Below, piece by piece: positions 1 to 52,377 of a stretch of 52,377 bases of DNA (positions are counted from its first letter, which is position 1; each line of letters opens with the position of its first letter). The stretch lies in assembly GCA_025062295.1 (NCBI GenBank), contig JANXAJ010000013.1:1-52377 (forward strand), given 5' to 3'. The stretch comes from Bacteroidia bacterium. Its GTDB lineage: Bacteria; Bacteroidota; Bacteroidia; SpSt-205. Made by a program: the position numbers and the translations under genes. The notes beneath the pieces are model-generated. The model saw only the letters and a list, made by a program, of their open reading frames with translations, did not search any database and was not told where the DNA came from.

Positions 1-67
1 AGCCACCGCAGGTGGCTGCCGCCGCCACACCCACATACCAGCTATACAGCGCCAGCGTCCTACACAT
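1..67 (-). CDS. possible 5' end of a secreted protein (cut by window edge)
   Basis: An ATG at 67 on the minus strand opens a frame that runs off the window edge. The 22 residues visible (MCRTLALYSW, then YVGVAAAATCGG) have a short positive start and a hydrophobic Ala-rich stretch, like an export signal. The first 17 bases also form a perfect 7-bp inverted repeat (AGCCACC/GGTGGCT), which could simply be Gly/Ala-rich coding sequence. No TAnnTTTG box lies just upstream, and the gene would follow the histidine kinase in the same direction. Too little is visible to name a family. Confidence 0.25.
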   Translation of the reverse strand, partial: MCRTLALYSWYVGVAAAATCGG

Positions 68-175
68 AGAAATAAACAGACGCACTCACGCTCAATCAAT
101 TCTAACTCTCCTCCCTCCAGTATAAGACAATCTCACTTATCAGCTTTAGATTTTTCCTGATTTTGCCCAGCTCTT

Positions 176-2986
176 CTACTCCCCTTTTTCTGCGGAAGAA
201 GCCGCGGAAAGGGGCTTCCAGAGAGGAAGCTTCACGCCAAAAAGCGTATATCCAGGTTCACTGTGCAAAAGATGCAAACTTCCTCCATATCCTTCTATGA
301 TTTGCTTACAGAGAGGAAGTCCTAAACCAGTCCCTTCTCCCGGAGCCTTCGTGGTATAAAGCGGCTCAAAAATGAGAGAGCGACTTTCAGGAGGGATACC
401 CTTGCCACTATCTTGGACATAGACCCATACATTTTCTCCTTGAGGTTCAATTCGAATGATTAGCTTGCCTCCCTCTGGCATAGCCTGAATAGCGTTCTGA
501 ATAAGGTTTGCCCACACCTGTTCCAACCGAGCGAGATGAGCATAGACAAAGAGAGGATAATTGGGGGCTAAAAGCTCTACTTGTATTTGCTGCATAAGTG
601 GGCGATAAAACTCAATAGTAGAGGCTATAGACTCAATAATCCTAACAGGCTCAGCGGTAGCTTCACCAATGCCGCGAACGTAGGTCCGAATCGCCTGAAC
701 CCGCGCATACAGCTTGCCTGCTGCTTCCTCAGCTCGCTCAAGCGCATACCAGAGAGAAAGCCAGCGGCTCACCTGACTCCACTGAGTGGAGTCCCTAAGG
801 TAAGGCTCTAATGCAGGCTTCTGCTCAGGAGTATAGCCAAGCATCGCCAGCTCCTGAATCTGGGTCGGTGAAAGCCCCTCAGAAATAGATTGCCACTGAG
901 AACGCAGTTCCCGAAGACGAGCAGCAGACGGACGAGGTTCCAAGGGGAAAGGCAAGGTTGGAAATAGGAAGCGGAGAGCCTCCTTCCCTTCTGCCAAAGC
1001 GCTCTGAATAATCCCTAAAGGGGTATTAATCTCATGGGCGATATGAGCCGCCATAACGCCCAAGTTTGCCATCCGCTCCTGTTGAAGCAGTTGAACCTGC
1101 TGAAGTTGAGTCTGAGCTATTAGCCTTTCCTTCTCAGCTTGCAGAGCGCTTTGATAGCGCCGATGGGAGGCCTCTCGCAAGTAGATAAAGCCTCCTATCA
1201 TAACAAGAATAAAAACCATGCCTCCCCCTATAGCCCACCATGTCTGATACCAGGGGGGTATGACCTCTATACCCCATTTTTGAGTAGGAGATGCTTCATA
1301 CCAGGGATGTTCTATCCATAAGCGGAGAGTAGTAGAACCTGGGCGACTCAGAGCCAAAAGAAGCGTAGCTTCTACTAGACGAAGAGGGGGCTCCTCCCCT
1401 ATCTGGTAATACGCTCGTAGAGCAGTGGGCAGGAAGGGGGCTCCTACGCTCCAGCGCAGTTTTACATACGGACGCTCAGCAGGAAGGTGAAACTTCCCCC
1501 CTGAGGAAGAAAGAGCAGGTCCCTCAAGGCTGGCTTCCAAAGCTAAGGGAGGGAGTCCATTCTTTTCAGGAAGAAGCACAAGAAGTCCTACAGAAGTCAA
1601 AATGAAACTCGTATCATTATTCTTAAAGCTCCATAGAGGCTGTCCCCAACTGTAAGCTAAAGGCAAGGCAGGGAGCCAGGGGGGTCGTCCTAAGGTGTCC
1701 CAGTCCCCAGCTGATCGCCGAAAAAACCATGAAAGACCCACTTTGAAATACCACTGGTCTCCCCAGTAAACAGCCTCTGTAGGCTCGAAGGGAAGCCTCT
1801 CTTGGCTCCATTTGCCCTCCTTCCAAGCATACAAAACGCGCGCGCCCCAAGCCCATAGAGTATCGCCCTGCCATCTGAGCCGACGAATGGGATGAGTAAA
1901 GCGATAGATTTTCTCCTCTTTTGGGGTTCGGATATAGACCTCTGTTCCAGACCCCCAAGCAAGCCGAGCGCCATAAGCAGACACAGTACTTACATATCGC
2001 CCTGCCGCCGCAAGCACCCGCCCATCTTGTTCAAGAAGACCCTTCGGGGTAGCCCAAATCCAACGACCCTCATACCAAGTGGGCTCTATAAGGGTAGCAG
2101 AAAAACGACGAACCCCTTCCTTCATAAGAGCTACTTCTCCTTGCCAGACGACCCACTCCTTCTCTCTCACGTAAGCCTGACTCATTGGTCGCCCCCATAA
2201 AAGCTTCCACTTCAGGCGAAGCTCAGGGTAAAGAAAAACGCATTCCGTCGCAGTGACCAAAACTACCAGAGAAGAGATAGAAGCAGCACTATATATAGGG
2301 CTACGGCTTTCCCAGAGGGGTTCAAGACGAGGAGGGGAAAAAAGTTTTCTTTCACTCAGAAGATAGGGTCCTACCCACGTGCGTCCGCTAAAAGGGAAAG
2401 AGGTTCTTTGCGTAAGAGAAGTCGCCTCCCCCTTTGTTGTGATCCCCCAGATTTGTCCTACGGTCTGAGCAATTTCAACCCAACGCATAGCCCCTCTCTC
2501 TTGAAGGACTTGCCCCTCTGCTCCTACCTTCAAGGTATCTCCCTGACGTAAGACCAATCCTTTATCAATCACCCCCAGCCATTCACCTTCTATACGGCTA
2601 AGGACAAGATTATCTCCTTGGACTCTAAGAAGAAAAGCCGAGCGAACACCCTGAATAGCAATATTGCTCTGAAAACGCCACATCTTGTAGATCCAACCCG
2701 TTCCTTCTAAGGAAAAACTACGGACCTGATTTGTCGTCACCAGATACACTACTCCAAGCCCTCCTATCAAGAGGGTATCCCCACCTAAACTAATCCCTGT
2801 GCGAACTTCCTCAGGCAGGCGTTGATACTCCTCCCATCGTCCCCCCTGAAATTGCCATATTCTCCGCCCATCTATTACGTACACTTTTCCATTCTCCTGC
2901 ACTATCGGAAAGGCATAGGGTCCCCATCGCCCTAAAGGCGCTACCCAACTCTCCCATACAGGTAGAAGTGCAAGGAAGCCTTTCAC
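176..2986 (-). CDS. propeller-type membrane sensor histidine kinase
   Basis: A 936-residue two-component sensor kinase. The N-terminal ~500 residues are Trp/Gly-rich repeated strands of the two-component-regulator propeller type, presumably periplasmic. A Y_Y_Y-like beta domain follows (about 490-580), ending in PPWYQTWW directly before one membrane helix (~585-604). A coiled coil leads to the H box (HIAHEINTPLG, phospho-accepting His about 651). About 100 residues, longer than a minimal HisKA, separate the H box from the second dimerisation helix. The ATPase domain shows an N box (NLIQNAIQAM, ~825), a G1 box (DSGKGIPP) and a G2 box (GTGLGLPL). No response regulator is adjacent. The start is GTG at 2986; the only nearby ATG (2991) runs straight into a stop. 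The gene is divergent from the small gene at 3025, leaving under 40 bp for both promoters. It shares its sensor architecture with the phosphatase at 41735-45322. Confidence 0.88.
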   Translation of the reverse strand: MKGFLALLPVWESWVAPLGRWGPYAFPIVQENGKVYVIDGRRIWQFQGGRWEEYQRLPEEVRTGISLGGDTLLIGGLGVVYLVTTNQVRSFSLEGTGWIYKMWRFQSNIAIQGVRSAFLLRVQGDNLVLSRIEGEWLGVIDKGLVLRQGDTLKVGAEGQVLQERGAMRWVEIAQTVGQIWGITTKGEATSLTQRTSFPFSGRTWVGPYLLSERKLFSPPRLEPLWESRSPIYSAASISSLVVLVTATECVFLYPELRLKWKLLWGRPMSQAYVREKEWVVWQGEVALMKEGVRRFSATLIEPTWYEGRWIWATPKGLLEQDGRVLAAAGRYVSTVSAYGARLAWGSGTEVYIRTPKEEKIYRFTHPIRRLRWQGDTLWAWGARVLYAWKEGKWSQERLPFEPTEAVYWGDQWYFKVGLSWFFRRSAGDWDTLGRPPWLPALPLAYSWGQPLWSFKNNDTSFILTSVGLLVLLPEKNGLPPLALEASLEGPALSSSGGKFHLPAERPYVKLRWSVGAPFLPTALRAYYQIGEEPPLRLVEATLLLALSRPGSTTLRLWIEHPWYEASPTQKWGIEVIPPWYQTWWAIGGGMVFILVMIGGFIYLREASHRRYQSALQAEKERLIAQTQLQQVQLLQQERMANLGVMAAHIAHEINTPLGIIQSALAEGKEALRFLFPTLPFPLEPRPSAARLRELRSQWQSISEGLSPTQIQELAMLGYTPEQKPALEPYLRDSTQWSQVSRWLSLWYALERAEEAAGKLYARVQAIRTYVRGIGEATAEPVRIIESIASTIEFYRPLMQQIQVELLAPNYPLFVYAHLARLEQVWANLIQNAIQAMPEGGKLIIRIEPQGENVWVYVQDSGKGIPPESRSLIFEPLYTTKAPGEGTGLGLPLCKQIIEGYGGSLHLLHSEPGYTLFGVKLPLWKPLSAASSAEKGE

Positions 2987-3012
2987 CCCATCAATTTTTT
3001 CTGTAAATGTCG

Positions 3013-3020
3013 TACATTCG
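3013..3020 (+). promoter_or_regulatory. -7 promoter box TACATTCG
   Basis: A near match (7 of 8) to the Bacteroidota -7 consensus TAnnTTTG, ending 4 bases before the ATG at 3025. It supports that start over the ATG at 3007 and predicts a leaderless transcript. Confidence 0.45.
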
Positions 3021-3024
3021 CACC

Positions 3025-3357
3025 ATGCAAGTACTCATTCACCTTGCAGTTGTAGCCCTGATAGGGGCAAGCATAAGCCGATTGAGCGATGAGAAAGCGT
3101 CTAAAATGGTCCTAAAAGTAGAAAAAGCTTACGTAGCCTCAGCCGAAAAGGCCCTCTCCACCCTCAAAGGCGTCAAGTCGGTTCAGTACGATGAGGCGAG
3201 CAGCGAGCTGGTTATCTTGTATGATAAGCCTACCATAGGGTGCTGCAGCCGAATCCATGCCGCTTTGAAGGAAGCAGCGGTAGAGTACAAGCTCGTCTCC
3301 AATCAAGAATATCCTGCCTGTAAGGAAAAGAAAAAGAAGATGTGCTGTGCCATGTGA
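3025..3357 (+). CDS. secreted HMA-like small protein with displaced cysteines
   Basis: A 110-residue protein with an export signal (MQVLIHLAVVALIGASIS) and then a heavy-metal-associated-like beta-alpha-beta-beta-alpha-beta pattern (KMVLKVEKAY, helix, GVKSVQYDEASSELVILYD, helix, VEYKLV). The usual HMA loop-1 CxxC is absent: that loop reads KAYVASA. Cysteines sit elsewhere, as a CC pair before helix 2 (TIGCCSR) and in a Lys-rich tail (ACKEKKKKMCCAM). A metal-binding or redox role in the envelope is inferred from fold and cysteines only. An upstream in-frame ATG at 3007 would add six residues, but the promoter box at 3013-3020 favours 3025. It is transcribed away from the histidine kinase. Confidence 0.7.
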   Translation: MQVLIHLAVVALIGASISRLSDEKASKMVLKVEKAYVASAEKALSTLKGVKSVQYDEASSELVILYDKPTIGCCSRIHAALKEAAVEYKLVSNQEYPACKEKKKKMCCAM

Positions 3358-3369
3358 AAGGAGTAAGGA

Positions 3370-3576
3370 TCATTTTTTGAGCCGCACAACGCAAGCTCCC
3401 CATAACGAAAGAAGGCAGGCAAGATTTAGCAAATAAGGCTGAGTTTCATGACTAATGGAGGGTAGGTGTTGAACAAGAAGAAGGTGTGGTATCCCCTTAG
3501 CTAATGGAGTGGAAAAGGCATAGGAAGCTTTCTTTTCCAAGTCTTCATCAGAATACCTGTTCAGCGGCAGTATCAT
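3370..3576 (-). CDS. small hypothetical protein downstream of the ATL gene
   Basis: A 68-residue frame starting ATG at 3576 (MILPLNRYSDEDLEKKAS), overlapping the 3' end of the alkyltransferase-like gene by 29 bases. The N-terminal half is polar and charged. The C-terminal half has a hydrophobic stretch (YLLNLACLLSLWGACVVRL) ending in KK, like a tail anchor. It fills the gap up to the convergent gene ending at 3357. I recognise no family. It could be non-coding; the sensible amino-acid composition and translational overlap are the only support. Confidence 0.35.
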   Translation of the reverse strand: MILPLNRYSDEDLEKKASYAFSTPLAKGIPHLLLVQHLPSISHETQPYLLNLACLLSLWGACVVRLKK

Positions 3577-3940
3577 CGTCCTCATTTTCGAAAAACAGTA
3601 AATGAGGGGGTGGCAGATGGGTGAGAGGGTTCCAAAAGACACTTTCAAAGTCTTGGACTTGATCATTCACCACTTGAATACCCTCCTTTTCTAAGCGTTC
3701 TTTCATCGCAGTGGGGGAAGGAAAGTGAAATTTCCCCGTGAGATATCCCAGCCGATTGACTACTCGGTGAGCAGGCACAGGTGGAAACGCAGTATGGCTT
3801 GCGTTCATTGCATACCCTACTAATCGGGCTGCCTTCGGACTGCCGAGATAGCGGGCTATTGCTCCATAGGTAGTTACCCTTCCCGCAGGTACTTGACGCA
3901 CAACATACCACACCCGCTCGTAGAAGTCTTTATACCCCAT
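3548..3940 (-). CDS. alkyltransferase-like protein (ATL), MGMT family without active-site Cys
   Basis: A 130-residue DNA-binding domain of the O6-alkylguanine-DNA alkyltransferase family. It has the recognition region (QVPAGRVTTYGAIARYLG, MNASHTAF) and the PxHRVVN core, but the acceptor Cys of PCHRV is Ala (VPAHRVV, Ala57). It therefore cannot accept an alkyl group. Proteins of this kind bind O6-alkylguanine, flip it out and hand it to nucleotide excision repair; the Cys-to-Ala form is known in Thermus. The acidic tail (ENEDDDTAAEQ) is extra. The start is ATG at 3940. It lies in the same direction as, and downstream of, the peroxiredoxin gene ending at 4018, so both may be stress or repair functions on one transcript. 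Confidence 0.85.
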   Translation of the reverse strand: MGYKDFYERVWYVVRQVPAGRVTTYGAIARYLGSPKAARLVGYAMNASHTAFPPVPAHRVVNRLGYLTGKFHFPSPTAMKERLEKEGIQVVNDQVQDFESVFWNPLTHLPPPHLLFFENEDDDTAAEQVF

Positions 3941-4017
3941 TTCCTGGGGATCTCACTTTTCCATTTCCCTCCAAGAGAAAGAGAAAAGGGTTCCCTCTCC
4001 TCCTCAGATACAGCGTC

Positions 4018-4509
4018 TTAGCGCACTTGTTCCCGAAGCCAGGAGAGAATTTCTTGAGCACTCGTAGCAGGAGAAACCCCCTGTCGGAAAAGAGCTACTT
4101 TCCCTTGGGGATCAATCACTACTACGTCCCGACTACACATACCCATCAATCGCTTGACGCCGAAAAAGTCGGCTAGTTTCCCATCATTGTCTACCAGAAG
4201 GGGTATAGTAAGGTTGTGTTTCCGCTTAAAGAAGCGATGACTCTCAGCGTTTTGAGTACTCACACCAAAAACCTGAGCATTTAGCTTCTGAAATTCGGGC
4301 TGTAGTTGGGAAAATTCCTTGGCTTGACGAGTACAGCCAGGGGTATCATCATGCGGATAGAAAAAGAGGACAACCCATCTGCCCCGAAGCTGACCAAAGG
4401 TTATCTGACGGTCAGCCTCATCCTGAGCGGTCAAGGTAGGGGGAACTTCCTGCCCTATCTGAGCTTGGACTACACTCGTCCCAAGTAACGATGTGAGGAA
4501 TCGCCACAT
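4018..4509 (-). CDS. exported peroxiredoxin, BCP/PrxQ type
   Basis: A 163-residue thiol peroxidase that reduces hydrogen and organic peroxides. A short signal peptide (MWRFLTSLLGTSVVQA) suggests periplasmic placement, unusual for PrxQ. The thioredoxin-like core has the peroxidatic motif FFYPHDDTPGCT with Cys59. The resolving Cys found five residues later in typical PrxQ is Lys64 (TRQAKEF). The only other Cys is Cys125 (MGMCSRD), which may resolve instead; otherwise the enzyme acts as 1-Cys. Start ATG at 4509. tRNA-Arg lies upstream and the ATL gene downstream on the same strand. Confidence 0.9.
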   Translation of the reverse strand: MWRFLTSLLGTSVVQAQIGQEVPPTLTAQDEADRQITFGQLRGRWVVLFFYPHDDTPGCTRQAKEFSQLQPEFQKLNAQVFGVSTQNAESHRFFKRKHNLTIPLLVDNDGKLADFFGVKRLMGMCSRDVVVIDPQGKVALFRQGVSPATSAQEILSWLREQVR

Positions 4510-4598
4510 GCTGAGAAAAACGCTTTATGATGGCAAAGAAGTTTCCTTTTCTGAATATCTTTAGAGAGAAGTTTGGTATTATGGACTGAGGGCTTTTG

Positions 4599-4673
4599 CG
4601 CACCCGGGAGGATTCGAACCCCCAACCGCCAGATCCGTAGTCTGGTGCTCTATCCAGATTGAGCTACGGGTGC
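4599..4673 (-). tRNA. tRNA-Arg (anticodon ACG)
   Basis: A 75-base cloverleaf. The acceptor stem GCACCCG/CGGGTGC has discriminator G. The D arm is GCTC...GAGC. The anticodon stem CCAGA/TCTGG encloses loop CTACGGA, so the anticodon is ACG, whose A34 is expected to become inosine. The T arm is GGGGG-TTCGAAT-CCTCC. The bases after the discriminator on the minus strand are CAA, so CCA is not encoded. It sits between sucD and the peroxiredoxin gene, all on the minus strand. Confidence 0.97.
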
Positions 4674-4710
4674 AGCAGTAGTAAAAACAAAGTTATGAAA
4701 TTGGTCCAAA

Positions 4711-5598
4711 TCAAGTTGCTTTGCCGAGCAGACGAGCTACTGTCCGCCCGATCTCTCCCGGACTCTCAATCACATGAACACCGCACTGGCTAAGAAAGTT
4801 CATTTTTTCTCGGGCTCCACCCTTTCCCCCTGTAATAATTGCCCCTGCATGACCCATTCGGCGACCCGGAGGAGCTGTCTGTCCAGCGATAAATGCCGCT
4901 ACTGGCTTAGTCCCATGAGAACGAATCCATTCACCCGCTATTTCCTCATCCGTACCTCCAATTTCACCTATCATCACAATAGCTTCTGTCTGGGGATCTT
5001 CCATAAAGAGTTGGATAATATCTATATGCCTTGACCCGATGATAGGGTCTCCACCGATACCTACACAAGTGGACTGTCCTAGTCCCATTTGAGTGATTTG
5101 GTACACAGCCTCATATGTGAGTGTGCCAGAGCGACTCACCACACCGACACTCCCTGGACGATGAATGAAGCCTGGCATGATACCCATTTTCGCTTGCCCG
5201 GGCGTAATCACTCCTGGACAGTTAGGTCCAATGAGCCGAACATGGGGAAAATCGCTTTGTAGTACGTACTTCACCCGTAGCATATCACGTACAGGGACAC
5301 CGTCCGTAATCGCTACTATGAGTCGAATGCCAGCCGAAGCTGCTTCTAAGATAGCATCCGCTGCTGCTGTTGCAGGCACGAAGAGAACAGAAGCCTCAAC
5401 CCCCCCTACAGCCTCCACCGCTTCATACACCGTATCAAAGACAGGCAAGCCAAGGTGGGTTTGACCCCCTTTACCAGGAGTCACTACTGCGACGACCTTT
5501 GTACCATATTCCAACATTTGCTGAGTGTGGAATGAGCCCTCACGTCCAGTTCCGCCCTGGACGATGACCCTTGTATGAGCATCTAATAAAATCGCCAT
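4711..5598 (-). CDS. sucD: succinyl-CoA synthetase (ADP-forming), alpha subunit
   Basis: A 295-residue TCA-cycle subunit that binds CoA and carries the phosphohistidine. The N-terminal CoA-binding Rossmann domain has [18 protein letters not shown] and [19 protein letters not shown]. The C-terminal domain has [27 protein letters not shown] and the active-site segment [18 protein letters not shown] with the phosphorylated His. Length is normal. sucC is not adjacent. The start ATG at 5598 lies just past the terminator of the upstream gene. A weak box, TTACTTTA, ends 4 bases before the ATG, so the gene probably has its own promoter. Confidence 0.96.
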
Positions 5599-5611
5599 AT
5601 AGTAAAGTAAG

Positions 5612-5643
5612 AAAAAACCCCCGCCCTGTAGGAGGCGGGGGTT
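5612..5643 (-). terminator. rho-independent terminator of the 5653-7413 gene
   Basis: A perfect 10-bp stem (AACCCCCGCC/GGCGGGGGTT) with an 8-base loop, followed on the minus strand by TTTTTT. It begins 9 bases after the stop codon of the OmpA/TPR lipoprotein gene and separates it from sucD. Confidence 0.9.
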
Positions 5644-5652
5644 AGGAAGCTT

Positions 5653-7413
5653 TCAGGGATTGAGAGCAGCCTTAAACTCCGAAGAGTCGCGCTGCTTGCG
5701 GAATTCTAAGTCACTCTGAGCTTTTGAAGCAAGCTCTCGTCGCAGTTGGACAGCCCGACGCAGATTAGTCAGAAGAAGGTTATTGTCTGCTGAACGAGCC
5801 CCAACAACTGCAAGTACGTAGTAAGCGAGCGCGTCATTCGGATTTTCTTGAATAGCCCGCTCTAAGGAGACCTTAGCCCCTGCAAGGTCATTCATAAGGA
5901 GGCGAGAGAGCCCTGCATTGTATTTGGCGGCGGGAAGGTCCCCTGCATTCGCAAAAGCCTCAGCCGCTGCCGCATATTGAGCGGTTTTCTCATAAATAAC
6001 CCCTAAGTTGAAAGCGGCTTCAGGCGTAGGACGAGCAGCATAAGAAGCTTGGAAATTCTGCGCTGCTTGAGCATACTCTTTCCGAGCAGCGAAAACTAAG
6101 CCTAAATTATTGAGAACAGCATAGTTATTGGGGGTAAGACGATTTGCTGAGTTGAGATAATCTACTGCCTCATCTAAGCGCCCTGCCTGGACAGCTAATG
6201 CCCCTAAATCATTGAGGGCACGATGATCCTGCCCGTACTTGGAGACGTATGCCTTGAGCAATCGCTCACGCTTAGCGTTATCTTTTTGACGAGTCGTGGC
6301 AAAGTATAACTCTTCCTGAAGGAGAGATTCCAGTAAAGCTGACTGAGACAGGCTGCCCGCTAAGAAGGCATTTGCGATACTATCTATCTGCCCGTCCGTA
6401 AGGCGTCCAGAAAACCCTTCCAACTTTACATAGGTGCGTCTCAGGGGCGCTAAAATAAATTCCACTTCCCGCGGTCCCCCCACCAGCTGCATGACTTTCT
6501 GCTCCTTCGCATCAGGGTCCATATTAGAGGCAATCACTTGGATCACTTGCTGCCTTACATTTTCTGGAAGGGAAGTCTGAGCTAAATTTTGTTTGAAGCC
6601 CTCCCAATCCTGCGGCGTGGCTGAGACCTTAAAGAAAGTTGTGTCTAAGTACTCTTTATATCCCTCCTTTCGCATTTGTTCAATGAGCCATTTCTGGACT
6701 TCTTTGTAGCGATTGAGAGAGAGGAATTGATTGCGGCGAAAGCGCCCCTCTGGAGAAGCATACCCAGCCAGGGTTACGGAAGTAGCAGGGAACTTCTTCT
6801 GAAGGAAAGCCACAATATCCTTGACCGCCTGCCGCTCATACTCCCCTGGCTGAATGAGATGAACATTCTGGGGAAACTGAAAGAGAGCTTCTAATGTGAT
6901 ATTTCGGCGAGAGACATAGCTGTGCTGTTCAAACAATACATAGGGGCGTGCATCTACCAGCCTAGAAGTAGTAATACAACATGGAGCAAGCTCAACGTCA
7001 GGCAAGTCAAAATTTTTGCCTCTTCGTTCGTAGGAATTTTCAGCGACGAACATGCCGCCGTCCATTCCCTCTTGGAAAGCAAAGGAACCTTGCGTGGTGA
7101 TTGTTACGCCCTCTTTTTTGAGTTGCTTTTTAGGGTAATCGTTGGCTGAAATAGTCAGAGTGCGTATCTCATAGCGCTGGTCCCCCTTCTTAATGACGAG
7201 CTTACCTGTATAAGTAGATTTCGGACGAAAGCCCGACTTTGGAGGAATGGTCGCCTTACCCGTGTAACGGACGGAATCCGCATGAACCTCAAGGGGATTT
7301 GGATTGACAGATACGAGGGTTCCTTTGAACTTTGCACAGTTTGTGAGGAAACTCGTGCTCAGCAGAAGGGATATCCCCCCTGTAAGCTGCCTGTAGTACG
7401 CTTTGACTCGCAT
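5653..7413 (-). CDS. OmpA-like / TPR outer-membrane lipoprotein
   Basis: A 586-residue envelope protein. The start is ATG at 7413 (MRVKAYYRQ), because it begins a signal peptide ending in a lipobox-like LTNC at Cys26; an upstream TTG at 7440 lies inside the promoter box. The N-terminal beta-rich region (KGTLVSVNPNPLEVHADSV) is followed by an OmpA-like segment (PGEYERQAVKDIVAFLQKKF, LAGYASPEGRF) and from about residue 390 by several TPR repeats (RALNDLGALAVQAGRLDEAV, YAVLNNLGLVFAARKEYAQA). OmpA-like domains bind peptidoglycan and TPRs bind proteins, so a scaffold role in the periplasm is likely. The family is common in Bacteroidota but unnamed to my knowledge. It has a strong terminator. Confidence 0.82.
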   Translation of the reverse strand: MRVKAYYRQLTGGISLLLSTSFLTNCAKFKGTLVSVNPNPLEVHADSVRYTGKATIPPKSGFRPKSTYTGKLVIKKGDQRYEIRTLTISANDYPKKQLKKEGVTITTQGSFAFQEGMDGGMFVAENSYERRGKNFDLPDVELAPCCITTSRLVDARPYVLFEQHSYVSRRNITLEALFQFPQNVHLIQPGEYERQAVKDIVAFLQKKFPATSVTLAGYASPEGRFRRNQFLSLNRYKEVQKWLIEQMRKEGYKEYLDTTFFKVSATPQDWEGFKQNLAQTSLPENVRQQVIQVIASNMDPDAKEQKVMQLVGGPREVEFILAPLRRTYVKLEGFSGRLTDGQIDSIANAFLAGSLSQSALLESLLQEELYFATTRQKDNAKRERLLKAYVSKYGQDHRALNDLGALAVQAGRLDEAVDYLNSANRLTPNNYAVLNNLGLVFAARKEYAQAAQNFQASYAARPTPEAAFNLGVIYEKTAQYAAAAEAFANAGDLPAAKYNAGLSRLLMNDLAGAKVSLERAIQENPNDALAYYVLAVVGARSADNNLLLTNLRRAVQLRRELASKAQSDLEFRKQRDSSEFKAALNP

Positions 7414-7437
7414 AGGTTGTGGTTTTTTTCTTTTCAG

Positions 7438-7445
7438 CAAAGGTA
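7438..7445 (-). promoter_or_regulatory. -7 promoter box TACCTTTG
   Basis: A perfect TAnnTTTG match, 24 bases upstream of the ATG at 7413. It gives the OmpA/TPR gene a short leader, unlike most other genes here where the spacing is 4-7 bases. Confidence 0.6.
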
Positions 7446-7491
7446 GGGATTTTGCTCCAAACGAAGTTTGCTAAAAAGGGGTCGTCTTACC

Positions 7492-8937
7492 TCAGTGTAG
7501 ATAGCTCCAGGTCTTAGCAGCTATACCTTTTTCCGTTCGGACAAGCAAGACATAGAGCCCTGTAGGTAGCTCACTCGGCAGAGCCCACACATACTCCAGA
7601 CTTGGAGAAGCAAGGCATGCTTCGGCTAGCTTGGTTCCGATTGGGGTATAGAGTTCCACCTTTTGGATGGCAAGCCTTTGATGAACGATGCTAACTAAGG
7701 GAGAAAAGGCTGGATTTGGATAGATTGAGAAGGACTCCACAGCGTCCTCAGCGTGAGAGAAGTTGTCAAAGAACTCTCTTATCTCAGAAGCCAAAGAAGC
7801 GATTGGCTGCTCAATGACAGGCAAGTCCAAAACTTTGAAGAGACGAGGAGCAGCAAACCACAGAACGGTATCTACATATCGCCGAGCCCGCTCCTTCTCA
7901 GCAGGAGAAGAGTTATTGTACCAGCCAAAAGGTTCAAAGCCAACCCCTTGCCAGGGATACAACCCAGGAAATGGCAGGTCGTCAGCAAAGTCAGGGAGGA
8001 GTTGGGTCTGATTGCCTTTTTCAATCAGTTTCTGGGTCAAGCTATAACTGCCAAAAACCTCTATAATGGGGAGATTGCCCACAGCTGTAATCACAATCCC
8101 ACTGGTATAGGGCGTAGTAGGATCCTGAACCCCATGAAGAGAGATGACAGGGATATTCTCATTTTGAATAAAGCTAGTATCACCAAGGGCACCACCCAGA
8201 TTCAGCACAGCTTGAATGTTGGAGGGATAGCCAGGATGTCCACTGCCTCCTTCAAAAGCGTTAGAACTGGCATTTGGACCTGTACCTCTATCCATGCCGG
8301 GGGCAGTAGTATCTACGAAAACCGTCCCATCACTGAGCTTGAACTTGGGATTGTCCAACTCTTCGGGACGATTGAGGTAGGCTACATGAAGTCCGACATA
8401 GGCTCCAGAGGAGGATCCCCCCATCACAATGCGATTTGGATCCACTCGGAACCGATTGGTCGTAGCAGCATCTTTCCGCAGAAAGCGAACTAAGGCGCGA
8501 GCATCTTGAACGGCTCGCCATACGGCTTGAATAATGCTCTGAGCTCGAAGCTCTTGCGTGGAAGCCGAAGGATTCCATCCCAGGCGATGAGTAGCAGAAA
8601 TAGCCACATATCCGCGCCGAGCAAACTCTCTACACAAAGCAACAATCCCCGAGTCTTCCCGAGTCCCGATTGGCACCCGTCCAAACGCAGAGCCCGCTAA
8701 AGTAGGGGGTAGAAAGCTGCCCGCATGAATAAGAATAATCACAGGGCGGCGCGCCATCGTATCGCCAACTGGCTCATACACATCCATAAACAGCTCTACA
8801 GGGGCTTGAGTAAAACTAAGATTTTCCCCATACTTTACATCCTTTGTAACTTGAATCTGAGAAAAAACAGGGTCTTTGAACCGAATACCCATCCGTTGAG
8901 CCCAAAGGAGACTCAGGAAAACGAGAATTAGTCGCAT
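7492..8937 (-). CDS. secreted alpha/beta-hydrolase esterase with T9SS type A sorting domain
   Basis: A 481-residue exported hydrolase. Signal peptide MRLILVFLSLLWAQ. An alpha/beta-hydrolase core has the oxyanion-hole segment IILIHAGSF (~68-75) and the nucleophile elbow GGSSSG with Ser176. This resembles carboxylesterases or lipases with an HGG-type motif, acting on an unknown ester. The last ~80 residues are a type IX sorting domain (SFSIYPNPAFSP, KVELYTPIG, LPTGLYVLLVRT), so the enzyme should be secreted or attached to the cell surface. The start was set to ATG 8937 rather than upstream codons because a perfect -7 box ends 4 bases before it. Divergent from the 9305 operon. Confidence 0.88.
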   Translation of the reverse strand: MRLILVFLSLLWAQRMGIRFKDPVFSQIQVTKDVKYGENLSFTQAPVELFMDVYEPVGDTMARRPVIILIHAGSFLPPTLAGSAFGRVPIGTREDSGIVALCREFARRGYVAISATHRLGWNPSASTQELRAQSIIQAVWRAVQDARALVRFLRKDAATTNRFRVDPNRIVMGGSSSGAYVGLHVAYLNRPEELDNPKFKLSDGTVFVDTTAPGMDRGTGPNASSNAFEGGSGHPGYPSNIQAVLNLGGALGDTSFIQNENIPVISLHGVQDPTTPYTSGIVITAVGNLPIIEVFGSYSLTQKLIEKGNQTQLLPDFADDLPFPGLYPWQGVGFEPFGWYNNSSPAEKERARRYVDTVLWFAAPRLFKVLDLPVIEQPIASLASEIREFFDNFSHAEDAVESFSIYPNPAFSPLVSIVHQRLAIQKVELYTPIGTKLAEACLASPSLEYVWALPSELPTGLYVLLVRTEKGIAAKTWSYLH

Positions 8938-8941
8938 AGGA

Positions 8942-8949
8942 CAAATATA
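8942..8949 (-). promoter_or_regulatory. -7 promoter box TATATTTG
   Basis: A perfect TAnnTTTG box ending 4 bases before the esterase ATG at 8937, predicting a leaderless mRNA. It is one arm of a 13-bp inverted repeat shared with the divergent promoter. Confidence 0.75.
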
Positions 8950-9003
8950 AGCGGGAAATTCCATCGCTCTGCAGCCATGTCTTTCCTTACTTCACCTTTC
9001 GCT

Positions 9004-9011
9004 TATATTTG
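9004..9011 (+). promoter_or_regulatory. -7 promoter box TATATTTG of the T9SS operon
   Basis: A perfect TAnnTTTG box. Transcription would begin near 9016-9020, but the first convincing coding start is at 9305, so the operon has a leader of nearly 290 bases. Confidence 0.65.
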
Positions 9012-9019
9012 TGGAGGCT

Positions 9020-9304
9020 ATGAGCTTGGACACTCTTTGGCTTGCAGGAAAGAAGCAGCTTAGGTCTCTCTCAAAGAGTAAAGGACACACACAGACAAAT
9101 AGAGAGGCACAGGCTGATCTTTCCTCTTTGAGAAGAGAAAGGCTTTCTTTTCTGAGTTCTGCGGCTCTTTCAGAACAAGGGGCTCTTGCCTCTCATCAAA
9201 GAGACGACTCTCCTTTGAGACACGCCTCTCTTCTCCTTTGCTCACACTTAAGTAGCCTCCGAGTAAGCAGGGGCAGGTTCCGCTCTAATTCGTCTTTTCG
9301 GATT
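9020..9304 (+). other. long leader with repeated CTCTTTGAGA-like segments
   Basis: This stretch lies between the promoter box and the signal-peptide start at 9305. It is open in frame with the downstream gene (possible ATG at 9020). However, the predicted peptide is Ser/Arg/Leu-rich, looks unlike a protein, and would put a signal peptide at residue 96. The DNA holds several short inverted repeats: CTCTT-TGAG-AAGAG, AGAAAAG-like pairs around GAAAGGCTTTC, TTCTGA...TCAGAA, and CAAAG...CTTTG. A structured regulatory leader or small RNA fits better than coding sequence, but no known RNA family was recognised. Confidence 0.4.
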
Positions 9305-10300
9305 ATGAGGCTCATCCATCTCCTCTTAAGAAGTGGACTGATGATCGCCTGGGCTCAAGATACCATCAAAGCTACCTCTTCTCTTAGGGGAGACTTTGTA
9401 GAAGTGCGTGTAGAATGGCGATCTGAAGAAGGACTCATTCCATTGGGAGCAAACTTTGTTCTGCATGGGAGCCCTGCCTCAGCCATCGGATGGCAAACCC
9501 CTGAGATTAGCGAAAGTGGGAACTGGTCCTCTCCTGTCTCATCTCTTTATTTTCCTCTTTATGTGACAGCTAAGCAAGAGGGTATAGATGGGGTTCGCCT
9601 AAGTCTCAACCTTTTGGCAAATACTCCTCCCGCTGGTCTCCCTTTTAGCGGTGAATGGGAAGTCGTTGGAACCTGGCGGATGCCTCTCCTTCGCTTTGGC
9701 GATACGCTACGCTTCTCTTGGAGCATGGAGAGTGGCGAAATTGTCCTTGCCCCCTTTCAACGAGCTAGACATCGCTTTGTTTATGTGGCACCTTTACCCC
9801 TTTTTCTGTGTCCGACTTTACCTCCCCTCCACATAGCTGACCGAGGGACAGAACTTGCTATTACAGACCTGTCAGATTTTCGTCCAGAAAATTTGCGCAT
9901 CCGGTGGTACAGAGACGGAGTATTAGTACATGAAGGCCTTACTTTCACTCCTCTCATAGGTGGCGCATACTATGCAGAAGTGGAGCATGTCTGTGGAGCC
10001 CGAAGATGGACAGATACGATTCAGTGGCGCACCACAAGCAAAGAGGACCTTGTCATAAATGGATGGCGCATTTATCCTAATCCGACTACGGGCAAAGTAT
10101 GGATAGAATCGCCTACTTCTGGTGAGTTTCAACTCAGGCTCTACAATGCCACAGGAAAGTGTCTATACATCCAAGAGGTTAGAGGAGAGCCCCATCGAGC
10201 ATTTATATTGACTTTTCCTCCACTCCCAGCAGGCCTCTATCAGATCCGGATCCTCTCATCTACTGAAGCCCTTACTTTTCCCATAGCTTATGTCCCGTAA
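9305..10300 (+). CDS. exported protein with T9SS type A sorting domain
   Basis: A 331-residue protein. The start is ATG at 9305 because it opens a signal peptide (MRLIHLLLRSGLMIAWAQ) cut before DTIKAT. The middle is beta-rich (about 20-250) with a segment FRPENLRIRWYRDGVLVHEG and a Cys pair (FLCPTL, HVCGARR), like an Ig-like or PKD-like surface module. The last 80 residues are a type A sorting domain (NGWRIYPNPTTGKVW, LRLYNATGKCL, LPAGLYQIRIL) that directs passage through the type IX pore. It is first in an operon with a type B cargo, PorP/SprF and a SpoIIE phosphatase, overlapping the next gene by 11 bases. No enzymatic domain is seen. Confidence 0.8.
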   Translation: MRLIHLLLRSGLMIAWAQDTIKATSSLRGDFVEVRVEWRSEEGLIPLGANFVLHGSPASAIGWQTPEISESGNWSSPVSSLYFPLYVTAKQEGIDGVRLSLNLLANTPPAGLPFSGEWEVVGTWRMPLLRFGDTLRFSWSMESGEIVLAPFQRARHRFVYVAPLPLFLCPTLPPLHIADRGTELAITDLSDFRPENLRIRWYRDGVLVHEGLTFTPLIGGAYYAEVEHVCGARRWTDTIQWRTTSKEDLVINGWRIYPNPTTGKVWIESPTSGEFQLRLYNATGKCLYIQEVRGEPHRAFILTFPPLPAGLYQIRILSSTEALTFPIAYVP

Positions 10301-13300
10301 AGTGCTCTTACTTTTCCTTCAAAGCGGCTTTGTTTTAGGGCAGTACCAGTACGAAATTTTTTTCCAGCAGGCGTATGTGCGTAGCGGAAACCTTCAAACC
10401 CCCGATTCACTGGACATTTACATTCGGACTCGCCAATCAAGTGGAGGAGGAGTGCCTGACACCTTGGCCTCTGCTAACTTCCCTTTCTTCTTCAATAATC
10501 TTGCCCTACTTTTCTCACAAGCAAGAGTCATCTTTCTGAGAAAGTTTCACGATAATAGTTACTACTTACCTATCTCCTACAATATCTCTGGCAATTCTGT
10601 CAATCTCACTATTAGAAGACGCATTGGTTTTACTCCTCCTGGTCATGCGCTTGTTCAACAAGACACATTGATTGGGTGGCGAGTTCCTCTTTTATCTTGC
10701 GGTTCTTCGGTGCTTAGCGCACTTGTTTGGGATAGCACGCCCGCAGCTGTACTCAACTCTCGGCTTCAAAATCTCAAGCAGCGCCTCTCATGGAGAAATG
10801 ATACACTTCTGCTGTGTCCTTCCTTCTCTATCTCCACATTCAATTTCAGTCCTCCCCCCTCCACAATTTGTGAGAATCGCCCTAGCTCATGGATTTTCTC
10901 AGTAAGCGGTTCCTTAGTACCTGATAGTTTCGTTGTAAGCGTCAGACAAATTACTCCTCCCTCTCCACCAATTCTATATCCAGACATTGTTACCACCTCT
11001 GGTGGGGGATATGCTTTTGAACTTACATTCCTTACATCAGGCAGGTATGAGATAGGCGTCGTGGGCGTGGATCGGAAGTGCCTTTGCGAGAGACCTTTGG
11101 GAAGCTTACAAGCAGAAGTGGCCCCTCTTCCCCCACTTCTAGGGATTCAAGGACGAGATACTGTGTATGCGGGAAGCGTAGCTACTTACTCTCTTTCCCA
11201 GAGTCCTACCTCTGCGAATTGGGTTTGGATTGAAGGCACGACCACTACCCCCCTCGGAAGTGGAACCTCTAAAACTATTGCTTTTACAAATAATCCTCCC
11301 CTTCCGCGAGTGGATACGATATTGGTGGATTACACTACAAGCGGGAGCTCATGCCTCCAACGCAGCTTCAAGCTCATTACCGTTCTACCCTGTCCCTCGG
11401 GAGGAGGGAACATTCAGCCCGCTTCTCTCACCATCTGTGCTGGTCAGTCGGTTACTTTAGAGCTACAAGGCTTCTCCACCCCAATTGATAGCCTCCACTG
11501 GCAGATATGGACAGGCAGTTCATGGGCTGATGTAACAGATGGGATCGGAATGCGGACCCCTGTTTACTCCTCACCACCCCTCACAGGAAGCTCAGCTCGC
11601 TTCCGAGTGCGACTACACTATGGAAACTGTACCCTCTTCAGTCCATCGGCTCAAATTCAAATAGAGCAGCCTCCTCCCCTGCGCTTCATTTCGGGACCTT
11701 CTTATGTCTATCCTGGAACCTATACCTATACTTTGACAGGCTCAGGCACAGCTACATGGACATACGCTCCCCAAGGAGGCTCCTCCTCAGCAGTAGGTAC
11801 GGGAAATTCTGTAATAGTTACTTTCCCCCCCTCCCTCACTGATAGAGTGGATACTCTCATCGCTACTTACGGACCTGAATCCTGTCCGAAAAACGCTTAT
11901 TATCACGTCTATGTCAATCCTTGTCCTACTATAGCTATTGATGCTAGCGCAGAAACAGTCTGCTTAGGTCAAATAGTAGAGCTAAGTGTAACAGGAGCAT
12001 TTGTGTATGACACTCTTCACTGGCAGAAACAGGTAGGAGAAGAGTGGATGGTTGTAGACAGCATGCGCCTATGGTATAATACTCCCGACTCTCTTCCCCT
12101 AGGAGATCATGTGTATCGGGTTCGTCTCCGAGTGGGCTTATGTGAAGTTTACAGTAGTCCTGTTACTATCACCATATCAGGGGAATTTTTGCGGAGAGAG
12201 CTTTATATCCTTCCTCCTTCGGAAGTTTGCATTGAGGACACTCTTTACCTTTATGCAGAGGGAAGGGGAATATGGACTACTCCCAATGGTCGCGGGATTT
12301 TCACCCAACCCGAGTCTCCTCAAACTGCCTACATTCCTGCCTTAGCTGATACCGCTGAGGAGGTTCGTTTTTGTTGGGTCATCCGACCAGAAGATCTTAC
12401 GGCCTGCAGAGACAAGAGTAAGGACACCCTCTGCACATGGGTGAGGTTCAGGCCGATTGATGCCCAAGGTGCCTTTTCTATACCATCAGAAGAGAAAAGA
12501 GTATGTCTGGGGGGACGGCTTCGCTTGAGAGGAGAAATTATTTCAGGTTCCTTTGCTGGATGGGAGACGGATGGAGAAGGAATTATCGGGCCAGACCCCT
12601 TTTCCACAGAAGCTTACTACATCCCAGACTCTGCCGACGTGGGAAAATGGATCCGATTTGCATGGACTGTTATAGGCCAGAGCTGTGGCTCTCAGATCTA
12701 TATAGACTCAGCCTATGTAGAGGCGGGATTGCCGATTCGTATTTTAGCTCCAAATAGAGTATGTAGCAATGTATCCCTAACCCTTGCTGCTGCTCCCTTG
12801 TTGGACGACATCTTATGGTTTAGAGGAGGGGTAAATACAATATTGACCTCTGGTGGATTTTCAGAAGCCAATCCTCGCTTTCTCGCTCGTGGAGGCTTCT
12901 ATGAAGCAGGGATTTTGCCAGTGGGACGAGATACTTTTACAGCTTACCTTAGGCGTGGAACCTGTGAGAGCATAGATGAATTACCAGTAGAGGTAGCCCA
13001 AGCTCCTCAAGTGAGCTTTGAGGCAGCTCCTCGCGTAACAACGATGAATAATCCTCGCGTAGTTTTCACCCTTCAAGCAGAAGGCGCTACGAGTTATACA
13101 TGGGATTTTGGAGATTACACTCGGATCACCACCGATAGTAGCCAGAGACAAATAGAGCACATTTATTCTGAGCCTGGAATTTACTCGGTGGTAGTATATG
13201 CAGAGAATAGGGAGATAGGCTGTGCAAACTTCTACGTATGCACGAATTGTATAGAAATAGTTCCCCGACGCATCTTTCTTCCTAATGCATTTTCACCTAA

Positions 13301-13544
13301 TGGCGATGGGATAAACGATGTATTTCGGGTTCTTCCTTTGGAGGAAGGGTTGCGCTTTGACCGTTTGGAAATTTTTGACAGATGGGGACAATTGGTCTTT
13401 GCGGGAGATGAGATTCTGGAATGGAGAGGAGAAGGACGCAACGGAGAACCTTTAGACCCCGGGATTTATTCTTATAGGGCCCTTATACGCACTGACTATG
13501 AGAAGGTATTTACCTACACTGGTGTGGTTCATCTTTTGCGGTGA
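10290..13544 (+). CDS. large T9SS type B cargo (gliding-motility-associated C-terminal domain), PKD
   Basis: A 1084-residue exported protein with signal peptide MSRKVLLLFLQSGFVLGQ. Several Cys-containing Ig/PKD-like beta modules repeat between about 180 and 900, each with a C(P/L)xxxxI...VCxGQ-like opening (TICAGQSVTLEL, TVCLGQIVELSV, RVCLGGRLRLRG). A PKD domain follows (about 905-985, TSYTWDFGDYTR, IYSEPGIYSVVVYAENRE). The last 94 residues are the gliding-motility-associated C-terminal domain (FLPNAFSPNGDGINDVF, IFDRWGQLVFAG, LDPGIYSYRALI), the type B sorting signal. Type B cargo typically pairs with a PorP/SprF protein, and one is the next gene (47-base overlap). Probably a surface adhesin or filament. 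Confidence 0.92.
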   Translation: MSRKVLLLFLQSGFVLGQYQYEIFFQQAYVRSGNLQTPDSLDIYIRTRQSSGGGVPDTLASANFPFFFNNLALLFSQARVIFLRKFHDNSYYLPISYNISGNSVNLTIRRRIGFTPPGHALVQQDTLIGWRVPLLSCGSSVLSALVWDSTPAAVLNSRLQNLKQRLSWRNDTLLLCPSFSISTFNFSPPPSTICENRPSSWIFSVSGSLVPDSFVVSVRQITPPSPPILYPDIVTTSGGGYAFELTFLTSGRYEIGVVGVDRKCLCERPLGSLQAEVAPLPPLLGIQGRDTVYAGSVATYSLSQSPTSANWVWIEGTTTTPLGSGTSKTIAFTNNPPLPRVDTILVDYTTSGSSCLQRSFKLITVLPCPSGGGNIQPASLTICAGQSVTLELQGFSTPIDSLHWQIWTGSSWADVTDGIGMRTPVYSSPPLTGSSARFRVRLHYGNCTLFSPSAQIQIEQPPPLRFISGPSYVYPGTYTYTLTGSGTATWTYAPQGGSSSAVGTGNSVIVTFPPSLTDRVDTLIATYGPESCPKNAYYHVYVNPCPTIAIDASAETVCLGQIVELSVTGAFVYDTLHWQKQVGEEWMVVDSMRLWYNTPDSLPLGDHVYRVRLRVGLCEVYSSPVTITISGEFLRRELYILPPSEVCIEDTLYLYAEGRGIWTTPNGRGIFTQPESPQTAYIPALADTAEEVRFCWVIRPEDLTACRDKSKDTLCTWVRFRPIDAQGAFSIPSEEKRVCLGGRLRLRGEIISGSFAGWETDGEGIIGPDPFSTEAYYIPDSADVGKWIRFAWTVIGQSCGSQIYIDSAYVEAGLPIRILAPNRVCSNVSLTLAAAPLLDDILWFRGGVNTILTSGGFSEANPRFLARGGFYEAGILPVGRDTFTAYLRRGTCESIDELPVEVAQAPQVSFEAAPRVTTMNNPRVVFTLQAEGATSYTWDFGDYTRITTDSSQRQIEHIYSEPGIYSVVVYAENREIGCANFYVCTNCIEIVPRRIFLPNAFSPNGDGINDVFRVLPLEEGLRFDRLEIFDRWGQLVFAGDEILEWRGEGRNGEPLDPGIYSYRALIRTDYEKVFTYTGVVHLLR

Positions 13545-14517
13545 GGGAAGAGCACAGGAGGTCCTGCCTATAGGGTTATGGTCTCAACCTCAAGCCCTGA
13601 GCCCAGCCTTAGTCGGATTGGTAGAAGGAAAAGGGCGAGTCTGCTTCACTCAACAGTTTCGGAGGGTTACCACTCTGGCCAACTTCAGCAGTGTGTGGGC
13701 AGGGGTTGAAGTCCCTTTTATGCTCAAAGAGCTGCCAGCAGGCATTGGAGGATTTTTCCTTTCCGATGTAGCAGGAGGGTGGCGCACGACTCGCTTTGCT
13801 GTGAGCTTAGCTTATGAGGCTCCATTAGGCAGTCGTGCCCGATACGATCATCTGAGAGGTGGTTTCACCGCTGCCCTTGTAAATCGCTCTATTGAGCCCA
13901 CTGAGCTCTATTTTGAGGACCAGTTCGATGGTCTGACTTTTTCACGACCGACAGCTGAAGCCTTTCCTCGCACTACGCTCTGGCATGCAGACTACGGGAT
14001 TGGATTGCTTTACTATCGTACCCAAAAAGTTCCAGGCAATGTAGAGATAGCTCCCTTTCTAGGTTTCTCAGCGACTCGCCTCAATCGCCCCAGCGTCGGG
14101 TTTTTGGTTCGTCAGTCGGATAGGCTTTCCCTTCTGTGGAGTGGGCACGGGGGGGCTCGTCTCTTTACACGGACTCCTCTTCAGTTTATTGGGTCTTTCG
14201 TATTCAATCGGGCTAACCAGAGCTCTTGGATAGGTGCAAGCCTGCTTATGGAGTTTGTGATATATGAAGACGGCTATTGGCACACTCGCAGTGTTGGCTC
14301 TATTTTGGCGGGAGCGAGTCTGCGAGCCGGCGATCAATATGCGCTTATGGCAGGTTTTACACTTCAAAAAGGGCTTGCAGCTGGCCTGGCTTACAGCCTG
14401 CTTACCCGACGCACGACCACCCCCACTGCCTTCGGAGGAATCCAATTTATGATGCATTATCAAATCGGCTATCGGTACAAAGAGCGCGGAGTAGTCTATC
14501 CCTTTCCAATCTTTTAG
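13498..14517 (+). CDS. PorP/SprF family type IX secretion membrane protein
   Basis: A 339-residue outer-membrane protein. Its N-terminal signal (YLPTLVWFIFCGEGRAQ) and the following segments match the PorP/SprF family: SPALVGLVEGKGRVCFTQQFRRV (the usual 'NPAxxG..R....YR.QW' region), AGIGGFFLSDVAGGWRTTRF and alternating beta strands. PorP/SprF proteins sit in the outer membrane and anchor or help export type B cargo. This one directly follows such a cargo gene, overlapping its 3' end by 47 bases, and probably serves it. The Gly/aromatic strands support a 14-strand-like barrel, but strand number is inferred. Confidence 0.88.
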   Translation: MRRYLPTLVWFIFCGEGRAQEVLPIGLWSQPQALSPALVGLVEGKGRVCFTQQFRRVTTLANFSSVWAGVEVPFMLKELPAGIGGFFLSDVAGGWRTTRFAVSLAYEAPLGSRARYDHLRGGFTAALVNRSIEPTELYFEDQFDGLTFSRPTAEAFPRTTLWHADYGIGLLYYRTQKVPGNVEIAPFLGFSATRLNRPSVGFLVRQSDRLSLLWSGHGGARLFTRTPLQFIGSFVFNRANQSSWIGASLLMEFVIYEDGYWHTRSVGSILAGASLRAGDQYALMAGFTLQKGLAAGLAYSLLTRRTTTPTAFGGIQFMMHYQIGYRYKERGVVYPFPIF

Positions 14518-14519
14518 AT

Positions 14520-16046
14520 ATGGCTCGTGAAATGGCAGTAGTGCTTTCAACGATGCGGCCTCAGGCTCAGGTACCTACCCTTCAGCGGGAGTTGAAGATA
14601 GGAATAGGAATGAGTGTAGGAGTTCTCCTTTTGGGGCTGGGAGTAGTATTCTGGCTGTACTCAGATTGGCGCTCTTACGTCTTTGCAGGGATGTGGGTGG
14701 CGATGGTAGGGGGGGGAGGGATAGTAGGATGGCGCCTCTGGCGAAGCGCTCAGCGATACAAAGAAGCTGCAGCTTCAGAAGCGCGCGAACACATCCTTCG
14801 CATAGAAGGACGATATAAGGCGCTCGTTCAATACGCTTCTGACACCTTTCTGATACTGGACAAAAGGGGACTTATCCTCTATGTAAGCCCTTCAGTCAAG
14901 CGCACCTTAGGATATGCCCCTTCTGATTTAGAGGGAGGTGAGATGCGAGAGATCGTTCATTCTGAAGATGGTGCTCTTTTGAGCGGAGCGCTGGAACGGC
15001 AAAGCTCGGCTGCTTTTACCCTTCGGCTTCAGCACCGAGAAGGCTACTGGCGCTACTTTGAAGGGGTAGGACAGCCATTTTTCACAGACCCACTTATCCA
15101 AGGTTACCTTCTTACACTGAGAGATGTAACTGACCGCAAACGAGAGGAAGAACAGCGGCGCGAGAAAGAGGCTGCCGCTCTCCGTCTCGCTGTAGAGCGA
15201 GAACGAGCCGAATATGAAAAGCAACTCATTGAACAAAGCCGCCAACAATTGGAGAAAGCATATAAGATTATAGAGCAGAAAAACGCTGAGATTGCAGAAA
15301 GCCTTCAATACGCTGCCAGAATTCAGCAAGGCATGGTCACACCCATTGAGGTGATTCGGCAGTATCTCCCTGAGAGCTTTGTATTTTGGCGCCCCCGAGA
15401 TGTGGTAAGCGGGGACTTTTATTGGTTTCTTCACTTAGATGAAAGGATATATATTGCTGCGGCTGATTGTACTGGTCATGGGGTACCAGGGGCCTTGATG
15501 ACGATGATAGCTTCAGCTACTTTGACCCAAGCGGTGTTAGGGGAAGGGTGTCGGAGCCCAGATGAGATTCTGAGTACAGCTCATCGCCTGCTTCGGCGAG
15601 CCCTTCGTCAAGATGTTCCTGGCGCTACTTCGCAAGATGGAATGGATATTGCCCTTCTCTGTTTTGAAGGGAAAAGGGTATTCTATGCAGGTGCGCATCG
15701 CCCCCTCTGGATATGGATGCCAGATAGTCAGGATGTACAAGAGTATCCAGCGGACCGAAAGGGCATCGGCGGAGCTGCTGCACCAGCCGAGCAGGTTTTC
15801 ACACTCCATGTTATAGAGCCCCCAAAAGGAAGTCAGCTCTATGTGTCTTCGGACGGTTATGCAGACCAATTTGGGGGGCCAGAGGGACGCAAATACATGA
15901 GCAAGCGTTTCAAGCGGTTCTTAGCCCAGATCGCTCCTATCTCCCCTGATGCCCAAGCAGAAGCCCTAAAAGTTGAGCTAGACGCATGGATAGGGCACAA
16001 GTATGAGCAAATTGATGATATCTTGGTTATAGGCGTGCGAGTGTGA
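14520..16046 (+). CDS. PAS-domain SpoIIE-type serine phosphatase, membrane-bound
   Basis: A 508-residue PP2C-like phosphatase. ATG 14520 lies two bases after the porP/sprF stop. Two membrane helices lie at about 28-75 (IGIGMSVGVLLLGLGVVFWL; YVFAGMWVAMVGGGGIVGW). A PAS domain follows (~95-205: RYKALVQYASDTFLILDKRG, SPSVKRTLGYAPSDLEG), then a coiled coil (~205-260) ending in the linker IAESLQYAARIQQGM. The catalytic domain has FWRPRDVVSGDFYWF, the metal-binding AADCTGHGVPGALMTMIA, and SSDGYADQFGG. SpoIIE domains dephosphorylate STAS anti-anti-sigma proteins; one STAS gene is at 49028. Its place at the end of a T9SS operon suggests it responds to envelope or secretion state (inference). Confidence 0.9.
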   Translation: MAREMAVVLSTMRPQAQVPTLQRELKIGIGMSVGVLLLGLGVVFWLYSDWRSYVFAGMWVAMVGGGGIVGWRLWRSAQRYKEAAASEAREHILRIEGRYKALVQYASDTFLILDKRGLILYVSPSVKRTLGYAPSDLEGGEMREIVHSEDGALLSGALERQSSAAFTLRLQHREGYWRYFEGVGQPFFTDPLIQGYLLTLRDVTDRKREEEQRREKEAAALRLAVERERAEYEKQLIEQSRQQLEKAYKIIEQKNAEIAESLQYAARIQQGMVTPIEVIRQYLPESFVFWRPRDVVSGDFYWFLHLDERIYIAAADCTGHGVPGALMTMIASATLTQAVLGEGCRSPDEILSTAHRLLRRALRQDVPGATSQDGMDIALLCFEGKRVFYAGAHRPLWIWMPDSQDVQEYPADRKGIGGAAAPAEQVFTLHVIEPPKGSQLYVSSDGYADQFGGPEGRKYMSKRFKRFLAQIAPISPDAQAEALKVELDAWIGHKYEQIDDILVIGVRV

Positions 16047-16051
16047 TTTTA

Positions 16052-16059
16052 TAAGTTTG
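16052..16059 (+). promoter_or_regulatory. -7 promoter box TAAGTTTG
   Basis: A perfect TAnnTTTG box, 5 bases before the ATG at 16065. It starts a new unit although the upstream gene ends only 18 bases earlier, and predicts a leaderless transcript for the ftcD-lpxD-lpxC group. Confidence 0.75.
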
Positions 16060-16064
16060 TCTAT

Positions 16065-17522
16065 ATGGAGCCCGTGCTTTTATGTACGCCGAATATTAGT
16101 GAAGGACGCCGCGAGGATGTAATTCGGAGCTTAGAAGAAGCTATCGGTTCAACTCCTGGAGTCAAAATTTTGTGCATTGATCGCAGTCCTAGTGTGAATC
16201 GGACGGTCATTGCGTTTGGAGGGACGCCGGAGTCAGTATTTGCAGCTGCTCGTGCTACCTACGAGGTGGCCCTCAAGCATATAGATATGCGTCAGCATCA
16301 AGGGCTTCATCCTCGGCTCGGTGCTGTAGATGTATGTCCATTTACCCCGTATAGAGGAATAGAAAAGGCATGGCTGCTCAATCGGATAGAGAGATTTGGG
16401 CAGGAGATAGCTGATACTTTTAGGCTGCCTGTCTATCTCTACGCTGAATCTGCTCGGCTACCAGAAAGGCGTAAGCTGCCAGCTATTCGAAAGGGAGGAT
16501 ATGAGAAGCTAGCAGAAAAGCTTAGGGACCCTGTATGGGCTCCCGACTTCGGTCCCATTGTGCTAAATGCTCGTGCAGGAGCTACAGTGATTGGACTGCG
16601 AGACTTTATCGCTGCATTTAATCTCACGCTCAATACTCGCTCGGAATCAATAGGAACTCGGATCGCTCGTCAAGTGAGAGAAAGCTCGGGCGGCATTCCG
16701 CACATTCAAGCAATAAGCTGGTTTCTGCCGGAGCGAGGTTTTGTACAGGTGAGTCTGAATATCACGAATCTGCGAGAAGTTTCGCTCTCGCGCGCCTTTG
16801 AGGCGGTTGAGGAAGCAGCCCGAGGGGTGGGGGCCCGCATCACAGAGACTGAAATCGTGGGGATAGTCCCAGAGTGGAGCCTCGTAGAGGCTGGGCGCTA
16901 CTTTGCCGAAAAAGCAGGTGAGACTATAGAACAACTATCCCAAGAAGAGCTGGTAGAAATAGCGATTCAGTCGCTCATGCTGAGAGATTTCCGACCAGAG
17001 GAGCGGTGCCCGGAACGAGTATTTGGCCCGATAGAAGGGGGACAAGACTTGGGCGAACTGCCTCTCCGAGAGCTTCTGTGGCGGCTGGCCGATCGGCAGC
17101 AACCCATTCCATTGGAAGTTACCGTCATTCTTCAGTGTGCTTTGGCTTTGAGTTTAGCAGCTCGACTTGTCTCAGGACTCCCTGCCCGCCATGCCTTCGC
17201 TCATACAGAGTACATTCAGCTTCTCCAAGATACTCTACTCCTATTGAACGAACAGGTCATGAATGCCAATGTACTGCGAACTCTCAGTAAAAAGATACTG
17301 AGAGGCTTTGCCCTTCTTCGGCAAATCAGTGAGACGCTCTCTGCGGACCAGCGCGAACAAATAGCCCTTCTTGGGCAGCTCTTCAATGGGGCTGTGGAAA
17401 GTGTAGCCGCTACCTTTCTTCCTTTTCTCAATGGGAATCCAGAGATGGCCCAAGAACGGCATGATATAGAATTGCAGGGACGCTTCTTTCACGAAGAAAT
17501 CCTCAAACGATTGCGCATATGA
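16065..17522 (+). CDS. glutamate formimidoyltransferase with degenerate cyclodeaminase-like tail
   Basis: A 485-residue protein. Residues 1-300 match the formiminotransferase N and C subdomains: CTPNISEGRREDVI, then HQGLHPRLGAVDVCPF with the catalytic-region His at position 82, and GIPHIQAISWFLPERGFVQVSLNI. This half moves the formimino group of formiminoglutamate (histidine breakdown) to tetrahydrofolate. The C-terminal ~155 residues occupy the place of the helical cyclodeaminase (LPLRELLWRLADRQ, ALALSLAARLVSG). They lack its Gly-rich PGGGSVAAL signature and are shorter than usual, so this half is probably inactive or structural. No hut genes are adjacent. The stop overlaps the lpxD start (ATGA), tying it to lipid A genes. 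Confidence 0.85.
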   Translation: MEPVLLCTPNISEGRREDVIRSLEEAIGSTPGVKILCIDRSPSVNRTVIAFGGTPESVFAAARATYEVALKHIDMRQHQGLHPRLGAVDVCPFTPYRGIEKAWLLNRIERFGQEIADTFRLPVYLYAESARLPERRKLPAIRKGGYEKLAEKLRDPVWAPDFGPIVLNARAGATVIGLRDFIAAFNLTLNTRSESIGTRIARQVRESSGGIPHIQAISWFLPERGFVQVSLNITNLREVSLSRAFEAVEEAARGVGARITETEIVGIVPEWSLVEAGRYFAEKAGETIEQLSQEELVEIAIQSLMLRDFRPEERCPERVFGPIEGGQDLGELPLRELLWRLADRQQPIPLEVTVILQCALALSLAARLVSGLPARHAFAHTEYIQLLQDTLLLLNEQVMNANVLRTLSKKILRGFALLRQISETLSADQREQIALLGQLFNGAVESVAATFLPFLNGNPEMAQERHDIELQGRFFHEEILKRLRI

Positions 17523-18556
17523 CATTGACACCGCTCTCTATTGCTCAGGAAGTAGGAGCAGAGCGCTTAGTTGGCGATTCTACAAGACTCATCACAGGTT
17601 TCGCTAGCCTTACTGAAGCAGGGGAGACTGACCTCACTTTCTTCTCAGATGGACGATATGAAGCTTACCTTTATGCCACAAAAGCTGCGGCCGTCTTACT
17701 CTCGCCGGACTTCCAGCCAAAAAAGCCGCTTCCCTCGCATACGACATGGATATATGTCAGGCGCCCTGAACATGCGTTCTACTCTCTGATTTCTAAGTAT
17801 AGAGTGCCTCCCCTTCCCCAGTGGGGACGCGAGCCATATAGCGTTATTCATCCCACGGCTGAAGTGCCCGAAGCTACTTACATTGGTGCCTTCTCCTACA
17901 TCGGAGAGCGAGTGCGCCTCTCCGACAATGTTTGGATTTTTCCTTTTGTGTATATTGGGGCAGAAGTAGAGATTGGAGAAGGAACTTTGGTTTATCCTCA
18001 CGCTGTGATTATGCCAGGCACAAAAATTGGTCGGGGGTGTATTATCCACCCTGGTGCAGTGATAGGGGCAGATGGATTTGGATTTTACAAGGGGGAGCAG
18101 CGCCTCTATGAGCGAATCCCACAGATTGGACATGTTGTCTTAGAAGATGAAGTAGAAGTAGGAGCGAATACCTGTATAGATCGCGCTACCCTTGGTCAAA
18201 CTCATGTTGGCTATGGCGTTAAGCTAGATAATCTCATCCAAGTGGGGCATAATGTAAAGATAGGGGCTCATACAGCGATTGCCGCTCAGACAGGAATTGC
18301 GGGAAGCTCTGTAGTGGGAGCCTATTGCAGGATTGGAGGGCAGGTAGGGATAGCTGACCACCTCCGCGTAGCCGATCACTCCTCCATAGCTGCCCAGAGC
18401 GGCGTATCTCGCTCCATTACCACCCCAGGCAAATCATGGCGCGGCTCTCCTGCTCAAGAAGTAAGACAACAGCTCCTAATAGAAGCCCTCACCCGTCGCT
18501 TGCCAGAGATCTATCCAAAGCTGAGAGAATTAGAGAAAATTCTATCCCAACCTTAG
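17519..18556 (+). CDS. lpxD: UDP-3-O-acylglucosamine N-acyltransferase
   Basis: A 345-residue third-step lipid A enzyme that adds the second hydroxyacyl chain from acyl-ACP. The N-terminal uridine-binding domain (ITGFASLTEAGETDLTFFSD) is followed by a left-handed parallel beta helix of hexapeptide repeats (IHPTAEVPEATYIGAFSYIG through HPGAVIGADGFGFYKGE). The catalytic His lies in LIQVGHNVKIGAHTAIAAQTG. Normal length. It overlaps ftcD by 4 bases and is followed 2 bases later by lpxC-fabZ, the usual Bacteroidota order. Confidence 0.97.
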   Translation: MTLTPLSIAQEVGAERLVGDSTRLITGFASLTEAGETDLTFFSDGRYEAYLYATKAAAVLLSPDFQPKKPLPSHTTWIYVRRPEHAFYSLISKYRVPPLPQWGREPYSVIHPTAEVPEATYIGAFSYIGERVRLSDNVWIFPFVYIGAEVEIGEGTLVYPHAVIMPGTKIGRGCIIHPGAVIGADGFGFYKGEQRLYERIPQIGHVVLEDEVEVGANTCIDRATLGQTHVGYGVKLDNLIQVGHNVKIGAHTAIAAQTGIAGSSVVGAYCRIGGQVGIADHLRVADHSSIAAQSGVSRSITTPGKSWRGSPAQEVRQQLLIEALTRRLPEIYPKLRELEKILSQP

Positions 18557-18558
18557 GT

Positions 18559-20001
18559 ATGTATCAAAAGCAGCATACACTCAGAGATACGCTGACTTTT
18601 GAGGGGATAGGCCTACACACAGGGGAAAGCGTGCAGATTCGGATTCATCCAGCTGCTGAGCACACAGGATATGTCTTTGTCCGAATGGATGGGTCTTATC
18701 CTATAGAAATTCCTGCAAAGGTGGAGTATGTGGTAGACTTTATGCGATCTACTACATTGGGAAAGGAGAATGTACGCATTCACACCGTAGAACATTTGCT
18801 AGCTGCCCTTATTGGGATGGGTGTTTCTAATGCCCGAATAGAAGTATGGGGACCTGAGATTCCTATCTTAGATGGAAGCGCTCTCCCCTTCGTAGAAGGC
18901 ATACAGCAAGTCGGACTTCAATCTCAAAAGGAGCCTCAGCAATTTTATCACATAGAAGAGCCTGTTCATTATCAGAATAAAGAACGAGGAGTAGATATTG
19001 CAGCCTTTCCTTTTGATGGATTCCGAGCTACTGTGATTGTGGATTATAATTCCCAGGTGCTGGGTATCCAGCCAGCGACCTTGGTAAGGTGGGAAGATTT
19101 TCCTGTGGAGGTGGCTCCCGCCCGGACTTTCTGTCTGCTTTACGAGCTGGAGGAACTTCATCGCTTAGGATTGATTCGAGGGGGTACATTAGAAAATGCT
19201 ATCGTTATTGTGGACCGAGCTTATACGCCTGAGGAGCTTAAGCGAATAGGTACCCTCTTTGGCTATCCTGATGTGCAGGTAGTGGAACAGGGCGTACTAA
19301 ATAATACCCCTCTCCGATTTGAAAATGAGCCAGCTCGCCATAAGTTACTAGACCTGATTGGGGACCTTGCCCTTCTAGGAGCCCCTCTTCGGGGTCAAAT
19401 CGTAGCCATGCGGCCTGGTCATGCTGCCAATATTGAATTCATCCGAACCCTCAATAAACTCATCCAGAAGCGCCGAATCATAGAACGATTCCAGAAAACT
19501 CCCACTTCGGGGGGGACTGTGTTTGATATCCATGCTATTCGGCAAATTCTTCCTCACCGGTATCCTTTCCTTCTGGTAGATCGCATCACTTACTTCAGTG
19601 AGGATAGCATCGTCGGCATTAAGAATGTAACCATCAATGAGCCCTTCTTTGCGGGACATTTTGAGGATAATCCTATCATGCCAGGGGTTCTCATTTTAGA
19701 AGCAATGGCACAGGTTGGTGGCATCCTTTTCCTCAATATAGTTGAGAATCCTCAGGACTACTGGGTCTATTTTTTAGCTATAGACGGAGCCCGTTTCAAG
19801 AAGCCTGTCGTACCTGGCGACCAGCTTGTATTTAAGTTAGATATGCTTCAGCTGCGGCGAGGCATCTGTAAGATGGCAGGTAAAGCCTATGTAGATGACA
19901 AGCTAGTGTGTGAGGCGGAACTGACCGCAAGCTTAGTAGCCAAGAGCTCCCTCAAGCCTTCCTATGCAGCCAAGGCTTCTTCTGGAGGGGATAGGTCTTA
20001 G
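18559..20001 (+). CDS. lpxC/fabZ: bifunctional UDP-3-O-acyl-GlcNAc deacetylase / 3-hydroxyacyl-ACP dehydratase
   Basis: A 480-residue fusion typical of Bacteroidota. The LpxC half (1 to ~310) is the zinc deacetylase that commits to lipid [11 protein letters not shown] with Zn ligand His79, then [16 protein letters not shown] and [10 protein letters not shown] with further His/Asp ligands. The FabZ half (~325-460) dehydrates 3-hydroxyacyl-ACP: [14 protein letters not shown] with the catalytic His, and [23 protein letters not shown] with the catalytic Glu. Both active sites look intact. The start was set to ATG 18559, 2 bases after lpxD; an upstream in-frame start would lie inside lpxD. It overlaps the ABC ATPase gene by 38 bases. 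Confidence 0.97.
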
Positions 20002-20557
20002 ATATGGGCGCTCGTGGCTCTTCCGGAATCTCTCTTGCTCAATGGAAGGGGGTGAAAGTTGGGCCCTTATCGGTCCGAATGGCTCAGGCAAAAGCAGCCT
20101 GTTATCAGTACTTGCGGGCTTCCTTACCCCCACTATTGGACGAATTGAACGATATGTTCAGCCTCAGAGGCTTGCGTGGCAATCCCCCCATGTACAACCG
20201 CCCCCTGAGCTACGAGTCGGAGATATCGTACGAGATTGGAGCCGACAGAAGGAGGTATCTTTTTCCTCCTCCTTCTATGAGCAGTGGGCTCTTCCCCCTG
20301 AAAGACCCCTTTTCCAGCTCTCTGCAGGTATGCGTCAGCGGCTCTTTATAGCTCTAAGCCTCTCTCTACCAGAGGGTATCTTGTTACTGGATGAACCCTC
20401 AGCTTTCTTAGATGAGAGCTATCGTGATCGCATCCACACCGAGCTGATTCGCCGACAAGGCAATCCCTCTTTTCTCATTATATGTGCTACGAATGATCCC
20501 TCCGAAGCTTCACTCTTTCAAAAGAGTCTATATTTGTCATCCGATGGAACAAACTAA
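19964..20557 (+). CDS. ABC transporter ATP-binding protein, small
   Basis: A 197-residue ATPase. Walker A GPNGSGKSS (37-45), Q loop around QRLAWQSPHVQ, signature LSAGMRQRLFIALSL, Walker B ILLLDEPSAFLDE and a switch region ending IICATNDPSE, where Asn replaces the usual H-loop His. Small CcmA-like ATPases of this size drive membrane exporters, but no permease is adjacent, so the partner is unknown. It overlaps the 3' end of lpxC-fabZ, suggesting translational coupling and perhaps an envelope-lipid role (inference). Confidence 0.85.
   Translation: MQPRLLLEGIGLRYGRSWLFRNLSCSMEGGESWALIGPNGSGKSSLLSVLAGFLTPTIGRIERYVQPQRLAWQSPHVQPPPELRVGDIVRDWSRQKEVSFSSSFYEQWALPPERPLFQLSAGMRQRLFIALSLSLPEGILLLDEPSAFLDESYRDRIHTELIRRQGNPSFLIICATNDPSEASLFQKSLYLSSDGTN
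20529..20536 (+). promoter_or_regulatory. -7 promoter box TATATTTG
   Basis: A perfect TAnnTTTG box, 7 bases before the ATG at 20544 and inside the 3' end of the ABC ATPase gene. It decides the start of the DUF1571 protein. Confidence 0.7.
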
Positions 20558-21392
20558 TAGAGGATTTTTACTCTGGATTTACTGCCTCTCCTTCCTTTCA
20601 GCTCAGACGGTAGAGCCCCTGCAGATTCTGAACACAATGATAGAACGCACAGGCACCCTTCAGACCTTGCGCTATGAACTCAAAAAATATGAGCGTATCC
20701 AAGGCAAGCTCCTCTTGGAGCACATGCGATTCAAGCTGCGTCGGGCACCCTTCGCTGTGTATGGGTATCAAATAAGTCCTCGCAAGGGCGTAGAGGTGCT
20801 GTATCCAGCTGATCCAAATACCGACCGTATCCTTGTGAAACCAAATACCTTCCCATACATTTCGCTCACTTTAGATCCGCACAGCGACATTGTTTTAGAA
20901 AATCAACATCAGACTATTAGGGCTGTGGGATATGACCAGACCCGCTCTCTTCTGATAGCAGCAAGAGAGCGATACAGAAGTGAGCTTTCCCGTTTAGTCA
21001 AATATGAAGGCTCTCTGATATGGGACGGACATAAGTGTCACAAGTTGATCCTTCAGCCACCGAATTACCAGATTCAAAACTATACTGTAAAGGCTGGGGA
21101 AGACTTGTTTTCAATTGCTGAGAAGCTGCATGTGAGCTGGTACAAAATCATGGAGCTTAATGGCCTCAAATCTCCAACAACCACCCTAAAGTCTGGTCAA
21201 GTCCTCAAAGTTCCTTCAGACTACGGGAAGCTTATCCGAGTGATTATAGATGCGGAGCGGTACATCCCCCTTATGTTAGAGGTAGAAGATGAGCTTGGAG
21301 TATATGAACGGTACGAATATTACTCGGTGGAAGTGGATCCAGCGCTGACAGAAAAAGATTTCTCCCGCAATAATCCGGAGTACAAATTCTAA
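20544..21392 (+). CDS. periplasmic DUF1571 protein with inserted LysM domain
   Basis: A 282-residue exported protein. ATG 20544 (MEQTNRGFLLWIYCLSFLSAQ) is chosen because it opens a signal peptide and lies 7 bases after a perfect promoter box. The N-terminal DUF1571 part (LNTMIERTGTLQTLRYELKKYERIQGK, KGVEVLYP, PFAVYGYQ) resembles LolA/LolB-like lipid-binding barrels. A LysM peptidoglycan-binding motif (NYTVKAGEDLFSIAEKLHVS through LKSGQVLKVP, ~190-235) is inserted. The barrel then resumes (YIPLMLEVEDELGVYERYEYY) and ends in FSRNNPEYKF. The same insertion occurs, as I recall, in related Bacteroidota proteins. Function is unknown; cell-wall-tethered lipid or lipoprotein handling is a guess. Confidence 0.82.
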   Translation: MEQTNRGFLLWIYCLSFLSAQTVEPLQILNTMIERTGTLQTLRYELKKYERIQGKLLLEHMRFKLRRAPFAVYGYQISPRKGVEVLYPADPNTDRILVKPNTFPYISLTLDPHSDIVLENQHQTIRAVGYDQTRSLLIAARERYRSELSRLVKYEGSLIWDGHKCHKLILQPPNYQIQNYTVKAGEDLFSIAEKLHVSWYKIMELNGLKSPTTTLKSGQVLKVPSDYGKLIRVIIDAERYIPLMLEVEDELGVYERYEYYSVEVDPALTEKDFSRNNPEYKF

Positions 21393-21396
21393 GCCT

Positions 21397-22254
21397 ATGT
21401 TGAAGATAGACCTTACGGGTAAAGTCATTGTCGTCACTGGTGGAGGAACTGGATTAGGACGCTCCATGACGGAATCCTTCGTCCAATGTGGAGCCCAAGT
21501 AGCCATCTGTGGACGCCGCACCCAAGTAGTGGAAGAAACTGCTCGGGCGCTGGGTCCTGCAGTTCGCGCCTATACCTGTGATGTCCGCAGTTGGGAAAGT
21601 GTAGATGCCTTCCTCTCACAGGTAGTCCAGGACTTCGGGAAGCTGGATGCTGTAGTGAATAATGCGGCTGGGAATTTCCTTGCGGCTTCGGAGACCCTCT
21701 CCCCTCGGGCGTTTCGGGCAGTGGTCGAGATCGTACTGATGGGTACCTTTCATGTGAGTCGTTGGGCTGGGGCTTATTGGATTGAGAAGCGTCTGCCAGG
21801 CCACATCCTGAATATCGTTACTACCTACACGGATACGGGGTGTGCTTTCGTACTTCCATCAGCAGCGGCAAAAGCAGGAGTTCAAGCTCTAACTCTCTCT
21901 CTTGCATATGAATGGGCACCTTACGGCATTCGCGCAAATGCCATCGCTCCGGGACCCTTCCCTACGGAGGGTGCATGGTCTCGCCTCATGCCAGGAAAGG
22001 ACTTTGAAGAGATGTATCTCAAGCGCCTTCCTACCGGTCGCTATGGCAACCATGCCGAATTGGGGGCACTTGCCGCCTTCCTCCTCTCGGACTTAGCTCC
22101 TTATATTACTGGCGCCGTGATACCTATAGATGGAGCCGAGAGACTTCAAGGAGCGATGTTTAACTACTTAGCCCAAATTTCAGATAGAGAGAGTCTCAAA
22201 AACATATTTGAGTCTATGCGTCAAGCAGCAAAAGCTGCCCAGCAATCTCCTTAA
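21397..22254 (+). CDS. short-chain dehydrogenase, 2,4-dienoyl-CoA reductase-like
   Basis: A 285-residue NADP(H)-dependent SDR. The cofactor motif is VVTGGGTGLGRSM (TGxxxGxG), followed by NNAAGNF and an active-site region reading SAAAKAGVQALT in place of the common YxxxK. That arrangement is characteristic of the 2,4-dienoyl-CoA reductase (DECR) group, which removes double bases of polyunsaturated acyl-CoA during beta-oxidation. The ending region APGPFPTEGAWSRLMPG is also DECR-like. It starts 4 bases after the DUF1571 gene, so it is probably in the same transcript. Specific substrate not provable from sequence. Confidence 0.87.
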   Translation: MLKIDLTGKVIVVTGGGTGLGRSMTESFVQCGAQVAICGRRTQVVEETARALGPAVRAYTCDVRSWESVDAFLSQVVQDFGKLDAVVNNAAGNFLAASETLSPRAFRAVVEIVLMGTFHVSRWAGAYWIEKRLPGHILNIVTTYTDTGCAFVLPSAAAKAGVQALTLSLAYEWAPYGIRANAIAPGPFPTEGAWSRLMPGKDFEEMYLKRLPTGRYGNHAELGALAAFLLSDLAPYITGAVIPIDGAERLQGAMFNYLAQISDRESLKNIFESMRQAAKAAQQSP

Positions 22255-22318
22255 GCGAGAATCTTCTCTTCTATAAGAGGGTATGATACTCTTAGAAAGG
22301 CTACCGAAGGTTTTTGTT

Positions 22319-25298
22319 TTATAAGTTTTGTTTGAAACTCACGATAAAGGCGGCTCTTTGGATGCGCCCTTCTTCTATCGGCCAATACACCTCAGCGGCC
22401 AGAGGAAATCGCAGTATATGGAATACAGCTCCTGTTCCAATGCTCATAAGAAATGGACTTTTGAGCGTCTGGACGGAGATGACGAGAGGTGGGCGATAAA
22501 TATACTCCGCATCTATCGGATTTTTTTGAGAGAAAGGATTGCCTGTAGTCCATACCGTACCTATGTAGTACCCAATCTGCCACTCAAAGTTATAGAGAGG
22601 TCGCATGGGCAGATGAGGCTCTCGTCTCCACGCTAATAGGGGGAATCGGGCTACTGTGCTCAAGCATAGTAGCTGGCGACCACGTCGGGCTTGATAAGGG
22701 AAGCCAGGTATAGACACATACTCTGTCAGAAGGTAACCTGCGGGCTCTGTCAGGAGAGGAACTTGATCCCGATTCTCAAACTCATAGTTAACCCATTGAG
22801 GCACACCTCCTAAAAGGAAATAGCGTCCTTGCATACCCCCCGCCATAGCTATTCCCTGAAAGTGGAAGACCACTCTTTCAAAGAGGGGCTGGAACCGTTC
22901 TATATGAGTCCCGACCAGCGGATAGCTCCATTGGATGCCCCATCGGTAGGCTTCTCCACGAAGGGTGCCCCGCCAGCCCTTCCAGATAAAGCCCTCTCGT
23001 TCAGCAAGCCTTTTGTATGTCAGCTGAACCGCTCCACCTAACCATCGGCTCTGACGCGAGAGGTCCATATCACCCACACGCCCCATATGGTAGCGATTGG
23101 AAAGCAAACCTGTAACTCGTCCTTCCAAAGAGAAGAAAGGAGTAAGAGGATAGCGAAGTCCAAGGCTGCCTTGCCAAGTAGTGATTCGGAGGGTGTACTG
23201 ATAGCGGCGAGCAGGGAAGAAATGACTCTGCTTATAGAGCTCAGCCAATGGTTGCAGGCGGCTGCGATGACGCGTGTAGCTGAGCCGCAGCTCTGAACTG
23301 CGAAGGTCTAAATAGGGTCGCCATACAAAACCCCATTCATGATCTCCATGCCAATCCCGCACTCTAAGGTCCACCTGCCATCCCAGCCGTATCAGCGGAT
23401 GAAACACGGGAAGTGAGCGAAAATCCCATAGAATCCAATGATAAGGCACAGCACCTAAGGCTCGTGAAGAAGGTATATCCAAGGTCGTTTTAGATGGTCG
23501 CTCAGGAAACAAGCGTGAGCGACTTTTTCGTCGGGGAGGACGCCCTACCTCTTCATCAAAAAGGTAAAAGGGATGGCGCTCAGTAGTAGGAGTATCCACC
23601 TTAGAGGTATCTAAAGGAAGAGAAGGAGGCAAGGTATAGGCCCCCAAATAAGCGGTACGCCGCTGTAGTCGCAACTGTACGATCTCAGCAGCAGCTAAAG
23701 AAGGAAAAACAGCCCCCTCTTTCAAAAGAGAAGAAAGAGGAGCTTTTGCTAATCGGAGCCTGCCGCCCCTATACTTGAGAAAGTAAGCATAGGAAGAGGA
23801 AATACCAGCCCATCCCCTGATATTGTCCAGCTGCCATACAGCAGGGTATGAAGTGTCCATCGTAAAGTGCCATGGATGTCCCATCCCATTGACGTCAGAG
23901 ACGGTGATAAGGAGCGTATCATAGTCAATCCACCCCCCTTCTATGCTATAAAATGAAGGATAAGGAAGTGCTTGCCATCCTGTTTCTTGCTTATACACTG
24001 GACGAAAAGGCTCCCACAGCACTGAAAGGGGAGCAAGTCGGCTAGTGTCTGGTTGCCATACGGCGTAGAGGCGACCCTTCCAACGCTTAGGATAGAGAAG
24101 GTCGCCTGTCGCTTCCCCCACTACCCTCAGCTCACCCTTAGGCATAGAAAAACTGTATAAACGGACTTGCCCATCTGAAGATAAACCAGAGAAGAGGAGT
24201 TGGTCTTCGCTTTCCCATGAGAGCCCTTGGAGAGCCAGCACGGAAAGGGGATACTTTTCGTATCGCTGGGCTTCCCGACTCCATCGCCAGAGAATAAGTC
24301 CTTGTCTTTCGTAGCTTGTCCAAACCAGACGATTTTGGGGAGAGAAGCTCATACTCACCACTGGATCGTAGTAGCTCAGCTTCCATGACCAAGCACCAGG
24401 TAGCTCGTAGATTTGACCTTGCAGACGAAGGAAGTAAAGTACCTTCCCCTCCCGAAGGGTAGCAAATGCCCGAATCTCTTCATCGGAGGAGACAGCCGCA
24501 GCGATGAGGGAGCGACGCTCTACTTCATTCTCGGTAGAGACTTCTTCATAGGCGCCAATGCTACGAAGGAATTCTTGCCACTTCTCCCACAGCTCCTCTT
24601 CACTGAGGTTGAGGGTCAAGTGGAGCGCTTCACTAATGCTGCGAGTAAGACGCGTCATGTATAGGAGATCTATAATCTTCCGCTGTCCGTAGGTACGATA
24701 GAGCCAGTACCAGATTGACTTATACAGACTCTTATAGAAAGGGGAAGGGAGTTCAGAGCGACGGGCAAGGTCCTCTAACAGAGAGAAAGAAAACCCCTGA
24801 AGCCGAGCAAGATCCTCTCCCAGCCATCCTTCGCCCCAAAAGTAAGCAAAGCCCCATAAAAACCAGTGAGGAAGATATAAAAGGGAGCGGTTCTGGACCC
24901 GCATCCCTTCAGAAAAGTACAGATGATACAAGATACTCGCAAATACTTCGCTTCGTACGAAGGCAGCGGTTGCAGCCCGAGTCGGTAGTGGATAGACAGA
25001 CACGATTGGGGAAGGAGGAAGGAGCATGCCCTGAGGATTGAAGGGAGGGGTCTGAACCCAATTGTACGGGGAGGGATGAAGACGAAGCACAAACCTAACT
25101 CCCGGCTGAAATTCTAAAAGCGTCGTAAGCTCGCGGTAAGCATCAGAGCCCCATATACCCACACTTCGGGCCAGTCCCTCATGTCCCACTACATACCACA
25201 CAGTTACCTCCCCTATTTCCATTGCCTGCCACCGCTCAATGGGCGGCTCATACCACACCTGCATCCATAGCAGGCTCACAAACGCGAAAAGGCTACTC
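22319..25298 (-). CDS. degenerate peptidase-MA-like / propeller / outer-membrane barrel fusion protein
   Basis: An exported protein of about 993 residues, starting at the GTG spanning 25298-25300 (signal LFAFVSLLWMQ). Residues ~20-230 follow the layout of gluzincin peptidase MA-like domains, with LYLPHWFLWGFAYFWGEGW where the active family has PxWFxEGxAxY. The HExxH motif is missing (FASILYHLYF), so it should be catalytically dead. A WD/TolB-like propeller follows (about 240-560). The C-terminal ~400 residues have alternating aromatic strands (LRLSYTRHRSRLQ, YTLRITTWQGSLGLRYP) and end in FIVSFKQNL, consistent with an outer-membrane barrel. Divergent from the TPR gene at 25342. I know similar large 'TolB-like' Bacteroidota proteins but no function. 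Confidence 0.78.
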
Positions 25299-25329
25299 AC
25301 TTATTCTACAAAACAAAGAAACTGAATTA

Positions 25330-25337
25330 TACCTTTG
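25330..25337 (+). promoter_or_regulatory. -7 promoter box TACCTTTG
   Basis: A perfect TAnnTTTG box ending 4 bases before the ATG at 25342. It sets the start of the TPR gene and predicts a leaderless transcript. Confidence 0.75.
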
Positions 25338-25341
25338 CCCC

Positions 25342-26058
25342 ATGCGCTTCTTACTTCTGGTTGCCTTGGCTTTTGGTTTTGCCCAGAAGAAGCCAAAGTC
25401 TTCCTCCTCAAACCTCCCTGTCAGCCCAGCTCGCAAAATATATGAGCAAGGAGTGAAGTACAATGATCCCCTTCTTCAGATTTTTGCTCTGCACTGGCAG
25501 CTAGCCGAAGAAGGAGAACGCTTTGGACTGAGAGATACTTTAGCTCAGACCTACTTCAAGGCAGGTTTTTTCCGTCAGGCAATCGCAGTAAGTGAGGAGC
25601 TTTTACGGGAACAACCTCGCAATGCTGATTTAGCTGAGGTACGAGCCCTCTCTTACTTTTACCTCCAAGACAGTAAAGGAGCACTGGAAGCCTATGAAAA
25701 GCTTTATGAGATTACCCAGTCTCCTCAGCATCTATATCAGGTCATTACCCTCCAATTCAACCTCCAGCGCTATGGGGAATGCCAAATGAACATAGATCGC
25801 CTTTTGAGCATGCCAGAATCGGAGCGACTAACTGTGCGCATTTCCACACCAGAGGGACAAACACAGGATGTGCCCCTCCGAGCCGCAGCCTTGAATGTAC
25901 GAGGAGTCCTTTTCCGCCTTCAAAAAGAGGATGAACGGGCTCGGAAAGCATTTGAAGAGGCTCTTAAAATTTTCCCCGATTTTCTATTGGCTAAAGGCAA
26001 TTTAGAGGAAATGAACCGTCAGTCCCCCTCCTCTCCTAATCCTGAGGGGCGACGCTAA
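25342..26058 (+). CDS. exported TPR-repeat protein
   Basis: A 238-residue protein with signal peptide MRFLLLVALAFGFAQ, then a Lys/Ser-rich linker and about five TPR-like helical pairs (LAQTYFKAGFFRQAIAVSEE, VRALSYFYLQDSKGALEAYE, LNVRGVLFRLQKEDERARKA). TPRs mediate protein binding, so a periplasmic adaptor is likely. The ATG at 25342 is preferred over any upstream codon because of the signal peptide and the promoter box 4 bases before it. A 76-base gap with a new promoter separates it from the bactofilin gene. Confidence 0.8.
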   Translation: MRFLLLVALAFGFAQKKPKSSSSNLPVSPARKIYEQGVKYNDPLLQIFALHWQLAEEGERFGLRDTLAQTYFKAGFFRQAIAVSEELLREQPRNADLAEVRALSYFYLQDSKGALEAYEKLYEITQSPQHLYQVITLQFNLQRYGECQMNIDRLLSMPESERLTVRISTPEGQTQDVPLRAAALNVRGVLFRLQKEDERARKAFEEALKIFPDFLLAKGNLEEMNRQSPSSPNPEGRR

Positions 26059-26122
26059 GCCCTAAAACCACCTGTGCTTAGCATGTGAGGAAAAAGTGGA
26101 ATAAACTTCCGTGTAAGCATAG

Positions 26123-26130
26123 TATATTTG
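26123..26130 (+). promoter_or_regulatory. -7 promoter box TATATTTG
   Basis: A perfect TAnnTTTG box, 4 bases before a GTG at 26135 and 10 bases before an in-frame ATG at 26141. The spacing seen at other genes favours the GTG. Confidence 0.7.
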
Positions 26131-26134
26131 CCAA

Positions 26135-26569
26135 GTGGGCATGTGGAAAAAGGAGCCTTCAACAAATGGAGCATATGAGAAAGCCCTTTCGCTCTTAGGA
26201 GAAGGGAGTCATACGAAAGGGGAATTTTCTACGCCTGGTAATCTGCGCATAGAAGGTACTTTTCATGGTCGCCTGCGTGTAGGAGGGCGGCTCGTGATAG
26301 CTCCCTCAGCAGAGATTACAGGCTCCGTCCATGCGGGACAAGTTCATATAGCTGGCCAGTTTTCAGGGGAACTAATCGTAGAAGAAACAGTAGAAATCGC
26401 CTCTACAGCCAAACTCAAAGGAGAGCTAAAGGCACGACGAATGGAAACCCAGAAAGGCGCTAGCTTGGAGGTACGATGCTGGGTCGGGGAAGAGGCCTTT
26501 CCTTCTGTAACTCCTACCACTGAGCCCCAAGAGCTAACTACTGCGGCTGATGGGAAAAATCGTCGCTAA
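26135..26569 (+). CDS. bactofilin (polymer-forming cytoskeletal protein)
   Basis: A 144-residue protein with the bactofilin right-handed beta-helix core (~30-120): short repeated Gly/Ile/Val turns such as NLRIEGTFHGRLRVGGRLVI, AEITGSVHAGQVHIAGQF and KLKGELKARRME, flanked by short disordered ends. Bactofilins self-assemble into filaments at the inner membrane and organise cell-wall or envelope machinery. It heads a tight set with lptC (4-base gap), a CorC/GldE-type protein and a flavin reductase. Start GTG 26135 or ATG 26141. Confidence 0.93.
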   Translation: MGMWKKEPSTNGAYEKALSLLGEGSHTKGEFSTPGNLRIEGTFHGRLRVGGRLVIAPSAEITGSVHAGQVHIAGQFSGELIVEETVEIASTAKLKGELKARRMETQKGASLEVRCWVGEEAFPSVTPTTEPQELTTAADGKNRR

Positions 26570-26572
26570 GCA

Positions 26573-27121
26573 TTGCGACGCTTCTCCATCATTGCCTGGT
26601 TTCTTTTTGTGAGCCCTTCTTGCCAAACCCCCGAGGAGAAAGGTCCTTCTCCAGACTGGGTAGAGAGACGCCGAAACTTTCCTGCTTATAAAGCTCATGG
26701 GTATAAGCTCCGATGGATAGACACCACCGGTTCCATCGTCCATCTTGTCGCTCGGGAAGTGGCTCGCCTGCAACAGCGGGACACTAGTATGTGGTACTTA
26801 CAGGGGAACGTACATGCTATGCGCCTCAATTCGCGGGGTGAGACCCTGGAAAATCTTCAGAGTCAAGAAGCTCAGGTATTTCTTGACAGAGGCATATTCA
26901 TTGCCCAGAAAGATGTGAGATTGAGTGGAGTGAAGGGACTTCGCTTAGAGACAGATCACTTAGTTTGGGATCAGCAGCGGCAGCTTATGATAGCAACAGG
27001 ATGGGTTCGGATTTACACAGCTCAAGAGACCCTTCGAGGTGAAGGGCTTGAATATCACACGCACCTTCACACTTATCGCCTTCGCCGAACCCGCGGAGTA
27101 GTAACAGTGCCTTCCCTGTGA
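26573..27121 (+). CDS. lptC: LptC-like LPS export lipoprotein
   Basis: A 182-residue protein starting with TTG at 26573. Its N terminus (RRFSIIAWFLFVSPSC) ends in a lipobox-like Cys17, so it would be a lipoprotein rather than the TM-anchored enterobacterial form. The body is the LptC/OstA-like beta-jellyroll: YKLRWIDTTGSIVHLVAREV, YLQGNVHAMRLNSRGETL, LETDHLVWDQQRQLMIATGWVRI, GEGLEYHTHLHTYRL. LptC links the inner-membrane LptBFG pump to the LptA bridge. It fits the lipid A genes in this window. The stop overlaps the next start by 4 bases. Confidence 0.82.
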   Translation: MRRFSIIAWFLFVSPSCQTPEEKGPSPDWVERRRNFPAYKAHGYKLRWIDTTGSIVHLVAREVARLQQRDTSMWYLQGNVHAMRLNSRGETLENLQSQEAQVFLDRGIFIAQKDVRLSGVKGLRLETDHLVWDQQRQLMIATGWVRIYTAQETLRGEGLEYHTHLHTYRLRRTRGVVTVPSL

Positions 27122-28329
27122 GTTGGATCCTTCTTCTCTTTTTTGCCTTAGGATTGAGTGCATGGGCAGCTGGCAGTGAGATGAGCTGGGTCTCTGCCAA
27201 TCCCCTTCATTGGGAAAGTCAATACGCTCGTCATCCACGACGCTGGCGACTGGTTCAGTTTTTTCTCCGACATCCTCGCCGCCTCCTTGTAACGCTTCTT
27301 CTGGCAAATAACATTGCTCTGGTTCTTTTCTCTGTCGCTTTGAGTGCCCTTCTTCTCCCTGTTACAAACTCAAATCCAGCTACAGGCTTCTGGATAGAGA
27401 CGCTGACAGGGACCCTCCTTCTTCTGATTGCGGGAGAATACCTTCCCAAAGTCCTTTTCCAGCGGTGGCAGTTTGCTTTGCTACCCTTAGTGTTGCCCTT
27501 CACTGCTTTAGCTTATGCGCTTCTCGCTCCTGTAGTGGAACTGCTGTACTTTCTGACAAAAAGATTATATGCCCCTTTCCAGATTGAAGAAAAAGCCTTT
27601 TTGAAACCCCTTTCCCGAGAGAGCTTAGTAACTTTCGTAGAAGCTCCTGAAGCTCAACTCCGAACTGTACTTTCTCGGGCTTTAGCCTTGAGCGAGACTC
27701 CCGTCCAGGAAATTATGGTCCCACGGCAAGAAGTGATCGCAATTGACCAACAAGCCTCCATAGAGGAATTGAAACGATTGTTTATTCAGTCCGAACGCTC
27801 TCGGGTCCTAGTGTATGATAAGAGCTTAGATCATGTGGTAGGATATGTATATGTCAGGTCTCTTCTCCAAAAAGCCCAGAATATTCGGGAGATTCTGGAA
27901 CCGATTGTATTTGTGCCAGAGAACATGCCCGTTACTCGTCTTTTAGAGGAGCTAGTCCGAGAGAAGCGCTCTATTGCGGTAGTAGTAGATGCGCGCGGAG
28001 GCATGGCAGGGCTCGTCACTACAGAAGACCTCGTAGAGGAAGTTTTTGGGGAGATTCAGGATGAGTATGAAGAGCCACCTGCCCACGTAGAGCGTATGCC
28101 TGCACCAGGGATATATGAGCTGGATGGAGCTTTGGAGATTGACTATGTCAATGAAAAATATAATCTTTCCCTGCCCACTGGGCTAGCTATCACTCTCGGA
28201 GGATTGGCTTTACATTTCTTAGGATACATCCCTCAGAAGGGAACTGTATGGAAAGCATACGGCATGCAGTGGGAGGTACTCTCTGCCACACCTAAGCGCA
28301 TCCTAACTTTGCGTTTGCATCGTCTATGA
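27118..28329 (+). CDS. CNNM-CBS-CorC membrane protein (GldE/HlyC family)
   Basis: A 403-residue inner-membrane protein starting with GTG 27118 (GTGA overlap with lptC). An N-terminal CNNM/DUF21 domain has about three helices (WILLLFFALGLSAWAAGSEM; TLLLANNIALVLFSVALSAL; PFTALAYALLAPVVELLYFL). A CBS pair follows (~195-315, IMVPRQEVIAIDQQASIEEL, RGGMAGLVTTEDLVEEVFGE) and then a C-terminal CorC/HlyC domain. This family includes Mg/Co efflux proteins and, in Bacteroidota, GldE, which supports gliding/T9SS assembly. Neighbours do not decide between these. Confidence 0.88.
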   Translation: MSWILLLFFALGLSAWAAGSEMSWVSANPLHWESQYARHPRRWRLVQFFLRHPRRLLVTLLLANNIALVLFSVALSALLLPVTNSNPATGFWIETLTGTLLLLIAGEYLPKVLFQRWQFALLPLVLPFTALAYALLAPVVELLYFLTKRLYAPFQIEEKAFLKPLSRESLVTFVEAPEAQLRTVLSRALALSETPVQEIMVPRQEVIAIDQQASIEELKRLFIQSERSRVLVYDKSLDHVVGYVYVRSLLQKAQNIREILEPIVFVPENMPVTRLLEELVREKRSIAVVVDARGGMAGLVTTEDLVEEVFGEIQDEYEEPPAHVERMPAPGIYELDGALEIDYVNEKYNLSLPTGLAITLGGLALHFLGYIPQKGTVWKAYGMQWEVLSATPKRILTLRLHRL

Positions 28330-29189
28330 GCTTGTATCGAACCATAGATCCTGCATCTCTGAGCTTAGCTGAATGGCACCCTTATATGATTGGTAGCGTC
28401 ATTCCCCGCCCTATTGCTTGGGTCACGACAATAGATGAGCAGGGCCATCCGAATTTAGCCCCCTTCAGCTACTTCAATGTCTTTAGCAGCAAGCCCCCAA
28501 TAGCTGCATTCTCCCCTAGTACCAGCGCAAGAACAGGTCGCCCAAAAGACACCCATCTAAATCTTTTAGAAGTGCCTGAATGTGTGATCCATATAGTCCC
28601 ATATGATCTGGCTGCTCGTATGAATATCACTACGGGCGAATATGAGCGAGGCATCAATGAAATTGAGCGAGCTGGATTGGAGACCCTTCCCTCGGAAGTG
28701 GTACGCCCTCCCCGCATTGCCGGCACCCCCGTCCAAATGGAAGCAAAAGTAAAACAAATTCTCCCTCTTGGAGACAACCCAGGAGCGGGGCAACTGGTAT
28801 TAGCCGAGATTGTCCGATTGCACTTATCCGAATTCATTTTGAATGAGAAAGGCCTCCCTGATCCTCGTAAAATGGACGTAATTGCACGATTAGGAGGCTT
28901 CTGGTATATTCGCCTTCTTCCAGAGACCATTTTTTGGATGAAGCAGCCGCGGAACCCTGCGGAAGTGCTATCTTGGCACGAGCTGCCCGAAGACCTTAAG
29001 CAAAGTCGGATTCTGACCGCTGCTGAAATAGGGCATCTTCTTGCTCATCGTCCTCCCGATGCAGATAAGCTTCGTCATTTGCCAGCTCCACCTGATCCTG
29101 ATACTCTCCATCGTCAAATCCAAGCTCTTCTTCCTGACCGAGCAGCTGAAGCCTGGATGCTCTATATTCAAGCCGTACAGTCAAGCTGA
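28326..29189 (+). CDS. flavin reductase-like FMN-binding protein
   Basis: A 287-residue protein with the FMN-binding split barrel of the flavin reductase family: MIGSVIPRPIAWVTTIDEQG, NLAPFSYFNVFSSKPP, KDTHLNLLEVPECVIHIV and MEAKVKQILPLGDN. These either reduce free FMN with NAD(P)H or act as FMN oxidoreductases of unknown substrate. The extra C-terminal ~80 residues (from about 205) are helical and charged. ATGA overlap with the upstream gene places it at the end of the bactofilin-lptC unit. Confidence 0.88.
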   Translation: MSLYRTIDPASLSLAEWHPYMIGSVIPRPIAWVTTIDEQGHPNLAPFSYFNVFSSKPPIAAFSPSTSARTGRPKDTHLNLLEVPECVIHIVPYDLAARMNITTGEYERGINEIERAGLETLPSEVVRPPRIAGTPVQMEAKVKQILPLGDNPGAGQLVLAEIVRLHLSEFILNEKGLPDPRKMDVIARLGGFWYIRLLPETIFWMKQPRNPAEVLSWHELPEDLKQSRILTAAEIGHLLAHRPPDADKLRHLPAPPDPDTLHRQIQALLPDRAAEAWMLYIQAVQSS

Positions 29190-29200
29190 ATTTTTTCCTC

Positions 29201-29208
29201 TACCTTTG
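29201..29208 (+). promoter_or_regulatory. -7 promoter box TACCTTTG
   Basis: A perfect TAnnTTTG box, 5 bases before the ATG at 29214, giving the aldehyde dehydrogenase gene its own near-leaderless promoter. Confidence 0.75.
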
Positions 29209-29213
29209 CTTAC

Positions 29214-30767
29214 ATGGCGATTACCGCCTCCCTCTCCCTGCCTCAATGGGGGACTTTTGGGCTCAATGACCACAATAGCGGAGCTTTCACAGGGCGAAAC
29301 TCCCTTGTAGATGATGCTCCCTATTATGCTAATCTATCCCCCGTTGATGGGGAAGCGCTTCCCTCAGTACAGCGGATTTCACTAAATACCTACGACAGAG
29401 TAGTCCAAGAGGCGGAGCGTGCCTTCAAAAGGTGGCGCCTCATTCCAGCCCCTCGGCGCGGTGAGGTAATCCGCATCTTCGGAGAAAAAGTCCGCCGAAT
29501 GAAGCCCGAGCTAGCCCGAATTATCAGCTATGAGATAGGAAAAACCTATCAGGAGGCTTTAGGGGAAGTTCAGGAAGTGATAGACATGTGCGACTTTGGC
29601 GTGGGTCTTTCTCGCCAGCTTTATGGGCTAACAATGGCCTCAGAGCGTCCTCATCACCGCCTCTTTGAGCAGTGGCATCCCTTAGGCGTGGTAGGAATTA
29701 TCACAAGTTTCAATTTTCCTGTTGCTGTGTGGGCCTGGAATGCAGTTATTGCAGCTGTGTGCGGCGACACCACTGTATGGAAACCCAGTGAGAAAGCTCC
29801 GCTCTCTGCACTCGCCATTTTTTCACTCCTGCGAGAGGCAGTAGAGGAGACCGACACTCCAGAAGGCGTTTTCAACCTCGTGATTGGTGATGCTAGCCTT
29901 GGTCAGCAAATGGCAAGCGACAGTCGGCTGCCTTTGATCTCAGCGACAGGCTCGGTACGAATGGGACGATCTGTCGCTCAGCAGGTGGCAAAACGCCTGG
30001 GTCGTACTCTCTTAGAATTGGGCGGAAACAATGCCGTGATTGTTTCGCCTCATGCCCACTTAGATTTAGCCCTGAGGGCTGTAGCGTTTGCCGCTTTAGG
30101 TACATCGGGGCAGCGCTGCACTACTCTACGGCGTCTCATCCTTCACGAGCAGATTTATGATGAATTTCTCTCCCGTCTGCTCAAAGTATATGAACAGGCT
30201 GTTACTCGTATTGGAAATCCCCTCCATCCCGATACGCTCATAGGTCCGCTAATTGATAAAGCGGCAGTCCAAGCCATGCAGGATGCCCTTCATGAAGTGA
30301 AAGCCATGGAAGGTACGGTACTATTCGGGGGCGAGGTGCTGGAAGGACCAGAATATAAAAGCGGCTGCTATGTACGCCCCGCTATTGTAATCGCTGAAAA
30401 TCACTGGCCTGTGGTTCAGCGAGAAACTTTCGCCCCGATCTTGTATGTAATGAAGTACCGTACCATAGAAGAGGCTATAGAGCTGCAGAATAGCGTCCCG
30501 CAAGGGCTCTCCTCCAGTATATTCACCGATAGCTTACGGGAAGCAGAACTCTTTCTGAGCCCTGCCGGTTCGGATTGTGGGATAGCAAATGTAAATGTGG
30601 GTCCTTCGGGTGCTGAAATAGGAGGGGCCTTCGGTGGTGAAAAGGAAACCGGCGGTGGACGCGAAGCAGGTTCTGATGCATGGAAAGCCTATATGCGACG
30701 CCAAACCGTAACCATCAACTACGGTACAGACCTTCCCTTGGCTCAGGGCATTCAGTTTGAGGTTTAG
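29214..30767 (+). CDS. aldehyde dehydrogenase, ALDH7 (aminoadipate-semialdehyde dehydrogenase type)
   Basis: A 517-residue NAD-dependent aldehyde dehydrogenase. It has the cofactor/active-site segments GIITSFNFPVAVWAWN, TVWKPSEKAPL, ATGSVRMGRSV, LELGGNNAVIVSP (catalytic Glu) and GTSGQRCTTLRRLI (catalytic Cys). The ELGGNNA and GQRCTT context is typical of ALDH7 (antiquitin), which oxidises alpha-aminoadipic semialdehyde in lysine breakdown and also other aldehydes under stress. Normal full length. The glycosyltransferase at 30771 follows after 3 bases. Confidence 0.93.
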   Translation: MAITASLSLPQWGTFGLNDHNSGAFTGRNSLVDDAPYYANLSPVDGEALPSVQRISLNTYDRVVQEAERAFKRWRLIPAPRRGEVIRIFGEKVRRMKPELARIISYEIGKTYQEALGEVQEVIDMCDFGVGLSRQLYGLTMASERPHHRLFEQWHPLGVVGIITSFNFPVAVWAWNAVIAAVCGDTTVWKPSEKAPLSALAIFSLLREAVEETDTPEGVFNLVIGDASLGQQMASDSRLPLISATGSVRMGRSVAQQVAKRLGRTLLELGGNNAVIVSPHAHLDLALRAVAFAALGTSGQRCTTLRRLILHEQIYDEFLSRLLKVYEQAVTRIGNPLHPDTLIGPLIDKAAVQAMQDALHEVKAMEGTVLFGGEVLEGPEYKSGCYVRPAIVIAENHWPVVQRETFAPILYVMKYRTIEEAIELQNSVPQGLSSSIFTDSLREAELFLSPAGSDCGIANVNVGPSGAEIGGAFGGEKETGGGREAGSDAWKAYMRRQTVTINYGTDLPLAQGIQFEV

Positions 30768-30770
30768 AGC

Positions 30771-31610
30771 GTGATTAAGGGTAAAAAAGTAGTCGTCGTC
30801 CTTCCAGCATATAATGCGGCGGCTACTCTGGCTGCTACTCTCGCCGAAATCGATCGCCAGCTCGTGGATGAGATTGTACTGGTTGATGATGCAAGTCAAG
30901 ATCAAACAGCCGAACTGGCACGCCAATTAGGCATTACTCATATCATCGTTCATCAGCACAATAGAGGATATGGGGGAAATCAAAAAACATGCTATACCTA
31001 TGCCCTCCAGTTAGGAGCTGATATCATTATCATGCTGCATCCAGACTACCAGTACACACCGAAACTGCTTCCAGCTATGGCTCATCTCGTCGCCTCAGGA
31101 CTCTATCCTGTAGTTTTAGGCTCACGCATTTTGGGGGGTGGTGCCCTACAGGGGGGCATGCCGTTGTATAAGTACATTGCTAACCGCCTACTCACAGCTT
31201 TCCAGAATCTTCTTATGGGGTCTAAGCTCTCAGAGTACCATACAGGCTATCGCGCCTATAGCAGAGAAGTTCTTGAGGCGCTCCCATGGCATTACAATAG
31301 TGATGATTACATCTTTGATAATGAATTTCTCTCTCAGGTTTTATATGCAGGTATTCGTATTGGAGAAATATCTTGTCCTACCCGATACTTCCCAGAAGCC
31401 TCCTCCATCAACTTTCGTCGAAGCCTTTGGTACGGGCTGGGGGTACTCCGAGTAACGCTTGAATTTCTTTTAGCTAAGTTAGGAATTTATCGACACCCCC
31501 GTTATCACATAAAGAGGAAAGCAGCGGAGCAGTCTTCGGAACCCCCTAACGACTCCATAAAAGTTCCTCTTATGGAAGTTCAGAAAATCTCCTACTCTCC
31601 TAAGGCATAA
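30771..31610 (+). CDS. family 2 glycosyltransferase, DPM1-like
   Basis: A 279-residue GT-A enzyme starting at GTG 30771. It shows [14 protein letters not shown] at the N terminus, the nucleotide-binding [25 protein letters not shown] in the DxD position, and GGYGGNQKT-type and GYRAYSREV acceptor segments. It resembles dolichyl/polyprenyl-phosphate sugar transferases but has no C-terminal membrane helices. It probably makes a sugar donor or part of a surface glycan. Coupled to the ALDH gene by position only. The ~205 bases that follow contain only a weak hairpin. Confidence 0.85.
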
Positions 31611-31815
31611 TGCATACTCAAAAAGCGTAGAGTTAGATGCATAACATCAGAGAGGAATAGGGCTCGCATTGCTTGAATCCTCTTACCGCCATGCCATGGA
31701 CAGGAAGAGAGGCTACAAGAAAGCTCTGCCCATTGAAGCAGTGCAAAGGGACTGGGCAGATTCTCTCCGCCCTCTTCTCCCGCAAGCCCCTTGGGGAAAA
31801 ATACTTATAGGTTCT

Positions 31816-32802
31816 TCAAGCCGTCTTTTGGGCTTCTAAGAAGCGCACCTCTGGCTCAAGGCGAATACCCCACCTTTCCCATACAATTCTCTGCACCTCC
31901 CGAGCTAACGCCAAAAACTCATTGGGAGTGGCTTTCCCCCTATTCACCAGCACAAGGGGCTGTTTCTCATACACTTCAGCATCTCCAATGCGGTATCCTT
32001 TGAGTCCCGCCCGATCTATCAGCCACGCTGCCGGTACCTTGAAAGACCCGTCTGGCATGGAATAAAATGGGATCTCAGGGGCTTGTTGCTGAAGCCGCTG
32101 TAGCTCAGCCTCCGATAAAATGGGATTCTTGAAAAAGCTGCCCGCACTCCCCTGCGCGGGAAGCTTCTCCGACCGAATAGCTCGTATAACCTGATACAAG
32201 TACCAAGGATCATGCGAACGAACTTTGTCCACTCGCTTCCTTACATCGGGATAGGTTAGAACAGGTTCGAATGACTTTTTGAGACGAAGGGTCACACGGG
32301 TAATGATGAAATCATCTTGCCATCCCTTCTCCTGGAATATGCTATGCCGATAGCTCAGTTTACAAGTATGAGCTGGGAGTTCCTGCCAGGCTTCTAACCT
32401 CTTATTCCATCCGCGCACCTTGACAAGGAAGGGGGCCAGCTCCACTCCATAAGCACCAATGTTTTGTACCACAGCTGCTCCTACGGTCCCGGGGATAGCC
32501 GCCAAGTTCTCTAGCCCATGCCAGCCGTGAGCAATGCAAAAGCGGACCCATGCATCCCAATTTTCTCCTGCCGCTACCTCCACCTCCACTTCACTTATAC
32601 TTTCTCGGAGAATTTGATAGCCTTTGATAGCTCGCGTACAAAGAATAGGGGGAAGATTCCCTAATGGAAGGATATTACTCCCTTCTCCGATGATATAAGT
32701 GGCGGAGCATGCTATCTCTGGGATTTCTTCTTCTGATGGAAGGAAGAGAGCAGATGTAGAGACAGGGAGCCCTAAGGTATGATATTCATCAAGTGGAATC
32801 AC
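31816..32802 (-). CDS. murB: UDP-N-acetylenolpyruvoylglucosamine reductase
   Basis: A 328-residue FAD enzyme of the second peptidoglycan precursor step. I set the start to GTG 32802 (VIPLDEYHTLGLPVSTSALF), where the family normally begins (LxxYNTFG); longer frames run into the anti-sigma gene. FAD site: YIIGEGSNILPLG and IPGTVGAAVVQNIGAYG. Catalytic region: QGSAGSFFKNPI with the proton-donor Ser, and a C-terminal Glu in RLEPEVRFLE. It has the long (type I) C-terminal domain. The start overlaps the anti-sigma stop, so murB is the third gene of a sigma-anti-sigma-murB unit. Confidence 0.95.
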   Translation of the reverse strand: MIPLDEYHTLGLPVSTSALFLPSEEEIPEIACSATYIIGEGSNILPLGNLPPILCTRAIKGYQILRESISEVEVEVAAGENWDAWVRFCIAHGWHGLENLAAIPGTVGAAVVQNIGAYGVELAPFLVKVRGWNKRLEAWQELPAHTCKLSYRHSIFQEKGWQDDFIITRVTLRLKKSFEPVLTYPDVRKRVDKVRSHDPWYLYQVIRAIRSEKLPAQGSAGSFFKNPILSEAELQRLQQQAPEIPFYSMPDGSFKVPAAWLIDRAGLKGYRIGDAEVYEKQPLVLVNRGKATPNEFLALAREVQRIVWERWGIRLEPEVRFLEAQKTA

Positions 32803-33082
32803 CCCAGATTCGGCGACGAACGCTATTGACAATTTCTTGGGCCTCCGCACTAAAAGCCTGCCAGCTCCGACTCAAGAGAGCTCGCAGCCGTTTCTCAAAA
32901 TGGTATTGCTCTGCGCAATACTCACACTGAGCAATCAATCGCTCAACTTCCTCTTTCACTTTACCCTTGAGCTGCCCGTCCAAGAAAAGTTCCAGCTTCT
33001 GAATAATCTCTTCGCACTCCTGTTCAGAATAAGGAGAGTCTGGACGGCTCAGCCCGACCGGCTTAGTCTTGCGGGACCTCAT
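32789..33082 (-). CDS. soluble zinc-finger-like anti-sigma factor
   Basis: A 97-residue protein from ATG 33082; an ATG at 33100 is an alternative with a longer overlap. The core (ECEEIIQKLELFLDGQL, then CEYCAEQYHFEKRLRALL) matches RsrA-type zinc anti-sigma (ZAS) domains. The canonical HxxxCxxC has lost its His (LIAQCEYC); a His four residues after the second Cys (EQYHF) may substitute. No membrane helix is present, so it should be cytoplasmic. It overlaps the ECF sigma gene by 20 bases and almost certainly binds that sigma factor, perhaps releasing it on thiol oxidation (inference). Confidence 0.85.
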   Translation of the reverse strand: MRSRKTKPVGLSRPDSPYSEQECEEIIQKLELFLDGQLKGKVKEEVERLIAQCEYCAEQYHFEKRLRALLSRSWQAFSAEAQEIVNSVRRRIWGDST

Positions 33083-33674
33083 ACCCATGAGAGGAGGCAT
33101 AGTCTGCTAACAATTCTCTCAAGATTTTACGGGCTCGGTGAAGACGAGAGCGAATCGTACCTACAGGTATCCGAAGCACCTGACTAATCTCTTTGTAAGA
33201 GAGCCCTTCCACATCCGCTAAAATCAGGATGGTCCGAAAATCTTCTGGCAGATGCATCAGCGCATTTGTAACCTCATCCCCGAAAAGCCCCTCTGTAGGG
33301 TCTTGGTAATTATGATAGGCATAGGTATCTTCTATATCATAGATGCTCTGCTCGTTTTGACCTTCCAGAGAATACGGCTGCTTGACTGCTTTTCGGTAAT
33401 GATTGATAAAGGTATTACGAAGAATCCGAAAGACCCATGCTTTAGCATTTGTAGAAGGTTTATACTGATACAGAAAACGATAAGCCCGAAATAGGGTCTC
33501 CTGCGCTAAGTCTCGCGCAATATCTTTATCTCCTACCAATCTAATAGCAAAATGATAGACAGAGGAGGCGTGAGGCATGATCTCCCGTTCAAAGATGGCA
33601 TCATAAGCGGCCTTCTCCTCGGGAGACATCTCTGGCATCTTTTTGGGCTTGCGCCCTCGGGTGCGAATCTCCAT
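33063..33674 (-). CDS. ECF-type RNA polymerase sigma factor
   Basis: A 203-residue sigma-70 family protein with regions 2 and 4 only. Region 2: DIARDLAQETLFRAYRFLYQ and NAKAWVFRILRNTFINHYRK. Region 4: LADVEGLSYKEISQVLRIPV then GTIRSRLHRARKIL (helix-turn-helix). A Lys/Arg-rich N-terminal extension (RTRGRKPKKMPEM) precedes it. The start was set to ATG 33674, not the longer upstream frame, because TATATTTG ends 5 bases before it. It heads an overlapping unit with its anti-sigma and murB, suggesting that the regulon touches the cell wall. Confidence 0.93.
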   Translation of the reverse strand: MEIRTRGRKPKKMPEMSPEEKAAYDAIFEREIMPHASSVYHFAIRLVGDKDIARDLAQETLFRAYRFLYQYKPSTNAKAWVFRILRNTFINHYRKAVKQPYSLEGQNEQSIYDIEDTYAYHNYQDPTEGLFGDEVTNALMHLPEDFRTILILADVEGLSYKEISQVLRIPVGTIRSRLHRARKILRELLADYASSHGYEVPQD

Positions 33675-33679
33675 ATCAC

Positions 33680-33687
33680 CAAATATA
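33680..33687 (-). promoter_or_regulatory. -7 promoter box TATATTTG
   Basis: A perfect TAnnTTTG box, 5 bases before the ECF sigma ATG at 33674, which it helps to define. Predicts a leaderless transcript for sigma, anti-sigma and murB. Confidence 0.75.
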
Positions 33688-33709
33688 ACGCATTTGACAG
33701 AAATAAAGT

Positions 33710-35578
33710 TCAGCCCAGTCCCCATTCTCGAGCAAAGCGCTTGAAGGTGTAGAGGTTCCAAAGGAGTTTGCGGTAGTTTGCCTGTCGGTTTTGATGTTTA
33801 TCCCATAATCGACGAAGGACTTCAGGACGGAACCAGGGGTCTGGACGCAGCAGTTCAGCTGCTATCGGTTTGCGAAGCTCTTCTCGAAGCCACCGTGAAA
33901 GCGGCACCCCAAATCCTTTTTTTGGACGGTGCAAAACCTCCGAGGGCAAGCGCCCTTCCATCAGCTTCTTGAGAAGATATTTCGTCTGCCCTCCCCGACG
34001 ACGATAGGAAAGGGGAAGGGAAGCTAAAAACGAAACCACCTGCTTATCTAAAAGAGGAGCTCGCACCTCCAGCGCATTATACATGCTGGCGCGATCTACC
34101 TTGACGAGAATATCGTCTTGAAGGTAGGTCTTATAGTAGATATACGCAGTAGAAGCATACTCGGGAGCGCTTTGAGGAACTCTTTTGAGGTAGCGCTGCA
34201 GCCATGTGCGGAGGAATGACGTAGCCTCTTTGGCATATTCAGGTGTGAGAAGGGTAGGAAGCTCTTCAGGGAGAAACGAGGCAAGCCAACGGGTATGCCT
34301 CTCTTCTATTGGTCCAGTAAAGCCTCTCAAAAATTGACGAACCTTGAAATCTAAGGCGATATTTTCGTCACTAGGAGGCAAGATCGCCTCAGCTACTGCT
34401 GTGAGTGAAGCTGCAGCAGAGGCTGACAGCCATTCAAAAAGCCAGGCATATCGGTCAGCAAGAAAGGTCGGATATCCCGCCTGCAGCTCATCTCCTCCAT
34501 CCCCTCCAAGAGCTACAATTACGCGCTGACGGGCAAACTGAGACAAAAAATAAGTCGGTAGAATGGAAGCGTCCGCAAATGGCTCATCCATGAGGGGAAA
34601 AACCTCCTCCACCAATTCTAATGCCTTTTGAGGGGTCAAGATAGAGGTATGATGGTCAGTGCCCAGCTTCTGGGCTACTCTTAAAGCATAATCCCTCTCA
34701 TCGTAGCTCTCTTCCGTAAATCCTATAGAGAAAGTAAGAATAGGGACTTCTCGTTGCTGCTGGGCATACCAAGCAACAGTAGAGCTGTCAATCCCTCCAC
34801 TCAGGAAGACCCCCACAGGTACATCAGCTATCAGTCGTAGCCTCACTGCCTCCATAAGGAGGTTATCTAGCATGCGGACCGCTTCCTCTATGGGCGGAGC
34901 CTCTTCCGATGGAAAGGGAGGCTCCCAATAGGACTGATATTCTACAAGCTCTTTCTCTCGAACAATCATGTAATGTCCCCCCTCCAGCTTGAAAATTCCC
35001 TCTCCAATCGCATACGGAGTAGGAACATAATCTAGAATAAGATAGGCATGCAGAGCTGGCACAGAGAGCCGACGAGCAATCCGAGGATGCTGCCACAGCG
35101 CCTTGATTTCCGAAGCAAACGCAAAAAGTCCATTCTGAAAGGTGTAATAGAGAGGCTTTTTACCCATCGGGTCTCTTGCTAAAAAGAAGGCTTTCTCTAC
35201 CCTATCATAAATTGCAAAAGCAAACATCCCTCGCAGCTGATCCAAACACCGCTTGCCCCATCGGATATAAGACTGAAGAAGCACCTCCGTATCCGAGGTC
35301 GTCCGAAAAATGTACCCTTCGCGCTCTAAAAGAGAACGTAATTCTTGAAAATTATAGATCTCTCCATTGAAGACAATTGCATACCGCCCATCTTCTGAAA
35401 AAAAGGGCTGATGACTGCGAGGATCAAGGTCTAAGATGCTGAGTCGAGCATGGGCCAGAACCACCTCGTCTTCTCTCCACACTCCATGATAATCTGGACC
35501 ACGATAACCGATTGCCTTAATCATCTGCCAGCCCACTTTTTCATCACCCTGCCCCCAAAAGCCAGCTATACCACACAT
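33710..35578 (-). CDS. asnB: asparagine synthetase (glutamine-hydrolysing), copy 1
   Basis: A 622-residue enzyme that makes asparagine from aspartate, ATP and glutamine-derived ammonia. An N-terminal class II glutaminase starts MCGIAGFWG with nucleophile Cys2, with RGPDYHG, LSILDLDPRSHQP and VFNGEIYNF. The synthetase domain has the PP-loop GVFLSGGIDSSTVAW and LGGDGGDELQAGYP, and KVDRASMYNALEVRAPLLD. It starts 4 bases after a glycosyltransferase gene on the same strand, and a TGATTTTG box ends 7 bases before the ATG. A glycan-related amidotransfer role is possible, since such AsnB homologues occur in polysaccharide loci. A second copy is at 45371. Confidence 0.92.
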   Translation of the reverse strand: MCGIAGFWGQGDEKVGWQMIKAIGYRGPDYHGVWREDEVVLAHARLSILDLDPRSHQPFFSEDGRYAIVFNGEIYNFQELRSLLEREGYIFRTTSDTEVLLQSYIRWGKRCLDQLRGMFAFAIYDRVEKAFFLARDPMGKKPLYYTFQNGLFAFASEIKALWQHPRIARRLSVPALHAYLILDYVPTPYAIGEGIFKLEGGHYMIVREKELVEYQSYWEPPFPSEEAPPIEEAVRMLDNLLMEAVRLRLIADVPVGVFLSGGIDSSTVAWYAQQQREVPILTFSIGFTEESYDERDYALRVAQKLGTDHHTSILTPQKALELVEEVFPLMDEPFADASILPTYFLSQFARQRVIVALGGDGGDELQAGYPTFLADRYAWLFEWLSASAAASLTAVAEAILPPSDENIALDFKVRQFLRGFTGPIEERHTRWLASFLPEELPTLLTPEYAKEATSFLRTWLQRYLKRVPQSAPEYASTAYIYYKTYLQDDILVKVDRASMYNALEVRAPLLDKQVVSFLASLPLSYRRRGGQTKYLLKKLMEGRLPSEVLHRPKKGFGVPLSRWLREELRKPIAAELLRPDPWFRPEVLRRLWDKHQNRQANYRKLLWNLYTFKRFAREWGLG

Positions 35579-35582
35579 GACT

Positions 35583-36545
35583 CTACAAAATCATTGATTG
35601 AGAGAAATTGACTTTTTGTCGGATTTGAGTAGGAGCCCGCCCTGTAGCTTCATAATATACTCTCACAAGGAGCTCAGCCAAAATCCCAATCAATAGAAGA
35701 ATCACCCCTACACTAATAAAAAGAGCCGTAAAGATAGGCAGTGGGGTCTGAATAAAAGACTTTTGACCTGTAAATTTGTAATATAATGCCCAGAGGAACG
35801 ACCCTGTCCCTAGCAGAATAGAAATAAGACCCACGCCGCCAAAGAACTGGATGGGACGCTGGAGATATCTATCTAAAAATAATATCAGAATCAAGTCCAA
35901 TAGAACCGAGATGACTCGCATCATGCCATAATGGCTTTTCCCGTATTTACGAGGATAATATTCAACGGGCAATTCAGTGATGCGTCCACCCTCCCACTTA
36001 GCATAGATGGGGATGAAGCGATGCATTCTTCCATAGAGTCGAATGGGGGCTAGGATTTCTCGCCGATAAGCTTTCAAGGTGCAGCCATAGTCATGGAGAT
36101 GAACGCCTGAGATGAAGCTGATAAGGGCATTCGCCACAATGGAGGGAAGGCGACGAGTGAGCCATTGACCTTTCCATCGATCCTTCCGCCAGCCGCTAAC
36201 TACATCATATCCCTCTTCCAGTTTTGCAATAAGCCGAGGAATGTCTTTAGGATCATTTTCTAAGTCAGAATCCATCAGAATAATAATCTCACCCTGAGCA
36301 TGAAGAATGCCAGTTTGAATGGCAAGAGTTTGACCATAGTTTCGTCGCAATACAATCAGCCGCATCCACGACCTATGGGCAGCCAACTCACTCAAAAGAT
36401 GAGCAGAGCCATCTTGTGATCCATCGTCCACGAAAATAACTTCAAAGTCCTCCGCTACCTCAGGCAAGACAGCCTCTAATCTCTCCACCAGTTCAGGCAG
36501 TCCCTGCACTTCATTATATACAGGAATCACGACCGAAACCCTCAC
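35583..36545 (-). CDS. polyprenyl-phosphate glycosyltransferase (GtrB/ArnC type)
   Basis: A 320-residue inner-membrane GT2 enzyme, GTG start at 36545. Catalytic domain: VSVVIPVYNEVQGLPELV, FVDDGSQDGSAHLL, MDSDLENDPKDIP (DxD) and VVSGWRKDRWKGQW. Two C-terminal membrane helices (VGLISILLGTGSFLWALYY; IFTALFISVGVILLLIGILA) are typical of enzymes that load a sugar onto undecaprenyl phosphate for use outside the membrane. It is first in a two-gene unit with asparagine synthetase 1. The start is backed by TACCTTTG, 5 bases upstream. Confidence 0.92.
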   Translation of the reverse strand: MRVSVVIPVYNEVQGLPELVERLEAVLPEVAEDFEVIFVDDGSQDGSAHLLSELAAHRSWMRLIVLRRNYGQTLAIQTGILHAQGEIIILMDSDLENDPKDIPRLIAKLEEGYDVVSGWRKDRWKGQWLTRRLPSIVANALISFISGVHLHDYGCTLKAYRREILAPIRLYGRMHRFIPIYAKWEGGRITELPVEYYPRKYGKSHYGMMRVISVLLDLILILFLDRYLQRPIQFFGGVGLISILLGTGSFLWALYYKFTGQKSFIQTPLPIFTALFISVGVILLLIGILAELLVRVYYEATGRAPTQIRQKVNFSQSMIL

Positions 36546-36550
36546 TCAGG

Positions 36551-36558
36551 CAAAGGTA
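36551..36558 (-). promoter_or_regulatory. -7 promoter box TACCTTTG
   Basis: A perfect TAnnTTTG box, 5 bases before the GTG at 36545. It shows that the leaderless layout also occurs with GTG starts. Confidence 0.75.
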
Positions 36559-36591
36559 GGGACGAGAAAAACTTTTTTCTTCTTTGGGATT

Positions 36592-37248
36592 ATGAGCTAT
36601 GAATGGGCGAGAGAGAGGATAGCTACGGCGGCTCTTCGGGCTGGACGATCTCCTAATGAGATTACCCTCCTCGTTGTGAGCAAAGGCCAGCCCCCCTCAG
36701 CCATTCAAGCCTTGTATGACAAAGGTCAACGCCTCTTCGGAGAGAACCGTGTCCAAGAGCTCCTCAAAAAGAAACCCCTTTTGCCTTCAGATATTCAGTG
36801 GCATTTGATTGGATATCTCCAAACGAATAAGGTCAAACAAGTACTTCCCCACATCACCCTTTTTCATGCACTGGACAGAGAAGGTCTCTTAGAGGAGATA
36901 GCCCGTCGGGCTGAAAAGCCGCTTCCCACTCTCATAGAGGTGAAAGTAGCCCAGGAAGAAACGAAGCATGGCATCCCTCCAACGGAGGTAGAAAGATTTG
37001 CTGAGCGTGTGATGAAAGAGCCACATGTAATTCTGAGAGGCATCATGGGGATGGCCAGCTTGACCCATGACCGCACTCAAATCAGAAGGGAATTTCGCCA
37101 GCTGAAGCAGATATTTGACCGACTTCGCACTCGGTACCCCGAAACGCCAATTGATACCTTGAGCATGGGTATGTCCAATGACTTTGAAATTGCCATAGAA
37201 GAGGGTAGTACCCTCGTGAGGTTAGGTACAATAATTTTCAGTAGTTGA
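36592..37248 (+). CDS. YggS/PROSC family PLP homeostasis protein
   Basis: A 218-residue PLP-binding protein of the YggS/PLPBP family, an alanine-racemase-like barrel that buffers pyridoxal phosphate. The PLP lysine is in ITLLVVSKGQ. Other markers: FGENRVQELLKKKPLLP, WHLIGYLQTNKVKQVLP, EVKVAQEETKHGI, GIMGMASL and SMGMSNDFEIAIEEGSTLVRLG. Slightly short but complete. Divergent from the glycosyltransferase with a 46-base gap; TTTG ends 5 bases before the ATG at 36592, though the leading TA is absent. Confidence 0.95.
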   Translation: MSYEWARERIATAALRAGRSPNEITLLVVSKGQPPSAIQALYDKGQRLFGENRVQELLKKKPLLPSDIQWHLIGYLQTNKVKQVLPHITLFHALDREGLLEEIARRAEKPLPTLIEVKVAQEETKHGIPPTEVERFAERVMKEPHVILRGIMGMASLTHDRTQIRREFRQLKQIFDRLRTRYPETPIDTLSMGMSNDFEIAIEEGSTLVRLGTIIFSS

Positions 37249-37257
37249 AATCCTCAA

Positions 37258-37304
37258 GGAGAAGCCCTTCGGGCTCTCCCCTCCCTTGCAAACTCGGTTT
37301 TTTT
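37258..37304 (+). terminator. probable terminator after the YggS-type gene
   Basis: A hairpin GGAG-A-AGCCC / TTC / GGGCT-CTCC (37258-37279) begins 9 bases after the stop. A run of seven T lies about 18 bases further on (37298-37304), so the spacing is looser than in a classic intrinsic terminator. Confidence 0.5.
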
Positions 37305-37408
37305 CTTTATGCCGAAGAAGCGCTTACTCCCTAAGCTTGAAGAGACGCCTCTGTATTTACACTCGCTCAAGCGCCCTGAGCTTTATTCTCTACATAGTAT
37401 TGTCTTTA

Positions 37409-37416
37409 TATCTTTG
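37409..37416 (+). promoter_or_regulatory. -7 promoter box TATCTTTG
   Basis: A perfect TAnnTTTG box, 5 bases before the ATG at 37422. Confidence 0.75.
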
Positions 37417-37421
37417 CGGGC

Positions 37422-39134
37422 ATGAAGTACCTTGTACTCGGGGTTTGCCTAATTTCCTTGACAGGGCTTCAAGCACAGAATGTCGGGATTGGCACCGCAT
37501 CTCCTTCCCAGAGGCTTCATGTAGCTGGAAATGTGCAGATAGACGGGGCTCTCATGCCAGGAGGGCAAGCGGGAAGTGTAGGTGCCCTTTTATACTCAAA
37601 TGGGAGTAACACTCCTCCTCTATGGCTATCTCCTCCTTCAGATGCCAGCCAAGTTTTGGGGAGTGCAGCCAGTGGCACGAACTTCATCCCTACCTGGACA
37701 AGTGGAAATGGACTTTTCTGGCGTCTGATTGGGAATAGTGGGACTAATGTGTCCAATAACTTCATCGGTACCACTGACAATGTCAGCCTTGCTTTTCGTA
37801 CAAATAATATAGAGCGCATGCGGATTACCACAGACGGGAACGTGGGAATTGGAACCTCAATTCCAGAAGGACGTCTAGATGTGCGCCAGCCTTCAGATAA
37901 TGAAGTAGCCCTATTTACTACCTACGGTGCAGTGAATAGGATTTTTCTACGCAGGGCACAGGGTAGCATAAGCGCCCCCAGTGCTACCAGCGCTTCCGAG
38001 ACGGTGCTCGGTCGCATAGATGCTCAAGGATACAATGGCTCTACGTTTACTTCTGCGGCTCGCATAGAGATGACTACCGATGCTGCTGGCGGTACTAGCA
38101 CCGATATGCCTGGACGGATTACCTTCCATACTACGCCAGATGGCAGTGGCACCCTCGTAGAGCGCATGCGAATCACGAATGCAGGGTACGTAGGAATAGG
38201 CAATTCCAACCCCGACCACTACCTCGTAGTAGGACCAGCCGCTGGAGGTCGCCATTTGGTCATCAATGATATCCCCCAAGCTCGCTGGGGCTTTGCTACA
38301 GGCGGTCATGACTTGGCTGTGCAGAATGATTGGGGCGGCACTTGGACTACTCGGATGATAATCACTGAGATCGGGAATGTAGGCATTGGAACTACTGACC
38401 CCCAAGTCTTGCTGGAAGTTTTCGCCCATCAGACAGGTAACACTGCCATAGGTGGGCGGATTCGGCTCTCAGCTAATGGAGATGGCGGACGCCGAACCTA
38501 TTTAGACTTCGCGCCGTGGCGAGGTCGGCCCGGCGGACCTGCTGCTCAGATCATCGGTGAAGACGATAATAATGCCAGTGCCCATCTCCGGTTCTACACC
38601 GCCCCGCCAGGAAGCGGCGGCAATCCTGCCCCCCAAGAGCGCATGCGCATCCAGTCCACGGGCGAGATATTTGGGCGCTTTAGGCATGTAACGCATCATA
38701 CACTTTACAATAGTGCATGGACAGGTAATCCTGGAAATCGAGTTCTCTGGTTCCCATGTCCTGGAGGGGATGGTTGCGACGACTCTCAAATAGGGGGAAC
38801 AGGTACTCCGGGTTTGAATGATTATAGACAGCAGTGGACAGCCCCTTTTGCGGGGCGGATCGTTAGAGTGGTGATCCGAGCGGGAGCAGATAGCGGCTCT
38901 AATCCTGAGTTCCGGGGCCGGATCTGCCGTTCCTTTAATGGGGTCCACGCCATCATGAGTGATATAGATGGAGCTAATGATAACGACTGGCGCGCCTTTA
39001 ACTGCACTCAGAATAATACCTTCAATAGAGGAGACCGCATAGCTGTAGGATTGGATATGAACTGCACAGGCTGCTATGCAGAGGATACCGCTTATTATGT
39101 GGCGATTATATGGGAATTTGAGGTATGGGACTAA
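37422..39134 (+). CDS. secreted tail-fibre-like repeat protein
   Basis: A 570-residue exported protein with signal peptide MKYLVLGVCLISLTGLQA. The body carries at least four copies of a repeat of the form ERMRIT-x-x-GNVGIGT-x-x-P (NVGIGTASP, NVGIGTSIPEGRLDV, YVGIGNSNPDHYLVV, NVGIGTTDPQVLLEV), the pattern of phage tail-fibre and Bacteroidota surface beta-helix proteins. The C-terminal ~140 residues form a separate Cys-containing module (FPCPGGDGCDD, FRGRICRSFNGV, LDMNCTGCYAEDT) ending in IWEFEVWD. No T9SS sorting domain and no intramolecular chaperone are seen. Its codons are richer in C/G at third positions than the neighbours'. Probably a surface fibre. Confidence 0.8.
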   Translation: MKYLVLGVCLISLTGLQAQNVGIGTASPSQRLHVAGNVQIDGALMPGGQAGSVGALLYSNGSNTPPLWLSPPSDASQVLGSAASGTNFIPTWTSGNGLFWRLIGNSGTNVSNNFIGTTDNVSLAFRTNNIERMRITTDGNVGIGTSIPEGRLDVRQPSDNEVALFTTYGAVNRIFLRRAQGSISAPSATSASETVLGRIDAQGYNGSTFTSAARIEMTTDAAGGTSTDMPGRITFHTTPDGSGTLVERMRITNAGYVGIGNSNPDHYLVVGPAAGGRHLVINDIPQARWGFATGGHDLAVQNDWGGTWTTRMIITEIGNVGIGTTDPQVLLEVFAHQTGNTAIGGRIRLSANGDGGRRTYLDFAPWRGRPGGPAAQIIGEDDNNASAHLRFYTAPPGSGGNPAPQERMRIQSTGEIFGRFRHVTHHTLYNSAWTGNPGNRVLWFPCPGGDGCDDSQIGGTGTPGLNDYRQQWTAPFAGRIVRVVIRAGADSGSNPEFRGRICRSFNGVHAIMSDIDGANDNDWRAFNCTQNNTFNRGDRIAVGLDMNCTGCYAEDTAYYVAIIWEFEVWD

Positions 39135-39493
39135 ATGAGAAAGATTGAGAAGGTGCCTCAGAGCATGAGCAGCTGCATCCGAAGTAGGACTTCCGAATAC
39201 ACAGCCATGCTTGCGGGCTGGCGAGCCCAATAACGAAATTCTGAACTGCAATTAGGCAACTACACCTGCTCCCTTCCTATGGTCTCATAAACCACTAAGC
39301 ATACCTCTATCATCGCCCGAGTATTAGCAGACAGCTCAGCGAAGGTTTCAGATAGAAAGCGAACATGAGTAAGTATGACATGGAAATTTGAGTATGTACT
39401 CCAGTGTTTTATATGCAAGGGGCGAAGCAGGCATCGCCTGCTTCGCCAGAAAACGATTCTCTCCTCAGAAGGAGTCTAAGGCGAATCTTGTCC
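39135..39493. other. 360-base stretch without a convincing gene, several hairpins
   Basis: Between the convergent genes ending at 39134 and 39494. Short perfect hairpins occur at 39181-39193 (GAAGT-AGG-ACTTC), 39215-39228 (GGGCT-GGCG-AGCCC) and, strongest, 39421-39447. On the minus strand a short frame (ETFAELSANTRAMIEVCLVV...) looks protein-like but is broken by a stop. A structured transcript end or the remnant of a small decayed gene are both possible. Confidence 0.4.
39421..39447. repeat. perfect 12-bp inverted repeat between convergent genes
   Basis: GGCGAAGCAGGC-ATC-GCCTGCTTCGCC: a perfect 12-bp stem with a 3-base loop. Neither side has a T run, so it is not a classic intrinsic terminator, but its place between convergent genes fits a bidirectional 3'-end hairpin. 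Confidence 0.7.
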
Positions 39494-40864
39494 TCACACT
39501 CGCAAAAGGGCGACCTGCTCGCCTACATCATATACAGGGCTTTTCTCAGCCGCTAAGAGGATACTACTAGCAAGCGCTGAGCGATATCCACCACCACAAT
39601 AGACGGCGACGGGTTTATCCGTCGGCAGCTCATGGAGTCGCTCACGCAGCTCCGCTAATCGAATCCGGAAAGCATGAGGAATAAGAGGATCAGTACCTAT
39701 CTCATCTGGGTCTCGGACATCCAGCACAGTATAGTTCCGACCATCCTCTCGCAATTTCAGCACCTCTTCCACAGGCATAAGCTGAGGTCCATCTTGATTA
39801 GCATATTCTACACCGATAAAGACACCCCTCAGGTTCGCCTCATATCCAATTGCTAAAACCTGATCAATCACTGACTCATAAGCTGCCTGGGAGCCGACCA
39901 CCAAGTAATACGGTTCATTTGGATCAATTATTGTACCGAGCCATGTGGCTAAGCTTTTGCTGAGAGGGATATTAAGAGCGCCTTTCAAATGTCCTCGGCG
40001 GAAAATATGGGCAGCTCGCACATCCACTACAAGGGCACTCGCTTCTATTTGAGCGGCAGATTCTACTGTGAGTGCCCCTAAAATTCTGATTGAGCGGAGG
40101 GCCTCTTCATAACCTGTCGGTCCCCGCCGATTCACCTCTACGCTGTGGGGGAAGTACTTAGGGACGTGGGGTTGCCCACTAACCAAGGCTTCCACAAAGG
40201 TGGATTCATCCACTGTATGAGCCAGAATAACTGCCCAATTTTCTAACCGTTCTACACCGATACTGCTGGCATTGAGCTGCTTGAGAGCCTTACCGCAGAG
40301 AGTTCCAGCCCCATGCGCTGGATACACGAGTGTTGTCGGCTTGAGAATCTGAAACATCCGACGCAGACTGTGATACATATCCCGAGCTTGGTCTTCCCGC
40401 TGCTTTTGAATATTGCCCGCTTTCGCTCGCAGGTCAGCTCGCCCTACATCTCCTATAAAAAGCCAATCTCCCGTAAAAGCGGCATACTCTCGCCCTTCTT
40501 CGTCATACAAAAGGTAAGTGAGGCTATCAGGAGAATGGCCAGGCGTTAGATAAGCTCTGAGAATCGCTCGTCCAACCTTGATTTCATCTCCATCTTTGAG
40601 CCCCTCATAAGGCACAGCCAAGCCAATAAGTTCACTGGCATACACTCGAGCTCCTGTTCGCTGAGCAATAGCCCAGTAGCTACTTACGAAGTCTGCATGA
40701 GGATGGGTCAGACAGGAGGCTACAATTCGGGCATTGAGTGCTTCTGCCAGCTCTAAATAGGGCCTTTCATTCCGACTAGGATCAATCACAGCCATTTCGC
40801 CATCACTGACGATGGCATAGCTGTACTGAGACAGAGGCTCGTCAAAAAACTGCTTGACAATCAT
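39494..40864 (-). CDS. MBL-fold persulfide dioxygenase / double rhodanese fusion (CstB-like)
   Basis: A 456-residue sulfur enzyme in the order MBL domain (~1-245), rhodanese-like (~255-350), rhodanese (~360-456). The MBL part has THPHADF (His54, His56, Asp58), PGHSPDSLTYLL, FTGDWLFIGDVGR and YPAHGAGTLCG. This matches non-haem iron persulfide dioxygenases that use two His and one Asp. The first rhodanese has lost its Cys (YLVVGSQAAYES) and is probably structural; the second keeps the active loop VYCGGGYRS (Cys423). This is the CstB domain order, known to turn persulfide plus sulfite into thiosulfate. It is the last of three rhodanese-bearing genes on one transcript. Confidence 0.9.
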   Translation of the reverse strand: MIVKQFFDEPLSQYSYAIVSDGEMAVIDPSRNERPYLELAEALNARIVASCLTHPHADFVSSYWAIAQRTGARVYASELIGLAVPYEGLKDGDEIKVGRAILRAYLTPGHSPDSLTYLLYDEEGREYAAFTGDWLFIGDVGRADLRAKAGNIQKQREDQARDMYHSLRRMFQILKPTTLVYPAHGAGTLCGKALKQLNASSIGVERLENWAVILAHTVDESTFVEALVSGQPHVPKYFPHSVEVNRRGPTGYEEALRSIRILGALTVESAAQIEASALVVDVRAAHIFRRGHLKGALNIPLSKSLATWLGTIIDPNEPYYLVVGSQAAYESVIDQVLAIGYEANLRGVFIGVEYANQDGPQLMPVEEVLKLREDGRNYTVLDVRDPDEIGTDPLIPHAFRIRLAELRERLHELPTDKPVAVYCGGGYRSALASSILLAAEKSPVYDVGEQVALLRV

Positions 40865-40870
40865 AGGCGT

Positions 40871-41182
40871 TTACCCCCTTTCATATTCAAATCCAGCTTG
40901 AATAAGCTCTCCTATCCCTCCCGCATTATATGCCTCAAAGCCTCTCTGTCGCATAAAGGCAGCTGCCGCTTGGCTTCTGCCCCCTGAGGCACAGAAGAGA
41001 ATGTAGAACTTATTCTTCTCAAGCTTCTCTACTTGGCGATCAAAGCCATTGTAGAAGTCCACATTTTGAGAACCTTTGATACGCAGCTGGCGATACTCAC
41101 CAGGCGTGCGGACATCTAATAAAACCACAGACTGCGGCTGTCTGCGGTACTTTTCCAAGGCTTCACTCGCTGTGATCTTCAT
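40871..41182 (-). CDS. cytoplasmic single-domain rhodanese
   Basis: A 103-residue sulfurtransferase with VVLLDVRTPGEYRQLRIKGS and the active loop FCASGGRS (Cys64). It has no signal peptide. It probably carries persulfide sulfur to or from the neighbouring CstB-like enzyme. Its start overlaps the upstream rhodanese gene by 20 bases and its stop lies 6 bases before the MBL-rhodanese start. Confidence 0.92.
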   Translation of the reverse strand: MKITASEALEKYRRQPQSVVLLDVRTPGEYRQLRIKGSQNVDFYNGFDRQVEKLEKNKFYILFCASGGRSQAAAAFMRQRGFEAYNAGGIGELIQAGFEYERG

Positions 41183-41594
41183 ATCCCTTTTTTATTGGAA
41201 ATCCAACTTGAGCTAAACTACGAAGTCCTCCTATACTATAGGCAGTCAAGCCCCGCTCACGCATAATTTGAGCCGCCGCTTTACTGCGATTGCCAGAAGC
41301 ACAATAGAGAAAGTATATCTTTTCCTTCGGCAGCTCATTGACCTTGTTTTCAAAGTCAGAATAAAAGTCTATATTTTTAGCTCCTTTCACATGAGACTCA
41401 TAGTATTCCTCCGGCGTCCTCACATCCACTATCGCTACCCGATTGCCTTCCTTTTTCCATCGCTGATATGCTTCTGAGGGCTGAAGGATGATGGGCTCCT
41501 GAGTAGTACGAAAAATAGACCCTCCTCCCATCAGCCCTAATACTCCCAGAGCCAGTATTAGCACAGATGATACTATTACAACATTGTGTCTCAT
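41163..41594 (-). CDS. membrane-anchored periplasmic rhodanese
   Basis: A 143-residue protein whose N terminus (MRHNVVIVSSVLILALGVLGL) is a signal anchor, followed by a rhodanese domain with VAIVDVRTPEEYYESHVKGA and the active loop LYCASGNRS. It is a paralogue of the next gene, but exported. First gene of the sulfur cluster. ATG 41594 is chosen since it gives a compact signal; an ATG at 41612 would add six residues. No clean TAnnTTTG box is visible upstream. Confidence 0.88.
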   Translation of the reverse strand: MRHNVVIVSSVLILALGVLGLMGGGSIFRTTQEPIILQPSEAYQRWKKEGNRVAIVDVRTPEEYYESHVKGAKNIDFYSDFENKVNELPKEKIYFLYCASGNRSKAAAQIMRERGLTAYSIGGLRSLAQVGFPIKKGYEDHSE

Positions 41595-41734
41595 AACCAG
41601 AGCATAGAACATAAATTCATATCAAAAAAGTTCCACGCCTACCCCCACCGATGTCTGCACTATGGAGAAGAGAGATGTAGAGTCCGCCTTTCTCAGCAAA
41701 AGCCAGCGGTACTTCCTTACAAATGAGAGGCGAC

Positions 41735-44700
41735 TCAGTCTATTGGCTCTGTCGGTACTTGGAGTCCTACCAGAAGCACATCATCCACTTGAGGAAGCTG
41801 ACGGGGCTCTCGCCATCTCACAAGGGTTTCTTGGAGTCTTTCTCGCTGCTTTTCAGCAGGTAGATGACAGAGCTCAGCTAAAAGAGCTCGGAAGCGTTTA
41901 GACCCAAATCGCCGTCCTTCTTCGCCGCCAAGCTGGTCTGTGTAACCGTCGGTGCTGAAGTATAACCAGTCCCCCTTCTCCAGTCTCAGGCTGTGAGTCG
42001 TAAAGCTCACCCCTCGCAGAGCGGGGATTTCACTCAGTCCTACAGGAAGAGGATCTTTCGGTAATTCTGTTGGCTCTCCATTTCGCACAAGCCAAAATGA
42101 GCGTCTTGCAGCCGCATATTCCATCTGCCATACACTCTCTACTTGATAAAACCGACACAATACCCCCTCGAAACCGTCTTTCATCTCGTCTCCTGCCGCA
42201 GGATTGAGCATTCTAATGATTTGAGCTGATAAGGTATCCAAGAGAACCCCTGGCGAGGCTTGGGGATTTTCCTTAACCACTCGCTCTAAAAGAGAGAGGG
42301 TAAGCAAGCTTACAAAAGCTCCCGGCACTCCATGCCCCGTACAATCCGCTACAAGCAAGAAAAGCTCTTTACTCCCATCCGACTCATCTCGTGCATAAAG
42401 CCAATAAATATCCCCACTAACAATGTCCCTAGGGAGAAATAGAATGAAGTTATTTGGAAAAAATTGAGAGAGAATAAATGGAGAGGGAAGGAGAGCATTT
42501 TGAATGCGTTGAGCATAAATGAGGCTATCCACGAGGTTTTGTCTTTGGGTCTCTATTAGGTCGCGTTGAGCTGCAAGTTCTTGATTAGCAGCAATAAGGG
42601 CTTCATTTTGAGCTTGAATAGTGGAGACAGCTTTTTTGACCTCTTCTTGAAGCTTGGCAGCTTGGCGACGCAGCGCCCTCAACCTATACCGAACATAGAG
42701 AAATATACCGCCTAAAACCAAAAGCCCATATAGCGCGAAAGCCCACGGACTCCGCCAAGGAGGAGGATTGATTCGGAAGCTCCACTCAGCGGAAGGTCCC
42801 CAGCTGCCGCCTACGGGACGAGCTCGGACCTCTAACACATACCTCCCCTCCGGTAGATGATAAAAGTAAGCCTTCCCTTCGCGACTCGGACGACTCCACT
42901 GCTCCCTGTAGCCCCTCAGGCGATATTGGTATTCCACATCAGGCAATTCCAAAAGACCTTGAACCAGCGAAAAATTGAAAGTCAAATCATATGAAAAATA
43001 GCTGGCCTCGAAAGGTATAAGAGAAATAGAAGGCCAAATGCCTTTGCTTTCTAAGAGCCTGAGACCCGGCTGCTCCATTTTTCCCTCCACGGATGATGTG
43101 CCGAGTTCCATCTTTTCTAAAGAACTCCAACCTTCTGGCACCCAAGGATAAGTCAAATGCCATCTCACTCTCAGGCGCGGCGAAGCTAAGGGGGAACGAG
43201 GCTTTTCCTCATACCAAAGGAGTCCCTCTTGTGTCTGGAAGAGGTAGCCCTGCTTCCCACTCCAGCGAAACCCCATGAGTTTACTCACATTGAGCGGACA
43301 CAGGAGGGATACATACGCCGGCTGGGACGCAACACTTACAGTGATATAGGTCCTGATCTTTACCTGTCTGAAGGCCACATTCCGAGCTAAGAGTCCAAAG
43401 AGTCGGTGTCCTTCGCCTTGCCACCATAGCGTATCTTGACCTCCTATGAAATACAGCATCCTGTCTAAGCCTTGTTCTGGTCCTAAGGCGAAGAGTTCTC
43501 TCTCCATTAGTCCGTTCTGATTCCGATAGACTCTCCAGCAGAGGGCTGAGCGACCTCTCTTTGCAGCTTGCTCACCCCAGAGTCGTCCCTTATTATCTAC
43601 GGTGAGCCCTTCGTATGAACCTTTCTCTACTTCCCAAAGCGTGTCTCCTTGAAGGAGATAGACCCCTGAGTTGCGCACGACCCAGAGCGCGCCATGGACG
43701 CCTTTGGCAATAAACTTTACGTCTTTCCAAGGAAGAGGGCGGTTGCCCTGGTAAAGAATGCTACGGCGCAGCAGCCAAATTTTTCCGTCTTCGGTTTGGC
43801 AAATGGACTCTACACTATCTATAGAGAAAATCTCCCAGCCTACTGCAGAGGCTCGAAGAAGGGGAAAAGGACCTGTAACCCACACTGCCCTTCCAGTTGC
43901 ATCGGGTATGAGCTTGGCTTGAACTGTGCGGAAAGGGAAGCGAAGACGCTCCCATGCTACTCCTCCCCCCCATCTCCACACTTCCCCTTTTTGAGTCAGA
44001 ACCCACAGGGTGTCCCTAATCGTTAGAAAGTCTTGAACTTCGGCTTGTGATGGGAAAGGCACCTTTTCAACAAGGTCATCTCTAAAGACAGCAATAATCT
44101 TTTCAGAGGAGAAGCAGCGTCCCGCCCACAGTTCGCCTGAGAAACCAACACAGATAAGATTTGTGCGAACATCCTCCTTTACTTCAGAGAAGATCCATTG
44201 GCCTGACGAATCCATGGAAAAGCTATGAGTCTTCGTTGTACCTCTAATGCTATTATGGGCACTGATGATAAGCTGGTCTAAATGGTAGGGTGCAGCTTCA
44301 CCTGCATACCAAAGATTTCCATCGCTGTACACAAATGTCCCCCTATCTGAAGTAAAAATGGCTTTATTTTTCCCCTCCCCTGCTACGACCGAAGTGAATT
44401 GATTCCATAGGGGACGAGTCGCATAGAGGGCTTGCACCTTCCCTGCCCGCCACAAGAGAAGGCCTTGTCCTTTATTATGATCAAACGCAATTAACAAGGT
44501 GTCACCTATCCATCCTATAGGTAAGACTCGAAAGGAAGGAAAAACAAGCGCAAAAGCAGAGTCCTTTGTGTACCAAAAGAGTCTATCCTTCCATGCCTCC
44601 GCACTAATGAATCCCCCTGAAGGCGCCATGAAAGCTCTCTCAGAAGGAGAGAGAGCCGACTTCGCATACCAGTAAAAGCCGTCATAAAAGAGAAGGGTAT

Positions 44701-45322
44701 CCTTAAGCACCACCCATACCCCGCTCGTATCCTCATATATGGAAGGAGCTGTAGAAAGTTGTATCTCCTCTGGGAGAGAAATCGTCTCTATCCGCTCTCC
44801 ATCCCATCGCATGATAGAAGTGGAAGCACTCGTCCAGAGATCCCCATACCGTCCTACCGTCATGTAGCCGAATTCTCGCCCAAACCACGACCATGCCTTC
44901 ATAAGCCCTCTTGAATCCGCGTTCGCTTGCGCTACGAAAGAGATCGGATGGAACTCCACCGAATATTTGCTCCACCTCTTTTGAAAGGGATGAGGATAAG
45001 ACTCAATAATTACTGTAGCGTATGTAGGAATAAGAGAGATGATTTTTTGTTTTGGAGGGTATGGTATCAAGATTTTTTCGCTATTGAGAGGAAGAATCCT
45101 CTCAGCTTGACTCCACTCTGGAAGGAATGAGGGTGCCTTCTCAAAGCGGGAAAGGAGGCGAGTATCATGCACAGGCGCCTCATAAGATTCTACTTCAATC
45201 TTTGACAAATAGTCAAGAAAATCAGAGACAAAAACGCCGATCACCCAGCCAAAAAAAAGAAGGATTAATCCAACAATAGAAAGGCTAATTATTAGCACTT
45301 TTCGCCAGGGAGAGCGACGCAT
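41735..45322 (-). CDS. giant propeller-type SpoIIE serine phosphatase
   Basis: A 1195-residue membrane signalling protein. An N-terminal helix (VLIISLSIVGLILLFFGWVI) is followed by a large propeller region (~130-720), then a Y_Y_Y domain (~790-875, VEYQYRLRGYREQWSRP, LPEGRYVLEVRARPVG), a second membrane helix (FALYGLLVLGGIFLYVRY) and a coiled coil with the linker LVDSLIYAQRIQNALLP. A PP2C/SpoIIE domain ends it: FLPRDIVSGDIYWLY, VADCTGHGVPGAFVSLL, YFSTDGYTDQLGG. The start is ATG 45322 because TACTTTTG ends 4 bases before it. This is the sensor layout of the histidine kinase at 176-2986 with a phosphatase output. It probably acts on STAS proteins such as that at 49028. Confidence 0.9.
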   Translation of the reverse strand: MRRSPWRKVLIISLSIVGLILLFFGWVIGVFVSDFLDYLSKIEVESYEAPVHDTRLLSRFEKAPSFLPEWSQAERILPLNSEKILIPYPPKQKIISLIPTYATVIIESYPHPFQKRWSKYSVEFHPISFVAQANADSRGLMKAWSWFGREFGYMTVGRYGDLWTSASTSIMRWDGERIETISLPEEIQLSTAPSIYEDTSGVWVVLKDTLLFYDGFYWYAKSALSPSERAFMAPSGGFISAEAWKDRLFWYTKDSAFALVFPSFRVLPIGWIGDTLLIAFDHNKGQGLLLWRAGKVQALYATRPLWNQFTSVVAGEGKNKAIFTSDRGTFVYSDGNLWYAGEAAPYHLDQLIISAHNSIRGTTKTHSFSMDSSGQWIFSEVKEDVRTNLICVGFSGELWAGRCFSSEKIIAVFRDDLVEKVPFPSQAEVQDFLTIRDTLWVLTQKGEVWRWGGGVAWERLRFPFRTVQAKLIPDATGRAVWVTGPFPLLRASAVGWEIFSIDSVESICQTEDGKIWLLRRSILYQGNRPLPWKDVKFIAKGVHGALWVVRNSGVYLLQGDTLWEVEKGSYEGLTVDNKGRLWGEQAAKRGRSALCWRVYRNQNGLMERELFALGPEQGLDRMLYFIGGQDTLWWQGEGHRLFGLLARNVAFRQVKIRTYITVSVASQPAYVSLLCPLNVSKLMGFRWSGKQGYLFQTQEGLLWYEEKPRSPLASPRLRVRWHLTYPWVPEGWSSLEKMELGTSSVEGKMEQPGLRLLESKGIWPSISLIPFEASYFSYDLTFNFSLVQGLLELPDVEYQYRLRGYREQWSRPSREGKAYFYHLPEGRYVLEVRARPVGGSWGPSAEWSFRINPPPWRSPWAFALYGLLVLGGIFLYVRYRLRALRRQAAKLQEEVKKAVSTIQAQNEALIAANQELAAQRDLIETQRQNLVDSLIYAQRIQNALLPSPFILSQFFPNNFILFLPRDIVSGDIYWLYARDESDGSKELFLLVADCTGHGVPGAFVSLLTLSLLERVVKENPQASPGVLLDTLSAQIIRMLNPAAGDEMKDGFEGVLCRFYQVESVWQMEYAAARRSFWLVRNGEPTELPKDPLPVGLSEIPALRGVSFTTHSLRLEKGDWLYFSTDGYTDQLGGEEGRRFGSKRFRALLAELCHLPAEKQRERLQETLVRWREPRQLPQVDDVLLVGLQVPTEPID

Positions 45323-45326
45323 AAAG

Positions 45327-45334
45327 CAAAAGTA
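45327..45334 (-). promoter_or_regulatory. -7 promoter box TACTTTTG
   Basis: A perfect TAnnTTTG box, 4 bases before the ATG at 45322; it selects that start over an in-frame one at 45343. Confidence 0.75.
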
Positions 45335-45370
45335 GATATTCACTTCAGGAGAGGAAAAGAAGCCTCTCTA

Positions 45371-47182
45371 TTATACCTGGGTGGCTCCAAGCTGAGCAAG
45401 CAGCCAAAGCCGCATGCCCAGGTGTTTGTCTCCTCTCTCAAATCGCTCCCACAGCTTACGTATTCGGAGAGGATGAAAGCCGTACCTCTGATAAAGAAGC
45501 CCTGGGTCAGCATAGGTACGAGCCCATTCAGAGAGGGGACCTGAGAGCCACTCCCCTACGGGAATGCCAAATCCCCATTTTCGCCGTTCAACGAGGGCAG
45601 GAGGAAGATATTTGCGTAGGATTCGTCGTAAAAGTGGCTTGTACTGGACGGGTGAGCCATCAAGGGGCTTTTTTAGCTTGGAGGGCACTCGCCAAGCCAA
45701 TTCCGCCCACTTTTTATCAAGAAGGGGAACGCGGACTTCTAAGCTATGCTGCATTGAAGCACGGTCTACCTTCGTCAGAAGATCATCGGGGAGGTAGTGG
45801 AGGAAATCCCATGCCGCTTGACTCTCTGTCAGAGAAGAGGGAAGGACATAAGATGTGCGCCATGGCCGACTTTGCCAGGGAAGGAGCTTCTCCACTTCTG
45901 CCCAACTAAATGCGTACTGCTCTTGAGAAAAGATGTGCTCGTGGATGCCCTCTGAAGGGAGTCGGAGAAGGTCTTTCAGTCGTCGATGAGGAGGAGAAGG
46001 AGCATACGCAAAGAGAGGCGCGCTCAGCCGCCACAGGAGCTTGAAGCGAGAGAGACGATGTGTCCATCGGTAGCGCCCGTAGCCCCAATATAACTCATCC
46101 CCACCATCTCCTGCTAATACGACCTTCACATAGCGAGCCGCCAGCCGAGAAACTAAATAAGTGGGAAGCGCAGAGGTATCCCCAAAAGGCTCATCATACC
46201 ACTGGGACATCTCTGGCAAGAGTGCCGCAGCCTCCTCCCCCTCTAATACCTCCCATTCAAGAGAAAGTCCCAAATGCTGAGCTACAGCCTGAGCATACGG
46301 CAGTTCATTATGGAGAGAGTCGCGAAATCCAATACAAAATGCCTGGGGGGTATATCCCTCTGCTACTGCCATTGCCGCCACCAGTGAAGAATCAGTGCCA
46401 CCACTTAGAAAAATGCCGAGAGGCACATCACTCACTAAGTGAGCTCGCACCGCTCGCCTTAGCTCCCTCTCCACCTGTCCCTCTATCTCCTCAGGTGAAG
46501 TAGTGAGCTTGGGCTGCTGCCACAATCCTTGCCGATCATAATAAGTCTCTTGAAAGTACCCCCTCGGATGAATGCACCATTTCTCTCCGGGGAGCACCTT
46601 GTATATCCCCTCGTAAAAGCTCAAAGGAGCAGGAATAAATCCAAGATGAAGAAACTCCTTGAGTGCCTCAGCCCGAAGGCGAAGAGAAGGAAGCCAGCGC
46701 TTGAGTACCTTCAGTTCAGAGGCAAAAAAAATCCCCTCAGGCTGAACCGCCACCCATAGAGGCTTGATTCCAAAGGGATCTCTTGCCAAAATTAGCATTT
46801 GCCTCTCCTCATCATACAAGGCGAAAGCAAACATGCCTTCCAGCTTTTGAAGAAAGGCTTCCCCCCACCGCTGATAAGCCCATAAGAGAACTTCAGTGTC
46901 ACTGCGGGTAGAGGGTCTAAATCTCCCTTCCTGAATAAGCTCACGGAAGTTGTAGATCTCCCCGTTATAGACAATCCAGGTAGGTCCGAGGCGAAATGGC
47001 TGATGGGCAGCCTCAGAAAGGTCTAAGATACTCAGGCGAGTGTGAGCAAGTCCAACTCGCTGGTCTGGACTGCGCCAAATCCGAGCTGCATCAGGACCCC
47101 GATGTCGCAGAAGGACTGTCGCTTGCTCTAAAGCAGGCAAGCTCACCGCCCGCCACAGATAGTATCCAGCAATGCCGCACAC
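45371..47182 (-). CDS. asnB: asparagine synthetase (glutamine-hydrolysing), copy 2
   Basis: A 603-residue enzyme starting at GTG 47182 with MCGIAGYYL (nucleophile Cys2), RHRGPDAARIW, LSILDLSEAAHQP, VYNGEIYNF and RSDTEVLLWAY in the glutaminase half. The synthetase half has GIFLSGGTDSSLVAAM, LAGDGGDELYWGYGRY and KVDRASMQHSLEVRVPLLD. It is clearly diverged from copy 1 at 33710 rather than a recent duplicate. It starts 3 bases after the nuoD stop, so it is transcribed with nuoD, an odd pairing. Which copy makes free asparagine cannot be told from sequence. Confidence 0.92.
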   Translation of the reverse strand: MCGIAGYYLWRAVSLPALEQATVLLRHRGPDAARIWRSPDQRVGLAHTRLSILDLSEAAHQPFRLGPTWIVYNGEIYNFRELIQEGRFRPSTRSDTEVLLWAYQRWGEAFLQKLEGMFAFALYDEERQMLILARDPFGIKPLWVAVQPEGIFFASELKVLKRWLPSLRLRAEALKEFLHLGFIPAPLSFYEGIYKVLPGEKWCIHPRGYFQETYYDRQGLWQQPKLTTSPEEIEGQVERELRRAVRAHLVSDVPLGIFLSGGTDSSLVAAMAVAEGYTPQAFCIGFRDSLHNELPYAQAVAQHLGLSLEWEVLEGEEAAALLPEMSQWYDEPFGDTSALPTYLVSRLAARYVKVVLAGDGGDELYWGYGRYRWTHRLSRFKLLWRLSAPLFAYAPSPPHRRLKDLLRLPSEGIHEHIFSQEQYAFSWAEVEKLLPWQSRPWRTSYVLPSSLTESQAAWDFLHYLPDDLLTKVDRASMQHSLEVRVPLLDKKWAELAWRVPSKLKKPLDGSPVQYKPLLRRILRKYLPPALVERRKWGFGIPVGEWLSGPLSEWARTYADPGLLYQRYGFHPLRIRKLWERFERGDKHLGMRLWLLAQLGATQV

Positions 47183-47185
47183 GCT

Positions 47186-48475
47186 TTATTTATCTGCTTC
47201 TCCTAACACAGGATCTACAGACCCAATCAGCAAAACTGCATCCGAAACCATCGCCCCCTCCAACAGCCTCTCTAACACCTGAATATTAGCAAAAGAGGGG
47301 GACTTAATCTTGACTCGCCAAGGAATACCTGTCCCATCAGAATAGATATAAAATCCAAGCTCCCCTTTCGGTGCTTCAATCGCATGATAAACTTCGGTAT
47401 CAGGAGGAGCAAGAGGGCCTACATCCGTCATCATAAAATCATGAATCATCCCTTCCATGGAAAAATACACCTCATCTTTCGAAGGATAAGCTATTTTAGC
47501 ATCATCTAAGCGAATCTCTCCTTTTGGAAGCTTTTTTAGGCACTGCTCTATTATCCGAGCGCTCTGCTCCATCTCATCCATTCGGACATGATAGCGAGCA
47601 AGCATATCCCCTTCCTCTCTAATAGGAATGTCAAAATCAACTTCTTCATACACCAGATAGGGCTCATAGTACCGGATATCGTATGGAACGCCACACGCCC
47701 GAAGATTCGGTCCAGTAAAGCCATAAGCAATCGCATCCGAGCGAGAAATCACCCCAATACCCTCCACTCGTCGTAGGAAAATTGGATTTTTATTCAGAAG
47801 CTTGCGCCAGCCTCTTAGTTCAGGATAAAAGTCTTTGATAAAAGAACGGATCATCTGGAGAGTCTCTTCAGTAATATCATACTGAAGGCCCCCAATCCTA
47901 CAGTGACTCACAGTAAAGCGCACTCCAGCCAGCTTATCAAAAATGGAGTAGATTTTTTCCCTCTCCCGAAAAGTCCATAGGAACATAGAGACAGCCCCGG
48001 CATCCATTATCATCGTACCAAGCCAAAGGAGATGAGAGGAAATGCGAGCCAGCTCACATGCTATAGTCCGGATGTACTGGGCCCGAGGTGGTGCTTGAAT
48101 GCCTAAAAGTTTCTCTACTGCTAAGCAAAAGGCGACATTGTTAGAATATGGAGAAAGATAGTCCATTCGGTCTGTATAAGGCATAAACTCCTGAGGGGTC
48201 TTGTATTCAGCAATCTTCTCTATACCGCGATGGAGGTAGCCAATATCTATGACAGCCTTTACGATTCGCTCTCCATCTAAAAGAAGAACTGCCCGCAAGA
48301 CCCCATGAGTAGCTGGGTGCTGAGGACCCATATTTAGAATCACTCGGCTTGTTAGAGGATCCGAGTCATCTACCTCTACAAAGGTGTGCTTATCCTCCAG
48401 TCGCTTATAGAGCGCCCGCTGATGTTTTGGAAAAAAGGTGGGCTGGGCTTGCTGACTCAAGGGCACTTGGCTCAT
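47186..48475 (-). CDS. nuoD: NADH-quinone oxidoreductase subunit D
   Basis: A 429-residue 49-kDa-type subunit of respiratory complex I at the quinone site. It has RVILNMGPQHPATHGVLRAVL, IGYLHRGIEKIAEYKTPQEF, PYTDRMDYLSPYSNNVAFCL, HLLWLGTMIMDAGAVSMFLW and SDGTGIPWRVKIKSPSFANI. Normal length. No other nuo gene is next to it: asparagine synthetase 2 follows and a Fur-type gene lies upstream in the other direction. The start ATG 48475 is supported by TAGCTTTG, 4 bases upstream. Confidence 0.97.
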   Translation of the reverse strand: MSQVPLSQQAQPTFFPKHQRALYKRLEDKHTFVEVDDSDPLTSRVILNMGPQHPATHGVLRAVLLLDGERIVKAVIDIGYLHRGIEKIAEYKTPQEFMPYTDRMDYLSPYSNNVAFCLAVEKLLGIQAPPRAQYIRTIACELARISSHLLWLGTMIMDAGAVSMFLWTFREREKIYSIFDKLAGVRFTVSHCRIGGLQYDITEETLQMIRSFIKDFYPELRGWRKLLNKNPIFLRRVEGIGVISRSDAIAYGFTGPNLRACGVPYDIRYYEPYLVYEEVDFDIPIREEGDMLARYHVRMDEMEQSARIIEQCLKKLPKGEIRLDDAKIAYPSKDEVYFSMEGMIHDFMMTDVGPLAPPDTEVYHAIEAPKGELGFYIYSDGTGIPWRVKIKSPSFANIQVLERLLEGAMVSDAVLLIGSVDPVLGEADK

Positions 48476-48479
48476 ATGA

Positions 48480-48487
48480 CAAAGCTA
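48480..48487 (-). promoter_or_regulatory. -7 promoter box TAGCTTTG
   Basis: A perfect TAnnTTTG box, 4 bases before the nuoD ATG at 48475. Confidence 0.75.
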
Positions 48488-48536
48488 AACAAAACTTCTA
48501 TGGAGAGCGCTTTCACTTCAAAAGCATTCTACTTCG

Positions 48537-48544
48537 TATTTTTG
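48537..48544 (+). promoter_or_regulatory. -7 promoter box TATTTTTG
   Basis: A perfect TAnnTTTG box, 5 bases before the ATG at 48550; it fixes the start of the Fur-family gene. Confidence 0.75.
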
Positions 48545-48549
48545 AGAAA

Positions 48550-49044
48550 ATGCATGCTCATGTAGCCTTGGAACGGGCGATGGAGACCTTAGAAGCCTAT
48601 ATCACAGCGAGAGGGCTGCGACGCACAGAGGAGCGATATGAGATTCTGCGCACAATTTATACAGAACTTGCCCATTTTGACGCTGATACTCTCTATCATC
48701 ATCTCTTAGAAAAAGGACAACACATCAGCCGGGCTACAGTATATAATACTTTAGAGTTGCTGACAGCCTGCGGACTGGTCAAGCGGTACAGCTTCGGAGA
48801 AGGTCGCACTCTGTATGAGCGCAGCTTAGGGCGACGACAACATGATCATCTGATATGCATGGATTGCGGGTCTATCCAGGAGTTCTGCGCTCCTGAGTTA
48901 GGACCAATTATGGAAGGGGTCGGACGCTTCTTTCATATGAAACCCTTCAGACATGAATTCATCATCTATGCTTACTGCCAGCAGAGCGAGTGTCCCAATC
49001 GGAAGAAATCCTCTACCTTTGATAAAAATGAGTTTCAATCCTGA
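48550..49044 (+). CDS. Fur-family transcriptional regulator
   Basis: A 164-residue metal- or peroxide-sensing repressor. Winged helix: RGLRRTEERYEILRTIYTEL, FDADTLYHHLLEKGQHISRA, TVYNTLELLTACGLVKRY. The dimerisation/metal domain has HDHLICMDCGSIQEFC and a C-terminal CQQSEC, the two Cys pairs of the structural zinc site. Fur versus PerR/Zur cannot be settled. ATG 48550 is chosen because the frame upstream overlaps nuoD and the promoter box ends 5 bases before it. It overlaps the STAS gene by 17 bases. Confidence 0.93.
   Translation: MHAHVALERAMETLEAYITARGLRRTEERYEILRTIYTELAHFDADTLYHHLLEKGQHISRATVYNTLELLTACGLVKRYSFGEGRTLYERSLGRRQHDHLICMDCGSIQEFCAPELGPIMEGVGRFFHMKPFRHEFIIYAYCQQSECPNRKKSSTFDKNEFQS
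49014..49021 (+). promoter_or_regulatory. -7 promoter box TACCTTTG
   Basis: A perfect TAnnTTTG box inside the 3' end of the Fur-family gene, 6 bases before the ATG at 49028. The STAS gene can be expressed independently of Fur. Confidence 0.7.
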
Positions 49045-49390
49045 CCTTCATATGAATTACACCCAAGAAACGCATGGAAAAGTGGTTGTATTCCGTTTAG
49101 AGGGAAGCCTGATGGGTGATTCCACCCAGCAGCAATTCAAAGAGACCCTCCTGAAGCAGCTGGATGCAGGGCAAAAGCACTTTATCTTGGACCTTTCCGC
49201 TGTTCGCAATGTGAATAGTTCAGGGCTTGGGTCTCTTATCACACTTTTCTCACGAACGCGTTCGGCGGGGGGCGAATTTATCTTAGCAGCTGTTCCAGCG
49301 AATGTTCGTAGCCTTCTTCACATTACACGCTTAGACACAGTTTTTCCGATTCGGGACACCCTACAAGATGCCTTGCAAGCGATTCAGTGA
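49028..49390 (+). CDS. STAS-domain anti-sigma factor antagonist
   Basis: A 120-residue SpoIIAA-like protein. STAS fold: GKVVVFRLEGSLMGDSTQQQ, HFILDLSAVRNVNSSGLGSL, EFILAAVPANVRSLLHITRL. The phospho-acceptor Ser is in NVNSSGLG (Ser64 or 65); the usual preceding Asp is Asn. Such proteins are inactivated by an RsbW-like kinase and reactivated by SpoIIE phosphatases, two of which are in this window (14520, 41735). No RsbW-type kinase gene is present here. ATG 49028 is supported by a promoter box; 49052 is an alternative. Overlaps purA by 4 bases. Confidence 0.9.
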   Translation: MSFNPDLHMNYTQETHGKVVVFRLEGSLMGDSTQQQFKETLLKQLDAGQKHFILDLSAVRNVNSSGLGSLITLFSRTRSAGGEFILAAVPANVRSLLHITRLDTVFPIRDTLQDALQAIQ

Positions 49391-50562
49391 GTCGGCTGCA
49401 GGTAGATGTAGTAATAGGGCTACAATGGGGGGATGAGGGAAAGGGGAAAGTTGTAGATGCACTTGCAGGAGACTACCCAGTCGTAGCTCGGTTCCAAGGA
49501 GGTCCAAACGCAGGACATACGCTCTACCTCAATGAGCAAAAAGTAGTTCTTCACCAGGTGCCAGCGGGCATCTTCCACGAAGGGGTCTATTGCTTGATTG
49601 GTGACGGAGTGGTATTAGACCCTGAGGTGCTTCTGAAGGAAGTAGAGGGTCTGAGACAACTGGGAATTTCAGCAGAAGAGCGTCTTGTCATCGGAAAAGG
49701 GGTGCATCTTATCCTTCCTGTGCACCGCTGGATTGAAGAGGTTTCACGGGAAGGAGAGAAAATCGGTACTACACGCCGAGGAATCGGTCCAGCGTATGCT
49801 GATCGCTATGCACGACGGGGACTGCCTGTGGGCTGGATAGACCGAGCCGACTTTCCAGCACTTGTTCAAGAGCTCACAGCCTATCATGCCGCTCGCTTTC
49901 CTGAAGGCGAGGCACCCTCCCTCTCTGAGCGATTCTGGGAAGGTATAGAGCTTCTGCGGCGCCTTCAGCAAGTGCAAGTGTCAGAGTGGCTTCCCCGCTT
50001 CAACCGGGTCCTTGCCGAAGGATCGCAGGGAACAATGCTGGATATTTTCGCCGGTACGTATCCATATGTTACCTCTTCTCATACGACAGTGGCAGGGGTC
50101 ATATCCGGCCTCAGCATTCCTCCTCAAAGCATCCGAGAAGTATATGGAGTTCTCAAAGCTTATACCACTCGGGTAGGAGGAGGGCCTTTTCCGACGGAGG
50201 TCTTCGGAGCAGAAGCACAATGGCTCCAAGATCGAGGCAATGAACGAGGCTCAACTACAGGGCGACTTCGCCGCTGTGGCTGGTTGGATATAGTGGCTCT
50301 CCGTTACGCCATCCAAATCAATGGCGTTACTCGCCTGACCTTGACAAAAGCCGATGTTCTCTGTGGACTCCCTACCGTCAAGGTGCGGATCGGGGGTACG
50401 GACGATCATCCCCACTACATCAGTCTTCCAGGATGGAAAAGCCTTGCCGACCCTGCATTTGAGGAGTTCGTACGCTTCATAGAACAAGAGACAAACCTCC
50501 CTGTCTGGAGTATTTCAACTGGTCCTACTCGGACAGACTGGCAACAGCGAGCCTTAGCCTAA
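49387..50562 (+). CDS. purA: adenylosuccinate synthetase (compact form)
   Basis: A 391-residue enzyme that joins IMP and aspartate with GTP, the first committed step to AMP. GTG start at 49387 overlaps the STAS stop (GTGA). Active-site motifs: QWGDEGKGKVVDALA with catalytic Asp16, QGGPNAGHTLYL with His44, GTTRRGIGPAYADRYAR, EGSQGTMLDI, YVTSSHTTVAG, RGSTTGRLRRCGWLD and a C-terminal STGPTRTDW. It is about 30-40 residues shorter than the usual 425-430, mainly from trimmed loops in the middle and C-terminal parts, with the catalytic residues kept. Confidence 0.96.
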   Translation: MSRLQVDVVIGLQWGDEGKGKVVDALAGDYPVVARFQGGPNAGHTLYLNEQKVVLHQVPAGIFHEGVYCLIGDGVVLDPEVLLKEVEGLRQLGISAEERLVIGKGVHLILPVHRWIEEVSREGEKIGTTRRGIGPAYADRYARRGLPVGWIDRADFPALVQELTAYHAARFPEGEAPSLSERFWEGIELLRRLQQVQVSEWLPRFNRVLAEGSQGTMLDIFAGTYPYVTSSHTTVAGVISGLSIPPQSIREVYGVLKAYTTRVGGGPFPTEVFGAEAQWLQDRGNERGSTTGRLRRCGWLDIVALRYAIQINGVTRLTLTKADVLCGLPTVKVRIGGTDDHPHYISLPGWKSLADPAFEEFVRFIEQETNLPVWSISTGPTRTDWQQRALA

Positions 50563-50990
50563 GGAACCCAGCTTTCCTGAATAAGCTCACCTTCACTCCC
50601 AGTGTATTCCCATACGAGCTGCCTATCCGTGAGCTGAATGATTTCTCGGCTCATGTAGAAACCAGAGCCTTCTACGATAAGAAAGCGGTCAGCATTTGAG
50701 AGGCGCCACCGACCTGAGACCGCAGGGGGGTCATCCGGATCGCCTGGGATACAGGCAGAGGGATTTTGAAGAGAAGCCGTCTGGTCAGAGCGAAAGGTCC
50801 ACCGGTCATCGCTTCGACAAGGGGGAACCGCTTGGCTGCTCCCTCTGATGCTTATGGTTTGAAGGCGCCAGACCCGCTCCCCTCCTCCCGAAAGTCGCTC
50901 CGACACTGTGGGTGAAACTGAGGAACCCGCAGGCTTATCTGGCTCACAAGCCCAGAAAAAAATCACGCTCAGAACTACCCTTCGCCACAT
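50559..50990 (-). CDS. small lipoprotein, lipocalin-like
   Basis: A 143-residue protein with a lipoprotein signal (MWRRVVLSVIFFWAC, Cys15 modified). After a Ser/Pro linker comes a beta-rich domain with a Cys pair (PPCRSDDRWTFRSDQTASLQ, NPSACIPGDPDDPP), SGRWRLSNADRFLIVEGSGF and QLTDRQLVWEY. The 'WTFxxDxT...GxWxLxxx...L' pattern is that of small lipocalin-like Bacteroidota lipoproteins. It ends overlapping the purA stop on the other strand. The start is backed by TAAATTTG, 4 bases upstream. Confidence 0.8.
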   Translation of the reverse strand: MWRRVVLSVIFFWACEPDKPAGSSVSPTVSERLSGGGERVWRLQTISIRGSSQAVPPCRSDDRWTFRSDQTASLQNPSACIPGDPDDPPAVSGRWRLSNADRFLIVEGSGFYMSREIIQLTDRQLVWEYTGSEGELIQESWVP

Positions 50991-50994
50991 GCTT

Positions 50995-51002
50995 CAAATT
51001 TA
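50995..51002 (-). promoter_or_regulatory. -7 promoter box TAAATTTG
   Basis: A perfect TAnnTTTG box, 4 bases before the lipoprotein ATG at 50990. It is divergent from the box at 51066. Confidence 0.75.
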
Positions 51003-51065
51003 GAGAAAAGCAAGGGAAGACACTCAAAACCAGAGATGAGGTAGCAGTAGTTAACGAATTATGTT

Positions 51066-51073
51066 TATCTTTA
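51066..51073 (+). promoter_or_regulatory. -7 promoter box TATCTTTA
   Basis: A 7-of-8 match to TAnnTTTG, 4 bases before the ATG at 51078. Confidence 0.6.
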
Positions 51074-51077
51074 GAAG

Positions 51078-52377
51078 ATGCGAACTTCAGGAGCTATAGT
51101 CATAGGCTTGCTTCTATTTGGATTTGGATACGGTCAGGGTATTCTGGTCTGGCAAGAAACTTTTGACGACCCGGGCGCGACGAGCCGGTGGAGTTTCGGT
51201 CCTACCCCTGCAGGCTTGGCCCTGACCTATTCCGATAATGACCCTGGGCATAACTACTTCGTCATCAACGACGCCAATACCCCTGAGCTGGACGGCTCGG
51301 GCAACTTCATCCGAGGACGGCGCGCTGAATGCGGCCCCCCCAATAACCTACCGAACCCCTACACCAATGGCGGCTCACCCAATCGCAGCCTCCACATCAC
51401 CGCTCGCGCCAGCAGCGACGGAGCCGTTCTCGGTTATGTGAATTTTCCCGATTACGGGGATGAGTACTCCTGGTCTAACCAGGGCTTCGGAGAGGATGGA
51501 AATACCGAGCAGACCGCTTTCCTCACCCAAAACATCAATACCGTAGGTAGGACCTGCCTGCGCCTCATAGCGGACTTCTACCTGGGGGGAGACAGAGACC
51601 GAGTGCGCAGCTATGCCTCGCTCCTGTACAGCACTGACGGGGGGGCTACATGGCAGGTTGCTGTGCCCAATATCCAGCAGACTATCCCAACGCCTGTGTG
51701 GCTGGCTTACCACTTCGCTGCAGGCACTTGCAATAACTGGATACGACTGACCTTCAACCTACCTGCGTCGGCAGAAAACATCCCGAACCTCCGCATCGCC
51801 TTCCGCTGGCGCAATGAGAACTCTCTCCCCATGACCACTGCTGACTACACGCTCTCCGCTGGCTTCAATGTAGATAATATCCGCATAGAAGCCGCAGCTC
51901 CGCCTACGGCTGATTTTGTCGCCAATGCCACTACTGTCTGCAAAAACCAGCCTGTAACCTTCACTAACCTCACGCAAATCCCTTGCAATCTCCCTACAAA
52001 CTATACTTGGCAGATTACCCCGGCGGCAGGATGGAGCTTCACGGGCGGCACGAATGCTAATAGCGTCAATCCCCAGGTAACCTTCACGGCTAATGGCACT
52101 TACACCGTCCAGCTCACTGCGACGAATGCCGCCGGCAGCGATGTAGAGATAAAGACCGCCTACATCACTGTGCAGAACTGTCCCCCTCAGGCAGCTTTCA
52201 ATGCTACACCACAGGGCGTCTGTGCGCTCAATCCCACCCCACCTACGGGTAGTCCTACGCAGATCACCCTTACAGATGTGAGCAATCTCCAAGGGCAGCC
52301 GCTCACCAGCCGCACCTGGAGCGCTACGCCAGCTGCAGGCGTTACTTTCACCCCGAATAATACCACCTCTCCTGTAA
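51078..52377 (+). CDS. large exported PKD-domain protein, 5' part (runs off the window)
   Basis: An unbroken frame of 433 codons from ATG 51078 to the window end, with no stop. Signal peptide MRTSGAIVIGLLLFGFGYGQ. Residues ~22-280 form a jellyroll-like domain (ILVWQETFDDPGATSRWSFG, FYLGGDRDRVRSYASLLYST, FNVDNIRIEA), as in choice-of-anchor/MAM-like surface modules. A PKD-like domain follows (PTADFVANATTVCKNQPVTF through NGTYTVQLTATNAAGSDV), and the next begins at CPPQAAFNATPQG. A T9SS sorting domain is expected beyond the window but is not seen. Codons are strongly biased to GCC, ACC, AAT and CTC, unlike nearby housekeeping genes, as in the tail-fibre-like gene at 37422. Confidence 0.88.
   Translation, partial: MRTSGAIVIGLLLFGFGYGQGILVWQETFDDPGATSRWSFGPTPAGLALTYSDNDPGHNYFVINDANTPELDGSGNFIRGRRAECGPPNNLPNPYTNGGSPNRSLHITARASSDGAVLGYVNFPDYGDEYSWSNQGFGEDGNTEQTAFLTQNINTVGRTCLRLIADFYLGGDRDRVRSYASLLYSTDGGATWQVAVPNIQQTIPTPVWLAYHFAAGTCNNWIRLTFNLPASAENIPNLRIAFRWRNENSLPMTTADYTLSAGFNVDNIRIEAAAPPTADFVANATTVCKNQPVTFTNLTQIPCNLPTNYTWQITPAAGWSFTGGTNANSVNPQVTFTANGTYTVQLTATNAAGSDVEIKTAYITVQNCPPQAAFNATPQGVCALNPTPPTGSPTQITLTDVSNLQGQPLTSRTWSATPAAGVTFTPNNTTSPV

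Follow-up and report, generated by a model that had tools for sequence, protein, structure and literature searches.

A putative three-gene operon for sulfane-sulfur handling in a Bacteroidia bacterium: a CstB-type fusion with exported and cytoplasmic rhodanese paralogues

Three co-directional open reading frames (ORFs) on the minus strand of a 52,377-nt stretch of Bacteroidia DNA (the window, contig C4 of the 2.05-Mb genome G000, completeness 99.25%) follow each other head to tail and encode an exported single-domain rhodanese (rhExp), then a cytoplasmic single-domain rhodanese (rhCyt) and then a CstB-type MBL-pseudorhodanese-rhodanese fusion. We consider it probable, at roughly 0.6, that they form an operon in which a CstB-type enzyme and two rhodaneses handle sulfane sulfur in an aerobic bacterium, and the most likely function is a detoxification of sulfane sulfur that does not depend on sulfide:quinone reductase (SQR). 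The components are familiar, and the pairing of a CstB-type enzyme with sister rhodaneses on either side of the membrane appears to be modestly new; no description of this arrangement was found in the titles and abstract openings of the open-access literature.

Persulfide dioxygenases are usually discussed downstream of SQR. That the CstB-type block is retained in near-complete genomes with no SQR found implies that persulfide arises there in some other way, and the exported paralogue suggests an origin of the sulfur outside the inner membrane. The triad offers a small model for studying the passage of sulfane sulfur through this membrane.

Gene layout and the two small rhodaneses

An earlier note, made from the letters of the window, had described a cluster of three overlapping or nearly touching rhodanese genes at 39494-41594, and the ORF map, the Pfam searches and the spacings all agree with this description. 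The rhExp gene (41163..41594, minus strand) overlaps the rhCyt gene (40871..41182, minus strand) by 20 bp, and a gap of 6 bp separates the latter from the fusion gene (39494..40864, minus strand). Pfam Rhodanese is matched by all three products, with 53.9 bits for rhExp (active loop CASGNR) and 50.3 bits for rhCyt (active loop CASGGR), and the fusion comprises Lactamase_B and two rhodanese stretches. The three genes are probably co-transcribed as one operon, the presumed promoter region being the intergenic stretch 41613..41734 (minus strand) that lies on the ORF map between them and a SpoIIE-type gene.

This upstream neighbour (41735-45343, minus strand), situated directly 5' of the operon, encodes a protein of 1202 aa with Y_Y_Y and SpoIIE domains according to Pfam, and members of its similarity group are also found near the triad at two other loci (L051 and L052). 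The downstream neighbour (37422-39134, plus strand) is convergent with the operon; its product has an N-terminal signal-like stretch, tail-fibre PHROG matches and no Pfam match. The products of the genes flanking the region at 33710-35578 and 45371-47182 (-) have MCGIAG starts, and we take them to be glutamine-dependent asparagine synthases.

The mechanical ORF of rhExp extends over 41612..41163. The internal ATG at 41594, which the earlier note had chosen as the start, is preferred because a Met stands at the matching place in the ten readable relatives and is followed there by three residues and V/I-A, so the family comparison bears this choice out. From this start the product begins with a strongly hydrophobic signal or anchor, MRHNVVIVSSVLILALGVLGLMGGG, which is devoid of a lipobox. 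An export signal, called like the lipobox by eye and hydropathy and not by a trained predictor, is present in the first rhodanese of all 11 readable family members; seven of them have a lipobox Cys (L046, L047, L048, L049, L051, L053 and L054), and in the remaining four, namely the window copy and those of L050, L052 and G007, the signal lacks a lipobox. The lipobox-bearing proteins may sit at the outer membrane. The combination of such a signal, anchor or lipobox with a CxxxxR rhodanese domain identifies rhExp as a putative exported rhodanese, its location being read from the sequence only. The window copy has the longest branch among the exported copies in the tree and a mean identity to its relatives of 49.4%; its active loop reads CASGNR, in contrast to CASGRR in all ten relatives that are readable. 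The NCBIfam PspE model matched rhExp with 39.7 bits, under the cut-off of 102, and PDB 2jtq was also matched.

There is no room for a signal peptide in rhCyt, since its stop-to-stop frame contains 3 residues before the Met. This reading of the signals supports the earlier proposal that the two small rhodaneses are placed on opposite sides of the membrane. They share 45.5% identity over 101 aa, and the exported and cytoplasmic rhodaneses of the same genome share 46.0-53.5% at nine loci. In a tree of 68 rhodanese domains, which rests on 94 columns, 20 family sequences are united in one joint clade (support 100/98), and this argues for tandem paralogy of the two small rhodaneses; together with the identity it upholds the claim that they are paralogues. 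Within this tree the ten cytoplasmic family copies form a clade (100/99) and the ten exported ones group weakly (75/63). The row of the L052 fusion (L052 fusC) has a false position, on a long branch, because the contig end truncates this fusion. The ten non-family rows nearest to the family rhodaneses are mixed, six of them with an export signal and four without, and the fork is not strong (92/82), so they give only a hint that the cytoplasmic copy may be derived from an exported ancestor.

The CstB-type fusion

The fusion is composed of an MBL domain (approximately residues 1-195), a pseudorhodanese (approximately 262-352) and a C-terminal rhodanese (approximately 362-450) carrying C423xxxxR428. 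Phmmer aligned it end to end with 3tp9 from Alicyclobacillus (253.7 bits) and with 3r2u (165.4 bits), which we take to be the CstB protein of Staphylococcus aureus, and a Foldseek search with the AlphaFold model (mean pLDDT 84.3, built on 12 sequences) placed 3tp9 first (TM 0.87-0.88) and 3r2u next. Together with Pfam, these matches confirm the CstB domain order that had been recognised in the earlier note. The likeness to both proteins covers the full length and includes the dioxygenase motifs, the Cys of the GAGxxCGK loop and the CxxxxR loop; the full-length sequence, the key residues and the predicted fold support the assignment of the fusion to the CstB type.

In the motif columns of 66 aligned fusions, T53, H54, H56, A57, D58, H110, D133, H184, C190, C423 and R428 are found in every sequence that is readable there. 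H54, H110 and D133, present wherever readable, are the predicted metal ligands, and presumably correspond to the His, His and Asp that hold the mononuclear Fe in ETHE1-type enzymes. The linker that follows the MBL domain has a Cys to which we assign a role in CstB-type enzymes; it was matched here to C190 and is present in 66/66 fusions; it falls within residues 185-197, one of the two stretches (the other is 137-150) where the pLDDT of the model is below 50. C423 and R428 are present in 65 of the 66, the remaining sequence being gapped at this place. Residues 320-334 of the window pseudorhodanese, YLVVGSQAAYESVID, are free of Cys.

A tree of 65 fusions (L054 was too short to be included) divides nine family rows and eight class-level rows from 48 other CstB-type rows by a branch of length 1.38 with 100/100 support. 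In contrast to S. aureus CstB and 3tp9, the window fusion thus belongs to a separate subfamily and is tied to two small rhodaneses. As the family fusions are set apart by this long branch, the CstB chemistry is carried over to them by homology. Both subfamilies occur together in four class genomes (G016, G017, G025 and G047).

Conservation in the family and in the class

The earlier note had suggested looking for a conserved gene order, and the order is kept in ten of the 12 family genomes (G000, G002-G006 and G008-G011) while the flanks vary. This count includes G004, where the fusion is cut by the contig end, and G006, where its frame is broken. G007 has the exported rhodanese and a terminal part of the fusion, both of them at contig edges, and in G001 (81% complete) no triad gene was seen. 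In the flanks of the ten triad loci, compared up to about 6 kb and less at contig ends, no other gene group exceeds four ORFs, and some neighbours are common to two or three loci; the overlap filter used in this comparison hid some triad ORFs that were seen in other searches. The spacings within the triad range from -20 to 26 bp at the nine loci measured. The exported copy diverges faster than its partners: its mean identity is 60.9% (36 pairs), compared with 75.9% for the cytoplasmic copy (36 pairs) and 76.7% for the fusion (28 pairs). Nine family relatives carry names; all are MAGs, eight of them labelled Bacteroidia bacterium and the ninth Sphingobacterium sp., and judging from the isolate names we guess that they originate from hot springs. 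In the one-contig genome KatS3mg025 (L054, 6001-7366) the fusion frame is in two pieces, which may be a sequencing error or a real break.

Outside the family, we surveyed 52 CstB-type loci of 40 genomes (39 of the same class and one of the same order) for small rhodaneses within 5 kb. These were found near 21 loci, as 29 ORFs that all lie on the strand of the fusion, and the other 31 loci had none within this distance. About 1.1 would be expected by chance in the 462,750 flanking bases, a rough figure obtained from approximately 332 PF00581 matches in approximately 137 Mb of the 39 class genomes, given that the two models differ and that loci of the same genome are not independent. An exported rhodanese is present at nine of the 52 loci, and at six of these nine there is no cytoplasmic one within 5 kb; both kinds occur at L071, L088 and L100. 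An automatic call of a tenth exported protein, at L086, was rejected on visual inspection, the hydrophobic stretch lying upstream of the likely start. At the eight class-level loci with a fusion of the same subfamily as ours, a cytoplasmic rhodanese is found at four (L066, L067, L070 and L071), an exported one at L071 only, and neither at the remaining four.

Sulfur context, proposed pathway and competing readings

The cst operon of the S. aureus type combines the CstR repressor and SQR with CstB. The present cluster differs in having neither sqr nor CstR nearby, and neither was found in its genome. CsoR/CstR (PF02583) had no match in the 13 genomes G000-G012 (controls matched 6/14), and the same 13 genomes gave no match for YeeE (controls 6/14) or TusA (controls 11/14). 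Our SQR query was a Bacteroidia SQR of the human type (it matches human SQR at E ~1.7e-103), and SQR of other types may escape it. Homologues with 45-46% identity were detected in G003, G005, G007 and G008, none of them on a contig carrying triad genes; the query had no match in G000, G002, G004, G006 (one contig) and G010, each with a completeness of 96% or more, nor in G001, G009 and G011 (81%, 83% and 66% complete). SQR was therefore not found in five of the seven triad-bearing family genomes that are at least 95% complete, and the existence of triad genomes where this query detected no SQR homologue argues that the CstB block is independent of human-type SQR. The earlier remark that no SQR or CsoR lies beside the cluster was right and, by the searches made, holds across the 99.25%-complete genome. 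Within the genus, the human-type SQR has a patchy distribution.

In G000 all ten Pyr_redox_2 matches were inspected for a hidden SQR, and none was recognised as such. Eight are, as we take them, two lipoamide dehydrogenases, thioredoxin reductase, MnmG, SdhA, NadB, alanine dehydrogenase and an Fe-S protein; the two doubtful proteins match solved structures of dihydrolipoyl dehydrogenases and flavin monooxygenases. COX1 is present in 13/13 genomes G000-G012, with two matches in G000 (controls 8/14), and TauE in 13/13 (controls 14/14); the SoxY search matched no control genome. The own genome has five PF00581 matches; four, among them all stand-alone rhodaneses, are located in the cluster, and the fifth is presumably the end of a ThiF/MoeB-like protein.

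In the pathway that we favour, the CstB-type enzyme would oxidise low-molecular-weight persulfides with O2 to sulfite in the cytoplasm, and its rhodanese domain would combine this sulfite with a second sulfane sulfur to give thiosulfate. The cytoplasmic rhCyt would shuttle sulfane sulfur among thiosulfate, polysulfide and thiol carriers, feeding or buffering the CstB-type enzyme, and rhExp would catalyse the same reactions outside the inner membrane, with environmental thiosulfate or polysulfide as substrate; what it forms would enter the cytoplasm solely as a persulfide that diffuses or is transported. We infer the activities of the three products by homology, and the substrates and the direction of flow are likewise putative. 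The pathway is favoured by the full-length CstB match and fold, the conserved catalytic residues, the triad in ten of 12 family genomes, the same-strand small rhodaneses of the class, COX1 in all 13 genomes, the triad genomes with no SQR found, the rhodanese matches of G000 gathered in this cluster and the PspE precedent. Counting against it are the long branch of the own subfamily, the low pLDDT around C190, the 31 class-level loci with no small rhodanese within 5 kb, the single exported rhodanese among the eight class-level loci of the own subfamily, the divergence of the window copy of rhExp and the absence of TusA and YeeE matches.

An inward relay of sulfur from rhExp to the cytoplasm, which the earlier note had put forward, is plausible by analogy. 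E. coli PspE is also an exported single-domain rhodanese, and the published account (PMC10215317) reports that it forms GSSH from thiosulfate in the periplasm and that cytoplasmic sulfane sulfur is raised, by an entry route called unknown there; the rhExp gene differs in lying next to a CstB-type gene and a cytoplasmic paralogue of its own. Cable bacteria, according to published work, have periplasmic and cytoplasmic rhodaneses together with a rhodanese-PDO fusion. These precedents make an inward relay reasonable, and the sequence itself does not fix the direction. As rhExp and rhCyt have no physical contact across the membrane, the relay would need a diffusible or transported persulfide carrier. 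The yrkD-containing 11-gene cluster of Bacillus licheniformis resembles the triad in combining persulfide dioxygenase genes with a rhodanese and possible sulfur carriers; it is described (PMC9918477) with homologues of CstR, TusA and DsrE, with TauE and with a two-component system, whereas the cluster of the window has only three genes, one of which encodes an exported rhodanese.

A more far-reaching version of the proposal seems rather unlikely to us. It would be a minimal SQR-independent two-compartment pathway, in which sulfur from external thiosulfate or polysulfide is captured by an exported rhodanese, in many cases a lipoprotein, and passes the inner membrane as a persulfide, a cytoplasmic paralogue of exported-type descent hands the sulfur to a distinct CstB subfamily, and the same set has been independently assembled elsewhere in Bacteroidia.

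The same enzymes may also work without any relay, rhExp having its own periplasmic job on thiosulfate, cyanide, polysulfide or selenite and sharing the operon for joint induction only. We regard this as a real, though tentative, possibility: it is in line with the missing physical path between the two rhodaneses, with the lipobox in seven of the 11 exported family proteins, with the six of nine exported class-level loci that have no cytoplasmic rhodanese within 5 kb, and with the listed papers that mention a rhodanese-like lipoprotein, which concern tellurite/selenite, Geobacter and nanomaterials. However, the gene order kept in ten of 12 genomes against varying flanks, and the PspE precedent for a product that enters the cytoplasm, speak against it. 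It is quite unlikely, in our estimate, that the flow runs outwards, with sulfite or thiosulfate made by the CstB-type enzyme leaving the cell (e.g., via TauE) and rhExp acting on them outside. The TauE-family gene in all 13 genomes, its location some 1.9 kb beyond the fusion in G011 and the presumed TauE-like proteins that immediately precede the fusion at L017, L018 and L021 count for such an outward arm, but the TauE copy of G000 lies on contig C31, outside the window, and no data fix the direction.

A role in sulfur assimilation, with thiosulfate being cleaved and the sulfite and persulfide fed to biosynthesis, has reportedly been proposed for BpPRF, a PDO-rhodanese fusion of Burkholderia that is a solved relative of the window fusion. 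We give little credence to such a role here, as the BpPRF alignment consists of two separate stretches and leaves out the pseudorhodanese, and the full-length matches are the CstB-type 3tp9 and 3r2u. It is very improbable that the MBL domain is a glyoxalase II-like hydrolase and not a dioxygenase; GSH_gloB is the best NCBIfam match, but its 59.8 bits are far under the cut-off of 200.8, and the CstB-type and ETHE1-type structures rank above glyoxalase II.

The detoxification operon that we prefer has partial counterparts in Bacteroidia at L071, L088 and L100, where a cytoplasmic and an exported rhodanese lie on the same strand near a CstB-type fusion. These loci differ from the triad of the window in that their rhodaneses come after the fusion, not before it, and the cytoplasmic copies belong to a clade other than that of the family, and for the latter reason the two-compartment set may have been assembled more than once. 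At L066, L067 and L071, all of the same subfamily, two cytoplasmic small rhodaneses follow the fusion; two of these loci (read as L017 and L021) presumably also have TauE-like proteins and one (L021) a thioredoxin.
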